NCBI RefSeq assembly: GCF_000332315.1
Contig: NZ_KB235941.1
Span: 254,322 to 307,466, forward strand
Source of the DNA: Prochlorothrix hollandica PCC 9006 = CALU 1027
Lineage (GTDB): Bacteria; Cyanobacteriota; Cyanobacteriia; Prochlorotrichales; Prochlorotrichaceae
Direction of reading: 5' to 3'
Length of the DNA stretch: 53,145 bases
Shown: piece after piece, positions 1 to 53,145 of the stretch
Numbering within the stretch: position 1 is the first letter of the stretch
Layout: the number at the start of each line of letters is the position of its first letter
The notes under the pieces: model-generated
What the model saw: only the letters and a program-made list of their open reading frames with translations
Told to the model about the DNA's origin: nothing
Database searches by the model: none
Program-made: the position numbers and the translations under genes

Positions 1-86
1 ATAGATGGAGAAGGCTGGATAGATCAGTTGCAGGAAAAAAAGCCGTCCTAGAAGGACGGGGCTTTAGACCCAGATTTTAGGTAACT
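1..86 (-). mobile_element. IS200/IS605-type left-end copy, cut by window edge
   Basis: This segment is an almost exact reverse complement of positions 3780-3864, including a hairpin in which CCGTCCT pairs with AGGACGG next to AAAGCC/GGCTTT. Hairpins of this kind are usual at the ends of cyanobacterial IS200/IS605-family elements. The copy faces left, so the body of the element, and any tnpB, would lie before position 1. Assignment to the family is inferred from the hairpin and from the related copy at 3776. Confidence 0.5.
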
Positions 87-88
87 AT

Positions 89-272
89 GCAGGGGGGGAG
101 GAGGTGAGTAGGGTTTCAGCCCCACGATCGCCGGTCAGAGCCGGATCAACGGGGTGCATTGCACCTGGGAACCCTCGACCTCGGGTCGGGTTCTCGCCCC
201 CGTGCCGACCCTCTTGGGGACCCCCAACCGGGGCAACCATGGGGGGATTGCCCCTACCCAAATCGGTGAACC
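89..272 (+). repeat. dispersed repeat family A, copy A1
   Basis: This is a G/C-rich repeat with characteristic blocks: GTAGGGTTTCAGCCC, GGGTTCTCGCCCCCGTGCCGACC, and a small hairpin GGGGCAA...TTGCCCC followed by TACCCAAATCGG. The same block order is found near 17463-17702, 23226-23627 (inverted), 34800-34951 and, in part, 10268-10405 and 38138-38285. It lies directly upstream of the gene starting at 328 and may contribute its leader. Confidence 0.75.
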
Positions 273-327
273 CCCCCAGTTGATAACCCCCCCCCGTTCT
301 GTTCCTCACCCCATCCCCAACCGCACC

Positions 328-756
328 ATGGTTAAATTTGCCAAAGGTCAGTTAAAACAAAAAATCTTTCTCATCTTAGCCCTGCTGGGATTCTTGAACC
401 TGACGGCGACCGGTATCGTCAAGCCGCTGTTGGAGGCGGTGCAAGGCCCAGGACTGGACACCAGCGACACGCCGGCAATGGTGCAAACCCCCAACCCCCT
501 GGCATCTCAGGAACAGGGCTATGGTTTGGTTCTGGAACGGGAACCGACGAATACTACGGCGTTGCGGGGACTGGTGGATGTGCGGGTTGAATCCGGCAAT
601 ATTGCGGGGGCGATCGCCGCCCTCGATCGCTTGATGGCGGTAACCCCAGAGGACGAAACCCTGGCCACAGAACGGGCAAATCTGGTGCAGCAATTGCCCC
701 AAGACTCGGACAATCTAACCCCTACTACCCCAGAAACTCCAGAAACTCAGCCCTAA
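328..756 (+). CDS. small membrane-anchored TPR-like protein
   Basis: The predicted protein has 142 residues. An N-terminal hydrophobic segment (about residues 11-27) would serve as a membrane anchor or uncleaved signal. A TPR-like helical pair follows (about residues 60-115), with the pattern GLVLEREPTN..ALRGLVDVRVESG....AIAALDRLMAVTP. The tail is rich in Thr, Pro and Glu. I chose the ATG at 328 because the frame upstream of it runs through repeat A1 and gives low-complexity sequence, whereas the segment after 328 starts with a basic stretch and the anchor. TPR motifs generally mediate protein contacts, but no partner is evident. A 14-bp tandem repeat (795-836, three units) lies downstream. 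The specific function is unknown. Confidence 0.7.
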   Translation: MVKFAKGQLKQKIFLILALLGFLNLTATGIVKPLLEAVQGPGLDTSDTPAMVQTPNPLASQEQGYGLVLEREPTNTTALRGLVDVRVESGNIAGAIAALDRLMAVTPEDETLATERANLVQQLPQDSDNLTPTTPETPETQP

Positions 757-862
757 AGACGCATCTCCCCACCCCTAGCCCCCAAATCGGTCTGTCTGGT
801 GCTAGTCGTCTGGTGCTAGTCGTCTGGTGCTAATCGTCTGTGGCTTAACTATTACAACGATT

Positions 863-1735
863 TCACAACCCTGATTGCTGCCGGATCGATCGCGCCAACG
901 CCGACACATCCTCATCCCCATAGCCCTGCTGAATTAGCCCCGTTTCCATTTGTTCCACATAGGCCGACACCGGCAGCACCACCCCCAACTCCCGCGCCGC
1001 CGCCAAGGCAATGTTGAGATCCTTGCGGTGGAGCCGTAACCGAAAGCCCAGGGGATAGTCATTGGCGATCATATGGCCGGAACGGTGGCTTAACCCCCAG
1101 GAACCCGCTGCTCCACCGCCCACCGCTTGCACCACTTGATCCATATCTAGCCCTGCCTTCAGGCCCAGGGCCAAGCCTTCGGCCACAGCCCAATAGGTGC
1201 CCGCCACAATAATTTGATTAATGGCCTTGGTCAGTTGGCCAGAGCCAATGGCTCCCACATGGGTAATGGTGCTGCCCAAGACCGACAGCACGGGGCGCAC
1301 CCGTTCCAACACCGCCCCATCTCCCCCCACCATAATCGAGAGGGTTCCCTTTTGTGCCCCTTCCGATCCGCCGGATACCGGTGCATCCAGCATGGCAATG
1401 TTGCGGCTGTGGAGTTGGTGAGCTAGGTGGCGAGTGACTTCGGGGCTAATGGTGGACATATCCACCACCACACTCCCAGGTTCCGCCCCCTGGATAATGC
1501 CCTTATCCCCCAAAATCACCGCTTCCACATCAGGGCTATCGCTGACACAGGTGATGATCACCGCCGCACCCTGGGCAGCGGTTTGGGGAGAATCGGCGGC
1601 GATCGCCCCGCGATCGCAGGCCGCCGCTTCCCGTTGCCGGGTGCGATTATGAACGGTGACCGAGTAGCCCGCTTGGAGCAAATTCAGGGCCATGGGTAGG
1701 CCCATGGTGCCTAAACCAATGACAGCAATATTCAT
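863..1735 (-). CDS. NAD(P)-dependent beta-hydroxyacid dehydrogenase
   Basis: The protein has 290 residues and belongs to the 3-hydroxyisobutyrate / tartronate semialdehyde / glyoxylate-succinic semialdehyde reductase group of the 6-phosphogluconate dehydrogenase superfamily. Seen in the sequence: an N-terminal Rossmann start GLGTMGLPMA (residues 7-16), the substrate-loop signature DAPVSGG (117-123), and the catalytic Lys in GQLTKAINQ (Lys170). A helical C-terminal dimerisation domain follows. The length is normal for the family. Members reduce small semialdehydes or glyoxylate with NAD(P)H in the cytosol, but the substrate cannot be read from sequence. The start codon abuts repeat B1, which fills the whole gap to the upstream gene, so the leader is repeat-derived. 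Confidence 0.88.
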   Translation of the reverse strand: MNIAVIGLGTMGLPMALNLLQAGYSVTVHNRTRQREAAACDRGAIAADSPQTAAQGAAVIITCVSDSPDVEAVILGDKGIIQGAEPGSVVVDMSTISPEVTRHLAHQLHSRNIAMLDAPVSGGSEGAQKGTLSIMVGGDGAVLERVRPVLSVLGSTITHVGAIGSGQLTKAINQIIVAGTYWAVAEGLALGLKAGLDMDQVVQAVGGGAAGSWGLSHRSGHMIANDYPLGFRLRLHRKDLNIALAAARELGVVLPVSAYVEQMETGLIQQGYGDEDVSALARSIRQQSGL

Positions 1736-1816
1736 ACAGCAGTCCTAAATGGGTCGTGTGGTCACACCAAGGGTTTCAGCGATCGAGATGCCTACAACTG
1801 ATTTAGGGTTGCTGTA
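1735..1816. repeat. dispersed repeat family B, copy B1
   Basis: This MITE-like unit is bounded by imperfect terminal inverted repeats (TACAGCAGTCCTAAAT and ATTTAGGGTTGCTGTA). It carries the internal family marker AAGGGTTTCAG and is shortened in the central GTGTGGTG hairpin. It overlaps the last codons of the 1803-2279 gene (ending QLQQP-stop) and touches the start codon of the 863-1735 gene. Other copies are at 4523, 11168, 13591, 35785, 38622 and 53005, with a fragment at 47750. Confidence 0.85.
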
Positions 1817-2279
1817 GTTGGCTTGGGGTCTCGCTGTCGTAGAACTTAGCAATGCGAGCCTCCACCTCCAAAAGCTTGCGCCCTAACTCCTGCTGCTCTA
1901 GGGTTAGCTCCTGTCGCCATGCCTCTAACCGGATCCGTTCTGTGGCCAGGAAAGCAGGGTCTTCCCCATGGCTCAGATAGTGACTGACAATGTCCAGTAA
2001 CCAGGGAATAGCACTTTCCCAGCGCACTAAACTGTCTCGTTCCAAGTCCACTAACAGGAGCGATCCAGGGGCCAGGGTGCGATCGGTCTGGAGAATCGCC
2101 AATAAATCAGGGGCGGGCACATCCGTCGGGACCGCCAAGGGTTGGGAGAGGGTAATGGTATCATCTTCCTCGCGCTGCTCCAGGGCTTTCCAGACATGGG
2201 GAAGTTGCTGTTGGGCCAACAGTTTGAGGTGGGGAGGATAGGTGGGATCGGGCCGCAGATATTGAGCCAAATAACGCAT
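1803..2279 (-). CDS. conserved cyanobacterial hypothetical protein
   Basis: The protein has 158 residues and is soluble, with no signal or membrane segment. The N-terminal part begins MRYLAQYLRPDPTYPP. The middle is acidic and mixed. A C-terminal helical segment (about residues 108-148, ATERIRLEAWRQELTLEQQELG) is probably a coiled coil. I do not recognise a named family, although the sequence has the look of a conserved protein rather than a chance frame. The last residues (QLQQP) and the stop codon are encoded by the terminal inverted repeat of element B1, so the native C-terminus may have been replaced. The gene is followed on the same strand by a hydroxyacid dehydrogenase, with only the repeat between them. 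Confidence 0.7.
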   Translation of the reverse strand: MRYLAQYLRPDPTYPPHLKLLAQQQLPHVWKALEQREEDDTITLSQPLAVPTDVPAPDLLAILQTDRTLAPGSLLLVDLERDSLVRWESAIPWLLDIVSHYLSHGEDPAFLATERIRLEAWRQELTLEQQELGRKLLEVEARIAKFYDSETPSQLQQP

Positions 2280-2455
2280 GGCAAAGAGGGGGATGTGCCC
2301 CAGGGGAACAGACTGAATTCAGTCCTAGGTCAGTGCTATTCTGACACAGTGGCGTGATAAAGAAACCGGCAAATCCATGGGTGAATCGACAATCTAGACC
2401 ATTGCCCTTGGAACCCGAATTTTAGCCGTGTCACCCTACTCGCGATCGGGAAACC

Positions 2456-3520
2456 TTAGGTTGGGCCATCTGCCTGACAGAGAATCAGGCCAAACCAGCC
2501 TTGGTCATCAGTCCAGGTGCGCACCGGGGTTAGACCATGGCCCTGGAGTTGGGTCTCCATGGCGCTGAGGTTAAACTTGCGGGAAATTTCTGTGTGAATT
2601 GTTTCCCCCTCGGCAAACTCTACGGTTAACCCCAGGTTATCCAAGGTCACGACATGGGACTGGAGACAACGCAGATGCATTTCCACCTGGGCTTCTGCTT
2701 CGTTGTAAAAGGACCAATGCTCAAACTTCGACGGGTCGAAATTGCCCTGATAGCGCCAATTTAAGTGGCTTAAGACGTTCACATTAAAGGCAGCGGTAAC
2801 CCCCTGACTGTCATCATAGGCCGCTTCCAAAATCGCCTTGGGTTTTTGTAAGTCTAGCCCCAGCAGGAAATATTCACCGGGTTGCAAGGCTGTAACCACT
2901 TGATGGATGAAGCGATCGCAGGCGGCAGCATCAAAATTACCAATGGAACTGCCCAGGAAAAACAGGAGCCGCGAGGGGGAAGGGGTGGGATCCAAATGGG
3001 CTAGGGCTTGCTCATAGGTGCCCACTAAACCTTGGATCTGTAACTGGGGATAGTCCTGGCGGAGTTGGAGGGCACTGGCCTGAAGAATTCCGGCACTGAC
3101 ATCAATGGGCACATAGCGCAACGGGTGGCCCAGGGCTTGATAAGCCTCCAGTAATTGGCGGGTTTTGGTGGAGCTGCCGCTGCCCAATTCCACCAACTCA
3201 CAGGGTCCCGTCAGGCGGGCCACCTCCGCCCCATAGGTCTGGAGAATCCAGGCTTCGGTGCGGGTGGGGTAATATTCCGGCAGATCACAAATCTGTTCAA
3301 AGAGTTCTGAGCCGCGATCGTCATAAAAATAGCGCGGCGATAGGGATTTGGGGGTGTGGCTTAACCCAGCAATGACATCTTGGCCGTCATCTTGGTGTTG
3401 TAGCCCCAGGGGATCACTTAAGCAATACACCTCCAGGTCAGGAGAGGCATCCGGGGTCGAGGGGGGGAACTCCAACGGAGTTTTGAGGGAGGTTTGGGCC
3501 TGGGGTGTAGTCATTGCCAT
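2456..3520 (-). CDS. egtD: EgtD-type L-histidine N(alpha)-methyltransferase
   Basis: The protein has 354 residues. The N-terminal signature SPRYFYDDRGSELFEQICDL (about 60-79) followed by PEYYPTRTEAWIL is diagnostic for the EgtD/DUF2260 family. The SAM-binding segment VELGSGSSTKTRQLL lies at about 109-123. The family trimethylates histidine to hercynine, the first step of ergothioneine synthesis, in the cytosol. The usual partner EgtB (sulfoxide synthase) is not in this window: the neighbours are a hypothetical gene and a 1.5 kb repeat region. Ergothioneine synthesis therefore depends on egtB lying elsewhere. The length is slightly above the typical 320-330, owing to a Pro-rich N-terminal extension of about 30 residues. 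Confidence 0.85.
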   Translation of the reverse strand: MAMTTPQAQTSLKTPLEFPPSTPDASPDLEVYCLSDPLGLQHQDDGQDVIAGLSHTPKSLSPRYFYDDRGSELFEQICDLPEYYPTRTEAWILQTYGAEVARLTGPCELVELGSGSSTKTRQLLEAYQALGHPLRYVPIDVSAGILQASALQLRQDYPQLQIQGLVGTYEQALAHLDPTPSPSRLLFFLGSSIGNFDAAACDRFIHQVVTALQPGEYFLLGLDLQKPKAILEAAYDDSQGVTAAFNVNVLSHLNWRYQGNFDPSKFEHWSFYNEAEAQVEMHLRCLQSHVVTLDNLGLTVEFAEGETIHTEISRKFNLSAMETQLQGHGLTPVRTWTDDQGWFGLILCQADGPT

Positions 3521-3775
3521 GGCGTGAAGTGAGTCAACAGGAGACTGAGCAAGCTATCCAGATCAAGCTATCCAGATCCGTCGGGCGATCGCCCACCAGT
3601 GGTGCTGCATCTGGGGTCTGGGGACAGTGCGAAGAAGCATAGGCTGCAAACCCTGGACTAAATCCGGGGCACATCTTCCCATCCTACCAATGCCTGGTAC
3701 AACCATGGGGTATTTCCGATCACCTCAGAACTGGGTGGAAGCTCCGTCCTGCTAAGACGACTTTTTCCGATGGTT

Positions 3776-4056
3776 CAAGTTACCTAAAATCTGGGTCTAA
3801 AGCCCCGTCCTTCTAGGACGGCTTTTCTTCCTGCAACTGATCTATCCAGCCTTCTCCATCTATGCTATTTTAATCAGTATAAAAGCACGATAAAAGTCTG
3901 GGTTGGAGCTAATCCAAGACTCTAAATGGACAAAGAACGGGCGTAAGACCAGGATTTCTGGCAATCCGACTGCTTTGTCTAGCCAGCCGTACAGCGAACA
4001 GCTTGGACTATTCGCCTAGTCGGAGAATCCCCGCACCTTTAGGTCGGGGAGCATGT
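3776..4056 (+). mobile_element. non-autonomous IS200/IS605-type (PATE-like) element
   Basis: A left-end hairpin near 3797-3826 (GCCCCGTCCTTCTAGGACGGC) matches the inverted copy at 1-86. About 200 bp later comes a right-end-like hairpin, GAATCCCCGCACCTTTAGGTCGGGGAGCATGTCAA at 4025-4056 (described here by its ends). CCCCGC..TTTAGG..GGGGAG.ATGTCAA is the common right end, and the 3' part of the omega/reRNA, of cyanobacterial tnpB elements. No tnpA or tnpB frame lies between the ends. It is best explained as an internally deleted, MITE-like relic. The family assignment comes from recalled end structure, not from a search. Confidence 0.5.
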
Positions 4057-4111
4057 CAACCTAGGGCAAGATACCAGTACCCCATTGAGTCGAAAATATC
4101 GAAACGTCGGG

Positions 4112-4308
4112 GCTGGAGCTAGCCCATGACTCTAAATGGACAAAGACCGGGTATCAGACCGGGTATCAGACCGGGTATCAGACCAGGTATCAGACCAGAG
4201 TCTCCGGCAAGGCGATCGCGGTGTCTAGGCAACCGCACAGCGATCGGCTGCGACTGTTCCCTGAGCCGGACAATCCCCGCCCCTTTAGGTTGCAGAGCAT
4301 GTTAATCC
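4112..4308 (+). mobile_element. second, diverged copy of the right-end/omegaRNA-like segment
   Basis: This stretch aligns with 3903-4056. It shares GACTCTAAATGGACAAAGA, a GTCTAG block, CAATCCCCGC, CCTTTAGGT and GAGCATGT, with a decayed terminal hairpin. It differs by an insertion of about four 12-bp tandem units (ACCGGGTATCAG, 4147-4194). No transposase or tnpB coding sequence is attached. Two consecutive right-end copies suggest either a duplication or two nested insertions whose coding parts were lost. Confidence 0.45.
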
Positions 4309-4522
4309 GTTCCATTGAAGCCGTATAATCCGATTAAAAGCAGTACTGGCATGACCCCCAGGCTACTTCTGCCATTTTTGGGTTTTATGAGGATGCTTTA
4401 AATCACCAGCATTGAGGAATCTTGGGCCATTAATTTGGGCCATTAATTTGGGCCGGGTGGGGTGCAGAGTGCCCCACTTCCCGTCCGTCTTGTCCCCCTT
4501 GAAGCGGTAAGCCGAATCTTGG

Positions 4523-4625
4523 TACAGGAGTCCGAGATGGGTTGTGTGGTGCGTGTCCGGAGGGCGCACACCACGCCAAGGGTTTCAGCCGTCGAGATCC
4601 TTACAACTGGTTTAGGATTGCTGCA
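4523..4625 (+). repeat. dispersed repeat family B, copy B2
   Basis: The full-length layout is present: a degenerate TACAGGAGTCCGAGAT end, a central hairpin (GTGTGGTGCG...CGCACACCAC), AAGGGTTTCAGCCGTCGAG, and the TTTAGGATTGCTGCA end. The preceding 3521-4522 stretch holds no convincing gene. Confidence 0.75.
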
Positions 4626-4627
4626 TT

Positions 4628-4771
4628 GAGGAATCTTGCTCATGAGGAATCTTGCTCACGAGGAATCTTGTTCATGAGGAATCTTGTTCATGAGGAATCT
4701 TGCTCACGAGGAATCTTGCTCATGAGGAATCTTGCTCACGAGGAATCTTGCTCACGAGGAATCTTGATCAC
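4628..4771. repeat. 16-bp tandem repeat, nine units
   Basis: Nine contiguous units of GAGGAATCTTGCTCAT (with T/C variation at the last base and TT/GA variants) run head to tail. A single GAGGAATCTTG also occurs near 4412. A frame across the array would encode only repeated low-complexity peptide, so I do not call it a gene. There are no unique spacers, so it is not a CRISPR. Confidence 0.9.
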
Positions 4772-5044
4772 GAGGGTTGCTGAACTCAGGGCAAGATGTG
4801 CCATAGTCTGCTGTTTTTTAAAGCGTCCTCATTAACCAGATTAGCCAGGAACCCATCGGACCCCTAAAATGCCCCCTTGGGGAATGGTTAGAATCATGGA
4901 CTTCTCTCTGCCAGCAGGGTGGTGTGCCGCTGTGGAGGCGATCGCCGCTCCGAGGTTCAGAGGTCTAAGGTTTTAAGCCGTTCCTTGGTGCTGGGGGCGT
5001 TGAGGATTTTGTTGTTTAGCGTGAGATATGGAAGCAGAACCACC

Positions 5045-5857
5045 ATGCGATCTTACTTGGCCGCCGCCATCCAAATGACCAGCCTTCCGGATCTAGACCA
5101 CAATCTAGCCCAGGCGGAAGAACTCATTGATCTTGCTGTGCGCCAGGGCGCAGAACTGATTAGCCTGCCGGAAAACTTTTCCTTCATGGGGGAAGATAAG
5201 GAACGGGTTGCCAAGGCCGCAATGTTGGCGGAGTCCAGTCAAAAATTCCTCAAAACCATTGCCCAACGCTACCAAGTGACCCTGCTGGGGGGGGGCTTTC
5301 CGGTGCCCGTGTCGGAAACCCAAGTCCACAATGTGGCCCTCTTGATTGGGCCGGATGGTAATGAGCTAACCCGTTATCAAAAGGTTCATCTTTTTGATGT
5401 AGACTTGCCCGATGGCAATACTTATCGGGAGTCTGCCACCGCCCTCGCGGGCACCAAGTTACCCACGGTTTATCCCTCTGAGGATTTGGGTAATCTGGGT
5501 CTGTCCATTTGCTATGATGTGCGCTTTCCGGAGCTTTACCGCCACCTGTCGGCCACGGGGGCTGACGTTTTGTTTGTCCCGGCGGCGTTCACTGCCTATA
5601 CGGGCAAGGACCATTGGCAGGTCTTGCTCCAGGCCCGGGCGATCGAGAACACCTGCTATCTCATTGCCCCCGCCCAAACCGGTTTCCACTCTGCCCGTCG
5701 CCAAACTAATGGCCATGCCATGATCATTGATCCCTGGGGGTTGGTGCTGGCGGATGCTGGCACGGAACCGGGGGTGGCGATCGCGGCCATTGAACCCGCT
5801 CGTCTGTCCCAGGTGCGGCGACAAATGCCGTCCCTCAAACACCGTGCCTTTGTCTAA
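5045..5857 (+). CDS. carbon-nitrogen hydrolase (Nit1/Nit2-type amidase)
   Basis: The protein has 270 residues and belongs to the nitrilase superfamily. The Glu-Lys-Cys triad context is visible: ELISLPENF (Glu about residue 41), RYQKVHLFDVD (Lys about 110) and LSICYDVRFPEL (Cys about 153). The sequence resembles the Nit branch that hydrolyses deaminated glutathione (omega-amidase-like repair), but related cyanobacterial proteins hydrolyse other amides or nitriles, so the substrate is inferred. I prefer the ATG at 5045 over the frame's earlier start, because translation before it gives no family-like sequence and MRSYLAAAIQMTS matches a typical beginning. A 13-bp tandem repeat starts two bases after the stop. 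Confidence 0.85.
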   Translation: MRSYLAAAIQMTSLPDLDHNLAQAEELIDLAVRQGAELISLPENFSFMGEDKERVAKAAMLAESSQKFLKTIAQRYQVTLLGGGFPVPVSETQVHNVALLIGPDGNELTRYQKVHLFDVDLPDGNTYRESATALAGTKLPTVYPSEDLGNLGLSICYDVRFPELYRHLSATGADVLFVPAAFTAYTGKDHWQVLLQARAIENTCYLIAPAQTGFHSARRQTNGHAMIIDPWGLVLADAGTEPGVAIAAIEPARLSQVRRQMPSLKHRAFV

Positions 5858-5858
5858 G

Positions 5859-5922
5859 GGTGGCGGTTAAGGTTGGCGGTCAAGGTTGGCGGTCAAGGTT
5901 GGCGGTCAAGGTTGGCGGTTAA
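5859..5922. repeat. 13-bp tandem repeat, about five units
   Basis: GGTTGGCGGTCAA is repeated head to tail immediately after the stop codon of the amidase gene. No coding role is seen. Confidence 0.85.
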
Positions 5923-6050
5923 GGTAGCCTGATTTTAGGATTTCGCAGTCTCTGGAACCCAAATTGCCGGTTCAGAACGGTACAGTAAAAAGAATCCGTC
6001 AAGTCTGAGTCATGCCTAGTGTCTTTGCCTAGTTTCTTTGCCCAGTTTAA

Positions 6051-7682
6051 GTGAGTGTTTTAGCGGTAATGCTTTTCTCCCTCCTCCCAAGTTTTTTGCT
6101 CCCTCTTCCCTACCTGGGGGAGGTTGACGCAGCGATCGAAACAGCTCTGGAAACGGCGATCGACGGAGCCAGCGACACAGATACAAGTACCCTCGTCTTG
6201 GCGGGGGTGCTGCTCAGTTTAGTGGTGGTGTTTCTAGCCAGCAAGATTGGGGGCGAAATTTGTGCCCGCATTGACCTGCCCCCCGTCTTAGGGGAACTCG
6301 TGGGCGGTGTGGTCGTGGGGGTTTCTGTGTTCCATCTGCTCCTTTTCCCCGAAGGAGCATCCTTAACCGGCGCAGACTCCCTCGTCATTAAACTTTTGGA
6401 AGCCACCGCCGGTCTTAGCCCTGCCGCCATTACCCAGGTCTTTGATACCCAGAGCGAAGTGATTTCGGTGTTGGCAGAGCTTGGGGTGATTTTGCTGTTG
6501 TTTGAAATTGGCCTAGAGTCCGATCTCAGTGAACTGATTCGGGTGGGACCCCAGGCGGCGATCGTGGCCGTGGTGGGGGTGGTGGCCCCCTTTGTGGCCG
6601 GTACCCTGGGCCTCGTGGTGCTGTTCCATCTGCCCGCTGTGCCTGCCATCTTTGCCGGTGCTGCCCTCACCGCCACCAGTATCGGCATCACTGCCAAGGT
6701 GCTAGCAGAACTGCGACAACTCAGTTCACGGGAAGGACAAATCATTATTGGGGCGGCAGTCCTAGACGACATCCTGGGCATTATCGTCCTGGCAGTGGTG
6801 GCCAGCCTTGCCAAAACCGGCGAAGTCCGCGTTGATAACATTATTTTCCTGGTCATCAGTGCGGCGGGCTTCCTGATTGGTTCCATTCTCCTGGGCCGTT
6901 TGCTCAGTCCCTATTTCGTGGCCTTGGTTAAGCAACTCAAAACCAGGGGTCAACTGCTGCTGTCGGCGCTGATCATTGCGTTCCTCCTGTCCTACATCGC
7001 AGCGGCCATCCATTTAGAGGCCATTTTAGGAGCCTTTGCGGCGGGGTTGATCTTGGCGGAAACCGAGAAGCAACGGGAGCTGGAGGAACAGGTGGTGCCG
7101 GTGGCGGATGTGCTGGTGCCGGTGTTCTTTGTCACCGTGGGGGCACGCACCGATCTCAGTGTGCTTAATCCCATGGTGCCCAGTAACCGAGAAGGTCTGA
7201 TTATTGCGGCCTTTTTGGTGGTGGTGGCCATTTTAGGTAAGGTAATCACCGGCTTTACGGTGTTTGGGGATCAAAAGACCAATAAATGGGCCATTGGCAT
7301 GGGTATGATTCCCCGTGGCGAAGTGGGCTTGGTCTTTGCGGGGGTGGGCAGTGCTAGCGGTGTCCTCTCCGAGTCTTTGGAAGCGGCCATTATTGTGATG
7401 GTGATTTTTACCACCTTTGTGGCTCCGCCCCTGTTGCGGATCGCCTTCGATCGGGGAGAACGGCAAGCGGAACTAGAAGCAACGGCGGCAGCAACCCTGG
7501 CAGCGAAGGACACAGCAACGAAGGACACAGCAGCCAACGACACAGCAGCCACGGACACAGCAGCCACGGACACAGCAGCCAAAACGGCAGTCGCTACGCC
7601 AGAGGCACCGGCTAAGGTCGAAGACTCTGGAACCCCAGACCCAACGCCAGCGGAACCCTCTGAACCCTCTGATTCCCCTTAG
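6051..7682 (+). CDS. nhaS3: NhaS3-type Na+(K+)/H+ antiporter (CPA2 family)
   Basis: The protein has up to 543 residues (GTG at 6051; ATG at 6069 is an alternative). It is strongly hydrophobic, with about 12-13 membrane segments. The LPPVLGELVGGVVVGVS segment (about 76-92) and the double aspartate in AAVLDDILG (Asp239-Asp240) are hallmarks of cation:proton antiporters of the CPA2 class. The sequence is like cyanobacterial NhaS3, which in Synechocystis is reported from the thylakoid membrane. It would exchange monovalent cations for protons. The C-terminal tail (about 475-543) is a hydrophilic, disordered run of DTAA-type repeats followed by a Pro/Glu-rich end, and makes the protein longer than usual. 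The TAG stop is formed by the first bases of repeat C1. Confidence 0.85.
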   Translation: MSVLAVMLFSLLPSFLLPLPYLGEVDAAIETALETAIDGASDTDTSTLVLAGVLLSLVVVFLASKIGGEICARIDLPPVLGELVGGVVVGVSVFHLLLFPEGASLTGADSLVIKLLEATAGLSPAAITQVFDTQSEVISVLAELGVILLLFEIGLESDLSELIRVGPQAAIVAVVGVVAPFVAGTLGLVVLFHLPAVPAIFAGAALTATSIGITAKVLAELRQLSSREGQIIIGAAVLDDILGIIVLAVVASLAKTGEVRVDNIIFLVISAAGFLIGSILLGRLLSPYFVALVKQLKTRGQLLLSALIIAFLLSYIAAAIHLEAILGAFAAGLILAETEKQRELEEQVVPVADVLVPVFFVTVGARTDLSVLNPMVPSNREGLIIAAFLVVVAILGKVITGFTVFGDQKTNKWAIGMGMIPRGEVGLVFAGVGSASGVLSESLEAAIIVMVIFTTFVAPPLLRIAFDRGERQAELEATAAATLAAKDTATKDTAANDTAATDTAATDTAAKTAVATPEAPAKVEDSGTPDPTPAEPSEPSDSP

Positions 7683-7794
7683 GGCACCTCGAAAAATCCA
7701 AATTCTCGCCCCTGTAGCAACGCAAGAATAGGGGTGTGGCGGGCGGCGGAGCCGCCCGCCACAATTACGCCACAATTAATCGAGGTGCCCCTTA
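7680..7794. repeat. dispersed repeat family C, copy C1
   Basis: The element has inverted ends (TAGGGCACCTCGA and TCGAGGTGCCC) flanking a conserved AAAATCCAAATTCTCGCCCC block and a strong central hairpin, GGGCGGC..GCCGCCC. Its first three bases are the TAG stop of the antiporter gene. Other copies are at 13692, 23744 and 31046. Confidence 0.85.
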
Positions 7795-7830
7795 GGGTTC
7801 ATGGCCAAGGGCCAGTCTCATTTCAGGCTT

Positions 7831-7858
7831 AGGGCGAACTGGATTCCGCCCTTTTTTT
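7831..7858 (+). terminator. Rho-independent terminator after the antiporter gene
   Basis: A stem AGGGCG/CGCCCT with a 10-nt loop is followed directly by seven T residues. It lies between repeat C1 and pepA, in the right orientation to end antiporter transcription. Confidence 0.6.
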
Positions 7859-8107
7859 GTGGCGATCCAGAACCCTAGGGGGCCGGGACTGAACCGGAGC
7901 GATCGGTGATCCCCAGGGGTAAATCTTGAAGTTAGCTAGTGAATTCCCAGCTTTAGGAACCATGGCGATCTATTATTTGTAATGAAATATTTGTAATGAA
8001 ACTTTACATCCATTTCACCGCCATCCCCTGGGGGATGACAATTGGGGCAAATTGGCCCCTGGATCCCTAAGTTTTCCTGTTTTTTTGTATTGGGCACCCA
8101 TCACACC

Positions 8108-9583
8108 ATGGATTTCACAACGTCTACCCTAGGAGCATTGGATTGGCAGGGTCACGGTTTAGCGATAGGGGTTAGCAGCGCAGATCTAAACCCCGATGGC
8201 AGCTTAGGCGAGAGCCTCCAACCGTTGGATCAGTCCCTGGATGGGCTGGTGAGCGAACTGGTTAAAGACGTGGACTTTACGGCCAAGTTGGGTTCTAGCG
8301 CAGTGAGCCGGGTGCGGGGTGCCCAGATTCGTAAATTGATCTTGGTGGGCTTAGGGGATAGCAAGATCCCCAGCTTAGACACCCTGCGCCAAGGGGCGGC
8401 CACGGCGGTTCGCCTTGCGGCTCAAGAACAGTGTGAAACCCTGGGGTTACAGATGCCCCCAGGGGTGACGGCGGCGGCGACGGTGCAAGCCCTCTGCGAA
8501 GGCGGTATCTTAGCCCTCTACCGGGACGATCGCTTCCGATCGAAGATCGAACCCATCCCCAGCCTCAGCCAGGTCACTGTTCTAGGCTTGGGGGATCACC
8601 AGGCCGCGATCGCCACCGCCCAACAGATTTGCGAGGGGGTCATCTTTGCGCGGCAATGGGTCGCTGCCCCTGCCAACAGCCTCAACCCCGTGACCCTGGC
8701 CGCAGCCGTGGAGGAACTGGCCCAAACCCAGGGGCTAGAGTTGCGGATTTTGGAACGGGACGACTGTGCAGCCCTGGGCATGGGAGCATTTTTGGGGGTA
8801 GCCCAAGCCTCGGATTTACCCCCCAAGTTTTTGCATTTAATCTATAAGCCAGAGGGCACCCCTCGCCGCAAGGTGGCGATCGTGGGCAAAGGTCTCACCT
8901 TCGATTCCGGTGGTTTGAACTTGAAGGTGGGCAACAGCAGCATCGAAATGATGAAAACCGACATGGGGGGGGCAGGGGCCACCTTTGGGGCGGCGAAGGC
9001 GATCGCCCTCCTCAAGCCTGATGTGGAGGTGCATTTTATTTCCGCTGTTACGGAAAATATGGTTAGCGGTCGGGCCATGCGTCCGGGGGATGTGCTGACG
9101 GCTTCCAACGGTAAAACCATTGAAGTCAATAACACCGATGCCGAGGGACGCTTAACCCTGGCGGATGCCCTCGTTTATGCCGATGGTTTGGGACTGGATG
9201 CCATCGTTGACTTAGCAACCCTGACGGGAGCTTGTGTGGTGGCCTTGGGTGAGTCGATCGCCGGACTCTGGAGTTCCGATGATACTTTGGCAGCCCAGTT
9301 GTTGGCAGCGTCGGATAAGTCGGGGGAAAAGCTGTGGCGGATGCCCCTGGAACCCCCCTATTTTGAGTCCATGAAGTCGGTGGTGGCCGACATGAAAAAC
9401 ACCGGCAGTCGGGCGGGCGGTTCCATTACGGCCACCCTGTTTTTACAGGAGTTTGTGGAAAAGACCCCCTGGGCACATCTGGATGTGGCTGGTCCGGTGT
9501 GGACTGATAAAACCAGCGGTTATAACCCAGCCGGCGCAACGGGCTATGGGGTCCGGATGTTGGTGGAGTGGGTTTTGGCCTAA
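8108..9583 (+). CDS. pepA: leucyl aminopeptidase (M17)
   Basis: The protein has 491 residues, the normal length for cyanobacterial PepA. The M17 signature NTDAEGRL is present, as are metal-ligand contexts [10 protein letters not shown] (Lys and Asp ligands) and [10 protein letters not shown]. The N-terminal half (about 1-160) is the macrodomain-like part and the C-terminal half is the catalytic di-metal domain. The enzyme removes N-terminal residues from peptides in the cytosol as a hexamer. The ATG at 8108 was chosen because [13 protein letters not shown] is a normal family beginning, while the 22 codons upstream are not. A 13-base near-duplication (ATTTGTAATGAAA) lies at about 7974-7999 upstream, of unknown meaning. 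Confidence 0.95.
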
Positions 9584-9635
9584 GGGGTTGGCTGACGTTC
9601 CGCCCGATCGCCCCGTTAACCCCACTCCTTTCCCT

Positions 9636-10268
9636 ATGATTGCATTACTTTCTCAGCTTCCCCCGCTGCCTCAGTCTCCATGGTTTGGTGCATCCCGGTT
9701 GGGTCAACCCCCCGTTATGGCCCACCAAGTTCAGATCGATCGCAGCGTAGGGTCCACCCAGCACATTGAACCCAACGACACGCCGCGATCGGGGGAACCG
9801 AGCCGCCTTTGGTTTGCCCTCACCCGTCAAGGGGGCACCATCATTCCCTTAGACACTTGCGATTGTCGTCTTGCGGTCTATCCCCAGCCCCCCACCCCAG
9901 AACCCCTGGCGATCCCGGAACTGACCCCCTACTCCGCCGAGGGTTACACGAATATTCCCTCAGCCCAAGTGGTCTTTCCCCAGGTGGGCACCTATGAGTT
10001 AGTGCTGACGGGTCAACCCCGCACCGTGGGGGATTTTGATCCCTTTGAGCTAACGTTCAAGGTGACCGTTGCCCAGGGTAGCGCCCCGGCTGATCCCGTC
10101 CCCCCGTCCCCCACGGCTGACACCCCCTTGATCACGGATGTGGCGGTGGATCCCGTTGTCGCGCCCCCGGAAGATGTGAGCCTGCCCCTAGGGGTCACTG
10201 GTGGGGGGGTGCTGGCGGTGCTGCTGGCTTGGAAGTGGCTGCGATCGCGGGGGCAGCAAAAACCCTAA
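9636..10268 (+). CDS. extracytoplasmic-type protein with C-terminal membrane anchor
   Basis: The protein has 210 residues. The centre (about 30-155) looks like a beta-sandwich domain, with GTYELVLTGQP and FDPFELTFKVTVAQ near its end. A Pro/Asp-rich linker follows (about 155-180). A C-terminal hydrophobic helix (GVTGGGVLAVLLAWKWL, about 187-203) ends in basic residues, as in tail-anchored surface proteins. The N-terminus MIALLSQLPPLPQSPW is a weak signal; a start at 9717 is possible. The gene follows pepA by 52 bases on the same strand, so co-transcription is plausible. I do not recognise a named family. Confidence 0.65.
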   Translation: MIALLSQLPPLPQSPWFGASRLGQPPVMAHQVQIDRSVGSTQHIEPNDTPRSGEPSRLWFALTRQGGTIIPLDTCDCRLAVYPQPPTPEPLAIPELTPYSAEGYTNIPSAQVVFPQVGTYELVLTGQPRTVGDFDPFELTFKVTVAQGSAPADPVPPSPTADTPLITDVAVDPVVAPPEDVSLPLGVTGGGVLAVLLAWKWLRSRGQQKP

Positions 10269-10405
10269 CCGGGGCAACCACGGGGGGATTGCCCCTACCA
10301 AAATCGGTGACCCGCCCCAGGGACATGGACCCTCTCCCATCGCCTCAGGTCTGTTCGCCTAAGGTCTGTTCGCCTAAGGTCTGTTCGCCTAAGGTCTGTT
10401 GTCTA
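10268..10405 (+). repeat. dispersed repeat family A, partial copy A2, with 15-bp tandem units
   Basis: The element begins ACCGGGGCAACCACGGGGGG right at the stop codon of the upstream gene. It ends with three GGTCTGTTCGCCTAA units (10348-10392) and a terminal GGTCTGTTGTCT. That last block encodes LDNRP-stop of the convergent gene 10389-10700. Confidence 0.8.
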
Positions 10406-10700
10406 GAGCTTGAAACCCTCTTGTGTTTCTAAACAGCTTGAGGGTGGGGTTTGGCATCACCTTAATCTTGCCGTTGAGCTTACTAAATTGGTAGGGTGTA
10501 ATTTTTTCTGCCCCCGCGACCTTGAGGATTTCATTGAGTAAAACACAGGCAGATTGGGCAGAATCAACGGGATAATTCATTTGATATAAAAAGGGAATAT
10601 CAGGATTGCGATTTTGGGGAACTGGTTCCCAAATGCTCAGCATTTGTTGATCCTGATTCTGCCAAATTTGGTACTGAAGGGTATAACCGGGATCTGCCAT
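10389..10700 (-). CDS. small conserved-type hypothetical protein
   Basis: The protein has 103 residues and no signal or membrane segment. The sequence is balanced and protein-like (YTLQYQIWQNQDQQMLSIWE..., NYPVDSAQSACVLLNEILKVAG). No family is recognised. The last residues ALDNRP and the stop are encoded by the end of repeat A2. ScpB, at 17686, ends with the same LDNRP-stop from another copy of the repeat, so the native C-terminus was probably replaced. The gene is convergent with the membrane-anchored gene at 9636. Confidence 0.6.
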   Translation of the reverse strand: MADPGYTLQYQIWQNQDQQMLSIWEPVPQNRNPDIPFLYQMNYPVDSAQSACVLLNEILKVAGAEKITPYQFSKLNGKIKVMPNPTLKLFRNTRGFQALDNRP

Positions 10701-11167
10701 GGCCGAAGTGCCTCAGGGGGAAATGTGACTCAGGGGGAAATGAGTGAACGCATTCGCACTCCTGATTGCATTATTCAGGACTGACGGTTATTCGACATCC
10801 TGAGTTATACGGAAACTTTATCTAAACTTTAAAAAGAAATGGGTGGGAATCCCTGGTTTTTTCGGATCATCTCCGCAAAACTACGACATATCTGCTTGGA
10901 CTACGGGGGAAAGGGGGCTGCGAGATCACAGGGCTACGCACAATGGATCACCGGTGATCGTGATGGCTGACCGCTGCAACGATGACCCTGGTTTTTAGAG
11001 TCTTTCTCCGGCCCGATCGGGCCACTGTCTCATCCCAGGACTGATGGCCCTTCCAGGCTACGATCGCGGCTCGGAACTCCAGAACCTCCATCAGATATCC
11101 CAGTACAGTGTTCAAAGAACTAGAAAGCCTGGGATCCTTGACTGAGACCCTAGCAGGAATACGGGGA
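10701..11167. other. intergenic stretch without recognised gene
   Basis: I see no convincing coding frame. The stretch has A/T-rich patches (around 10800-10850) that could carry a promoter for the 10389-10700 gene, and a duplicated GTGACTCAGGGGGAAATG-like block near 10715-10742. Nothing firmer can be said. Confidence 0.5.
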
Positions 11168-11270
11168 TACAGCAGTCCTAAATGGGTCGTGTGGTGTGCC
11201 TCCTCCGGGGGAACACCACACCAAGGGTTTCAGCCATCGAGATGCCTACAACTGATTTAGGGTTGCTGTA
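11168..11270 (+). repeat. dispersed repeat family B, copy B3
   Basis: This is a full copy with ends TACAGCAGTCCTAAAT and ATTTAGGGTTGCTGTA and a central hairpin of GTGTGGTGTG against its complement CACACCAC. It ends six bases from the folC stop codon. Confidence 0.9.
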
Positions 11271-11276
11271 GTCGGT

Positions 11277-12890
11277 CTAGGGAACAGCAGGACTTTCAGG
11301 ATCTTCAGGATCTTCAGGATCTTCAGGGACCGATCGCAATAACCCCCGTTCCAACACATACCCCAACAAATAGAGGGAGCCACACAGCACCGTCGGTAAG
11401 CCGGGGGGCTGCTGGCGGCTTGCGTTGAGGGCGGCGGCGATGTGGGGATGGGCTTGCACTTGGGCCAGGGTCGGGCAGAGGGTCGTGGCTAAGGTTGCTA
11501 GGGCCAGGGGATCGGCGGAACTATGGCTGGGAACAGGGACCAGGTGCAGGCGATCGCCCGATCGCAGCAATGCCCTAAAAATATCCCCATGATCTTTGGT
11601 GTCCAGCATTCCCATAATCCAAGTCACCCCTGTGCTGGGAATCTGGGAGGGTCGAGTTGTACTCGACAATCCAGTTATTGCGGAATCGGCAGTCTGGGAG
11701 GGTCGAGTTGTACTCGACAATCCGGTGATGCCAAGAGCGGGAATCTGGGAGAGTCGAGTTGTACTCGACAATCCGGTGATGCCAAGAGCGGGAATCTGGG
11801 AGGGTCGAGTTGTACTCGACAATCCGGTGATGGCGGGGCTGAAGGGGAGGGTCGCTAAACCCTCGCCCCACTGGGATCGGCAATCATCCACATAGGCCCG
11901 CAGAGCCAAGGCCGATCCGGGATTGTGGGCACCGTCCAAGAGCAACGGGCGATCGCCCCAGGCCACCCACTGCAACCGAGCTGGCCAAGCAGCCGTGACC
12001 ATGCCCTGGGCCAAGGCAGCGGCAGCAATGGCCCAACCTCGACGGCGCAAACTTTGGATCACCGCCAGAGCCAGGGCCGAATTGAGGCGTTGGGGGTCTC
12101 CCTGGAGGCTGATGCGGTAGGCAATGCCTTGACTGATCAGGGTTTGCTGGGGAGGGAAGACGGGCGCTAATCCTGGGCTGCTGCTGCTATTCTCGCTGGG
12201 CTGTCTGAGGGCCGGTTCCACCCAAGTGACGGGGCAACCCACCGCCGCCCCCTGCTGTTGCACCACTGCTGCGGCTTCCGGCGGCAAAACCCCCACAAAG
12301 GCGGGACAGTGGGCTTTGAAAATCCCTGCTTTTTCGCGGGCAATCTCCCCCAGGGTCGATCCCAGCACCTGCCAATGGTCTCGGCTAATGGAGGTGATGA
12401 CCGTGGCTAGGGGGCGATCGCAAACATTGGTGGCATCCAAGCGCCCCCCCAAACCCACCTCCATCACGGCCAGATCTACCCGCTCCTGGGCAAAGCACAG
12501 CCAGGTGGCGGCGCTCATGATTTCAAAGAGGGTGGGCAGGGGTTCCTGGGGATCGATCGCGGCGATGACTTGGCCCAACACTTGACGCAGGGCAGGGGCG
12601 CTAATGGGGACTTGGTTTAGGGTAATGCGTTCGCACCAACTGACCAAATGGGGGGAGGTATGGCACCCCACCCGATAGCCCGCTGCTGTTAACACGGCGG
12701 TGATGTAGGCACAGACAGAGCCTTTGCCATTGGTTCCCGCCACATGGATCAGGGGAATGGAGTGGTGGGGGTTGCCGAGGGCCGCTAGCAGGCGCTGAAT
12801 GCGGCTCAGTCCCAGATTGACCCCAAAGTGCTGAAACGGGTGCAACAGGTCATCCAGATCAACGGGATCAGGGAAGGAGGGAAGGTGCAT
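11277..12890 (-). CDS. folC: dihydrofolate/folylpolyglutamate synthase with internal repeat insert
   Basis: The protein has 537 residues, whereas FolC usually has 410-440. The P-loop AGTNGKGS (51-58), MEVGLGGRLDATN (143-155) and LLLDGAHNP (316-324) identify the family. FolC adds glutamate to dihydropteroate and folates in the cytosol. Residues 354-421 are four tandem 17-residue units (ITGLSSTTRPSQIPALG and variants), placed just before the C-terminal Rossmann-like domain strand VTWIMGMLD. This looks like a surface loop where a 51-bp palindromic DNA repeat expanded in frame. The extreme C-terminus adds a PEDPEDPEDP run from a 9-bp tandem repeat. Both catalytic domains appear otherwise complete, so the protein is probably functional. 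Confidence 0.9.
   Translation of the reverse strand: MHLPSFPDPVDLDDLLHPFQHFGVNLGLSRIQRLLAALGNPHHSIPLIHVAGTNGKGSVCAYITAVLTAAGYRVGCHTSPHLVSWCERITLNQVPISAPALRQVLGQVIAAIDPQEPLPTLFEIMSAATWLCFAQERVDLAVMEVGLGGRLDATNVCDRPLATVITSISRDHWQVLGSTLGEIAREKAGIFKAHCPAFVGVLPPEAAAVVQQQGAAVGCPVTWVEPALRQPSENSSSSPGLAPVFPPQQTLISQGIAYRISLQGDPQRLNSALALAVIQSLRRRGWAIAAAALAQGMVTAAWPARLQWVAWGDRPLLLDGAHNPGSALALRAYVDDCRSQWGEGLATLPFSPAITGLSSTTRPSQIPALGITGLSSTTRLSQIPALGITGLSSTTRPSQTADSAITGLSSTTRPSQIPSTGVTWIMGMLDTKDHGDIFRALLRSGDRLHLVPVPSHSSADPLALATLATTLCPTLAQVQAHPHIAAALNASRQQPPGLPTVLCGSLYLLGYVLERGLLRSVPEDPEDPEDPESPAVP
11645..11848. repeat. 51-bp palindromic tandem repeat inside folC, four units
   Basis: Units start at 11645, 11696, 11747 and 11798. 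Each holds the palindrome GTCGAGTTGTACTCGAC (7-bp arms). The last unit diverges after about 35 bp. The unit length is a multiple of three, so folC stays in frame. Confidence 0.95.
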
Positions 12891-13010
12891 GGAGGGGGCT
12901 GGTAGAGGGCGACGGAGGCACTATAGCAGGGGAAGGCAGCGCCGCTGCTCGCTACAACCCTGATGCTCAGGTTGGCACAGGGGTGACATCTGGATTTTGG
13001 GAGATGCCCA

Positions 13011-13544
13011 TTAATTACTGGGTTTGGGCGGGGTGGTTTCGGGATTGCCTTGGAGTTCTAGGCTGGATTGGCGGGTTTCCATCTTGCTGAGGCGATCGCG
13101 TAATTGATCCAATTCCACCGTATGGGTTTGCACCGTTCCTCGAAATTCCGCTGAAAATTCGCCGGTTTTTTCATCCAAACGGGTGGCCTCATCCTCTAAC
13201 TCCGTGACCCGCTTCAAGAGTTCTTCCCGGACTTCTGCCGCTTGGGTCGATTCCGCCTGGGTCGCTTGTTCCTGGAGGAGCAACCGATAGGCAAACCAAC
13301 TGGCAATACTCACGGCAATAAGAATGGCAATCATCAGGCCACTGACCAAGGTTTGAAACCAACCCCGCAGCACGTCCATTTCCTGGACGAGGCGATCGAC
13401 TTCAGCCTGTAGCTCACCAGCAGTAGGTGACACGGTTGGTTCCTGATTCGACGATTTGGGGGATGGGGTTTCTAAAGGCAGACGGGAGGCGGAGTCCAGG
13501 GATTCAGGGTTGGGAGGATGGTCAGCAGGCAAAGGGGTACTCAT
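13011..13544 (-). CDS. single-pass membrane coiled-coil protein
   Basis: The protein has 177 residues. A Pro/Ser-rich N-terminus (1-40) is followed by a short coiled coil (about 43-58, LQAEVDRLVQEMDVL) and one membrane helix (about 66-88, LVSGLMIAILIAVSIASWF). A long coiled coil comes next (about 95-165, REELLKRVTELEDEATRLDE) and the tail is Pro-rich. No enzyme motif is seen. Such proteins often act as structural or scaffold components, but the family is not recognised. The gene stands alone between folC and a B+C repeat pair. There is no Cys or metal motif. Confidence 0.65.
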   Translation of the reverse strand: MSTPLPADHPPNPESLDSASRLPLETPSPKSSNQEPTVSPTAGELQAEVDRLVQEMDVLRGWFQTLVSGLMIAILIAVSIASWFAYRLLLQEQATQAESTQAAEVREELLKRVTELEDEATRLDEKTGEFSAEFRGTVQTHTVELDQLRDRLSKMETRQSSLELQGNPETTPPKPSN

Positions 13545-13590
13545 GGATAAGCCTAGGGTGTCGGGGTTTAGGAGAAAGAACGGATTGATC

Positions 13591-13693
13591 TACAGCAGTC
13601 CCCAATGGGTCGTGTGGTGTGCGATCGGAGGGCACACACCACACAGAGGGTTTCAGCCATCGAGATCCTGACAACTGATTTAGGATTGCTGTA
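13591..13693 (+). repeat. dispersed repeat family B, copy B4
   Basis: This is a full copy with both inverted ends, the central GTGTGGTGTGCGATC...GGCACACACCACAC hairpin, and AGGGTTTCAGCCATCGAGATCC. Its last bases TGTA overlap the first bases of repeat C2. Confidence 0.9.
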
Positions 13694-13795
13694 GGGCACC
13701 TCGATTAATTGGGTTGGGCGGCGAAGCCGCCCGCCATACCCCCTATTCTTGCGTTGGCCCAGGGGCGAGAATTTGGATTTTTCGAGGTGCCCTAT
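13692..13795. repeat. dispersed repeat family C, copy C2 (inverted)
   Basis: This is a full copy in the reverse orientation to C1. On its right end the complement of CTA forms the TAG stop of the MscS gene at 13792, as C1 does for the antiporter. It directly abuts copy B4 through a shared TA. Confidence 0.9.
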
Positions 13796-15465
13796 AGGGA
13801 AATGGGAGAATCGATGTAAATGGTGGGTTCCGGTAAGGTAAACCGTAGATTATGCAGCAGCAGCCGTTTACCGATGGACTCATTGGCTAGCTCAATCAAA
13901 CGCTTGCGCAGACCGAGGGCATTTTGACTAGAACCGGTGATGAAGAAGATAATGCGGGTGCGGGTGCCGGGGTGATCGTCCCCATCGGCAAACTGAATGC
14001 GAATGCTGGACTGATCTAAGCCCCAAAAGGCTTGGCTGGCTTCTTCGATGACCTGTTTAACCAAGGCTTTTTCCCGATCTTGGAAGATCTTACTAAAGTC
14101 CAAACAGACCAGGGCCATAATCTTTTTACCTCGGCTAATGTTTTCAATATTCAAACCGGCCATGGTGGAGTTGGGAACAATCACCAAGGTGTTTTTAGCG
14201 ACGGTGCGAATTTTGGTCGATCGCAAGCCCACCGATTCCACCCGACCATAGACATCTTCCCCGTAGGGGTTAAAGGTGACCCGAATATATTCCCCTGGGA
14301 CATAGGGGCGATCGAGGTATAACTCCAAGGTACCAATTAAACGCCCTAAGGCTTGTTGGGCCGCAAAAGCCACCGCAATCCCCCCAATCCCTAAACTGGC
14401 CCCCAGGGCGAAAATATTGAGGCGTAATCCCTGGGCAAAAATGATGATGGCCAGCAGAACAATGGACACATAAATTAGGGTTTCAAAGACTAAAACTCCT
14501 TCGGTTACCTGACCAAAACGCTGTTGCAACAGATTAATCATGGCCTGTCGCACGAGACGTTTCATCACCTTAGAAGACAGCCAAACTACGCTAATGGAAA
14601 AGGCTAGGTAAATGAAAATCCCCAAAAAGGTATAGAGATCAGTATAAGGGGCTAAGGTGTTGAGGCTGAGGGCAATGCAACCCAGGGTTCCCGTCACCAT
14701 TAATGGGTTGTGGAACGGTTGAATTAAAGCCTGATCCACCCCAGGATCATCCTGGGAACCACGCTTAAGGACTACCCGTAAACTGAAAAGAATCATGCGG
14801 GGTAAAACATGACCAAAGCCTGGGGCCAATGCTGTTCCCAACAGAAATAGACCCAAACGTACTGCTAAATCTAAAATAACTCCTTGGGTTTCCCCTTCAA
14901 TCTCTAAAAGCCCTAAACGGGGGAAAAAACCCACCACCAAAAAGCCAATAAGGGGCACATACAAGAGGCTCTCGATGACCACTAATAATTCGGCACTGGC
15001 AGGACGGCCCCAATAGCGTAGCAGGTGAGCAATGCCCTGACGTACCCCCTGGCGAATTAGCTTAGAGGTGAGCAAAAGGCTACTGGCAAAGAGGGCTACA
15101 TAGAGATAAAACGAGAGGAAGGTTTGGAGATCGCGATAGGGATTGAGCAATTGTAAACAGAGGATGATAAAGGCGAGGGCAATCGTTAATACCAGCACAT
15201 TATCTAAACTGCCCAGGGAGCTGATTAAGGTGGTGCGGCTGGACGATCGCCGATCGAATTTAAACCTATCTAAGGCAGTCCCAGCACCCCGCAACTGATG
15301 GGGACGCAACAGGCGTAGAGACATAAACAGCAGTTGGGTTATCCAACGCCCCACCACGGGGGAAACCATGGCTCCCACTAAAAACAGCCCAAGGCGAATG
15401 GCTAATTCGATAATATAGAGCCGGGGATCAGCGTTGGAGGAACTGAAGACCAGGGATTCTAGCAT
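13792..15465 (-). CDS. MscS-family mechanosensitive channel, large form
   Basis: The protein has 557 residues from the ATG at 15465. The N-terminal two thirds carry about eight membrane helices in two similar halves. The MscS core follows: the Gly/Ala-rich pore helix ALGASLGIGGIAVAFAAQQA (about 378-397), then LELYLDRPYVPGEYIRV and the cytosolic beta domain with KIRTVAKNTLVIVPNS. Members open under membrane tension to release osmolytes; some act as ion conductances. The longer frame upstream to 15543 runs through repeat D1, so I prefer the ATG beginning MLESLVFSSS. The stop codon lies in repeat C2. A paralogue lies immediately upstream, so the two channels may be co-transcribed. Confidence 0.88.
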   Translation of the reverse strand: MLESLVFSSSNADPRLYIIELAIRLGLFLVGAMVSPVVGRWITQLLFMSLRLLRPHQLRGAGTALDRFKFDRRSSSRTTLISSLGSLDNVLVLTIALAFIILCLQLLNPYRDLQTFLSFYLYVALFASSLLLTSKLIRQGVRQGIAHLLRYWGRPASAELLVVIESLLYVPLIGFLVVGFFPRLGLLEIEGETQGVILDLAVRLGLFLLGTALAPGFGHVLPRMILFSLRVVLKRGSQDDPGVDQALIQPFHNPLMVTGTLGCIALSLNTLAPYTDLYTFLGIFIYLAFSISVVWLSSKVMKRLVRQAMINLLQQRFGQVTEGVLVFETLIYVSIVLLAIIIFAQGLRLNIFALGASLGIGGIAVAFAAQQALGRLIGTLELYLDRPYVPGEYIRVTFNPYGEDVYGRVESVGLRSTKIRTVAKNTLVIVPNSTMAGLNIENISRGKKIMALVCLDFSKIFQDREKALVKQVIEEASQAFWGLDQSSIRIQFADGDDHPGTRTRIIFFITGSSQNALGLRKRLIELANESIGKRLLLHNLRFTLPEPTIYIDSPISL

Positions 15466-15483
15466 GGGGTACCCCTCAGCATG

Positions 15484-15564
15484 ACGGCTTACCGCTGAAA
15501 GCGGGACAAGATTAACGGGACAGTGGGGCGCTCCGCGCCCCACTGTCCCGGCTTAAGTTGATAT
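15484..15564. repeat. dispersed repeat family D, copy D1
   Basis: The layout is CGGCTTACCGCTG, AGCGGGACAAGATTAACGGGACAGTGGGGCG and CGCCCCACTGTCCCGGCTTAAGTTGATA. GGGACAGTGGGGCG and its complement form a perfect 14-bp stem with a 4-nt loop. Copies are at 37180, 38934 and 47831, with a fragment near 46168. Confidence 0.9.
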
Positions 15565-15583
15565 CCAGCATGATTGACCTTGG

Positions 15584-16621
15584 TTAAATGTTCATGGGCT
15601 GGGTAATATTGATGGTTTTTTCCTGGAATTGGAAATCAATATTATAGGCTTGGAGCCGTTGAATAATATTTTCCTGGGCAATCACTAACAAACTACGGCG
15701 CAGTTCCATGGAAGTTTCCGCAGAACCTAAAACAAAGAAAATAGCTTGAACCTGCATTTTAACCGCTGCATTGGGATCTGTGGCCTCTTGAAAGGTTATC
15801 TGAGTTAACTGGTGATCAATGCCTAAAATGTCGGATGTACCTTCCACAATAAGCTGACGAATCAGGGCTTTTTCTTCATCCATTAAGGTAGTAAAGAAAC
15901 TCAGATCAATCATTAAAATAACCCGCTGGGCACGGCTGAGATTCTCGATGTTGACTTGGGCCAAATGACTGTTGGGGACAATGGCCAGGGTGTTTTTACC
16001 GGACAGGCGGACTTTGGTAGAGCGCCAGCCCACGGCTTCCACTTTGCCCAGGCTGCGATCGGGCAAATGGATATAGTCTCCCACCTCAAAGGGGCGATCG
16101 ATGTAAATCACCACACTCCACAAAATCTGCTCCACAATTTTCTGGGACGCAAAGGCCAGGGCCACCCCCCCAATGCCCACACTGGCCACCAGTCCCACTA
16201 GGTTAATGGCGTGGGTTTGGGCAAAGGCTAGGATCACCCCTAAGCCCAAACTTAATTGGGCTAAAAACCGCCCCAACAGTAGTAACTCGCTGTTAATCCG
16301 TTTATCTTCCGCTAAGCTGGCCGTTAGCCAGTAGCTATCGAACCATTGGTTCACCAGCTTCACCCCCAGGACACTGACCTGCACCGCCACCACGATCGCC
16401 AACACCACCTCCAACGGGTGCAGGGGGGGGGTGAGAGGCAGGGGAATCAGGAGACTATCAATGGCGATGGTTACCAGTGCCCATTGCAGTTCCCGTTGAT
16501 GGGGAGCCAGGATCGTTTGGTAGAGGGTCTGAATTTTGGGGGATTGCCAGTGTTGCGGCAGCGATCGCAGCCACTGGGGCACCTGCAAGGCCCATAACCC
16601 TAAACCCAAGGTTGCCAGCAT
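15584..16621 (-). CDS. MscS-family mechanosensitive channel, small form
   Basis: The protein has about 345 residues from ATG 16621. GTG 16624 is equally possible, and an ATG at 16753 would add 44 residues overlapping the upstream gene by 73 bases. The frame stays open upstream, and the first membrane helix starts close to these candidates, so the true start is uncertain. The MscS pore signature NLVGLVASVGIGGVALAFAS and the following IYIDRPFEVGDYIHL are clear, as is the cytosolic KVRLSGKNTLAIVPNSHL motif. The C-terminal part is related to the neighbouring MscS at 13792. The function is as for MscS: tension-gated release of solutes across the inner membrane. Confidence 0.85.
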   Translation of the reverse strand: MLATLGLGLWALQVPQWLRSLPQHWQSPKIQTLYQTILAPHQRELQWALVTIAIDSLLIPLPLTPPLHPLEVVLAIVVAVQVSVLGVKLVNQWFDSYWLTASLAEDKRINSELLLLGRFLAQLSLGLGVILAFAQTHAINLVGLVASVGIGGVALAFASQKIVEQILWSVVIYIDRPFEVGDYIHLPDRSLGKVEAVGWRSTKVRLSGKNTLAIVPNSHLAQVNIENLSRAQRVILMIDLSFFTTLMDEEKALIRQLIVEGTSDILGIDHQLTQITFQEATDPNAAVKMQVQAIFFVLGSAETSMELRRSLLVIAQENIIQRLQAYNIDFQFQEKTINITQPMNI

Positions 16622-16680
16622 CACCCCCCCCAGACTCCACTGCCCGAGGGGCGACAGGTCACCCAGAAACCACGGGAGTT

Positions 16681-17412
16681 TTACAGCCCTTGCCCTTCCC
16701 TGCGAAAGATCACTGATAAATTTTGGGCAGGCATGGACACCGTTTGCTGCCACACCAAGCCCTGGGCCTGGGCTGCGGTTACCACGGCTTCCAAGTCCCG
16801 CACGCCCCAGCGGGGGTCTTGGCTCCGGAGGCTCTGATCAAAGGCGGCATTGCTGGGGGCCGTGTGTTCTCCCCCCTGTTTGTAGGGTCCATAGAGATAG
16901 AGCAGCCCTCCCGGCGGCAACAGACGACCGGCTCCCGCCATTAATCCTAGGCAGGCTTCCCAGGGGGAAATGTGAATCATATTAATGTTGACGATCGCCC
17001 CCAGGGACCACTGGGTTTGATCCCAGGCAGCCAACCCAGGGGGCAGGGGATCGGTTTCCAGGGGCCAAGGGGTGACACAGACATCTAAGTCTAGGGGGGG
17101 CAAGAGGTTGGGGACTGCCTCGGCTTGTTGCCATGCGCTGATGCTGGCGCGGGCTAAGGGGTTGGGGTCAGAGGGAATCCAGGGACGTGGACCCAGATGG
17201 CGGGCTAAAAAACAGGCATGTTCCCCGGTGCCGCTGGAAATTTCTAAGACGGCACCTCCAGGGGGCAACAGGCTTTGCAACAGGGCAAGGATGGGTTCGC
17301 GGTTGCGTTGGGTGGCAGGGGCAAACTGGCGCAGATCAGGCACGGGGATTCCCAGAGGTTTTGAGAGGACAACGGGGTGGGCTGAGACCAATGACGTGAA
17401 CGGTCTCAGCAT
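16681..17412 (-). CDS. DUF938 family SAM-dependent methyltransferase-like protein
   Basis: The protein has 243 residues. RQFAPATQRNREPILALLQ (about 28-46), ISSGTGEHACFLAR (SAM motif I, about 58-71) and VNINMIHISPWEA are the conserved DUF938 blocks, and YGPYKQGGEHTAPSNAAFD follows. The family has a class I methyltransferase fold, but its substrate is not known to me. It is soluble. The first 26 residues are an extension of uncertain reality; a start nearer RQFAPATQ is possible. The gene lies just upstream of the smaller MscS on the same strand, with a 59-base gap or an overlap depending on the MscS start. Confidence 0.85.
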   Translation of the reverse strand: MLRPFTSLVSAHPVVLSKPLGIPVPDLRQFAPATQRNREPILALLQSLLPPGGAVLEISSGTGEHACFLARHLGPRPWIPSDPNPLARASISAWQQAEAVPNLLPPLDLDVCVTPWPLETDPLPPGLAAWDQTQWSLGAIVNINMIHISPWEACLGLMAGAGRLLPPGGLLYLYGPYKQGGEHTAPSNAAFDQSLRSQDPRWGVRDLEAVVTAAQAQGLVWQQTVSMPAQNLSVIFRREGQGL

Positions 17413-17462
17413 AGAGGGTTTTGACTTTTAAAACCAAGTTCAAGGTGACTTATGTCTACACG

Positions 17463-17702
17463 GGTAACTATTCAGGGGGGGACGAAGTTAGTAGGGTTTC
17501 AGCCCGACGATCGCCGGTCAGGACCGTCTCAAAGGGGTTCAGTTTACTGGGGAACCTTCGACCTCGGGTAGGGTTCTCGCCCCCGTGCCGACCCTCTGAC
17601 CGCCAACCACCGGGGCAACCACGGGGGGATTGCCCCTACCAAAATCGGGGAATCTGCCAAGGTGAAATAGACCCTCTCCCATCGCCTAAGGTCTGTTGTC
17701 TA
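17463..17702 (+). repeat. dispersed repeat family A, copy A3
   Basis: This near-complete copy runs from GGTAACTATTCAGGGGGGG through GTAGGGTTTCAGCCCGACG, GGGTTCTCGCCCCCGTGCC and GGGGCAACCACGGGGGGATTG to GGTCTGTTGTCTAA. The terminal block encodes the last five residues and stop of ScpB on the opposite strand. Confidence 0.85.
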
Positions 17703-18249
17703 AGGGTAGCTGCTCAAACTCAGATTCCAGGGGCGCGGGGGTGGCGGGGGCTTTGCTGTAGGCGGCGAGGGGTTTGGGGAGCTTTTCCGTTTGAAAATAG
17801 CGGTGAAATTTATCGGTGACTTGGAGCCAATAGGAGCGGGTTTCCTTGTGGCGGCGTTTTTGGACAAATCCCTGCTCTACCAGCGCTTGCACCTGTTGAT
17901 AGGCTCCCGATCCCCGCAGATCGACTAATTCAGTTTGGGTAATGCCTTTTCTGAGGGCGATCGCCGCCAGGGTTCGCAATGCCCCCACCCCCAAGTCAAT
18001 AGGGATGAGGGTTTGTACCAAGATTTCAAACCCCGATCGCAGTTGCAGCCCATAGCCCTCGCTGGTTTCCACCACTTCCAAGGCTCCATCCCGCTGGCCA
18101 TAGTCTGCCACCAGTTGTTCCAGGGCACTCTGGACTAGATCCCGATCGCAGTGGGCATAGTCGGCAATCTCGCCGAGCTTCAGGGGGCGGGCTTTGAGGT
18201 AGAGAATGGCCTCAATCTTGACCATGAGGGCCGGATCAGGGGTGGACAT
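17686..18249 (-). CDS. scpB: segregation and condensation protein B
   Basis: The protein has 187 residues with two winged-helix domains typical of ScpB. KIEAILYLKARPLKLGEIAD (about 11-30) is in the first, and ALRTLAAIALRKGITQTELVDLRG (about 90-113) followed by VQALVEQGFVQKRRHKETR in the second. ScpB binds ScpA and SMC to form the bacterial condensin in the nucleoid. scpA is not in the window. The C-terminal LPLDNRP and the stop are encoded by repeat A3, so the tail is not the ancestral one, but both winged helices are complete. Confidence 0.92.
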   Translation of the reverse strand: MSTPDPALMVKIEAILYLKARPLKLGEIADYAHCDRDLVQSALEQLVADYGQRDGALEVVETSEGYGLQLRSGFEILVQTLIPIDLGVGALRTLAAIALRKGITQTELVDLRGSGAYQQVQALVEQGFVQKRRHKETRSYWLQVTDKFHRYFQTEKLPKPLAAYSKAPATPAPLESEFEQLPLDNRP

Positions 18250-18326
18250 GGGTCGATGGGGGGCAAGGGGGTAGGGCTATTCCCTATCCTAGGGTGAATT
18301 GGGTGCTAGCTCCCCCTGGCAGTAAT

Positions 18327-18473
18327 TTACGGGGTGTCTGGGGGCGGGAAATAGCTGTGGCCCAATTCTAAAAATAGGGCGGCGATCGCTAAAATCCGAT
18401 CGGCCACATCAACGTTGGTCCCAGTGCCAACCTGAGCATCAGGGTTGTAGTGGGTGGCTGCGCCGCCTCCCCG
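18327..18473 (-). other. open frame directly after the stop of the FAD oxidase gene
   Basis: After the TAG at 18474 the same frame continues open for 48 codons and reads protein-like sequence (TNVDVADRILAIAALFLELG near its centre), ending PPPDTP-stop. The oxidase family normally ends near LNPGKMRSW, so this is more likely a separate small gene (GTG starts possible) or a relic than a true extension. The function is unknown. Confidence 0.3.
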
Positions 18474-19832
18474 CTAGGGTGTGGAGGGGGACCACGATCG
18501 CATCTTGCCGGGATTGAGTAACCCCTGGGGATCCATGGTGCGTTTAAAGGCTAACTGGCGGGGATCAACGGTTTTACGGCCTGCATCTTCCAGGGTGTAG
18601 GTGTGGGGATTGAAAATCAGTGCCCCCTGGTCTTCGTGGTAGTCGATGATGGCCTGAAGGCGTTCAGGGGTGGTGTAGCGCACCAGTTGCAGCCCAGCGG
18701 CGATCGTCAGCCCCTGGAGGCGGATGAACTCCAAATGCATGGGTACCTCATCGCCGAAATGCTGGTGCATGTGATGGACCAGGGCTAGATCGCGATCGTG
18801 GGGAAAAATAGTTTGTAAATAGGTCAGGCTAGGGTCCACACTGCGGGCATGGAGGGTGGTGTGGTTCCAGGAATATTCCCCCAAGCTGATGCCTTTGCTA
18901 GCCTCAAAAGCCGATTTTTCGTAACACAGATCCCCCCCCATCTCCCTCACTAATTCTTTGAATAGTTCCAGACTCTGTTCCGCCACCATGACCAGGGCCA
19001 GGGGGCGATCGCCGGAAAGATAGCGCTGGAGAGCCGCGAAATACTGGGGAATGGGGCGATCGCAAATACAAATTAGTTTTTTGATTAAGCCATCGGCATC
19101 CCCCAGGCGCTGGCCAAACTGGGCCGCCGTGGCAAAATCCCCAAAGGTGACCATCAGTTCCGCCCAGGGGTAGGCCGGGGCCAGGGGCAGTTCCAGGGCG
19201 GTGATAATGCCATTGGTGCCATAGGCATGGTTCACCTGCTGCACCGCATCCCCCCGCAATTCCACCACACGCGGCTCTGGTTCCAGGGTCACCACCCGCA
19301 GGGCACAGAGATTGCCCCGATCGCTCAAAAAGCCGTAGTTAATCGATCCCAGCCCCCCGCTGCCGCCCCCAATGAAACCGCCGATCGTAGCGGTGCGGTA
19401 GGTGGAGGGAACCATGCGCAATTCCCAGCCCAAGGGTCGCGCCTCCCGATCCAACGCCGCCAGCTTGACCCCCGGCTCCACCCAGGCCATACCGGGCTGT
19501 AACCGCAAAATCCGATTCATAGCACTGAGATCCAGCACCACACCCCCTTCTAGGGGAATACACTGGCCATAGTTGCCGCTACCTGCCCCCCGCACCGTCA
19601 ACGGCACCCCCTGCTGGCTACAGGCTTGGGCCACCCGCAGCACTTCGGCCTCGGTTTTAGCCCGAATCACCAGATCCCCCACCTTGTCCGCCAGTTGGGT
19701 CTGGAGAATGGGGCTGAAGTGGTAATAGTCCTGGGAGAGTTTGGCCACCTGGGGGCGATCGGTGATGATCTCCAGGTCTGCTAAGGCAGCAATAAAGGAG
19801 TCCCAGGCAAAGGTGGTGCGATCGAAAGACAT
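18474..19832 (-). CDS. FAD-linked oxidase (GlcD-like, FAD_binding_4 type)
   Basis: The protein has 452 residues from the ATG at 19832. The earlier in-frame ATG at 19895 adds 21 residues that do not resemble the family. The N-terminal FAD (PCMH) domain shows VRGAGSGNYGQ (about 77-87), STYRTATIGGFIGGGSGGLG (about 137-156, phosphate-binding) and GTNGIITALEL. The C-terminal half is the substrate cap domain, ending LLNPGKMRSW. Members oxidise hydroxyacids or related substrates with FAD; the substrate is not readable, and glycolate/lactate-like specificity is only a guess. A weak -10-like TATTAT lies upstream near 19855. Confidence 0.82.
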   Translation of the reverse strand: MSFDRTTFAWDSFIAALADLEIITDRPQVAKLSQDYYHFSPILQTQLADKVGDLVIRAKTEAEVLRVAQACSQQGVPLTVRGAGSGNYGQCIPLEGGVVLDLSAMNRILRLQPGMAWVEPGVKLAALDREARPLGWELRMVPSTYRTATIGGFIGGGSGGLGSINYGFLSDRGNLCALRVVTLEPEPRVVELRGDAVQQVNHAYGTNGIITALELPLAPAYPWAELMVTFGDFATAAQFGQRLGDADGLIKKLICICDRPIPQYFAALQRYLSGDRPLALVMVAEQSLELFKELVREMGGDLCYEKSAFEASKGISLGEYSWNHTTLHARSVDPSLTYLQTIFPHDRDLALVHHMHQHFGDEVPMHLEFIRLQGLTIAAGLQLVRYTTPERLQAIIDYHEDQGALIFNPHTYTLEDAGRKTVDPRQLAFKRTMDPQGLLNPGKMRSWSPSTP

Positions 19833-20044
19833 AGGGTGAGGGTCGGCTGAGTCGTTATAATACACGCTTAAAAAAATACCCCGATCGATCCCCACCTAGG
19901 GAGTGCGATCGAGGTACCGGAGGCAGGGGCACAGACCTAGCCTGACACCCCCTGCCATGGGTTTAGATGGGTTTAGATGGGTTTATGGGGTTGGCCGGGA
20001 AACGGCTTGGCCCACAACCCTTCCTAAACAGACCCTAAAGCCGT

Positions 20045-20644
20045 TTAAGCTGCCGCCAAATTAGCAGCCACAAAGTCCCAATCCACCAACTTACCGAGGA
20101 AATCGGTCATGTAGTCGGGGCGACGGTTTTGGTAATCCAGATAATAGGCGTGCTCCCACACATCCATGGTCAACAGGGGCACTTGGCCGCTGGTCATGGG
20201 GTTCTCTGCGTTGCCGGTCTTGGTCACCTTCAGGGTGCCATTGTCCAACACCAGCCAAGCCCAACCACTGCCGAACTGGGTCGCTCCAGCGGTTTTGAAG
20301 GCGGTCACAAACTCCTCAAAGCTGCCAAAATCAGCCGTGATCTTGTCCGCCAGGGCACCGGTGGGGGCACCGCCGCCACCCGACTTCATGCACAGCCAAT
20401 AGAAGCTATGGTTCCAAGCCTGGGCAGCATTGTTGAACAGGCCCGCCTTGCTGGCATCCCCAGCCACGGCCTTAATCACCGCCTCCAGAGCCATGGAATC
20501 ATACTCAGTTCCTGCTACGGCAGTGTTGTAGTTATTCACATAGGCCGCATGGTGCTTGTCATGGTGAAATTCTAGGGTGGCCTGGGTGATGGACGGTTCT
20601 AGGGCGGTGTAGGCGTAAGGCAGAGCCGGTAATTCGTAAGCCAT
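20045..20644 (-). CDS. sodB: iron superoxide dismutase
   Basis: The protein has 199 residues from the ATG at 20644 (MAYELPALPYAYTALEP). Metal ligands are in the expected places: His in EFHHDKHH (about 27), His in AWNHSFYW (about 77), and Asp and His in MDVWEHAYYLDY (Asp and His at about 161 and 165). The FYW and GSGWAWLV contexts fit the Fe rather than the Mn branch. The enzyme converts superoxide to peroxide and oxygen in the cytosol. In cyanobacteria it protects against photosynthetic oxygen stress. The gene is monocistronic, with free space on both sides. Confidence 0.95.
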   Translation of the reverse strand: MAYELPALPYAYTALEPSITQATLEFHHDKHHAAYVNNYNTAVAGTEYDSMALEAVIKAVAGDASKAGLFNNAAQAWNHSFYWLCMKSGGGGAPTGALADKITADFGSFEEFVTAFKTAGATQFGSGWAWLVLDNGTLKVTKTGNAENPMTSGQVPLLTMDVWEHAYYLDYQNRRPDYMTDFLGKLVDWDFVAANLAAA

Positions 20645-20930
20645 GGGATTGAGTCTCCTCGTCTTTTTAAAGCTGCAACAAGAGCTGCAAATATTGCTGT
20701 ACTCGCGATCGAGTCCCAACCTTGGATCTTAGCCCAGGGAAGGGTTTGGTGCATTGCCCCTGGATCCATCCTAGCAACTGATGGGGGCATCCCTGATACG
20801 GCCATGGCCTTTTTGCCCCAGCCTTGGGGGCGATCGCCCCGCAACGGCAATCCTTGCAGCGCTGGAAAGTTGAGATAAAATAGTTTTTTAAGGTTGATGA
20901 CCCAGCCCCCCTTAAGGTTTTCCCCCTGCC

Positions 20931-21491
20931 ATGTCTGCTGTGAAACCTGCTGTCCTGCTGGTGGATGGCTATAACATTATCGGCCTTTGTCCCAAACTTC
21001 AGCAGGTGCGCGATCGCCAGGGCTTAGAAGAATCCCGTCGCCACCTGATCGAAGCACTGACCAACTACAGCGCCTACCATGGCCATGAAACCGAAGTGGT
21101 CTTTGATGCCCAGTACCAGTCTGCTGCCGGCAATCGAGAACAGATCACGGATCAAATGCAGGTGTTTTACACAGAGTTTGGCCAAACTGCCGACAGTTAT
21201 ATTGAGCGCAGTTGTGCCGTTTTTTTTCGGGAAGACCTGCGACGGTTCCAGAAGCGGCTGATTGTGGCCACCTCCGATCGCGCCCAATGGTTAACGGCGG
21301 TGGGCTATGGGGCAGAGTGGATGTCTGCGCGACAGTTGGCCCAGGATACCGGTCTGTCGTTGGAGTCGGTGCGCCAACATCATCAGCCTAAGACGCGATC
21401 GAAACAGCGTTTTCTCTCCAGTTCCCTGGATGACAGTGCCCGCGACAAGCTGGCGAATCTGCGGCAGCACCTCTGGCAACAGGGCCGCTAG
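20931..21491 (+). CDS. NYN-domain ribonuclease-like protein (YacP/Rae1 family)
   Basis: The protein has 186 residues. The family signature VDGYNIIG (about 11-18) and acidic residues in EVVFDAQYQSAAG and ADSYIERS, then VATSDRAQW, are the catalytic-site motifs of the YacP/DUF901 branch of NYN (PIN-like) nucleases. Bacillus Rae1 is a ribosome-associated mRNA endonuclease, and a similar role in mRNA cleavage is inferred here. The protein is soluble. The gene is followed after 23 bases by a 12-bp tandem repeat (CCGGTCTCCTGT, four units), then by tRNA-Asn. Confidence 0.85.
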   Translation: MSAVKPAVLLVDGYNIIGLCPKLQQVRDRQGLEESRRHLIEALTNYSAYHGHETEVVFDAQYQSAAGNREQITDQMQVFYTEFGQTADSYIERSCAVFFREDLRRFQKRLIVATSDRAQWLTAVGYGAEWMSARQLAQDTGLSLESVRQHHQPKTRSKQRFLSSSLDDSARDKLANLRQHLWQQGR

Positions 21492-21514
21492 GGGTTCGCC
21501 AAATCCACCCTGCC

Positions 21515-21570
21515 CCGGTCTCCTGTCCGGTCTCCTGTCCGGTCTCCTGTCCGGTCTCCTATCCGGTCTA
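21515..21570. repeat. 12-bp tandem repeat, about 4.5 units
   Basis: CCGGTCTCCTGT is repeated head to tail shortly after the NYN nuclease stop codon. Confidence 0.9.
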
Positions 21571-21709
21571 CTTCTGGGGGGCGATCGTCGATCCCGAAGT
21601 CGATCGCTAAAAAAAGTTTGTCTAGGGGGTTGCCAAAGCTCTAGAAACTCGATATGTTTATTAAGCCTCAATTAGAGTTACATCTAAAGTTAAATCCTCT
21701 AGAGTGCAA

Positions 21710-21781
21710 TCCTCAGTAGCTCAGTGGTAGAGCGGTCGGCTGTTAACCGATTGGTCGCAGGTTCGAATCCTGCCTGGGGAG
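21710..21781 (+). tRNA. tRNA-Asn(GTT)
   Basis: This 72-nt cloverleaf has a 7-bp acceptor stem (TCCTCAG with CTGGGGA, one T-G pair), D-loop AGCTCAGTGGTAGAGC, anticodon stem-loop CGGCTGTTAACCG with anticodon GTT, T-arm GCAGGTTCGAATCCTGC and discriminator G. CCA is not encoded, as is usual in cyanobacteria. Confidence 0.97.
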
Positions 21782-22450
21782 TTTATAACCAGCCAATGCC
21801 TAGACCCTTAGCGGCAACAAGTCTTACTAGTAACAAGGCATCTTGATTCAGGGTGGCGATCGGCTTGGCCGCGCACAGTGCCACAACCCTGATTACGGCC
21901 TGGGCATTCCCCCCCAATGTTGCCTGATGCGTTGCCTGATGCGTTGCCTGATGGGAGGTGCCCCCCCAGCCTTGCCGGTATAGGGTTGCCGTTTAAAGCA
22001 GGATCAGACGAACGGAGCAGGGAAGCGCTTTTTTGCCCGCTTCTTTTCCCGCTTCTTTTCCCGCCTTAAGGGGGTAACCCAGGTTTAATGCCATGGAACA
22101 ATGTGGGAAACAATCCTTAACACTTCTCCAGGATTTGCTTATAATCTCAGCAAGTCGTAATCTAACTATAAGATTCCTAAAACTAGATTGCCTAAACCGT
22201 GGCTTTGTTCAAATAGGGCAAATTTGCCACTATATCGGCTTTTATTCCCTCTAGCTCCGGTTTCTCGCCCGGTGATGCAACCCTCAAGGGTTATGCTCCC
22301 TGAGCCTCTTTGGTAATTTGGCCTTTGCACTCCCTAGACTCGTCCGAAAACCCAGAGGTCACCCTGCCCACGGGTGTGATCGGTTGATCGGGATCGGTCT
22401 CTTCATGACCATCATAAAATTGTAAAACTTGTTAACAAGCTTCTAATTCG
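21782..22450 (+). other. long leader region upstream of rpaA
   Basis: No gene is seen in these 669 bases. They contain a 12-bp tandem repeat (GTTGCCTGATGC, three units near 21919-21954), duplicated CGCTTCTTTTCC, a near-consensus promoter at 22117 and an A/T-rich end (AAATTGTAAAACTTGTTAAC) just before the rpaA start. The distance suggests a 5' untranslated region of about 300 nt, possibly regulated. Confidence 0.5.
22117..22145 (+). promoter_or_regulatory. sigma70-type promoter candidate for rpaA
   Basis: TTAACA and TATAAT are separated by exactly 17 bases, close to the bacterial consensus. Transcription would start near 22152, giving a leader of about 300 nt. This is inferred from sequence only. 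Confidence 0.5.
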
Positions 22451-23206
22451 ATGAAACCACGCATTTTGGTTATTGATGATGACGCAGCCATTGCGGAACT
22501 AGTGGCCATTAATTTGGAAATGGCTGGCTATGACGTGAACTGCGCTGAAGATGGCGTGAAGGGTCAAGCCTTAGCGGTGCAAATTTTGCCTGATTTAATC
22601 ATGCTGGATTTGATGTTACCCCGTGTTGATGGCTTTACGGTCTGCCAGCGGCTACGGCGGGATGAGCGCACCGCTGATATTCCCGTTTTGATGTTAACGG
22701 CCCTCGCCCAAACCCAAGACAAGGTGGATGGTTTCAATGCCGGGGCGGATGATTATTTGACGAAGCCCTTTGAGGTGGAGGAAATGCTGGCCAGGGTTCG
22801 TGCCCTGTTGCGGCGCACCGATCGCATTCCCCAAGCCGCAAAACACAGCGAAATCCTCAGCTATGGCCCGTTAACCCTGATTCCGGAGCGGTTTGAAGCC
22901 GTATGGTTTGGGGGCACGGTCAAGCTGACCCATTTGGAGTTTGAACTGCTCCATTGCCTTTTGCAGCGCCACGGCCAAACGGTGCCCCCCGGTCAGATCC
23001 TCACGGAAGTGTGGGGCTATGATCCCGATGATGACATTGAAACGATTCGGGTTCATGTGCGGCACCTGCGCACCAAGCTAGAGCCGGATCCCCGCCATCC
23101 CCGCTACATCAAAACGGTCTATGGGGCGGGGTATTGCTTGGAGTTGCCCAGTGATAGTGAGGTGGCCGCAGAAGCCGCCGCCACAGCAACCCAAGGTAGT
23201 CCCTAA
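22451..23206 (+). CDS. rpaA: response regulator RpaA (OmpR family)
   Basis: The protein has 251 residues. The receiver domain (1-120) has Asp-Asp in VIDDDAA, phospho-acceptor Asp53 in [12 protein letters not shown], and Lys in YLTKPFE. The linker [18 protein letters not shown] and the winged-helix domain (about 140-235, [20 protein letters not shown]) are near-identical to what I recall of RpaA. RpaA is phosphorylated by SasA under the Kai clock and controls global circadian gene expression in cyanobacteria. The long leader and the near-consensus promoter upstream suggest separate regulation. The last 13 residues ([13 protein letters not shown]) are an Ala-rich extension beyond the usual GYCLELP end. 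Confidence 0.93.
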
Positions 23207-23225
23207 TCAGTCGGTCTCACTTCGG

Positions 23226-23627
23226 AGGTAATTATTCAGGGGTCCACAGGAGAATAAGGGTTTCAGGCTCTCGACAACAGACCTTAGGCGATTTTGGTAG
23301 GGGCAAACCCCCCGTGGCTGCCCTGACCGATTTTGGTAGGGGCAATCCCCCCGTGGCTGCCCTGACCGATGTTGGTAGGGGCAAACCCCCCGTGGTTGCC
23401 CCGACCGATGTTGGTAGGGGCAAACCCCCCGTGGTTGCCCTGACCGATGTTGGTAGGGGCAAACCCCCCGTGGTTGCCCCGGTTGTGGGTCGCCAACAGG
23501 GTCGGCACGGGGGCGAGAACCCTATCCGAGGTCAATTATTCCAAGGTGAAATGCACCCCGTTGATCCGGCTCTGACCAGCGATCGTGGGGCTGAAACCCT
23601 ACTCACTTTCCCCCTGAATAGTTTTCG
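23226..23627 (-). repeat. dispersed repeat family A, expanded inverted copy A4
   Basis: The element is read on the minus strand. Its core hairpin unit is amplified to five tandem 39-bp copies (starts 23290, 23329, 23368, 23407, 23446), each with GGGGCAA against TTGCCCC-like arms. The flanks carry the family blocks (GGGTTCTCGCCCC, TAGGGTTTCAGCCCC). The units are contiguous with no spacers. The remaining gap to 23907 has repeat C3 and a 10-bp TTTGGTGATA tandem. Confidence 0.9.
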
Positions 23628-23743
23628 GAGTCAGGACTACAAGTCCTGAGAACCAAGATCGACCAGGCACAATCCAACCGCCGATCGCCGATCGGCCTCG
23701 GTTCCTAGTCAGGACTTCAGTCCTTAGGGTTTGGTGATAGGTG

Positions 23744-23848
23744 TAGGGCACCTTGATTAATTGGGTTGGGCGGCTTCGCCGCCCAACCCAACCCCTATTT
23801 TTACGTGGGACACTGGGGGGGAATTTGGATTGTTCGAGGTGCCCTGTA
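23744..23848. repeat. dispersed repeat family C, copy C3
   Basis: The element runs from TAGGGCACCTTGATTAATTGGG to TTCGAGGTGCCCTGTA, with the GGGCGGCTTCGCCGCCC palindrome near its centre. It is followed at 23853-23889 by four TTTGGTGATA-like 10-bp units and then by the amidase gene. Confidence 0.88.
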
Positions 23849-23907
23849 GATTTTGGTGATATTTGGTGATATTTGGTGATACTGGGTGACATAAGGATGG
23901 GAGAACC

Positions 23908-25800
23908 ATGATTCAGCGGCAACAACGGCACGGGGGAACAGAGGCAATGCAGGGCAATCCCTGGCGCAGGGCACTGGGGTTGGCCACGATCGCCACCCTC
24001 CTGGTTCCCGCTACCGTGACCCTGGCCCAGCCCCTAGCCCAAGGATCCGGCCTTAGCCAGAATTCCCCCCAAGACTTATTTCTGGCCTATCCCCCCGAAG
24101 ACCACCACACCACCGCCCCCCAGATTTTTCTGATTGGTACCGCTGCGCCCCAAGGAGAGGTGTTGGTGAATGGGCAACCGGTGGATCGCAGCCCTGCGGG
24201 CCACTTTGCCCCCAGCATTCCCCTGGCGGTGGGGGCGAATACCGTCACCCTGCGGTTTGGCACCCAGGAACTCACCCGCACCATTACCCGCCTCGATCCC
24301 CAACCGTCCCTGCCCCAGGGCTTGGCCTTGGGGGAAAATTCCCTTAGCCCCGCCGTTGCCGTGGCCCGACAAGCGGGGGAGTGGGTTTGTTTTGGGGCGA
24401 TCGCCCCCCCAGGATCCACCCTATCCGTAGCGGTGGGCCGGGAGATCTGGCCCTTAACCGAACTGGCCTTAACGGAACAGCAAGCCGCCACGCTGCCAGA
24501 CAACGGAGCCGTACTGCTCAAAAATAATGCGCCCCAAGCCCTGACCACCCCCGGCCAATATCAGGGCTGTGGACGGCTCAACCAAGGGGGTACCCTTCAG
24601 CCCCGCTTTCACCTCAGTTACCAGGGCCAAAGCCTGAGCCAGGATAGTCCCGGCACCCTGGAGATGATCGATCCCCAGGTGATCCGCTTGGCGGAGGTGA
24701 CGGCTCCCTTCGGCACGGCCCGCACAGGTCCCAGCACCGACTACTCCCGCCTCACTCCCCTGCCCACCGGCACCCAAGCCCAGATTACGGGCCGGGAGGG
24801 GGACTGGTTGCGCCTGGACTATGGGGCTTGGATTAAGGCCAGTGAGGTGCGGGAATTGGGGGCGATCGCGCCCCCCCAGGCCATCATTCGCAGTGCGTTA
24901 ACGCGATCGATTCCCGGCTGGACCGAAGTAGTGTTTCCCCTGACCCAGACCGTCCCCGTCACGGTGGACCAAGACCAGGATTCCTTGACCCTGACCCTCC
25001 ACAACACCACGGCCCAAACCGACACGGTTTACATTGGTGCCGATGGGGTGATCGATCGCTTCCAGTGGAGCCAACCCCGTCCCGAAGCCGTGGCCTACAC
25101 GTTCTTTTTCAAGACACCCCAGCAATGGGGCTATCGACTGCGCTATGACGGCACCAGCCTGATTCTGTCCCTGAAGCACCCCCCCCACACCGATGGCCAA
25201 AGCCTGCAAGGAGTCCATATCTTCCTGGATCCCGGCCATGGCAGCGCCAATGACTTGGGGGCGCGGGGACCCAATGGCTACCCGGAAAAGGATGTGGCCC
25301 TGGCGGTGAGCCAGCAGGTGGCCTTGGCCCTGGAAGCGCGGGGTGCCCAGGTGTCCCTATCTCGCCAGGGGGATGATGATCTGTGGCCCCAGGATCGGGT
25401 GGCCCTGATGGACACCGCAGCCCCCGATCTGGCCCTCAGCCTCCACTACAACGCGCTGCCCGATGGGGGGGATGCCGCCAATACCCAGGGCATTGGGGCG
25501 TTTTGGTACCATCCCCAGTCCCAGGATTTGGCCCAGTTTTTCCATGATTATTTGACGCGCCACCTCGATCGCCCCAGCTATGGGGTCTTTTGGAATAACT
25601 TGGCCCTAACCCGTCCCGCCTTCACGCCAGCGGTGTTATTGGAGTTGGGGTTTATGATTAATCCCCAGGAATTTGAGTGGATCACCGATGCCCAAGCCCA
25701 GGGGGAATTGGCCCAGGCCATCGCCGCTGGGGTGGAGGAATGGGTACATCGCCAAACGCTGCCCCGTGCTGTGCCTTCTGCTGTGCCCCATAATGAATGA
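23908..25800 (+). CDS. N-acetylmuramoyl-L-alanine amidase (Amidase_3) with SH3-like domain
   Basis: The protein has 630 residues and is exported: a basic start and hydrophobic signal (about 19-41, ending TLAQP) precede the mature chain. An N-terminal beta domain (about 60-130) is followed by an SH3-like domain (about 263-315, VTAPFGTARTGPSTDYSRL). The C-terminal zinc amidase (about 435-615) has ligands His444 (DPGHG), Glu460 (YPEKD) and His513 (SLHYNA), with catalytic Glu579 (LLELGFM). It cleaves the amide between MurNAc and the stem peptide in peptidoglycan and acts in the periplasm during septal or wall remodelling. The gene precedes rodA by 22 bases, so the pair forms a cell-wall operon. 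An internal ATG at 23947 is an alternative start. Confidence 0.9.
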   Translation: MIQRQQRHGGTEAMQGNPWRRALGLATIATLLVPATVTLAQPLAQGSGLSQNSPQDLFLAYPPEDHHTTAPQIFLIGTAAPQGEVLVNGQPVDRSPAGHFAPSIPLAVGANTVTLRFGTQELTRTITRLDPQPSLPQGLALGENSLSPAVAVARQAGEWVCFGAIAPPGSTLSVAVGREIWPLTELALTEQQAATLPDNGAVLLKNNAPQALTTPGQYQGCGRLNQGGTLQPRFHLSYQGQSLSQDSPGTLEMIDPQVIRLAEVTAPFGTARTGPSTDYSRLTPLPTGTQAQITGREGDWLRLDYGAWIKASEVRELGAIAPPQAIIRSALTRSIPGWTEVVFPLTQTVPVTVDQDQDSLTLTLHNTTAQTDTVYIGADGVIDRFQWSQPRPEAVAYTFFFKTPQQWGYRLRYDGTSLILSLKHPPHTDGQSLQGVHIFLDPGHGSANDLGARGPNGYPEKDVALAVSQQVALALEARGAQVSLSRQGDDDLWPQDRVALMDTAAPDLALSLHYNALPDGGDAANTQGIGAFWYHPQSQDLAQFFHDYLTRHLDRPSYGVFWNNLALTRPAFTPAVLLELGFMINPQEFEWITDAQAQGELAQAIAAGVEEWVHRQTLPRAVPSAVPHNE

Positions 25801-25822
25801 TTAGCCATTCATCTTCCCCCCT

Positions 25823-27082
25823 ATGCGCACTCGATCGCGACCCGCCCCGAACCGTTTGCAATTTCTGTTTACCCCCTGGCAGGAAATCGATGGTCTGCTG
25901 TTAGTCCTCACCATTGGTCTCACCATCTTGGGGGGAGTCATGATCCGCAGCACCGAACTCAACTATGGTTGGACGGATTGGTGGCAACACTGGCTAGTGG
26001 GAGCCGTGGGCTTGATCTTGACCCTGATCCTGGCCCGAATGCGGTACGAGTATTTTCTGCAGTGGCAATGGTTTATCTATGGGGCTACCTGTCTCTCCCT
26101 GGTGGCGGTGAAGGTGGTGGGCACCAGTGCCCTGGGGGCACAGCGCTGGATTACCATCGGCGGTTTTAATATCCAGCCGTCAGAGTTTGCCAAACTGGGG
26201 GCCATTATTGTCCTGGCTGCTAGCCTCAGCACCTATACCGCTTCCACCTTGTCGGGTTTTTTCCGGGCCTTGCTGATCATTGCCCTGCCCTGGGGCTTGG
26301 TCTTCGTTCAGCCCGACTTGGGAACCTCGTTGGTGTTTGGGGCGGTGAGCCTGGTGATGCTCTACTGGGCCAATGCCAATCCCGGTTGGCTGCTGATCAT
26401 GGGGTCCCCCCTCATTTCCGCCATTCTGTTTTCCCGCTATTTACCGGCCTGGTTTGCCTGGTTAGCCCTCATTTCCTTAATTGCCTGGAAAACCTTGCCC
26501 TGGGCACAGTTGGCGGGGTTGGTGACCTTGGTGGGCAACCTGGTGGCAGGGGGCTTGGGCAATTGGTTTTGGTTTAATTTGCTTAAGGACTACCAACGGG
26601 ATCGCCTGATCCTGTTTATGGATCCCGATCGCGACCCCCTTGGCGGGGGCTATCACCTGATCCAGTCCCGCATTGCCATTGGGGCCGGAGAACTGTGGGG
26701 ACGGGGCTTGCACCATGGCACCCAAACCCAGTTGAACTTTATTCCAGAGCAGCACACCGACTTTATTTTTTCCGCCATTGGTGAAGAGTTGGGCTTTATC
26801 GGATCGTTGGTGGTGCTGTTGGTATTTTGGCTCATTTGCCTGCGATTAGTGATTATCGCCCAAAATGCCAAGGATAACTTTGGTTCGTTGCTGGCCATTG
26901 GGGTGCTGGGGATGTTGGTGTTTCAGGTGGTGGTCAATGTGGGCATGACCATAGGATTAGCTCCAGTGACGGGGATTCCCCTGCCCTGGTTAAGTTATGG
27001 CCGATCGGCCATGTTGACCAATTTTATGGCGATCGGCTTGGTGGAGTCCGTCGCCAACCATCGCCACCGACCCAAGTTTTAG
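25823..27082 (+). CDS. rodA: RodA peptidoglycan glycosyltransferase (SEDS)
   Basis: The protein has 419 residues with about ten membrane helices. SEDS signatures are present: GAQRWITIGGFNIQPSEFAK (about 110-129), QPDLGTSLVFG (about 163-173), the GGGYHLIQSRIAIGAGELWG segment, PEQHTDFIFSAIGEELGF and GIPLPWLSYGRSAMLTN near the end. RodA polymerises lipid II in the lateral cell wall with a class B PBP; the branch (RodA rather than FtsW) is inferred from the GGYH/IPEQHTDFIF context. It follows the amidase in an apparent operon. The stop codon lies inside a 12-bp tandem repeat (GCCCAAGTTTTA, about three units). Confidence 0.92.
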   Translation: MRTRSRPAPNRLQFLFTPWQEIDGLLLVLTIGLTILGGVMIRSTELNYGWTDWWQHWLVGAVGLILTLILARMRYEYFLQWQWFIYGATCLSLVAVKVVGTSALGAQRWITIGGFNIQPSEFAKLGAIIVLAASLSTYTASTLSGFFRALLIIALPWGLVFVQPDLGTSLVFGAVSLVMLYWANANPGWLLIMGSPLISAILFSRYLPAWFAWLALISLIAWKTLPWAQLAGLVTLVGNLVAGGLGNWFWFNLLKDYQRDRLILFMDPDRDPLGGGYHLIQSRIAIGAGELWGRGLHHGTQTQLNFIPEQHTDFIFSAIGEELGFIGSLVVLLVFWLICLRLVIIAQNAKDNFGSLLAIGVLGMLVFQVVVNVGMTIGLAPVTGIPLPWLSYGRSAMLTNFMAIGLVESVANHRHRPKF

Positions 27083-27102
27083 CCCAAGTTTTAGCCCAAG
27101 TT

Positions 27103-27324
27103 TTAGCCAGCGTCCCCCGATGCTGCTTCATCCTCCTGCAACCCATCGAGGAGGAGGTGAAAGAGGAGGTGAAAGTTGAACTCCTCTGTCAACTCTGTCA
27201 GGGGAACCACGAGGGATTGGTACTCGGCGGGGAAGCGATCGACGATGGTCAACAGGTCACGATCGTCCGCCAATTCTACCGCATGATACAGGGATGCCCT
27301 GAGATCTGGGGAGAGGGCTTGCAA
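27103..27324 (-). CDS. small helical protein resembling the C-terminal tail of hybrid kinases (possible relic)
   Basis: The protein has about 73 residues from TTG at 27324; the frame is open up to 27366 but holds no ATG. The sequence LSPDLRASLYHAVELADDRDLLTIVDRFP followed by FNFHLLFHLL (described in parts) looks like the short helical domain at the C-terminus of many cyanobacterial hybrid kinases. The 1581-residue kinase in this window has a comparable tail. Either a free-standing small protein or the remnant of a lost kinase would fit. The gene is convergent with rodA. Confidence 0.4.
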   Translation of the reverse strand: MQALSPDLRASLYHAVELADDRDLLTIVDRFPAEYQSLVVPLTELTEEFNFHLLFHLLLDGLQEDEAASGDAG

Positions 27325-27464
27325 GCTGTCCTTGAACGGGACTGGAATTTTGCCTGGTAGGTGACGTTACATTTTGGTGGGTGAGGTGGATTCACAGCGA
27401 CGGGTCAGCACTGGTTTTGCTGACCCGCACTGACCTGTTTAACTGACCTGTTTAACTGACTTGT

Positions 27465-28067
27465 TTAATAGTTGCGTTCCGAAAACTCAAAATGGGTGGA
27501 TTCTCCCCGGAGACAGGTGTCTAAAATGTTGGCTTCCGGTAATTCGGTGGTTTCTGCCAATCCGATCGCGCAATTGGATAGCACCAGGGGTAAAAGACTG
27601 CGGCGACAGGTTTCCACCACTCCATCTAGGTTTGCAAAGGTTTCGCTCTCGTGGATATCGGCAACACAGAGGCCCAACTCTTGGGGGCGGCGTACTTGGT
27701 AACAGTCTTCCACAATTTTCAAGGCGCTGAGATTGCTGTTGGTTAAACCGGTGGCGGTGGCGATCGTGGTGGCGCAGGTGCTCAGTTCTGCGGGGCGGAT
27801 GCTTTGGGCACAGGCCATGGCGGTTTGGGCGGGGGTGAGACCAATGCCCTGGAGATCGGTGCTACAGGTGGCGTAGGCTTCGGAGCTATTGGGGCTACTG
27901 GGGCGATCGGCCCAACTGGGTCCGGCAGTGCCCAGCAGTAAGCCCAGGGCCGCGAGGGTGCTGCTGCCCCACATCAGGGCTGCGTTGGGGAGGGGGTGAT
28001 GGGGGAGGGGGTGATGGGTGCGGGGGCGATCGCCAGCGGGGGGCATCAGGGTGATCAGGGGAGCCAT
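27465..28067 (-). CDS. secreted Cys-repeat hypothetical protein
   Basis: The protein has 200 residues from ATG 28067, or 169 from ATG 27974. The shorter form is likely, because the first 31 residues are low complexity and come from a GGGGGTGATGGG-type repeat. A signal peptide (MWGSSTLAALGLLLGTAGPSWA) follows. The mature part carries nine Cys in a recurring pattern of about 40-45 residues (C..D...L....TAMAC...RPAEL..C), repeated about four times, so it is likely a small disulfide-bonded alpha repeat in the periplasm. Similar Cys-spaced cyanobacterial secreted proteins exist, but no function is known to me. It stands alone between rodA and dapB. Confidence 0.65.
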   Translation of the reverse strand: MAPLITLMPPAGDRPRTHHPLPHHPLPNAALMWGSSTLAALGLLLGTAGPSWADRPSSPNSSEAYATCSTDLQGIGLTPAQTAMACAQSIRPAELSTCATTIATATGLTNSNLSALKIVEDCYQVRRPQELGLCVADIHESETFANLDGVVETCRRSLLPLVLSNCAIGLAETTELPEANILDTCLRGESTHFEFSERNY

Positions 28068-28268
28068 GGCAAAACAGTCCTCAAGGATATTCTCTTTAGA
28101 CTATATCTTGAGACTCTCGCTTGAGCTGGACAGCCTAGCCGGATCCCCTGGGCCATCCTCAGATTCCAGACCCCTGTTGAGGCTGTGGATTAAGGCTGCG
28201 GATTGAGGCTGCGGATTGTGATGGGTCCTACAGAATGGGAGCATCCCAGCTTGGCAACTTGCTCTTCA

Positions 28269-28365
28269 TCCCTCATCCCCCAGCCCCTTCTCCCAGGGCG
28301 GGAGACGGGGAGCCAGAACGTTCAAAGTCCCTCTCCCGTTCTGGGAGAGGGATTTAGGGTGAGGG
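28269..28365. repeat. hairpin repeat of the CCCTCATCCCC type downstream of dapB
   Basis: CCCTCATCCCCCAGCCCCTTC pairs loosely with AGGGATTTAGGGTGAGGG. An inner perfect stem, CCCTCTCCC/GGGAGAGGG, lies at 28329-28351. This kind of repeat is common between genes in cyanobacteria. It lies 20 bases beyond the dapB stop and may act in 3' end formation. Confidence 0.5.
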
Positions 28366-28385
28366 CCGCCAAAGCGGGATGTATC

Positions 28386-29225
28386 CTACAGAATTTTGTC
28401 GAGACCATACACCAGGGATTTCAGTTCCAGCACTTTCCGCACCGCCAAGACTACACCGGGCATATAACAGCCGCGATCGCTGGTGTCGTGGCGAATGGTG
28501 TATAGCTCCCCCGGTGCCCCGAACAAAATTTCTTGATGGGCAATCAGTCCCGGCAAGCGCACGCTATGGATGCGGATGCCTTCGGCGGCGGCGGCTCCCC
28601 GTGCTCCGGCCATCTTTTCCGTTTCCTGCACTGCGGGGGGGTTATAGGTTTGCCCCAGTTCCCCTAGGAGTTGGGCCGTTTGCACCGCTGTCCCGCTGGG
28701 GGCATCAGCCTTGTGGTTGTGGTGTAGCTCAATGATTTCCACATGGTTATAAAAGCGGGAGGCTTGGATGGCGGCTTGCTGCATCAAGACCACCCCAATG
28801 GAAAAGTTGGGAATGACTAAACAGCCGACGCTGGCTTTGTCGGCAAATTCGGCTAAGTCCTGCAACTGCTGGGGACTGAGACCGGTGGTGCCCACCACGG
28901 GCCGCACGCCGTAGGCAATGGCCGATCGCACGTTGTGGTACACCGCATCGGGGTGGGTGAAGTCCACCATCACCGGTATTTGCTTTTCTTGGGCGGCAAA
29001 GGCCAGGGTCCCTTCTAGATCGTTGGTGATGGGTATTTCCAGGGGTCCACAACCAATGACTTCGCCAATGTCTTGACCAATGTGGTCTGGGTTGCGGGCT
29101 AATACTGCAATCAGGTCGAGACCCTCAGCCTGGGCCACTGCTTTGACAGTTTCCCGTCCCATTTTGCCGGTGGCTCCGTTAATGACCACGGGAATGGGGG
29201 CTGAGGGGGGGGGTGTGACAGTCAT
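28386..29225 (-). CDS. dapB: 4-hydroxy-tetrahydrodipicolinate reductase
   Basis: The protein has 279 residues, the usual cyanobacterial length. The Rossmann start [13 protein letters not shown] (about 13-25), [23 protein letters not shown] and the substrate signature [15 protein letters not shown] (about 168-182) identify DapB. It reduces hydroxytetrahydrodipicolinate with NAD(P)H in lysine and meso-diaminopimelate synthesis, which supplies peptidoglycan. It has no obvious operon partner here. The upstream side holds a 14-bp tandem repeat (29260-29309) and repeat E1. Confidence 0.96.
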
Positions 29226-29345
29226 CTAAATCCTAGTCTCCGTATGCTTGTCGCTCAAGAATCGCCGCTGAATAATCGCCGCTGAATAATCGCCGCTGAA
29301 TAATCGCCGATCGTAACCCGTTCGTAGCAGGGACTGAAGTCCCTG

Positions 29346-29462
29346 GTTGACTGACATAAGATGGTCGCTGTAGGTTGGGTTGAGGTACGAAACCCAACAG
29401 CCACAATGGTTATGTTGGGTTTCGCAAGGCTCTACCCAACCTACGGGAACATGGGCTTTTCA
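29346..29462 (+). repeat. dispersed repeat family E, copy E1
   Basis: The core is GTAGGTTGGGTTGAGGTACGAAACCCAACAG...TGTTGGGTTTCGCAAGGCTCTACCCAACCTAC, a long imperfect hairpin (described by its arms). Other copies are at 40714, 45468 (inverted) and 46087 (mosaic). It is preceded by TTGACTGACATAAGATGGTCGC. Confidence 0.85.
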
Positions 29463-29496
29463 GACGTTTTGTCAGTCAATCAGCTAAAGTCCTTAT

Positions 29497-30888
29497 CTAA
29501 CGGGAACGGCTGCGATCGCGGCGGGGACGGGGACGACCATAGGGCCGATCGTCCGGGTTCCCCCCAGGGCTAGGGTTAGCGGGCCGATCGCCCCAGTCTT
29601 GGGGACTGTTTTGGGGACTGTTTTGGGGACGGTCTTGGGGACTGTTTTGGGGACGGTCTTGGGGACTATTTTGGCGCTCTGCGTCTCGGCTCCAAGCCCC
29701 TAAATCCAGGGGAGGCCGATCGAGATTGGGATCGGGGGGTGCAGTCCCATCATTTTGTTGCCATGGGTCATACCCGCGATCGCCATAGCCTGGGTTTTGA
29801 TAGCTTGAATTTTCATAGCTTGAATTTTCATAGCTTGAATTTTCATAGCTTGAATTTTCATAGCCTGAGTCGCCATAGTCCCGGCTGTTGTCATCCCGAT
29901 CGCCATAACCGCGATCGTCATAGCCCGCAGTATCGTAACCCCGATCGCCATAACCGCGATCGCCATAGCTCCGATCGTCATAGCCCAGGCCATCAGCCCC
30001 TGGGGAACGATAACCCCGCCGCCCCTTGGGTTCGGGTCTGTCGTTGCGACTCCGCGTTTTGCCCCCGCGCTGGGTGCGTTTGCCTTCGGTGTAGTCCCGA
30101 TCGTCATAACCGCGATTGTCGTAACCGCGATCGTCATAACCGCGATCGTCGTAACCCGCATTACCATAACCGCGATCGGGGGTAGCTATATAACCCCGGC
30201 GATCGCGGGCCAGGGGGCGATCGTCGGGAGTGCGGGCCACTTCCGCCAGAATTCGGCGACTCACCTCGATAAACGTATCTCGCCGTAGATAGGGATAGTC
30301 GCTGATCCATAAATCCCGATTAGGCAGGTAAGCATCACTAATCTTGCTGATGCGGCTTAAATTCTTTTCCTTGGACAGCAACAATAACTGAACCGGCATC
30401 CCCGGCAAAAGGGTTTTGTGGTCTTGGTGGAGGGGAGCCTGCACCAGGGTTTTGAACCCTGTTTCATCCCCCACCTCCAGGTTTATGCGTCGCTCCCGGT
30501 TTTCCACCACCACCAGTTCTCCCCGCTTATTCACCGTCTCCTCGGTGCCCACCAAGTCTTCCGTGATATAGACATCCAAGATCTCCCCCTGCCACAGCCC
30601 CCCATGGGGATAGTTGCGGTAGTTGCGGTTGCGCATACTGGCTTCATAAATGGGGAACCACAACCAATACAGTCCCGTAGCCATGCCAAACAGGAACCGG
30701 AAAAAGCCAGAGGTTTCGTTATCCCGTGTAATCGAGCCAATGACCAGCACCACCGTTAAGGCCGTGACGGAAATCAGTAACCGCTTCAGCAATTCCTGCA
30801 CCTTGCCCCAATAGTGCTTGTATTGATCCCCCGTGGCCACGGCGGGGATTAGGGCTTCAACGGTTTTGCGGGTGAGGGGTATGAGCAT
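29497..30888 (-). CDS. cyanobacterial membrane protein with long Tyr/Arg/Asp-rich disordered tail
   Basis: The protein has 463 residues. Residues 1-210 have two membrane helices (about 35-53 and 63-82) and a basic cytosolic domain with a conserved-looking VYITEDLVGTEETVNKRGEL. The type is widespread in cyanobacteria and often annotated vaguely as a phosphate permease-like protein. From about 234 to 463 the chain is low complexity: RGYDDRG and SYENS repeats, then a QDRPQNSP repeat and a basic RRDRSRSR end. The tail is encoded by a 15-bp DNA repeat containing the CGATCG core of HIP1, so it probably grew by repeat expansion. Function is unknown; phase-separating or adhesive behaviour is only a speculation. 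Confidence 0.7.
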   Translation of the reverse strand: MLIPLTRKTVEALIPAVATGDQYKHYWGKVQELLKRLLISVTALTVVLVIGSITRDNETSGFFRFLFGMATGLYWLWFPIYEASMRNRNYRNYPHGGLWQGEILDVYITEDLVGTEETVNKRGELVVVENRERRINLEVGDETGFKTLVQAPLHQDHKTLLPGMPVQLLLLSKEKNLSRISKISDAYLPNRDLWISDYPYLRRDTFIEVSRRILAEVARTPDDRPLARDRRGYIATPDRGYGNAGYDDRGYDDRGYDNRGYDDRDYTEGKRTQRGGKTRSRNDRPEPKGRRGYRSPGADGLGYDDRSYGDRGYGDRGYDTAGYDDRGYGDRDDNSRDYGDSGYENSSYENSSYENSSYENSSYQNPGYGDRGYDPWQQNDGTAPPDPNLDRPPLDLGAWSRDAERQNSPQDRPQNSPQDRPQNSPQNSPQDWGDRPANPSPGGNPDDRPYGRPRPRRDRSRSR

Positions 30889-31045
30889 GAGTTCCAGAGG
30901 GTTCGGGTAAGGAGCTGGGAACCAGGAGTTTGGGCTGCAGAGTTGGGTCCGGGGGGCGATCGGCTATCGTCCTCCAGCAGGGGGCAGATCTGGGGGAAAC
31001 ACCGTCCCCTCTCCACCACCCTGGTCAGGACTTACCATTGTATTC

Positions 31046-31146
31046 AGAGCACCTCGAAAAATCCAAATTATCGCCCCTGTACCAACGTAAGAATAGGGGT
31101 TGGGTTGGGCGGCTTCGCCGCCCAACCCCATTAATCGAGGTGCCCT
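31046..31146. repeat. dispersed repeat family C, copy C4
   Basis: The element is bounded by AGAGCACCTCGAAAAATCC and AATCGAGGTGCCC, with the central GGGCGGCTTCGCCGCCC palindrome. The rest of 30889-31280 holds no gene I can support. Confidence 0.88.
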
Positions 31147-31280
31147 TCATCATATCCTGGTATCCCAAGATCCCAGCATCCCCAGATATTCAGTCGATCG
31201 CCAGGGGGCTGGCATTGGGGATACCATGGGAGGCGATGCGCGATCGCTCCTGACCCTGAACCCTTACCTTTATTCTGGCT

Positions 31281-32303
31281 ATGCAACACCTACGTCGTTG
31301 GTTCATTGCCCTCTTGATGATAGTGACGACAGCCATCGGTCTCATTTCCTGGCAAACCCAAACCGTGGCCCAATTACCCACCTCCAATCCCCAGCAGGCA
31401 CCGGCTGACCTGACCTTAGAGGCGGCGGGTCTCACCCTGGAGAAATTGGCGGATGGGGTTTATGGACTGCTGGCTAGCACCGACTTTCCCCCCACTGCCC
31501 CCAATATTGCCATCTGTAATGGCAGCATTATCATTGGTTCTGACGGGGTTTTAGTGGTAGATCCGTTCCAGAACGAGGATTTAGCTAATTTACTCTTTTC
31601 CACCGTAGCTGAGTTAACGGATCAACCGATTCGCTACGCCCTTAATAGTCACTATCACTTTGACCATTCGGGGGGAAACGCTGCGGCTGAAGCCTTGCAG
31701 TATCCCATTGTTGGCCGGGGTCCGATCCGGGACTTTATGTTGACCCGCAACCGGGAGATGGATCCCAACGTCACCCCCCCGGATCTGGTGTTACAACAGA
31801 GCGGTGAACTGTGGTTGGGCGATCGCCAGGTGCAACTGGTGGAGTTTGATGGCCATTCCGGCGGAACAGACTTGATCGCCTATATCCCCGATAGCGATCT
31901 CCTAATTGCGGGGGATCTGCTGTTCACGGAGCGCATTCCCTACCTGGGGGATGGCAACATTCGGGTTTGGCAAGACACCCTAGGCCAGTTAGCGACGGCC
32001 TATCCCACCGCGACCCTATGGCCCGGTCATGGACCCCTCAGTGATCCCACGGATCTGATGGCCCTCCAGGGGTACCTGAAAACCCTGGAAACTCTGGCTT
32101 TAGGTTGGAAAGCTGATGGACTATCCCAGGAGGCGGCGATCGCCCAAACCCCACTACCGCAACCCTATCAAACCTATCTGTTTCAGGGAATGTTCCCCGG
32201 CAACCTGGAGGTGGCTTACCAACAAATCACCCTAGGACAAGATGATGCTGCCTCCATTCAAGCCTATTTCCAGGCCCAGGCTCCAGCCTTACGGGCACTG
32301 TAG
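31281..32303 (+). CDS. exported metallo-beta-lactamase-fold hydrolase
   Basis: The protein has 340 residues. A hydrophobic N-terminal signal (residues 7-24) is followed by a Gln/Pro-rich stretch. The MBL fold shows the HxHxDH motif as SHYHFDHSGG (about 122-131), then FDGHSGGTDLIAY (His) and LIAGDLLF (Asp), and a last metal His in LWPGHGPLSDP. Members of the quinoprotein/Zn-hydrolase-like branch are periplasmic. The substrate is not known. The start codon is preceded by no strong Shine-Dalgarno. A strong terminator follows the gene. Confidence 0.85.
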   Translation: MQHLRRWFIALLMIVTTAIGLISWQTQTVAQLPTSNPQQAPADLTLEAAGLTLEKLADGVYGLLASTDFPPTAPNIAICNGSIIIGSDGVLVVDPFQNEDLANLLFSTVAELTDQPIRYALNSHYHFDHSGGNAAAEALQYPIVGRGPIRDFMLTRNREMDPNVTPPDLVLQQSGELWLGDRQVQLVEFDGHSGGTDLIAYIPDSDLLIAGDLLFTERIPYLGDGNIRVWQDTLGQLATAYPTATLWPGHGPLSDPTDLMALQGYLKTLETLALGWKADGLSQEAAIAQTPLPQPYQTYLFQGMFPGNLEVAYQQITLGQDDAASIQAYFQAQAPALRAL

Positions 32304-32404
32304 CAACGCCAGAGACCAGAGCAAGGGACACCAAATCTACGGAATGCTGAGATCCCCATGGCTCCAGCGAGATACCTGTATATTTTTGGCTTCCTTGAAC
32401 CAGA

Positions 32405-32447
32405 AATCAGGGATCTACACGTGCCAACCTAAGATCCCCGATTTTTT
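32405..32447 (+). terminator. Rho-independent terminator after the MBL hydrolase gene
   Basis: AATCAGGGATCT and AGATCCCCGATT (one mismatch) form a 12-bp stem around ACACGTGCCAACCTA, followed by a T-run. An equivalent hairpin recurs in the next tandem copy about 97 bases downstream. Confidence 0.65.
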
Positions 32448-32603
32448 CTAAGGCAACGTCTAGAACCGCTCAGCCAAAGGGTCAAAAATCGGGGATCTGT
32501 GCGCTAGGGATCTACACGTGCCAACCTAAGATCCCCGATTTTTTCTAAGGCAACGTCTAGAACCGCTCAGCCAAAGGGACAGAAATCGGGGATCTGTGCT
32601 TCA
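32410..32603. repeat. 97-bp tandem duplication carrying the terminator
   Basis: Two near-identical 97-bp units (starts 32410 and 32507) share GGGATCTACACGTGCCAACC and the GATCCCCGATTTTTTC hairpin. Shorter GGGGATCTGTGC copies follow to about 32640. The gap from 32604 to 32786 has no gene. Confidence 0.85.
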
Positions 32604-32786
32604 GGGACAAATCGGGGATCTGTGCGCCAGGGACAAGCCTCCTAGAGCTTGGTCTACCCAAGGATTGCTCTGCCCAATGCTGAGGCTGCTGGGTGTGGGG
32701 AAGAAACCCTGGGTACCAAGGCCCGCTTATTGTAAACTTATGTAAATTAACGCTCATTATTTAAGACCTCTACGCGGTGATGTGCC

Positions 32787-33380
32787 ATGGCTATTCGTCC
32801 CTCCCTCAGCAACCTTGGTGTGGGTATTGGTTTAGTGTTAGTGGTCATTGGCTTTTGGGCCTATGCCACCGAAAACGTCAGCCTGAGTTTACCGGGACTC
32901 TTTTATGGCGGTCCCCTGCTGCTCATTGGCGTTGCCCTGAAAGCGGCTGAACTGAAACCGGTGCCCTTTAGTCAGCCCACTTCTGCTGAGGTGCTGGCCC
33001 TGAGGGAGCAACAGGCCACCGCTACCCAAACCCAAGTCCGCACCGATGTCAATCGTTACCGTTATGGTCAATATGTCCACTTGGAAACTACCCTCAAAGC
33101 CCTAGACCTCATTGTCAAGAACCAAGAACGCCCCGAACTGGATGGGGTGCGGGAAGAAAATCGCAGTGGAGCCTATGCCCTGGTGCTGGAATTTAGCACC
33201 CCAGACACAGCCTTTAGTAAATGGCAGCAGAAGCAGGAGAAAATGACCCGGTTTTTTGGTCCCAATATCGCGATCGAACTGTCGCAACCGAAGGCCCATC
33301 GGGTAGAACTGGCCCTGATTACTACGACAGAATCCCAGCAGCAGCCCAGTCAAGGGCAGTCTATGGCAGTATCCAGTTGA
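32787..33380 (+). CDS. DUF2854 family membrane protein
   Basis: The protein has 197 residues. Two membrane helices (about 9-27 and 33-51, VGIGLVLVVIGFWAY and GLFYGGPLLLIGVAL) precede the conserved ALKAAELKPVPF block (about 50-61), which marks DUF2854. This family is shared by cyanobacteria and plant chloroplasts, and its function is not known to me. A soluble domain follows (about 85-185). The stop codon lies 20 bases inside the 3' end of the convergent Nth-Ung gene. The Gln/Ser-rich tail (SQQQPSQGQS) is the part that overlaps it. Confidence 0.85.
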   Translation: MAIRPSLSNLGVGIGLVLVVIGFWAYATENVSLSLPGLFYGGPLLLIGVALKAAELKPVPFSQPTSAEVLALREQQATATQTQVRTDVNRYRYGQYVHLETTLKALDLIVKNQERPELDGVREENRSGAYALVLEFSTPDTAFSKWQQKQEKMTRFFGPNIAIELSQPKAHRVELALITTTESQQQPSQGQSMAVSS

Positions 33381-34779
33381 TTTCCCGTTGACCCTGAGCT
33401 TTTAGGGCTGCATTGGTTTGGGAAAAGGGCCTACTGCCAAAAAAACCATGGCGGGCGGAGAAGGGAGAGGGGTGGGCACTGGTCAAAATGGTGTGGCGAC
33501 GATCGATCAGACTTTCCTTACGACGGGCATAAGCACCCCAGAGGATGAAAACCGTGTGGGCGCTGCGATCGCTCAGACAGCGGATCACCCCATCGGTGAA
33601 CTGTTCCCAGCCCTGATCCTTATGGGAATTGGCCTGGTGAGCCTCCACCGTCAGCACCGCATTGAGCAATAGCACTCCCTGGGTTGCCCAGGGAGTTAGA
33701 TCGCCTTGGCCAGGGATATTCCCCCCCACATCAGCCTGAAGCTCTTTGAAAATATTGCGCAAGGAAGGGGGATGGGTCATGGCGGGGGGAACGGAGAAGC
33801 AGAGACCCTGGGCTTGCCCGATACCGTGGTAGGGATCCTGACCCAACAGTAAAACGCGGGTTTCTTGGGGTGGGGTCAGGTGGAAGGCGCGGAACACCCG
33901 ATCGGCGGGGGGAAAGACCGGGCCTTGACGACGAGCCTGGGCTACAAACGCCTGGAGTTGTCCAAAGTAGGGTTGGTTCAACTCGTCCTGTAACCAGGGT
34001 TCCCAGGCTCCCAGATCCCAATCTTTGGGATCCTCTGGCCGGGATGCGGGGTCTGAGGCTGACGTTAATAAATCGAGCTGTTGGGCACTGGACTTAGCTT
34101 TTTTAGACGTTGGGGCTGTTTGGAGGGCTGCTTTAAGGGCTGTTTTGGGTGCTGGCCTTACCCCCACTTGGGGACAGAGATCCTGGAGACCACAGCGATC
34201 GCACTGGGGCGATCGGGCAGTACACCGCGATCGCCCATGGTAAATAATGGCATTGCCCCACTGGATCCAGTCGGAGCGGGGTACCAGGGCCGTTAAGTCC
34301 CCTTCAATGGCATCAGCTTGGCGGTGCTGGGTTAGACCTAAGCGCTGGTTGACCCGGATCCCATGGGTATCGACAATGATGCCGGATGCTTGGTTAAAGG
34401 CGCAGTTTAAGACCACATTGGCGGTTTTACGGCCCACCCCCGGCAAACTAGTCAGTGCCTCTAGGTTAGGGGGCACTTTTCCCCCAAAGCGGGCCATCAG
34501 TTCCCCACAGACTGCCTGCACTGTGGCGGCTTTGCGGCGATAGTAGCCCGTGGGCCGTAGAACTTCCTCTAGGGCAGGGCGATCGGCCCCGGCCAATGCA
34601 GCTACATCGGGATAGACCTGGAAAAGCTGGGCAGTAACCTGGTTAACCCGCTCATCCGTCGTCTGGGCCGCTAAAATCGTGGCAATCAGCAGTTGTTCAG
34701 GGGTTTGCCAGTGTAAATCATAGGTGGCATTGGGATAAAAGAGGTTGAGGCGGTGCAACAGGTCAGCAATGGGAACCAT
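33361..34779 (-). CDS. fused endonuclease III - uracil-DNA glycosylase
   Basis: The protein has 472 residues and consists of two complete base-excision enzymes in one chain. Residues 1-205 are Nth: the helix-hairpin-helix LPGVGRKTAN with catalytic Lys118, Asp137 in VDTHGIRVNQR, and the [4Fe-4S] pattern Cys186-x6-Cys193-x2-Cys196-x5-Cys202. Residues about 250-472 are Ung: Asp315 in GQDPYHG, LNAVLTV and His436 in HPSPFSARHGFF. Between them a basic, Ala-rich linker has QLDLL (234-238), which matches the consensus of bacterial sliding-clamp binding motifs. No stop or ATG separates the halves. The two enzymes remove oxidised pyrimidines and uracil; I know of them normally as separate genes. The gene overlaps DUF2854 by 20 bases at the 3' ends. 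Confidence 0.93.
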   Translation of the reverse strand: MVPIADLLHRLNLFYPNATYDLHWQTPEQLLIATILAAQTTDERVNQVTAQLFQVYPDVAALAGADRPALEEVLRPTGYYRRKAATVQAVCGELMARFGGKVPPNLEALTSLPGVGRKTANVVLNCAFNQASGIIVDTHGIRVNQRLGLTQHRQADAIEGDLTALVPRSDWIQWGNAIIYHGRSRCTARSPQCDRCGLQDLCPQVGVRPAPKTALKAALQTAPTSKKAKSSAQQLDLLTSASDPASRPEDPKDWDLGAWEPWLQDELNQPYFGQLQAFVAQARRQGPVFPPADRVFRAFHLTPPQETRVLLLGQDPYHGIGQAQGLCFSVPPAMTHPPSLRNIFKELQADVGGNIPGQGDLTPWATQGVLLLNAVLTVEAHQANSHKDQGWEQFTDGVIRCLSDRSAHTVFILWGAYARRKESLIDRRHTILTSAHPSPFSARHGFFGSRPFSQTNAALKAQGQREINWILP

Positions 34780-34799
34780 GAATCCTTAGGGCAGCGGTG

Positions 34800-34951
34800 A
34801 AAAACCGTCTAAAAGGGGTTCAGTTGACTGGGGAACCCTCGACCTCGGATAGGGTTCTCGCCCCCGTGCCGACCCTCTGACCGCCAACCACCGGGGCAAC
34901 CACGGGGGCAACCACCGGGGCAACCACGGGGGGATTGCCCCTACCAAAATG
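34800..34951 (+). repeat. dispersed repeat family A, copy A5
   Basis: The element runs from AAAAGGGGTTCAGTTGACTGG through GGGTTCTCGCCCCCGTGCCGA to three staggered GGGGCAACCAC units and TTGCCCCTACCAAAAT. It occupies most of the gap upstream of the Nth-Ung start. Confidence 0.85.
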
Positions 34952-35018
34952 ATGGCCCTTGTTGCCGTAGGCTGGGTTGATCCTTTTCCCCCAAAGTGTT
35001 CACGATTTTTGGGGATGC

Positions 35019-35759
35019 CTAGGCTTTGGTTCGTGCCCAGTCCGTTGACTTCCACATCAACACTAGAATAGCCCCCGATACCAAAGCCCCTAAGTTCCAT
35101 TTGATGGCGTTCTTGAATAACTCAAGGCGGCCTTGGCTCCGGGCTTCTGCTGCTTGAGTTTGTAGGGTGGCTTCCCCTTCTGCCAAAGAGGTTTGCAACG
35201 TTTCTTTGACAGAAGAAATAGGCTCTGTCAGGTCTTCTGGGGTAACGGTTTGGTTTACCACTTGGCTGAGGAGACGGGCCATGTCTTCGTCGGTGTTCAC
35301 TTGACCTAGGCTCGATCGCACCTCTTCAATTTGAGCTTTACCCTGCTCAATTTGGGCATTGATTTGGTTATTGGCTTGGCGGTAGAGCCGTAGGGTATTC
35401 AAGCTGGCCCAGGGAATCATCAGAAAGTACATGATACCGATGATTAAGGTGAGCCAGGAGGTGAGACTGAGGAGGGGCAGTTCCCAGGATGGGCGCTTAT
35501 CTTGACCTCCCACAAACACCAAAGCTAAGCCAATGATGGGCACCGGAATCCGTTCAATCAGTTGTCCGAATAAATTAAACTGCCAGCCTGGGTTACCGAA
35601 ATCAGGGGGTATCAAGAGGGCGATGACATCGAAAACGGCTAGGATTAACAGGGCGTAGCCCACCAAATGGGCCACATCGAGGGATGTTAATAACCCTGTG
35701 CGAGATTTCCACAGTTGGTTAATAGCCTGGGTAATTTGCCCACCATCAGATTCAGTCAT
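35019..35759 (-). CDS. HpsJ-like membrane protein
   Basis: The protein has 246 residues. Four membrane helices are likely: about 30-48 (VGYALLILAVFDVIALLIP), 68-84 (ERIPVPIIGLALVFVGG), 95-117 (LLSLTSWLTLIIGIMYFLMIP) and one C-terminal helix about 218-238. A coiled-coil-like, Gln/Glu-rich loop lies between (about 120-215). The order and the motif ERIPVPIIGLALVFVG resemble HpsJ-type proteins, linked to hormogonium polysaccharide secretion and motility in filamentous cyanobacteria. That role is inferred, not shown. The next gene on the same strand (36116) also has a coiled coil and a helix, and a common role is possible. Confidence 0.6.
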   Translation of the reverse strand: MTESDGGQITQAINQLWKSRTGLLTSLDVAHLVGYALLILAVFDVIALLIPPDFGNPGWQFNLFGQLIERIPVPIIGLALVFVGGQDKRPSWELPLLSLTSWLTLIIGIMYFLMIPWASLNTLRLYRQANNQINAQIEQGKAQIEEVRSSLGQVNTDEDMARLLSQVVNQTVTPEDLTEPISSVKETLQTSLAEGEATLQTQAAEARSQGRLELFKNAIKWNLGALVSGAILVLMWKSTDWARTKA

Positions 35760-35784
35760 AATAAAACGCTAAATGGGTTAGTTG

Positions 35785-35887
35785 TATAGCAGGCCGAAAT
35801 GGGTCGTGTGGTGTGCGCCCTCCGGGCGCACACCAGACAAAGGGTTTCAGCCATTGAGATCCTTACAACTGATTTAGGATTGCTGTA
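35785..35887 (+). repeat. dispersed repeat family B, copy B5
   Basis: This is a full copy with ends TATAGCAGGCCGAAAT and ATTTAGGATTGCTGTA and the hairpin GTGTGCGCCC...GGGCGCACACCA. It separates the HpsJ-like gene from the coiled-coil gene; the remaining gap to 36115 has no gene. Confidence 0.88.
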
Positions 35888-36115
35888 TCGTGCAGATCGA
35901 CAGTATGAGGATGCTTAACCATAGGAAACCTTCCCTGAGTATCCTTGGTGAACCCTTCAATCTAGCGTCGCAGATGGTGGCTTTGGGGAAAACGGCAGAT
36001 CTATGGAAAATCGGGGTTTATTTACCGATGATAGAAATTTCCAGCCAGTACTCTAGTCTAGTTCCCTAGGGTATTGACTGGGTGTCGATCGTGACCGGTT
36101 CCCTGGAACTCCCGA

Positions 36116-36856
36116 TTAGTATGGGTCGTAGTAGGGATTGGACGGAGAATAGGGCGTGTTATTGATTGGGGTGGACTGGGGGGGTAGCAACAGATCATTG
36201 TTGCGGTAGTAGGGATGGCCGTAGGAGGCGGGGTGGGGATAGGGTACGGGCAAGCTAATGGGGTTGGGTTGGGGGGGAGGGGTGCGGGCTAACTTACGCT
36301 GTTGGATTACCACGATCAGAAGACCCCCTAGCACCAGACCACCGCCCACCACCAGGACCACGATGATACCCCCTAAGCCCCATAGCATAATGACCTGGGC
36401 TGATTGTCCCTGTTGGTTGGCCCGCAGGGTCTGGGCTAAATCCGAGTTGGTTTGATTGGGTAAGACCTGCTGGAGAGTCAGTAAGTCCATGGAACGCTGC
36501 TGACTCTTCACCTGCTCGATGACCCGTTCCGCTTCTAAGCGTTGAGTCTCCAGTTGCTTCTTCAGCTCTTCCGTGCTTTCCCGTTGTTTTTCCAGTTGGG
36601 CTGTGAGTTCTTCGGTTAATTTTTGCTGGCTCTCTAATTGATCTTGGAGGAGTCCTGCGGTGGTTTGTTGATCGGATAACTGGCCCGCGATCGTATTGGG
36701 GCTGCCAACTGTTGAGGTTACCGCACCGGCGCTTTGCTCTTGACCATAGAGGGGGGGAACTTCAGGTTGGCTCAGGCCAAATCCGCCCTTCAACACCAGG
36801 AGTGCGGCGACTCCGGCCATGGCCGATCCCGCTAGGAAAGCTGTTGTTTCACTCAT
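36116..36856 (-). CDS. membrane coiled-coil protein with Tyr/Pro-rich tail
   Basis: The protein has 246 residues. There is an N-terminal membrane segment (about 7-24), a coiled coil (about 66-120, LQDQLESQQKLTEELTAQLE) and a second helix (about 155-180, IIVVLVVGGGLVLGGLLIVV). A hydrophilic tail with SPSNPYYDPY at the end completes it. The start ATG overlaps the stop of an open frame upstream (ATGA), and the Shine-Dalgarno-like GGAGGGAG lies 9-16 bases before it. I do not recognise a family. The neighbour (35019) has the same general layout. Confidence 0.65.
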   Translation of the reverse strand: MSETTAFLAGSAMAGVAALLVLKGGFGLSQPEVPPLYGQEQSAGAVTSTVGSPNTIAGQLSDQQTTAGLLQDQLESQQKLTEELTAQLEKQRESTEELKKQLETQRLEAERVIEQVKSQQRSMDLLTLQQVLPNQTNSDLAQTLRANQQGQSAQVIMLWGLGGIIVVLVVGGGLVLGGLLIVVIQQRKLARTPPPQPNPISLPVPYPHPASYGHPYYRNNDLLLPPQSTPINNTPYSPSNPYYDPY

Positions 36857-37092
36857 GACCTGCTCACTCCCTCCATCAATCTAGAGCAATCCCACATTGG
36901 TTCAAATCCACCTGAGTTATAGCCCCACTCGTTGCAATCCCTAGGTTCACAGATCCAGGGGTTACTGTTCCTGTTGAGCCTTCCGATCGTGGTCTGTCCC
37001 CCTTGGCCCAGGGTTCCGATGTCGGTCTGGGTGCCAAGAACTCCAGAGTTAAAGGATAGCCTAGGGTCCGATCGACTGCTAAAGGATAGCAC
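36853..37092 (-). other. candidate small open frame coupled by ATGA to the next gene
   Basis: About 79 codons from GTG at 37092 end in TGA, which overlaps the ATG of 36116-36856 by four bases, as coupled genes do. The peptide includes Cys pairs in PWICEPRDCNEWG and MWDCSRLM. No family, signal or clear start was found, and chance is possible. The rest of the gap 37093-37359 has D2 and no gene. Confidence 0.25.
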
Positions 37093-37179
37093 TACGGTTC
37101 ACCCTATACCTGATCTGGGTCTGAAATTGCCCTATACCCTAGCACTGAATTTGCAAATTTTAATAAATTTGGGGGGTGC

Positions 37180-37253
37180 CCGCTTAAAGCGGGGCAAGAT
37201 TAACAGGACAGTGGGGCGCTCCGCGCTCCACTGTCCCGGCTTAAGTTGATACC
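37180..37253. repeat. dispersed repeat family D, copy D2
   Basis: The sequence from CGCTTAAAGCGGGGCAAGATTAAC to CCGGCTTAAGTTGATACC carries the GGACAGTGGGGCG/CGCTCCACTGTCC stem with a small mismatch. The left end differs from D1 and D3. Confidence 0.85.
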
Positions 37254-37359
37254 CAATTTGGGTTGGACCGGGCGATCGCCGCAGAGCCTTGGCAATCATT
37301 CGAGGCATGGGTACAGGGTAGGGGGACGGGGGGAGAGTCGGACGCTGGGGGCATTGGTG

Positions 37360-37941
37360 CTAGGGACTGATGGAGGGACTGATGGAAAAGGGCGAGAGGG
37401 TCAGGGCTTGGGTGATGGTCCAGGTATCCATGGCAAACAGCAGCACGGTGAACCCGAGGAGGATCAGGTACATCCAGGGCTGGGAGAGGGGGCGGACGGT
37501 GCTGGTGTCGAGATCGGTGTGGGCTTGCACCTGGCGCACCAGTCGGGCAAACCCGGCTACTCGCATGGGTAATAGATAACCTTGGCCCGATCGACTCAGG
37601 AAATAGTACACTAGCCCCCCTTGGCCTGTCGATCGGGGCTTCAGGCTCTGAATCTCGGCCCAGGGCAGAAACCAGCCTCGGCGCAGTATCCACCGAACCC
37701 AGTGGGGATAGGTGACTTGGATGCCCTCTGCCGTGAGGATCACCCGTTCCGCCAATGCCCCATAGAGCAGGATCAACCCCAGTCCCAAGCCCAGGGCCAG
37801 CAGCCAAGGGGAAACGGGAGCCTGGGTCATGGAGGCCAGGAAGGGCAGGGGTAGGGTTAGGCTGACATAGAGGAAGAGGAGAGTCAGACGCACAAGGGGC
37901 GATAGGGAAAAGCTGTCTGGGAGGGAGAGGGGTTGGTTCAT
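37360..37941 (-). CDS. conserved cyanobacterial membrane protein (PH-like fold likely)
   Basis: The protein has 193 residues. Three membrane segments: about 17-36, 45-64 (LLALGLGLGLILLYGALAE) and 156-172 (MYLILLGFTVLLFAMD). The loop between is the conserved part: GIQVTYPHWVRW, GWFLPWAEIQSLKPR, GQGGLVYYFLSR and LLPMRVAGFARL. This loop is likely to form a compact beta-domain like the bacterial PH-type domains. I recognise the pattern from cyanobacterial genomes but not a function. The repeat D2 lies downstream. Confidence 0.7.
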   Translation of the reverse strand: MNQPLSLPDSFSLSPLVRLTLLFLYVSLTLPLPFLASMTQAPVSPWLLALGLGLGLILLYGALAERVILTAEGIQVTYPHWVRWILRRGWFLPWAEIQSLKPRSTGQGGLVYYFLSRSGQGYLLPMRVAGFARLVRQVQAHTDLDTSTVRPLSQPWMYLILLGFTVLLFAMDTWTITQALTLSPFSISPSISP

Positions 37942-38137
37942 GGCTTAGGACTGAACGTAGCAGTGGACGGTACTGAGGTAGATGGGATTGGAGATCGGGT
38001 GGTTAGAATCGGGTGCTGAAACTCTGGTGGTTAAATAACTCTGGTGGTTAAAGCTAACGCGGTTGTACGGGTTTATGGTTGTACAGGTCTATGGTAGTGA
38101 TCCCTGAATCGGTTCGGTCAGCGTTACGGGGCAGAGG

Positions 38138-38285
38138 GGTTTGGTGTTCCCTCTCGGGTAGGGTTCTTGCCCCCGTGCCAACCCTCTTGGGGACCCACAG
38201 CCGGGGCAACCACGGGGGGATTGCCCCTACCCAAATCGTTGTCTGAAGTCTGAAATCCTCATTCTCCTGTGGACCCCTAAATAAT
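38138..38285 (+). repeat. dispersed repeat family A, partial copy A6
   Basis: The blocks GTTCTTGCCCCCGTGCC, GGGGCAACCACGGGGGGATTG, and at the end GAAATCCTCATTCTCCTGTGGACCCCTAAATAATTAC match the inverted ends of A4 (by parts). It lies upstream of xseB; an A/T-rich patch (TATTATATAA near 38310) could carry the xseB promoter. Confidence 0.75.
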
Positions 38286-38341
38286 TACTAAATCTTTATA
38301 GTAAATCAGTATTATATAAACCCCACGATCGCCCCATACCC

Positions 38342-38617
38342 ATGCCCCGCAAAGCTAAAACCACCCCCGCCGACTCTTCCCCCCAGGATGAACAAATGGA
38401 TATGCTGCCTGCCGCTGCCACGGGCTTACCCCCAGATTGGAATTATGAGGCAACGGTGGCGGAAGTGGAGGCGATCGTGGCCCAAATTGAAGGGGGGGAG
38501 TTGGAACTGGCGGATTTATTCGATCGCTTTGAACTGGCAGTTAATCGCTTGCGCCAGTGTGAGGCGTTTCTGGATGCCAAGCAAAAGCAAGTGGATTTAT
38601 TAATCGAGACTCTTTAG
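38342..38617 (+). CDS. xseB: exodeoxyribonuclease VII small subunit
   Basis: The protein has 91 residues. A short polar N-terminus is followed by the two-helix XseB domain (about 34-88). The conserved [20 protein letters not shown] lies at about 35-54, and [23 protein letters not shown] fits the family. XseB forms the nuclease with XseA, which degrades single-stranded DNA. xseA is not in this window, so the subunits are not adjacent here. The 30-residue N-terminal tail is longer than in E. coli. The stop is 5 bases from repeat B6. Confidence 0.92.
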
Positions 38618-38621
38618 GGTT

Positions 38622-38744
38622 TACAGCAATCCTAAGTCAGTTGCAGCAACCCTAAATCAGTTGTAAGGATCTCGACGGCTGAAACCCTTGGTGTGGTGTG
38701 CGCCCGGAGAGCGTACACCCCACGACCCATTTCGGATTGCTGTA
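38622..38744 (-). repeat. dispersed repeat family B, inverted copy B6
   Basis: Both inverted ends are seen (TACAGCAATCCTAAGTCAG and CATTTCGGATTGCTGTA). The first end is duplicated (GCAGCAACCCTAAATCAG), so this copy is longer. The gap 38745-38933 has no gene. Confidence 0.88.
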
Positions 38745-38933
38745 GACGGTTCTGGGGATGGACTCCTGGGCCAGATGGGGGTCCGGTGATCATGGGTTAT
38801 GGGTTGACCCATTGGAATCTTTAATATTAAAAGTGACTAAACCCCTATCCAGGCTTATAAAAAATTTGCTACTGTAAACAAAAGTTAAGACCAGTTCTAA
38901 TTTCGTTCTTGCCTTCCTTAACGTTGCTGTTCT

Positions 38934-39013
38934 CGGCTTACCGCTGTCAGCGGGACAAGATGAACGGGACAGTAGGGCACTCTGCGCCCCACTGTCCCGG
39001 CTTAAGTTGATAC
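38934..39013. repeat. dispersed repeat family D, copy D3
   Basis: The element runs from CGGCTTACCGCTGTCAGCGGG to CCGGCTTAAGTTGATACC. It ends 12 bases before the HAD gene start, so any promoter for that gene must be in or before the repeat. Confidence 0.9.
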
Positions 39014-39024
39014 CCCTTTTTTCT

Positions 39025-39849
39025 ATGATCCCAGCCCTTGCCGATTTGTCTCTTCAGCAATTTTCCGATTACGCCCAAGGATTGCCGCCTTCTGCACCGG
39101 GCATGACGTTGTTTTGTGATTTCGATGGTCCCATTGTGGACGTGTCGGATCGCTACTATGCCACCTATCGCATGGGGCTGTCCCAAACCCATAGCCACTA
39201 TCGCACCAAGCCCCGCAAGGCGATCGCCATCCGGGCCATGTGCAAGACGCAATTTTGGCAAATGAAACAGGAACGAGTTCCTGATCTGGAAATTGCCCTG
39301 CGATCGGGGTTGCAGGGGGAAGCCATTGACTATTTTCTCGGTCAAGTGCGGCACCAGGTCAACCTGCCCGGTCTGCTCCAGAAGGATCGCCTGCAACCGG
39401 GTGTTCTCTGGGCGCTGTCCTTGCTCAAGGAACAGGGGTTCCGTCTGGTCTTGGTGACCTTGCGCTGTACCGATCAAGTGAATGACATTTTGCAGCAGTA
39501 TCAGTTGCAATCTCTGTTTGATGCCATTTATGGCAGTGAGGAGACGGATGCGGCCTATCTCAACTATACGGATGCCAAAACCAAGCTGCTGCGCCAAGCC
39601 GTGGCCCGTCACAGTTTTACCCAGGCTCAGGACAGCCCTGCCACGGCCTTACCGGGCTGGATGATTGGTGATACGGAGGCGGATGTGGTGGCTGCTCAAA
39701 CCCTGGGGATTCCCGCGATCGCCCTCACCTGTGGCATTCGTAGCGAAGCCTATTTAGCCAAGCTGAAACCCCATGCCATCCACAGCAGCCTCCTGCTGCT
39801 GGCCCACAGTTTGCTGCGGCGACACAGCCCCGACCCTGGGGGGGTGTAG
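39025..39849 (+). CDS. HAD-superfamily hydrolase
   Basis: The protein has 274 residues. Motif I is FCDFDGPIVDVSDRYY (Asp nucleophile and general acid, about 33-48). A helical cap follows. Motif II is about RLVLVTLRCTD (Thr), a Lys in DAKTKLL may be motif III, and motif IV is GDTEADVVAA. This is a class I HAD hydrolase, probably a phosphatase of the beta-phosphoglucomutase/phosphoglycolate type; the substrate is unknown. The ATG at 39025 was chosen: the frame before it runs through repeat D3. A 16-bp tandem repeat begins three bases after the stop. Confidence 0.88.
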   Translation: MIPALADLSLQQFSDYAQGLPPSAPGMTLFCDFDGPIVDVSDRYYATYRMGLSQTHSHYRTKPRKAIAIRAMCKTQFWQMKQERVPDLEIALRSGLQGEAIDYFLGQVRHQVNLPGLLQKDRLQPGVLWALSLLKEQGFRLVLVTLRCTDQVNDILQQYQLQSLFDAIYGSEETDAAYLNYTDAKTKLLRQAVARHSFTQAQDSPATALPGWMIGDTEADVVAAQTLGIPAIALTCGIRSEAYLAKLKPHAIHSSLLLLAHSLLRRHSPDPGGV

Positions 39850-39851
39850 TG

Positions 39852-39966
39852 GTGCGGTTGGCGAAGGCTGCGGTTGGCGAAGGCTGCGGCTGGCGAATGT
39901 TTAGGGCATCGCTATTTAGGGTGTCGTAATTTAGGGTGTCGTAATTTAGGGCATCGCTATTTAGGG
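39852..39966. repeat. two short tandem repeats after the HAD gene
   Basis: Three units of TGCGGTTGGCGAAGGC (16 bp) are followed by four to five units of about 15 bp, ATTTAGGGTGTCGTA and ATTTAGGGCATCGCT. No coding role is seen. Confidence 0.85.
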
Positions 39967-40065
39967 CGAAGAATCCCAGGGACGGGGATCCAAGGTTTTG
40001 GGTTTGGTCTTAGCCTTAAACCTTGAGCCATGGCTAGGCTTGCCCCTGGTTTTGCCCCCGTTGCT

Positions 40066-40623
40066 TCAGGGTTTAGTCCCTGCTGCTCCCATGAGAATTT
40101 CAGAATAAAAACTAACATGGCCGTAGGTTTGGTCTCCGTGATGGCTGAGACTGGAGCGCAGGCGTAGATTTTCCCCAGGAAACCAGATGCGTTCCTCGGT
40201 GCAAATCCCGGCCTGGGCCGTGATCCAAACCCAGCCTTCGTTCTGCTGTTTATACCGCCCTAGGTTTACCCCTTGGCCCGATACACGCCACAAAAATGGG
40301 TCACCCTGGGATTGCTCTAGGGTTGAGGGTATGGATGCGGGATCTAAGGTCGTCCCTGGCTCCAAAGGAACATAGAGGGAGGATCCCGCCGATCGCCCCG
40401 TTGCCTTATCCCAGCGGGTCAGTAGCCCCCCTAGGGCAGACTGGGGATCCACGTTGCCTTTGTTGCATAATTCCACCACTAGGGCAGAGGTGGGGGGTAA
40501 ATGTTCTTGAAAGAGGGTTATTTTCTCAGATTGGGTCCGAGATTCTGCTGCTAGCAGGGGATAGCGGGTGCGATGGGAGACCCATTTGCCGCTACTGTGG
40601 GCCATGAATTGAACAATGGTCAT
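40066..40623 (-). CDS. CpcS/CpeS-like phycobiliprotein lyase
   Basis: The protein has 185 residues. The family features are visible: the N-terminal QFMAHSSGKWVSHRTRYPLL (about 5-24), a beta-barrel of lipocalin type with GRYKQQNEGWVWITAQAG, then the conserved EERIWFPGENLRLRSSL (about 139-155) and a SEI-MG end (FYSEILMGAAG). CpcS/CpeS proteins attach phycocyanobilin or related bilins to Cys-84-type sites of phycobiliproteins. Here the gene is not with phycobilisome genes. The cyanobacteriochrome-type kinase at 47914 attaches its bilin autocatalytically, so no link is implied. Confidence 0.82.
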   Translation of the reverse strand: MTIVQFMAHSSGKWVSHRTRYPLLAAESRTQSEKITLFQEHLPPTSALVVELCNKGNVDPQSALGGLLTRWDKATGRSAGSSLYVPLEPGTTLDPASIPSTLEQSQGDPFLWRVSGQGVNLGRYKQQNEGWVWITAQAGICTEERIWFPGENLRLRSSLSHHGDQTYGHVSFYSEILMGAAGTKP

Positions 40624-40713
40624 AGAACTTGTTCAGATAAGGATATTTTCAGATGTATTTAGATCTGTTCAGAGTCGTTGAGACAGGACTTATTTAGTCA
40701 AGACTCCTTTAGC

Positions 40714-40832
40714 TGGTTGACTGACATAAGATGGTCTCGGTAGGTTGGGTTGAGGTACGAAACCCAACAGCCACAATGGTTGTGTTGGGTTTCGCAAGGC
40801 TCTACCCAACCTACGAAAACATAAGCCTTTCA
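40714..40832 (+). repeat. dispersed repeat family E, copy E2
   Basis: The element has the long inverted arms GTAGGTTGGGTTGAGG and CTACCCAACCTACG and the inner AACCCAACAG/TGTTGGGTT stem. The rest of 40624-41006 holds no gene I can support; a short minus frame (40830-40994) that runs into the repeat is listed under rejected items. Confidence 0.9.
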
Positions 40833-41006
40833 CAGGACTTGTTTAGTCAGAACTGATGGGGGCAGAACTTGGGCAACCCAGACTCGTGCAGACTGGAGCC
40901 GAGGGAGACTGAGCCGGGTGGTGTCACCCCATGATCCTGGATCCCTTGCCACAGGGGCAAGATCTTCGCCATACTCGTCCAGAATTTTGGCCATAGGTGC
41001 AGGGTT

Positions 41007-41762
41007 ATGGATGGCAGTCGAATCGTGACGGACTGGTTGCGGCAGATGCAACAGCAACGGGTGATTGCGGTGATTCGATCGCCCAGCCTGAGCCTGGGTT
41101 GGGCCATGGCTCAAGCGGCCCTGGAGGGGGGGATTGGTTGTGTGGAGGTGGCCTGGACGAGTGCCCAGGCCCAGGAGCTACTGCAACGGTTACGATCGGC
41201 CTTTCCCGATCGCTACATTGGCGCAGGCACCATTTTGGATCGGCAGCAACTGCAAGGGGCGATCGCCGCCGGAGCGCAGTTTTGCTTTAGTCCGGTGATG
41301 GATCCCCGGTTAATCCAAGCCTCCCATCGCCAGGGGGTTCCCTTTATCCCCGGTGCCCTGACCCCCACAGAAATCGAGCGGGCTTGGACAGCGGGGGCGG
41401 CGGGGGTCAAGGTGTTTCCGGTCAATAGCCTGGGGGGGTCCGCCTATGTCCACAGTTTGCAGGGTCCCCTGGGCCATATTCCCTTGATCCCCACCGGGGG
41501 GGTGAGCCGGGATAATCTGGAGGCGTTGCTCCAGGCGGGGGCGATCGCCGTGGGCCTGTCCCACAGCCTGTTTCCCCTGGCCCAGGTGCAGCGCCACGAC
41601 TGGAACGCCATCCGCGACTATGGGGCTTCGGTGGTGGCCATTGCCCAACGGTTTAACCAGGGGCAGTCTCCGGATCCTGTGGCGAATCCTGTGGCGGATC
41701 CTGTGGCGGATCCCAGCAAGACCTCCCCCTATTCCGACACCAACACCGAGACCCTGGCCTGA
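41007..41762 (+). CDS. eda: KDPG/KHG aldolase
   Basis: The protein has 251 residues; the usual length is 210-220. The TIM barrel shows VIAVIRSP (start of the first strand), CVEVAWTS with the general-base Glu, [25 protein letters not shown] and the Schiff-base Lys in AAGVKVFP (about 130-140). It splits 2-keto-3-deoxy-6-phosphogluconate into pyruvate and glyceraldehyde-3-phosphate in the Entner-Doudoroff path, which operates in several cyanobacteria. The tail (about 215-251) contains [12 protein letters not shown] from a 12-bp DNA repeat. It overlaps the dnaE 3' end by 34 bases, convergently. Confidence 0.9.
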
Positions 41763-44700
41763 AAATTGCGTTCCAGAAGCGCCTGCACCGTGATCTCTGG
41801 GTTCTGGACCCGAAACTGGGCACCGAGGCGCACAAACTGACGGCGCTGCTGACCGTGGATAATGGCCACCACGGGCACCTTGGCCTGGTCGAGATCGCCC
41901 TGGCTGTCCTGGAGCACGGTTTTCAGGCGCTGTTGTTCTTGGATATCCTTGGCAATGCCCGCGTCCAGTTCCACCATCACCATGCGCACTGCCTCCACGG
42001 GTTCCGCATCATCGATGATGAATTGACATTGCTCATCGCGCCGATCGACCTTGCCCCACACCATCAACCGCGCATCGGGCTGGATATAGCCGCCAATGCG
42101 GGCAAAGGCTTTGGGAAAGACCACCCCATCCACTTGGCCCGACAGGTCTTCGAGGATGACGATGGCCATGGCATCCCCCTTTTTGGTGATGATGGGCTTG
42201 ACCTCCGGCAACATGACAATGGCGCTGACGGTGCCCTTGTAGTCCACATAGTCCCCCATGTCCGCCACATTGACCGGGGCGAGAACCCAACTCGATCGCT
42301 GGACGGCCTTGAGGGGATGGTCCGACACATAAAACCCCAATAGTTCTTTTTCCCGTTTCAGCCGTTCTTGGGGGGAGTAGTCCACCACGGCGGGGGCTTT
42401 GGGGGCTGACTCAAAGGTGTTGCTGTCCTGCTTGGGGGCGGTGCTGCCTCCCCCCGTTAAATCAAACAGGTTGCCCTGGCCGCTGTCTCGATCCTTGGCG
42501 CGGGACTGTGCCCAGTCCAAAATCAGGGGCAGATCTTCTGCCATTTGCCGCCGGTTGGCCTGGGGTTCCAGTTTGTCCAACGCGCCACAGTGAACCATGG
42601 CTTCCAGGACTCGCCGGTTACGCACGGCTCCATCAACGCGATCGCAGAAATCCGCCAAGCTTTTGAAGGGTCCGCTGCTGTTGCGCACAGCGATGATTTG
42701 GCCAATGGCCCCTTCCCCCACGTTCCGCACGGCGGAGAGACCAAATAAAATGCGATCTTGGAGGGGGGTAAAGTCTTCCCCGGAGCGATTAATGTCTGGC
42801 AATTCCACGGTGATATCCATGGATTGGCAGTTGGCGATGTATTTTTGGACCTTGTCCTGGTTGCTGCTATTAACCGTCAGCAACGCCGCCATGTATTCCA
42901 CGGGATAGTTGGCTTTGAGGTAGGCGGTTTGGAAGGTGACATAGCCGTAGGCGGTGGAGTGGGATTTGTTAAAGCAATACTCCGCAAACTTGACCATTTG
43001 ATCCCACAGGTTCTGGGCTGTTTTCGGATCCACACCCCGATCGACGGCTCCCCCCACAAAGGTCTCCTGGTATTTCGCCATTTCATCGGGTTTCTTTTTA
43101 CCCATACAGCGCCGCAGGAGGTCAGCTTGGCCCAGGGAATAGCCTGCTAAATCCTGGGCTATTTTCATGATTTGTTCTTGGTAACATAAAATGCCATAGG
43201 TCTCATTGAGGATGGTTTCCAGCTTGGGATGCTCATATTCAATGCGTTCTCGGCCATGTTTCCGGTTGATAAACTTGGGAATTAAGCCTGCATCCAAGGG
43301 ACCCGGACGATAGAGCGCCAGAATCGAAGAAATATCTTCCAAGTTGGAGGGTTTCAAGTCGCGGACAATTTGGCGCATTCCCGACGATTCCACCTGAAAC
43401 ACCCCCTCTAAATCCCCCTTGGCCAGTAGCTTATAGGTGTCCAGATTCTGCATATCTAGACCATCAGGATCAATTTTTTCGCCCCGGTATTCTTCAATAA
43501 GTTCCACGGTTTTTTGGATCATTGTCAGGTTTTTGAGACCGAGGAAATCCATCTTCAGTAACCCCATGGCCTCCACATCTTCCATGTAGTACTGGGTGAT
43601 TACTGCGCCATCGGCATTGCGTTGGAGGGGCACCAATTGATCCAAGGGTTCTGCGGAAATGACCACCCCGGCGGCATGAACCCCAGCGCTTTTGTTGGTG
43701 CCTTCGATGCGCATCGCCATATCAATCCAGCGGCGGTAGGTGATGGGGGGATCGCTGTTGGGCACCGTCATGTCGTCGATGTAGCGCTTGCTAAATTCGG
43801 GGTCGGGGCTATCTTCAGAAATCATGACCTTGAGCTTGGCCGGTTTGCCCCGCATGGTGGGAATCTTTTTGGCCATAAAATCGACTTCTTTGAGGGGAAT
43901 GTCCAAGACCCGCCCCACGTCCCGCAGCACCGCTTTGGAGGTCATGCGGTTGAAGGTGATGATTTGGGCAACGCGATCGTTGCCATATTTTTGAGTCACA
44001 TAGTCAATGACTTCTTCCCGCCGAGAGATACAAAAATCTGTGTCAATATCCGGCATGGATTTGCGTTCTGGGTTGAGGAAACGCTCAAATAGAAGGCCAT
44101 GGTGGACGGGATCAATGTTAGTAATAGCCATGGCATAGGCCACCAGGGAACCTGCCGCCGAACCCCGACCGGGACCCACGGGAATATTATTATCTCGCGC
44201 AAATTTGATGTAGTCCCACACCACCAGAAAGTAGCTGGCAAACCCCATCTCCTGCATCATTTTGATTTCGTATTCTAGGCGCTCTTGATATTCCCCACTG
44301 ATGTTGTCGTAGCTGCCACATTTAAAGCGATCGACCAAGCCATCCCGCGCCACCTTCGCCATATAGTCATCGTCGTTATAGCCAATGGGAACGGGATAAT
44401 CCAGGGGACGGGGCGGGCTGAGAATGTCGTAGGGTTCAATTTTGGCGGCGACTTCTAGGGTGGTGGCGATCGCCCGTTCAATCACATCTTCCGGCAAATG
44501 ATCCCGAAACAGTAACCGCATCTCATCGGCAGATTTCAGGTATTCGGTGCCGCTATAGCGCAGCCGTTTCTCATCGGTGACCCGCTTCCCCGTCAGGATA
44601 CACAACAGGGCATCATGGGCCTCCACGTCATAACAGGAAATATAATGGGAATCATTGGTAGCAATAATTTCTATATTTAGTTCTTCAGCAATGCGCACCA

Positions 44701-45280
44701 ATTCCACATTAACGATGCGATCTTCCCTGGATCCATGATCTTGGATCTCAATGTAATAATCATCGCCAAAGACATTTTTATACCATTGGGCTGCTGCACG
44801 GGCCGCATCATATTGACCCTGTAAAATTGCCTGGGGAACTTCCCCCCCTAAACAGGCACTGGTGGTAATTAAGCCCTCATGGTATTGCACCAGTAAGTCT
44901 TTATCAATGCAGGGACGGGCAAAAATTCCTTTACCCCGCATTCCTTGGAGGTGGGATGCACTGGTGAGTTTGGTGAGGTTGCGGTACCCCTGGGTGTTTT
45001 TAGCGAGGGTAACTTGGTGATACTTTTTAATCCGTTTTTTCTTGTCAGGAGGATCACTGAGACGGCCATCAATGACATACATTTCATTGCCAATAATCGG
45101 CTTGACCTTGCGGCCTTTGCAGGTTTTCAGTAATTCCACCGCCCCATACATCACCCCATGATCTGTTAAGGCCAGGGCGGGCATGCCTAACTCTTCTGCT
45201 TTATTCACCAGTTGGGACAGTTGGCTGGCCCCATCAAGGAGACTATAGTCGCTGTGGACGTGTAACCCAACAAAAGACAT
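41729..45280 (-). CDS. dnaE: DNA polymerase III alpha subunit, uninterrupted
   Basis: The protein has 1183 residues. The N-terminal PHP domain starts [16 protein letters not shown]. The catalytic core has PDIDTDF and [14 protein letters not shown] helix-hairpin-helix region and an OB-fold follow (near 950-1080, GFYVSDHPL and [14 protein letters not shown]). It is the replicative polymerase. Many cyanobacteria split this gene with an intein at the sequence FAEY-CFN. Here [17 protein letters not shown] is intact, with Tyr768 and Cys769 adjacent (junction near 42976), so this gene has no intein. The start ATG at 45280 and the full length are normal. Confidence 0.97.
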
Positions 45281-45467
45281 GGCCTAGGCTCCGATGAGAG
45301 GTCTAAAACGAGTTGACTGACAAATGCTTCGGCATTGGGCGCGGGATTGGGCGTGGGATTGGGTGTGGAAACCACGCCCCTACCGGATTAGGGGCGGCAA
45401 TCATTCCCCTAGGGGGTTTGGGTCGGTGTAGGAGTCAGGTTTTCTGATGCTTTACTGACACAACTTT

Positions 45468-45585
45468 TGAAAGGCTTATGTTTTCGTAGGTTGGTTAGAG
45501 CCTTGCGAAACCCAACACAACCATTGTGGCTGTTGGGTTTCGTACCTCAACCCAACCCACAGCGACCATCTTGTGTCAGTCAACC
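45468..45585 (-). repeat. dispersed repeat family E, inverted copy E3
   Basis: This is the reverse orientation of E1/E2, from GAAAGGCTTATGTTTTCGTAGG to ATCTTGTGTCAGTCAACC. The stretch before it (45281-45467) has a GGATTGGGCGTG-type tandem repeat (about 45339-45370) and no gene. Confidence 0.9.
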
Positions 45586-45690
45586 AAGGTTTTCTAGACC
45601 CTGCTGGGGGTTGGGTTTTGGCAAGTCTTGTCAGTCCCTCAGGGTCAGCTCAGGGGCATGGAGGCGGGCGATCGCCCAGGGAACAGGGCA

Positions 45691-46035
45691 TTAGAGAGCG
45701 AAGGACTGGCCACAGTTGCAGACTTGGGCTGCTTTAGAATTTTCAAACCGGAAGGTCCCCCCGGTCAGATCTTCCACATAGTCCAGGCTCAACTGCCCAA
45801 TATAGGAACTGAGGGCAGGGTCCACCAGAATTTGGATCCCATCCTTGTCGTATTGCACATTGGGGGGAGTGGTGGGATCCTCTGGAGAAGTCGTGGCATT
45901 GAACTCCAGGGTGTAATGCAAACCGGCGCATCCCCCTGCCTGCACCCCTAAACGTACCCGATGGGGAGGGTGGGTACAGTGGCGGTTAAAGCGAAGAATT
46001 TCAGCACGGGCAGCGGGACTGAGTTGGATCACCAC
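45691..46035 (-). CDS. IscA/SufA/ErpA-type iron-sulfur carrier
   Basis: The protein has 114 residues from GTG at 46035. The family Cys are present: one in QAGGCAGLHY (about 36) and the CxC pair in VCNCGQSF near the end. The A-type carrier receives [2Fe-2S] or [4Fe-4S] clusters from a SufBCD scaffold and passes them to target proteins in the cytosol. Whether it is SufA, IscA or ErpA cannot be told from the sequence. It is monocistronic. A Fe-S client, the Nth part of the fused glycosylase, is encoded 11 kb away; no functional link is shown. Confidence 0.88.
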   Translation of the reverse strand: MVIQLSPAARAEILRFNRHCTHPPHRVRLGVQAGGCAGLHYTLEFNATTSPEDPTTPPNVQYDKDGIQILVDPALSSYIGQLSLDYVEDLTGGTFRFENSKAAQVCNCGQSFAL

Positions 46036-46086
46036 GGTTGTCGAGACAGGTAAAGGCTAGTCAGATTTTAATCCTATCCTACTCCT

Positions 46087-46230
46087 GGTTGGCTGACAAA
46101 AGATGGTCGCTGTAGGTTGGCTTGCGGCACGAAACCCAACAGCCACAATGGTTGTGTTCGGGCTTGCAACTTAAAGCGGGACAAGAGTAACGGGCGGTTT
46201 TGCAAGGCTCGGCCCAACCGGCGGAAACTC
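46087..46230 (+). repeat. dispersed repeat family E, mosaic copy E4 with a D fragment
   Basis: The E arms (GTAGGTTGGCTTGCGGCACG and GCAAGGCTCGGCCCAACC) are diverged. A D-like segment, CTTAAAGCGGGACAAGAGTAACGGG, sits in the middle near 46170-46194. It therefore records recombination or nested insertion between families. Confidence 0.65.
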
Positions 46231-46249
46231 TAGCTGATGAACCTAGAGG

Positions 46250-47722
46250 TTAGGCATTCCAGATTTTCAGGCAATTGCGTCCCTGTTCTTTGGCGTGGTA
46301 GAGGGCACGATCGGCCATACTCACCAGTTGCTCTGGGGAACTGGCGGGGTTTGGCATCAGGGTGCTTAGACCAATGCTGAGGGTGAGGTGGGGGTCAAGA
46401 TTGGATTGGGCATGGGGGATGGCTAAGGCAGCAATATTTTGCTGGAGTCGTTGGGCCACCTGTTGGGCACCCTCTGGGGAGGTGTAGGGCAAGAGGAGGG
46501 CAAATTCTTCGCCGCCATACCGGGCTGCTAGATCGGTGGGGCGATGGGTGGCTTGGGCAATGGCTTGGGCTACCTGCTGCAAGCAAGCATCCCCGTGGGG
46601 GTGACCGTAGTGATCGTTATAGGCTTTGAAATAGTCAATATCACACAGGATCAGTGAGAATAAGGCTTGCTCTTGTTGAAGTCGTGCCCAGGTTTCCGCG
46701 AGGTAGGTGTCAAAATAACGGCGGTTGGCTACCCCGGTTAAGCTGTCCACGTTGGCGAGTTGCCGCAGTTCCTGATTAGCTAACTGGAGTTGTTGGTAAA
46801 GATGGGCCTGTTGGATGGCGAGTTCTAGTTGTTCCAGCAGGGAGGATAGCACTTGGACGGTTTCGGGTGCCCAGGGTTCAGAGGATTGGCAACGATGGAT
46901 TATGAGGGATCCCCAATGTTCCGATCGCTGGAAAATAGGAGACACCAATTCCGCCTTGACCTGCCACTGTAACAGTTTGGCTTTATGGTGGGAGGTTTCC
47001 ATATTCGTTGCTGTGTTGTAAAAATGCACCGATCGGGGGTTTTTCGTATCGGTCACAAACCACGGGCATTCCCCTAAGGAGAGACCGAGGAAAGAGGTGT
47101 AGCCGTTAACTAAGGATTCCGCTATAATTCTGCCCTTGGAGCAGTCCAGTTCACGGTGATGGCTATCCATATACTCATAGATATACTGATAGATCAAAAC
47201 GCGATCGGCCTTGAAATAATCACGAATTCCGTCCACAGCCGCCTTTAAGATATCTTTTAGATCCAAGGATTCCATAGTCGCTTGAACAACATGGCGAATG
47301 AGGCGTTCTTGGGCCAGTTGTTGAGCGTCGAGATCCTGAAGATGTTTGAGTTCTAGATGGGTTTCAACCCGTGCTAACAGTTCTGGAGCGTTGAAGGGTT
47401 TCTTGATGTAATCAACGGCTCCCTCGGAAAACGCTTGGAGTAAGTGATCCTGCTCATGGCTAGCGGTCAAGAAAATGATAGGAATTTTGTGAAAGCGATC
47501 GTCCTTTTTCAGAAGCTTACAAACCGTTAGGCCATCCATCTCCGGCATCATTAAATCCAGCAAAATCAAATCCGGCTGGGAGCTGACAATGCGTTCAAGG
47601 GCTTGTTGACCATTTTTAGCAAAGGTTACATTGAAACCCTTGGGTTGTAGAATCCCCCCCAGAATCTTAAGATTTGAAGTGATATCATCAACGACTAAAA
47701 TGAGGGATTGATCAGGTTTCAT
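46250..47722 (-). CDS. REC-GAF-GGDEF response regulator diguanylate cyclase
   Basis: The protein has 490 residues. The receiver domain (1-120) has the phospho-acceptor Asp56 (LLDLMMPEMDG) and Lys108 in YIKKPF. The GAF domain (about 150-305) is like those of cyanobacterial sensors, but where the bilin-binding Cys-His would lie it has His245-His246. The GGDEF domain (about 320-488) has GGEEF (403-407) and an I-site RPTD (394-397) five residues upstream, so it should synthesise c-di-GMP and be product-inhibited. It lies downstream of the hybrid kinase at 47914 on the same strand (191 bases apart) and is its likely partner. Confidence 0.92.
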   Translation of the reverse strand: MKPDQSLILVVDDITSNLKILGGILQPKGFNVTFAKNGQQALERIVSSQPDLILLDLMMPEMDGLTVCKLLKKDDRFHKIPIIFLTASHEQDHLLQAFSEGAVDYIKKPFNAPELLARVETHLELKHLQDLDAQQLAQERLIRHVVQATMESLDLKDILKAAVDGIRDYFKADRVLIYQYIYEYMDSHHRELDCSKGRIIAESLVNGYTSFLGLSLGECPWFVTDTKNPRSVHFYNTATNMETSHHKAKLLQWQVKAELVSPIFQRSEHWGSLIIHRCQSSEPWAPETVQVLSSLLEQLELAIQQAHLYQQLQLANQELRQLANVDSLTGVANRRYFDTYLAETWARLQQEQALFSLILCDIDYFKAYNDHYGHPHGDACLQQVAQAIAQATHRPTDLAARYGGEEFALLLPYTSPEGAQQVAQRLQQNIAALAIPHAQSNLDPHLTLSIGLSTLMPNPASSPEQLVSMADRALYHAKEQGRNCLKIWNA

Positions 47723-47749
47723 GGCTAGGGGAAAGAAATGGATAAACTA

Positions 47750-47826
47750 TACAGCAGTCCTAAATCAGTTGGTAACCGTCCATTGGTAACCGTTCATTGG
47801 TAACCGTTCATTGGTAACCGTTCATC
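47750..47826. repeat. family B fragment B7 and 14-bp tandem repeat
   Basis: The left end of a B element (TACAGCAGTCCTAAATCAGTT, 47750-47770) is followed directly by four units of GGTAACCGTTCATT (47771-47826). The rest of the B element is missing, so the tandem repeat marks the break. Confidence 0.8.
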
Positions 47827-47830
47827 AGTC

Positions 47831-47911
47831 GGATATCAATTTAAGCCGGGACAGTGGGGTGGGGAGCGCCCCACTGTCTCGTTAATCTTGTCCCGCCTTC
47901 AGCGGTAAGCC
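47831..47911 (-). repeat. dispersed repeat family D, inverted copy D4
   Basis: The element runs from GGATATCAATTTAAGCCGGGACAG to TCTTGTCCCGCCTTCAGCGGTAAGCC. It ends two bases from the stop codon of the hybrid kinase, and its GGGACAGTGGGGTGG..CCCCACTGTC stem could end transcription. Confidence 0.88.
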
Positions 47912-47913
47912 CA

Positions 47914-50900
47914 TCAGTCCCCATGGGTAGAGGATTGTTTTTGACTGATGAACTCCACTACATCCTTAAACCCTTCAACCTTACTAGGAATCTGATCCCA
48001 GTCAAAATCATCTAACTGTTGACCCAAAGTCTGGGCATAGGCTATTAAATCAGGACAACAGTATTGATGGCCCCACTCTTGTAACCGTTGCACAAATTCC
48101 TCTAAGGGCTGAATAGCTAGGGTTTTGTTGAGGGTAGGCCAGGTTATGGTCAGCTCCTGCTGAAGATGTACCACCACCGCCGCTAACTGTTCTGGGGTGG
48201 GTTGTAGATTTTTGGAAGACACCCTTGAAGATGTGCCTGGGGCTATGTCTAGCAGTGTAGCACCTTGGCCTTGGGAGTCGAGGCTGGGGGAGACAGAACC
48301 CCTAGGGGACGCGGTCTTTAGAACACTGTGGAGCACGGTGATTAACTGCGATCGACTGACCGGTTGCCGGAGAAAGCCATCACACCAGGATTTAATCGAT
48401 TCCTCTTCCTCGGCACTACAGGATGCGGTCAGAACAATAACGGGAATGGTTTGGGTGCGGGGATCCTCAGCCAGGATCTGAGCAGCTTCATAGCCATCCA
48501 TCACCGGCATTCGTAAATCCAAGAGAATTAGATCCGGTTGGCTGACTTGGCTGATCCACACTGCTTCCTGGCCATTTTGAGCAAAATAGAGGGTGTGGTG
48601 GGTTGCCTGAAAGTAACCGGCCAACAGAGCACGGTTAAACTCCACATCATCGGCTACTAAAATGCGTGTGGGTGCCAATTCATTGAGGTTGCTATCAACA
48701 CTGACGGACACCCTAGGCAAGAGATCTTGATGGACGACCTGGAGGTTGGGGAAATGAAAGGTCAAGGCACTGCCCTGGCCCAGTTGACTGGTTAAGGTCA
48801 CGTCTCCCCCCAGCATCCGTACCAGGCGCTGCGTAATGGTTAGGCCCAGACCCGTACCGCCGTATTTACGATTACTTTGGCCTTCACTTTGGTTAAAGGC
48901 TGCAAAAATATAGTCCTGTTGTTCGGGGGAAATCCCAATACCCGTATCTTCAATCCTCATGACTAAGCAGAGGGAGTCACCAGAGATTTGGCTACGATCG
49001 CGGCAGGGATGTAGACAAATCTTGACTCCTCCTTGCTCGGTGAACTTGAGGGCATTGCCCACCACATTAAAGAGAATTTGCCGAATTCGTACCTCGTCCA
49101 AAAGCACCAAGGGGGGTAAGGCGGTATCAATCTCCACCTCCAAACTCAGATTTTTGGATTGGGCTTGGATGCTGAAAATACGTTGAATTTCCTGAATTAA
49201 TACCCGTAAATCCACTGGTTCATAGTGGAGTTGCAGTTTGCCCACTTCAATTTTAGAGAGGTCTAAAATGTCATTAATTAAGGCTAATAAGGTGGCACCA
49301 CTGCTAATGATGGCATTGAGGTAGCTTTCGGCTCTGGCATTTTGGGTGGTGAAGGGTTTCAGGAGATCAGAAAATCCTAAAACGGCATTCATGGGGGTAC
49401 GGATTTCATGGCTCATGTTCGCTAAAAACTCACTTTTAGCCTGATTAGCGGCTTCTGCTTGGTTCTTGGCTTGGAGCAGTTCAGCCGACTGTTGTTGGAG
49501 CTGCAACACCAGTTCCCCTTGCTGAATAGCGACCCCCAATTGATCTCCCACCTGCTGGATGAGTTTGCCTTCCTCCTCACTCCAGGAGTGGGGTTGACAG
49601 TGGTAACTGCCTAGGATTCCCCAGAGATTTGGCCCTACAAAGATCCCCACGGTGTAGAACGATTTTGCCTGGAAAAAAGCTAAGAGTTCTAGATGGCAGT
49701 CACTGTAATTTTGATTTAAAACATCATTGGCATAAACAGCTTCATGGGTCCTATACCGACCGCCTTGGGTTTCTTGGAGATAGGTGTCACTAATGTTTTG
49801 AGGGGGATTCTGGAGAGAAGCCAGCTCAGGCATCTTAGCTTCCGCCACAAACTGACCGCTCCAGTCGGGGTTGAAGTGATAAACACAAACCCGATCGCAG
49901 TCGAGTAACTGTTGCAGTTCAGCGGTGGCCGTCTGGAAAATGGTGTCTAAGTCCAAGGTTTGGCGAATCTGCTGGATCATCAAGGTGCCCGATCGTTCCC
50001 GATGCAACGCTTGACGCAACTGTTCTTCTGCATGTCGTCGGTCTGTGACGTTAATTAAGGTACCGAAATAGCCGCTAATTTGACCGTTCTTATCCCTGAC
50101 CTCTAAGGCACTGACCGCTACCCATTGCACCAACCCTTGGGGGGTTTGTATACGATATTCCAACTCAAAGGGAACCCCGTCCCCCAGGAGATTATTCCAC
50201 TGGCTTAAGACTCGGTCTTGATCGATGGGGGCAATAGTTCTGATCCAAGCATCACCGAGTCCATTATCCCCCGTTAATCCCATGATGGTTTGCCAGTAGG
50301 GATTAACATAACGGTAGTGACCTTGATCGTCGGTTTGGAAAATACCGACGGGAGCATGGCTAACTAAGACCCGGTACCGTTCTTCACTATTTTGCAGAGC
50401 TATTTCAATGGTTTTCTGTTGAGTAATATCCCGCTTGATGGAGGATGCTCCGATCACAGTTCCCTCGGCATCTTTAATGGGAGATAGGGTAGTTGATACG
50501 GTAATGGGATGGCCATCCTTATGGAGACGAATACTTTCATAGTGGTCAACGGATCGCCCCTGCTGCACCTGTAAGACAATGTTCAACCGTTCATCCCTAA
50601 GATCTAGCGGAATCAATCGATCAATAGACTCCCCAATCATTTCTTCAGCGTTGTAGCCAAAAATTCGCTCCGCTCCCCGGTTCCAGCTTTGAATCCTACC
50701 CTCTAGATCCTGGCTCCACATGGCATCATCAGAAAACTCAACGATCGCCGCCAATTGGGCTAACTTTTTCTGACTTTCTTCCAGTTCCAAAGTGCGAGCC
50801 TTAACCCGTTGCTCTAAGGTAACCTTGGCCCCTTGGATTTCCCGAAACTGCTGCTGGAGAACGGTGGCCACACCTTGGAAATTATTGCTGAGGAGGGCAA

Positions 50901-52659
50901 GTTCCCCAATGGTGTTCTGGGGCCAGGGAATGGGGGTTTGCTCCCAAATCTTCTGGGGAATATCGGTGGTAGTCTTAGCCAAACGGAATAGGGGCGTTAC
51001 CAGACGCTGACTGACCCAGGCTGCGGCGGGTAGGGCTAAGCCCAATAGCAATAACATTAAACTTAAGTTACTGATTTGAAATTGCTGAAGGTTGTCAATA
51101 TAGTTGAGGGGAGAAAGATGGATACTAAGCTCCCAACCGCTGCCAATTTCGAGGGGAATATCTAATCCATAAAACGATTTCCGCCACCGGTTCATGATAT
51201 TACCCTCCAAGGGTTGCCACTGGTAGACCCCATCACTACCCATGGTTTTCTGGGTACCCTGGGTCAAGCCGGGGAGAGTGGCTAAGGGAATAAAGGTGGT
51301 GTCACTACTGGCGAGTAATCGTTTTTTAGAGTCGAGGATATGAAACTCTAGGGGATAGCGACCCTTCTGGGTTTGGAGCAATGTATTCAGTCGATCCAGA
51401 CTTAATACCCCAATGGCAACTCCATTGAGGCTTCCCGTGCGCTGGATGGGGGCGACGATATAGAGGCTGATAGTTTGGGATTGAGCGTCGGTTGTAATGG
51501 GAATGGGTGTGATTAGGGTTTGCGGCTTTTGACTAACCTGTTGCCAAGCCCAGGTCAATGTCGCCACCGGAACCCCTTGCTGATCTGATGGTTTTAGGGG
51601 GTTTAGAGTAGTCGTTTGATTTCCTAAGGGATCGCTAGAATAGTGTTGAAATCTAGGCAGTTGGTTACCCTGTAGGCCATCTTGACTTGGTTTAAGCTGA
51701 TAAATATGAAATTGAGTAATTGAACGAGTCAAAATTGTCAGTTGCTTCAGCTCACGGTAAATGGATTCATCATCTCCTAATGCAGCGGTGACTAGGGCCA
51801 GTTCCTCCACCGCAGCTTGAGCTTCTTCGTACCAGTTGCTGATCACTTGAGTGGTGCTCTGGCCTTGGTTGATAAGGACGGCTGGAATTTCGGTATTGAT
51901 GCGAACTAATTCACGGTTAATGGTGGTTACCATTTGTAGCAGCAAGGGCACTAGGATAAAAATCGAGAGTAAGTTGAATACAACTAACTGGAAGGAGATG
52001 CCTGACTGCCGTTTAAGGCTCGGCTCCCTAGCTAGAGAGCCTGAGGTATGGGTCAAGGTCGATCGCTGGGGTTGTTGAAGTCGATGGAGCGATCGATTTA
52101 CTGGGCTAAAGTTTTTTTGTTTCGTAAAAATTTGAGGTGTATAGGTTAAAATTAAGCCCGCCACGATCGCGTTGAAAATGCCATTAAGGGATTGCTTTAA
52201 AATAACGAGTAGAGCCGGATCCCATTCAAAATCTAATTTGGTTTGATAAAAATAACCAACTAAGGGCGCTCCTAGCAATAACCAATATAAAATGTCAACG
52301 ATAACAATATTGTGCTGATTACGGTGGAGACAGACCCGAATGACTAGGGCTTCCGCAGTAAAAATAATCATGGCCCAGGGATGTTCCCATGCCACATAGG
52401 TATAGCTGCTAACAATGATGGCGGCGATAATACCCCAGAGGGGGGGATACCACTTTAGAACCAGAATAACGGCGATGCTACCAAAGATAAAATCTAAGCC
52501 GAAGGATAGGGGGTATTTATAATAATTTCCTAAATAGCCCAAGAGGGTTAAGAATACAAAGCCTAAAAACTGGGGGACTGAAAGCCGCTGGCTGTAAAAA
52601 TAGTTTAGGAAGGTGCGTTGGGCCGATCGCAATATTTTAATTAGTGGGAATTTTTCCAT
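47914..52659 (-). CDS. hybrid histidine kinase with a cyanobacteriochrome-type GAF domain
   Basis: The protein has 1581 residues. Order: about six membrane helices (27-172), a further helix (221-243), an extracytoplasmic Cache-like region (250-525), a helix and HAMP-like linker (530-605), PAS (636-745), PAS (760-875), GAF (893-1048), HisKA with phospho-accepting His1084 (MSHEIRTPMN), HATPase (1185-1305, DTGIG and GTGLGL) and a receiver (1331-1448, Asp1381). The GAF has DTYLQETQGGRYR and Cys988-His989 in DCHLELLAFFQ, matching red/green-type cyanobacteriochromes; the Trp two residues before the Asp958 position is Ile. A bilin-binding light sensor is inferred. The receiver Lys is replaced by Gln (FLRQPV). 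A short helical tail ends the protein. Confidence 0.93.
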   Translation of the reverse strand: MEKFPLIKILRSAQRTFLNYFYSQRLSVPQFLGFVFLTLLGYLGNYYKYPLSFGLDFIFGSIAVILVLKWYPPLWGIIAAIIVSSYTYVAWEHPWAMIIFTAEALVIRVCLHRNQHNIVIVDILYWLLLGAPLVGYFYQTKLDFEWDPALLVILKQSLNGIFNAIVAGLILTYTPQIFTKQKNFSPVNRSLHRLQQPQRSTLTHTSGSLAREPSLKRQSGISFQLVVFNLLSIFILVPLLLQMVTTINRELVRINTEIPAVLINQGQSTTQVISNWYEEAQAAVEELALVTAALGDDESIYRELKQLTILTRSITQFHIYQLKPSQDGLQGNQLPRFQHYSSDPLGNQTTTLNPLKPSDQQGVPVATLTWAWQQVSQKPQTLITPIPITTDAQSQTISLYIVAPIQRTGSLNGVAIGVLSLDRLNTLLQTQKGRYPLEFHILDSKKRLLASSDTTFIPLATLPGLTQGTQKTMGSDGVYQWQPLEGNIMNRWRKSFYGLDIPLEIGSGWELSIHLSPLNYIDNLQQFQISNLSLMLLLLGLALPAAAWVSQRLVTPLFRLAKTTTDIPQKIWEQTPIPWPQNTIGELALLSNNFQGVATVLQQQFREIQGAKVTLEQRVKARTLELEESQKKLAQLAAIVEFSDDAMWSQDLEGRIQSWNRGAERIFGYNAEEMIGESIDRLIPLDLRDERLNIVLQVQQGRSVDHYESIRLHKDGHPITVSTTLSPIKDAEGTVIGASSIKRDITQQKTIEIALQNSEERYRVLVSHAPVGIFQTDDQGHYRYVNPYWQTIMGLTGDNGLGDAWIRTIAPIDQDRVLSQWNNLLGDGVPFELEYRIQTPQGLVQWVAVSALEVRDKNGQISGYFGTLINVTDRRHAEEQLRQALHRERSGTLMIQQIRQTLDLDTIFQTATAELQQLLDCDRVCVYHFNPDWSGQFVAEAKMPELASLQNPPQNISDTYLQETQGGRYRTHEAVYANDVLNQNYSDCHLELLAFFQAKSFYTVGIFVGPNLWGILGSYHCQPHSWSEEEGKLIQQVGDQLGVAIQQGELVLQLQQQSAELLQAKNQAEAANQAKSEFLANMSHEIRTPMNAVLGFSDLLKPFTTQNARAESYLNAIISSGATLLALINDILDLSKIEVGKLQLHYEPVDLRVLIQEIQRIFSIQAQSKNLSLEVEIDTALPPLVLLDEVRIRQILFNVVGNALKFTEQGGVKICLHPCRDRSQISGDSLCLVMRIEDTGIGISPEQQDYIFAAFNQSEGQSNRKYGGTGLGLTITQRLVRMLGGDVTLTSQLGQGSALTFHFPNLQVVHQDLLPRVSVSVDSNLNELAPTRILVADDVEFNRALLAGYFQATHHTLYFAQNGQEAVWISQVSQPDLILLDLRMPVMDGYEAAQILAEDPRTQTIPVIVLTASCSAEEEESIKSWCDGFLRQPVSRSQLITVLHSVLKTASPRGSVSPSLDSQGQGATLLDIAPGTSSRVSSKNLQPTPEQLAAVVVHLQQELTITWPTLNKTLAIQPLEEFVQRLQEWGHQYCCPDLIAYAQTLGQQLDDFDWDQIPSKVEGFKDVVEFISQKQSSTHGD

Positions 52660-53004
52660 AGCAGAGGTGGCCTAAAATACTACTGTTGTAACGTTGAGAT
52701 GCATTTCCTACTTGAGCCGTTCTAGATCCCCGATCGTCTTAGGTCGTGAGCTGACTGACTTCATTAAGTCCCTAGAAGCACCTTGATGCAGTCAACGCCA
52801 ACGCGATAGCTAGCCAGACAAGGGGCTTAAGCCCCTTGCTCCTGACTGACACCAGTCCCTGAAGCAACGCAAACTCATCACGAGATTTCCAGGGTTTCAG
52901 GAGATCTGTCAGTTAACCAGAGTAATGAGTTGTTCCCAGGCGTTCAGACCATTGATCAGACCATTGATCAGACCATTGATCAGACCATTGATCAGAGGTT
53001 GAGG
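52660..53004. other. upstream region of the hybrid kinase with a 12-bp tandem repeat
   Basis: No gene is seen. The stretch holds AAGGGGCTTAAGCCCCTTG (a palindrome near 52819-52837) and four units of ACCATTGATCAG (52948-52995). A promoter for the kinase would lie near 52670-52720, but none is clear. Confidence 0.5.
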
Positions 53005-53089
53005 TACAGCAGTCCTAAATCAGTCGTAGGGTGTCCGCCCTCCGGGCGCACACTACCCAAAGGGTTTCATCCGTCGAGATCCTTACAAC
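53005..53089 (+). repeat. dispersed repeat family B, right-truncated copy B8
   Basis: The TACAGCAGTCCTAAATCAG end, the hairpin GTGTCCGCCCTCCGGGCGCACAC and AAGGGTTTCATCCGTCGAG are present, but the ATTTAGG..GCTGTA end is missing. The window ends 56 bases later without a gene. Confidence 0.8.
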
Positions 53090-53145
53090 CCACATTCAGC
53101 AGGTTTCTAAGATAAACAGAAAATTAAGGGAACCCAGAGCCAGAG

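Follow-up and report, generated by a model that had tools for sequence, protein, structure and literature searches.

Does the gene at positions 33361-34779 of the window (the whole stretch of DNA that was analyzed, 53,145 nucleotides from Prochlorothrix hollandica PCC 9006) encode a genuine single protein in which endonuclease III (Nth) is joined to a uracil-DNA glycosylase (Ung), and if so, what might the two enzymes do in one chain? Endonuclease III, usually a free protein of about 210-240 amino acids, combines glycosylase activity on oxidized pyrimidines with AP lyase activity. Ung cleaves uracil from DNA by hydrolysis, and an abasic site remains. Base excision repair passes this unstable abasic site between enzymes, and how the hand-over is secured is an old question.

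Two repair domains in one reading frame

The original prediction had placed the gene at 33361-34779 and had given no strand; the coordinates stand, and the strand is minus (Table 1). The plus strand of the same interval contains stops throughout, and many stops also interrupt the other frames of the gene. At its 3' end the gene overlaps by 20 bases (33361-33380) with the 3' end of a convergent plus-strand gene (32787-33380, 197 amino acids). Elsewhere in the window, the minus strand of 29497-30888 encodes a 463-amino acid protein with a long repetitive C-terminal half that is rich in Gly, Tyr, Asp and Arg.

Table 1. Positions in the window of the fusion gene, its domains and its functional residues
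Feature	Position	Strand	Remarks
nth-ung fusion gene	33361..34779	-	472 codons, uninterrupted; ATG start; stop at 33361-33363
AAGGA, likely ribosome-binding site	34783..34787	-	ahead of the ATG; read from the sequence
Endonuclease III (Nth) domain, residues 1-206	34162..34779	-	HhH-GPD, helix-hairpin-helix; PF00730/PF00633
Lys118 codon, Nth catalytic lysine	34426..34428	-	invariant; within LPGVGRKTA (HhH)
Asp137 codon, Nth catalytic aspartate	34369..34371	-	invariant; within VDTH
4Fe-4S ligands Cys186/193/196/202	34174..34224	-	C-X6-C-X2-C-X5-C; PF10576 at 186-202; invariant
Linker, 51 residues (207-257)	34009..34161	-	rich in Ala, Lys, Ser and Pro; predicted disordered
QLDLL, residues 234-238, candidate beta-clamp-binding motif	34066..34080	-	in the low-pLDDT part of the linker
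Family-1 uracil-DNA glycosylase (Ung) domain, residues 258-472	33364..34008	-	NF003589
Asp315 codon, Ung catalytic aspartate	33835..33837	-	GQDPYHG; invariant (alignment A4)
His436 codon, Ung catalytic histidine	33472..33474	-	HPSP; invariant (alignment A4)

The N-terminal half matches the NCBIfam nth profile TIGR01083 at residues 6-193 (6e-65; 218.5 bits against a cut-off of 211.7), and among proteins of solved structure its sequence matches endonuclease III at 4e-39, the best being 1orn/1p59. It has in common with endonuclease III the HhH-GPD fold, Lys118 and Asp137 and the four-Cys iron-sulfur loop, the invariance of these residues having been read from an alignment of the fusion with 20 Nth proteins (A2, 21 sequences in all). 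It differs in being joined to Ung and in its divergence: identity to cyanobacterial Nth proteins, the paralogue in its own genome included, is 50-55%, and in a tree its branch is long and falls outside the canonical cyanobacterial clade, at a position that is itself unsure. Judged by these sequence comparisons, the Nth half is a second, diverged Nth copy, and the long branch suggests that its substrate range may have shifted.

The C-terminal half matches the ung profile NF003589 at residues 258-471 (1.6e-87; 292.9 bits against a cut-off of 223) as well as TIGR00628 (253.5 bits against a cut-off of 185.75), and among solved structures it matches vertebrate UNG at about 1e-71 (PDB 3tkb, 6.8e-72). 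The profile matches of both domains are far beyond chance. The GQDPYHG and HPSP motifs are common to this half and to family-1 Ung/UNG, and in an alignment of the fusion with 17 Ung proteins (A4) Asn373 is invariant as well. Unlike other family-1 Ung proteins, the fusion carries an N-terminal Nth, and the residue that follows HPSP is Phe440, where most relatives have Leu and a few have Phe. Identity is 61% to the Gallionella Ung and 56-58% to one cyanobacterial family, and in the Ung tree the fusion half groups loosely with Gallionella-type proteins, one cyanobacterial family and a planctomycete. The proposal that Nth and Ung share one open frame with both active sites intact is upheld by the profile matches and the invariant catalytic residues.

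An AlphaFold2 model built with 22 homologues has two domains, whose best Foldseek matches are endonuclease III (1orn) and UNG (4uqm). The pLDDT of the Nth domain is mostly 86-98, and in the linker it falls below 50 at residues 213-216, 221-244 and 246-248; on this model the linker is probably disordered.

Integrity, rarity and origin of the fusion

Could the single frame be a sequencing or assembly artefact that merges two adjacent genes? The fusion is known from one assembly; frame +1 has a TAA at codon 207, directly after the Nth domain and near the point where the Nth of some relatives ends; and codon usage in the linker is poor. However, Nth and Ung are read in one and the same frame, so that a single indel could not have joined them, and overlooking a stop would not by itself explain the fusion, as ung would then have no start. 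As predicted, there is no in-frame stop or ATG between the domains, and the stretch that begins at residue 200 and ends at the conserved Ung core has just two in-frame ATG, GTG or TTG codons, GTG205 and TTG267, of which TTG267 lies within the Ung fold. The contig is also 1.36 Mb long, in a 13-contig assembly that is 99% complete and 0.3% contaminated. Since the halves share a frame and the linker has no start for a separate ung, a single-base artefact is unlikely, and we regard an artefactual merging of two genes as very improbable.

In codon adaptation the two halves (Nth 0.69, Ung 0.70) are about level with the neighboring genes, and the linker, at 0.50, lies near the intergenic median of 0.515. 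Of 1,329 stretches of 51 codons taken from neighboring genes, only 25 score as low as the linker. From this we infer that the linker derives from former spacer DNA, the alternative explanation of its low codon adaptation being its odd amino-acid make-up. Because codon usage in both halves is host-like and all catalytic residues are retained, neither domain looks decayed.

No second Nth-Ung fusion was found among 390 genomes of the class, 386 of the phylum and 398 of the Pseudomonadota, or in 25 genomes picked for Ung. None was present in 57 GTDB loci among the matches listed, in a search with a few peptide patterns that a distant fusion could escape. Plasmid and phage records gave no match covering 80% of the query, and viral contigs gave no relative. 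Several candidates were rejected as follows: two loci with a single match over residues 180-469 and 217-469 (L057 and L042) have hisF followed by a separate ung; the long frames around ung in five genomes (G417, G415, G411, G1046 and G803) are upstream open frames without Nth; that near ung in G890 is a separate HhH protein in a different frame; and that in G311 encodes an ordinary Nth and is followed by stops. Topic searches of the literature found no description of an Nth-Ung fusion. The enzyme had been put forward as an unfamiliar one, and the genome, phage, plasmid and literature searches, which yielded no second case, bear this out; the fusion is apparently undescribed, the two families themselves being well known. 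The alkyltransferase-endonuclease V fusion of archaea likewise combines two repair enzymes in a single polypeptide, but its enzymes and lesions are unrelated to those considered here.

The genome is the single representative of its order in our genome sample. It carries a separate ordinary Nth beside an RseP-like gene (L096, 72-81% identical to its best cyanobacterial matches), a separate MutY (L097) and a separate family-4-type UDG (L162), and the first and last of these rule out the fusion as the sole Nth or sole uracil glycosylase of the genome. Since both are retained, the fusion is an additional enzyme. Family-1 Ung is present in 18 of the 390 genomes of the class, this one included, and is free-standing in the other 17, while a UDG-superfamily match was found in all 39 class genomes sampled (of the family-4 type in those read). 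On these sequence criteria the fusion is an extra enzyme assembled from two unusual parts: a second Nth that has diverged, and an Ung of family 1, which is rare in the class. Its two source genes, the diverged nth copy and an ung gained by lateral transfer, probably lay side by side and fused when the intervening stop and start were lost. The same genome (G000) has three tandem CP43-like (PSII/Pcb-type) antenna genes at C1:1523602-1526914 and only four phycobilisome-family genes, a combination that suggests a prochlorophyte such as Prochlorothrix.

Such an origin raises a second question: is the fusion simply neutral, a merger of redundant repair genes through a lost stop codon, with no coupled mechanism and no gain over the two parts? 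Separate Nth and UDG genes are kept in this genome, the fusion is present in one genome only among those searched, and its linker resembles intergenic DNA, all as this explanation would have it. The retained catalytic residues and host-like codon usage of both domains nevertheless suggest continued selection on each, and we consider a neutral merger rather unlikely.

A candidate clamp-binding motif in the linker

The linker contains QLDLL just upstream of the Ung domain. Bacterial beta-clamp-binding motifs follow the consensus QL(S/D)LF, with tolerance (PMC9690074), from which QLDLL, a motif spotted post hoc, departs by having Leu in place of Phe at position 5. The pattern QL[SD]L[FL] occurred in 7 of 10,000 shuffled linkers, a chance of 0.0007. 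QLDLL is not an inherited Nth C-terminal tail or Ung N-terminal tail, as relatives' Nth tails and the N-termini of standalone Ung proteins are without the motif.

The family-4 UDGs of cyanobacteria have a clamp-like Q-x-[S/D/N/P]-L-F motif N-terminal to the catalytic domain in 24 of the 24 genomes whose family-4 N-termini were compared (L162-L165 and L181-L200, the Prochlorothrix genome included), and the candidate motif of the fusion stands a short way ahead of Ung. The variants are QISLF, QIDLF, QMDLF, QLSLF, QINLF, QFSLF and similar, and the family-4 UDG of Prochlorothrix itself has QISLF. The N-terminus of these cyanobacterial enzymes looks like a conserved clamp-binding tail, perhaps an undescribed one, and topic searches of the open-access literature turned up no report of a clamp motif in a bacterial uracil glycosylase.

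In human UNG2 the uracil glycosylase follows a disordered segment that bears a motif for the clamp PCNA. The fusion resembles it in having a disordered segment with a clamp-type motif before Ung, its own motif being only a candidate; UNG2 differs in that it has no second catalytic domain and in that its partner is PCNA and not the beta clamp.

Predicted action and significance

How might the two domains work together? The reading that we favor, and hold to be reasonably probable, is that the gene makes one polypeptide with an N-terminal Nth and a C-terminal family-1 Ung on a flexible tether, which excises uracil and then nicks the DNA. From what is known of the two families, the Ung domain would remove uracil to give an abasic site, the tethered Nth would cut that site as an AP lyase by beta-elimination, and the Nth domain would also remove oxidized pyrimidines independently. 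The linker QLDLL may keep both domains at the sliding clamp, and the whole would work alongside, and not in place of, the genome's separate Nth and family-4 UDG.

The motif allows another arrangement, in line with the original suggestion that both lesions could be handled at the same clamp, in which QLDLL would make the protein a dual-lesion enzyme at the replication clamp, its oxidized-pyrimidine and uracil repair activities serving separate lesions and not acting in sequence. The position of QLDLL in a disordered linker, its low frequency in shuffled sequence, its resemblance to the bacterial consensus and the clamp-like N-termini of the cyanobacterial family-4 UDGs, that of Prochlorothrix included, lend such an enzyme indirect support, but the motif is imperfect at position 5 and relatives have nothing homologous at the same place in their Nth or Ung. 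We therefore consider this arrangement possible but doubtful. Sequential action on one lesion offers a simpler advantage than bringing together two unrelated lesions, since Nth acts on the abasic site that Ung makes; it is the more direct of the two ideas, and both can hold. A more elaborate form of the uracil-excision and nicking enzyme, tethered to the clamp by the linker motif and working behind the replication fork, where it would channel abasic sites from Ung to Nth, is a tentative proposal drawn from the motif, and we would not expect it to be correct in its entirety.

USER-type mixtures, which are man-made, combine a uracil glycosylase with an AP lyase, usually endonuclease VIII. The fusion would be a natural analogue with the same predicted pair of reactions, the USER components being separate proteins, and if the prediction is true it could be a ready-made single-protein tool for uracil-specific DNA cutting. 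With a uracil glycosylase and an AP lyase in one chain, the fusion can be set against its two halves as separate proteins to test directly for channelling, and channelling or clamp tethering, once shown, would raise the importance of the fusion. Beyond this one protein, the motifs of the family-4 enzymes suggest that the uracil glycosylases of cyanobacteria are generally clients of the clamp.
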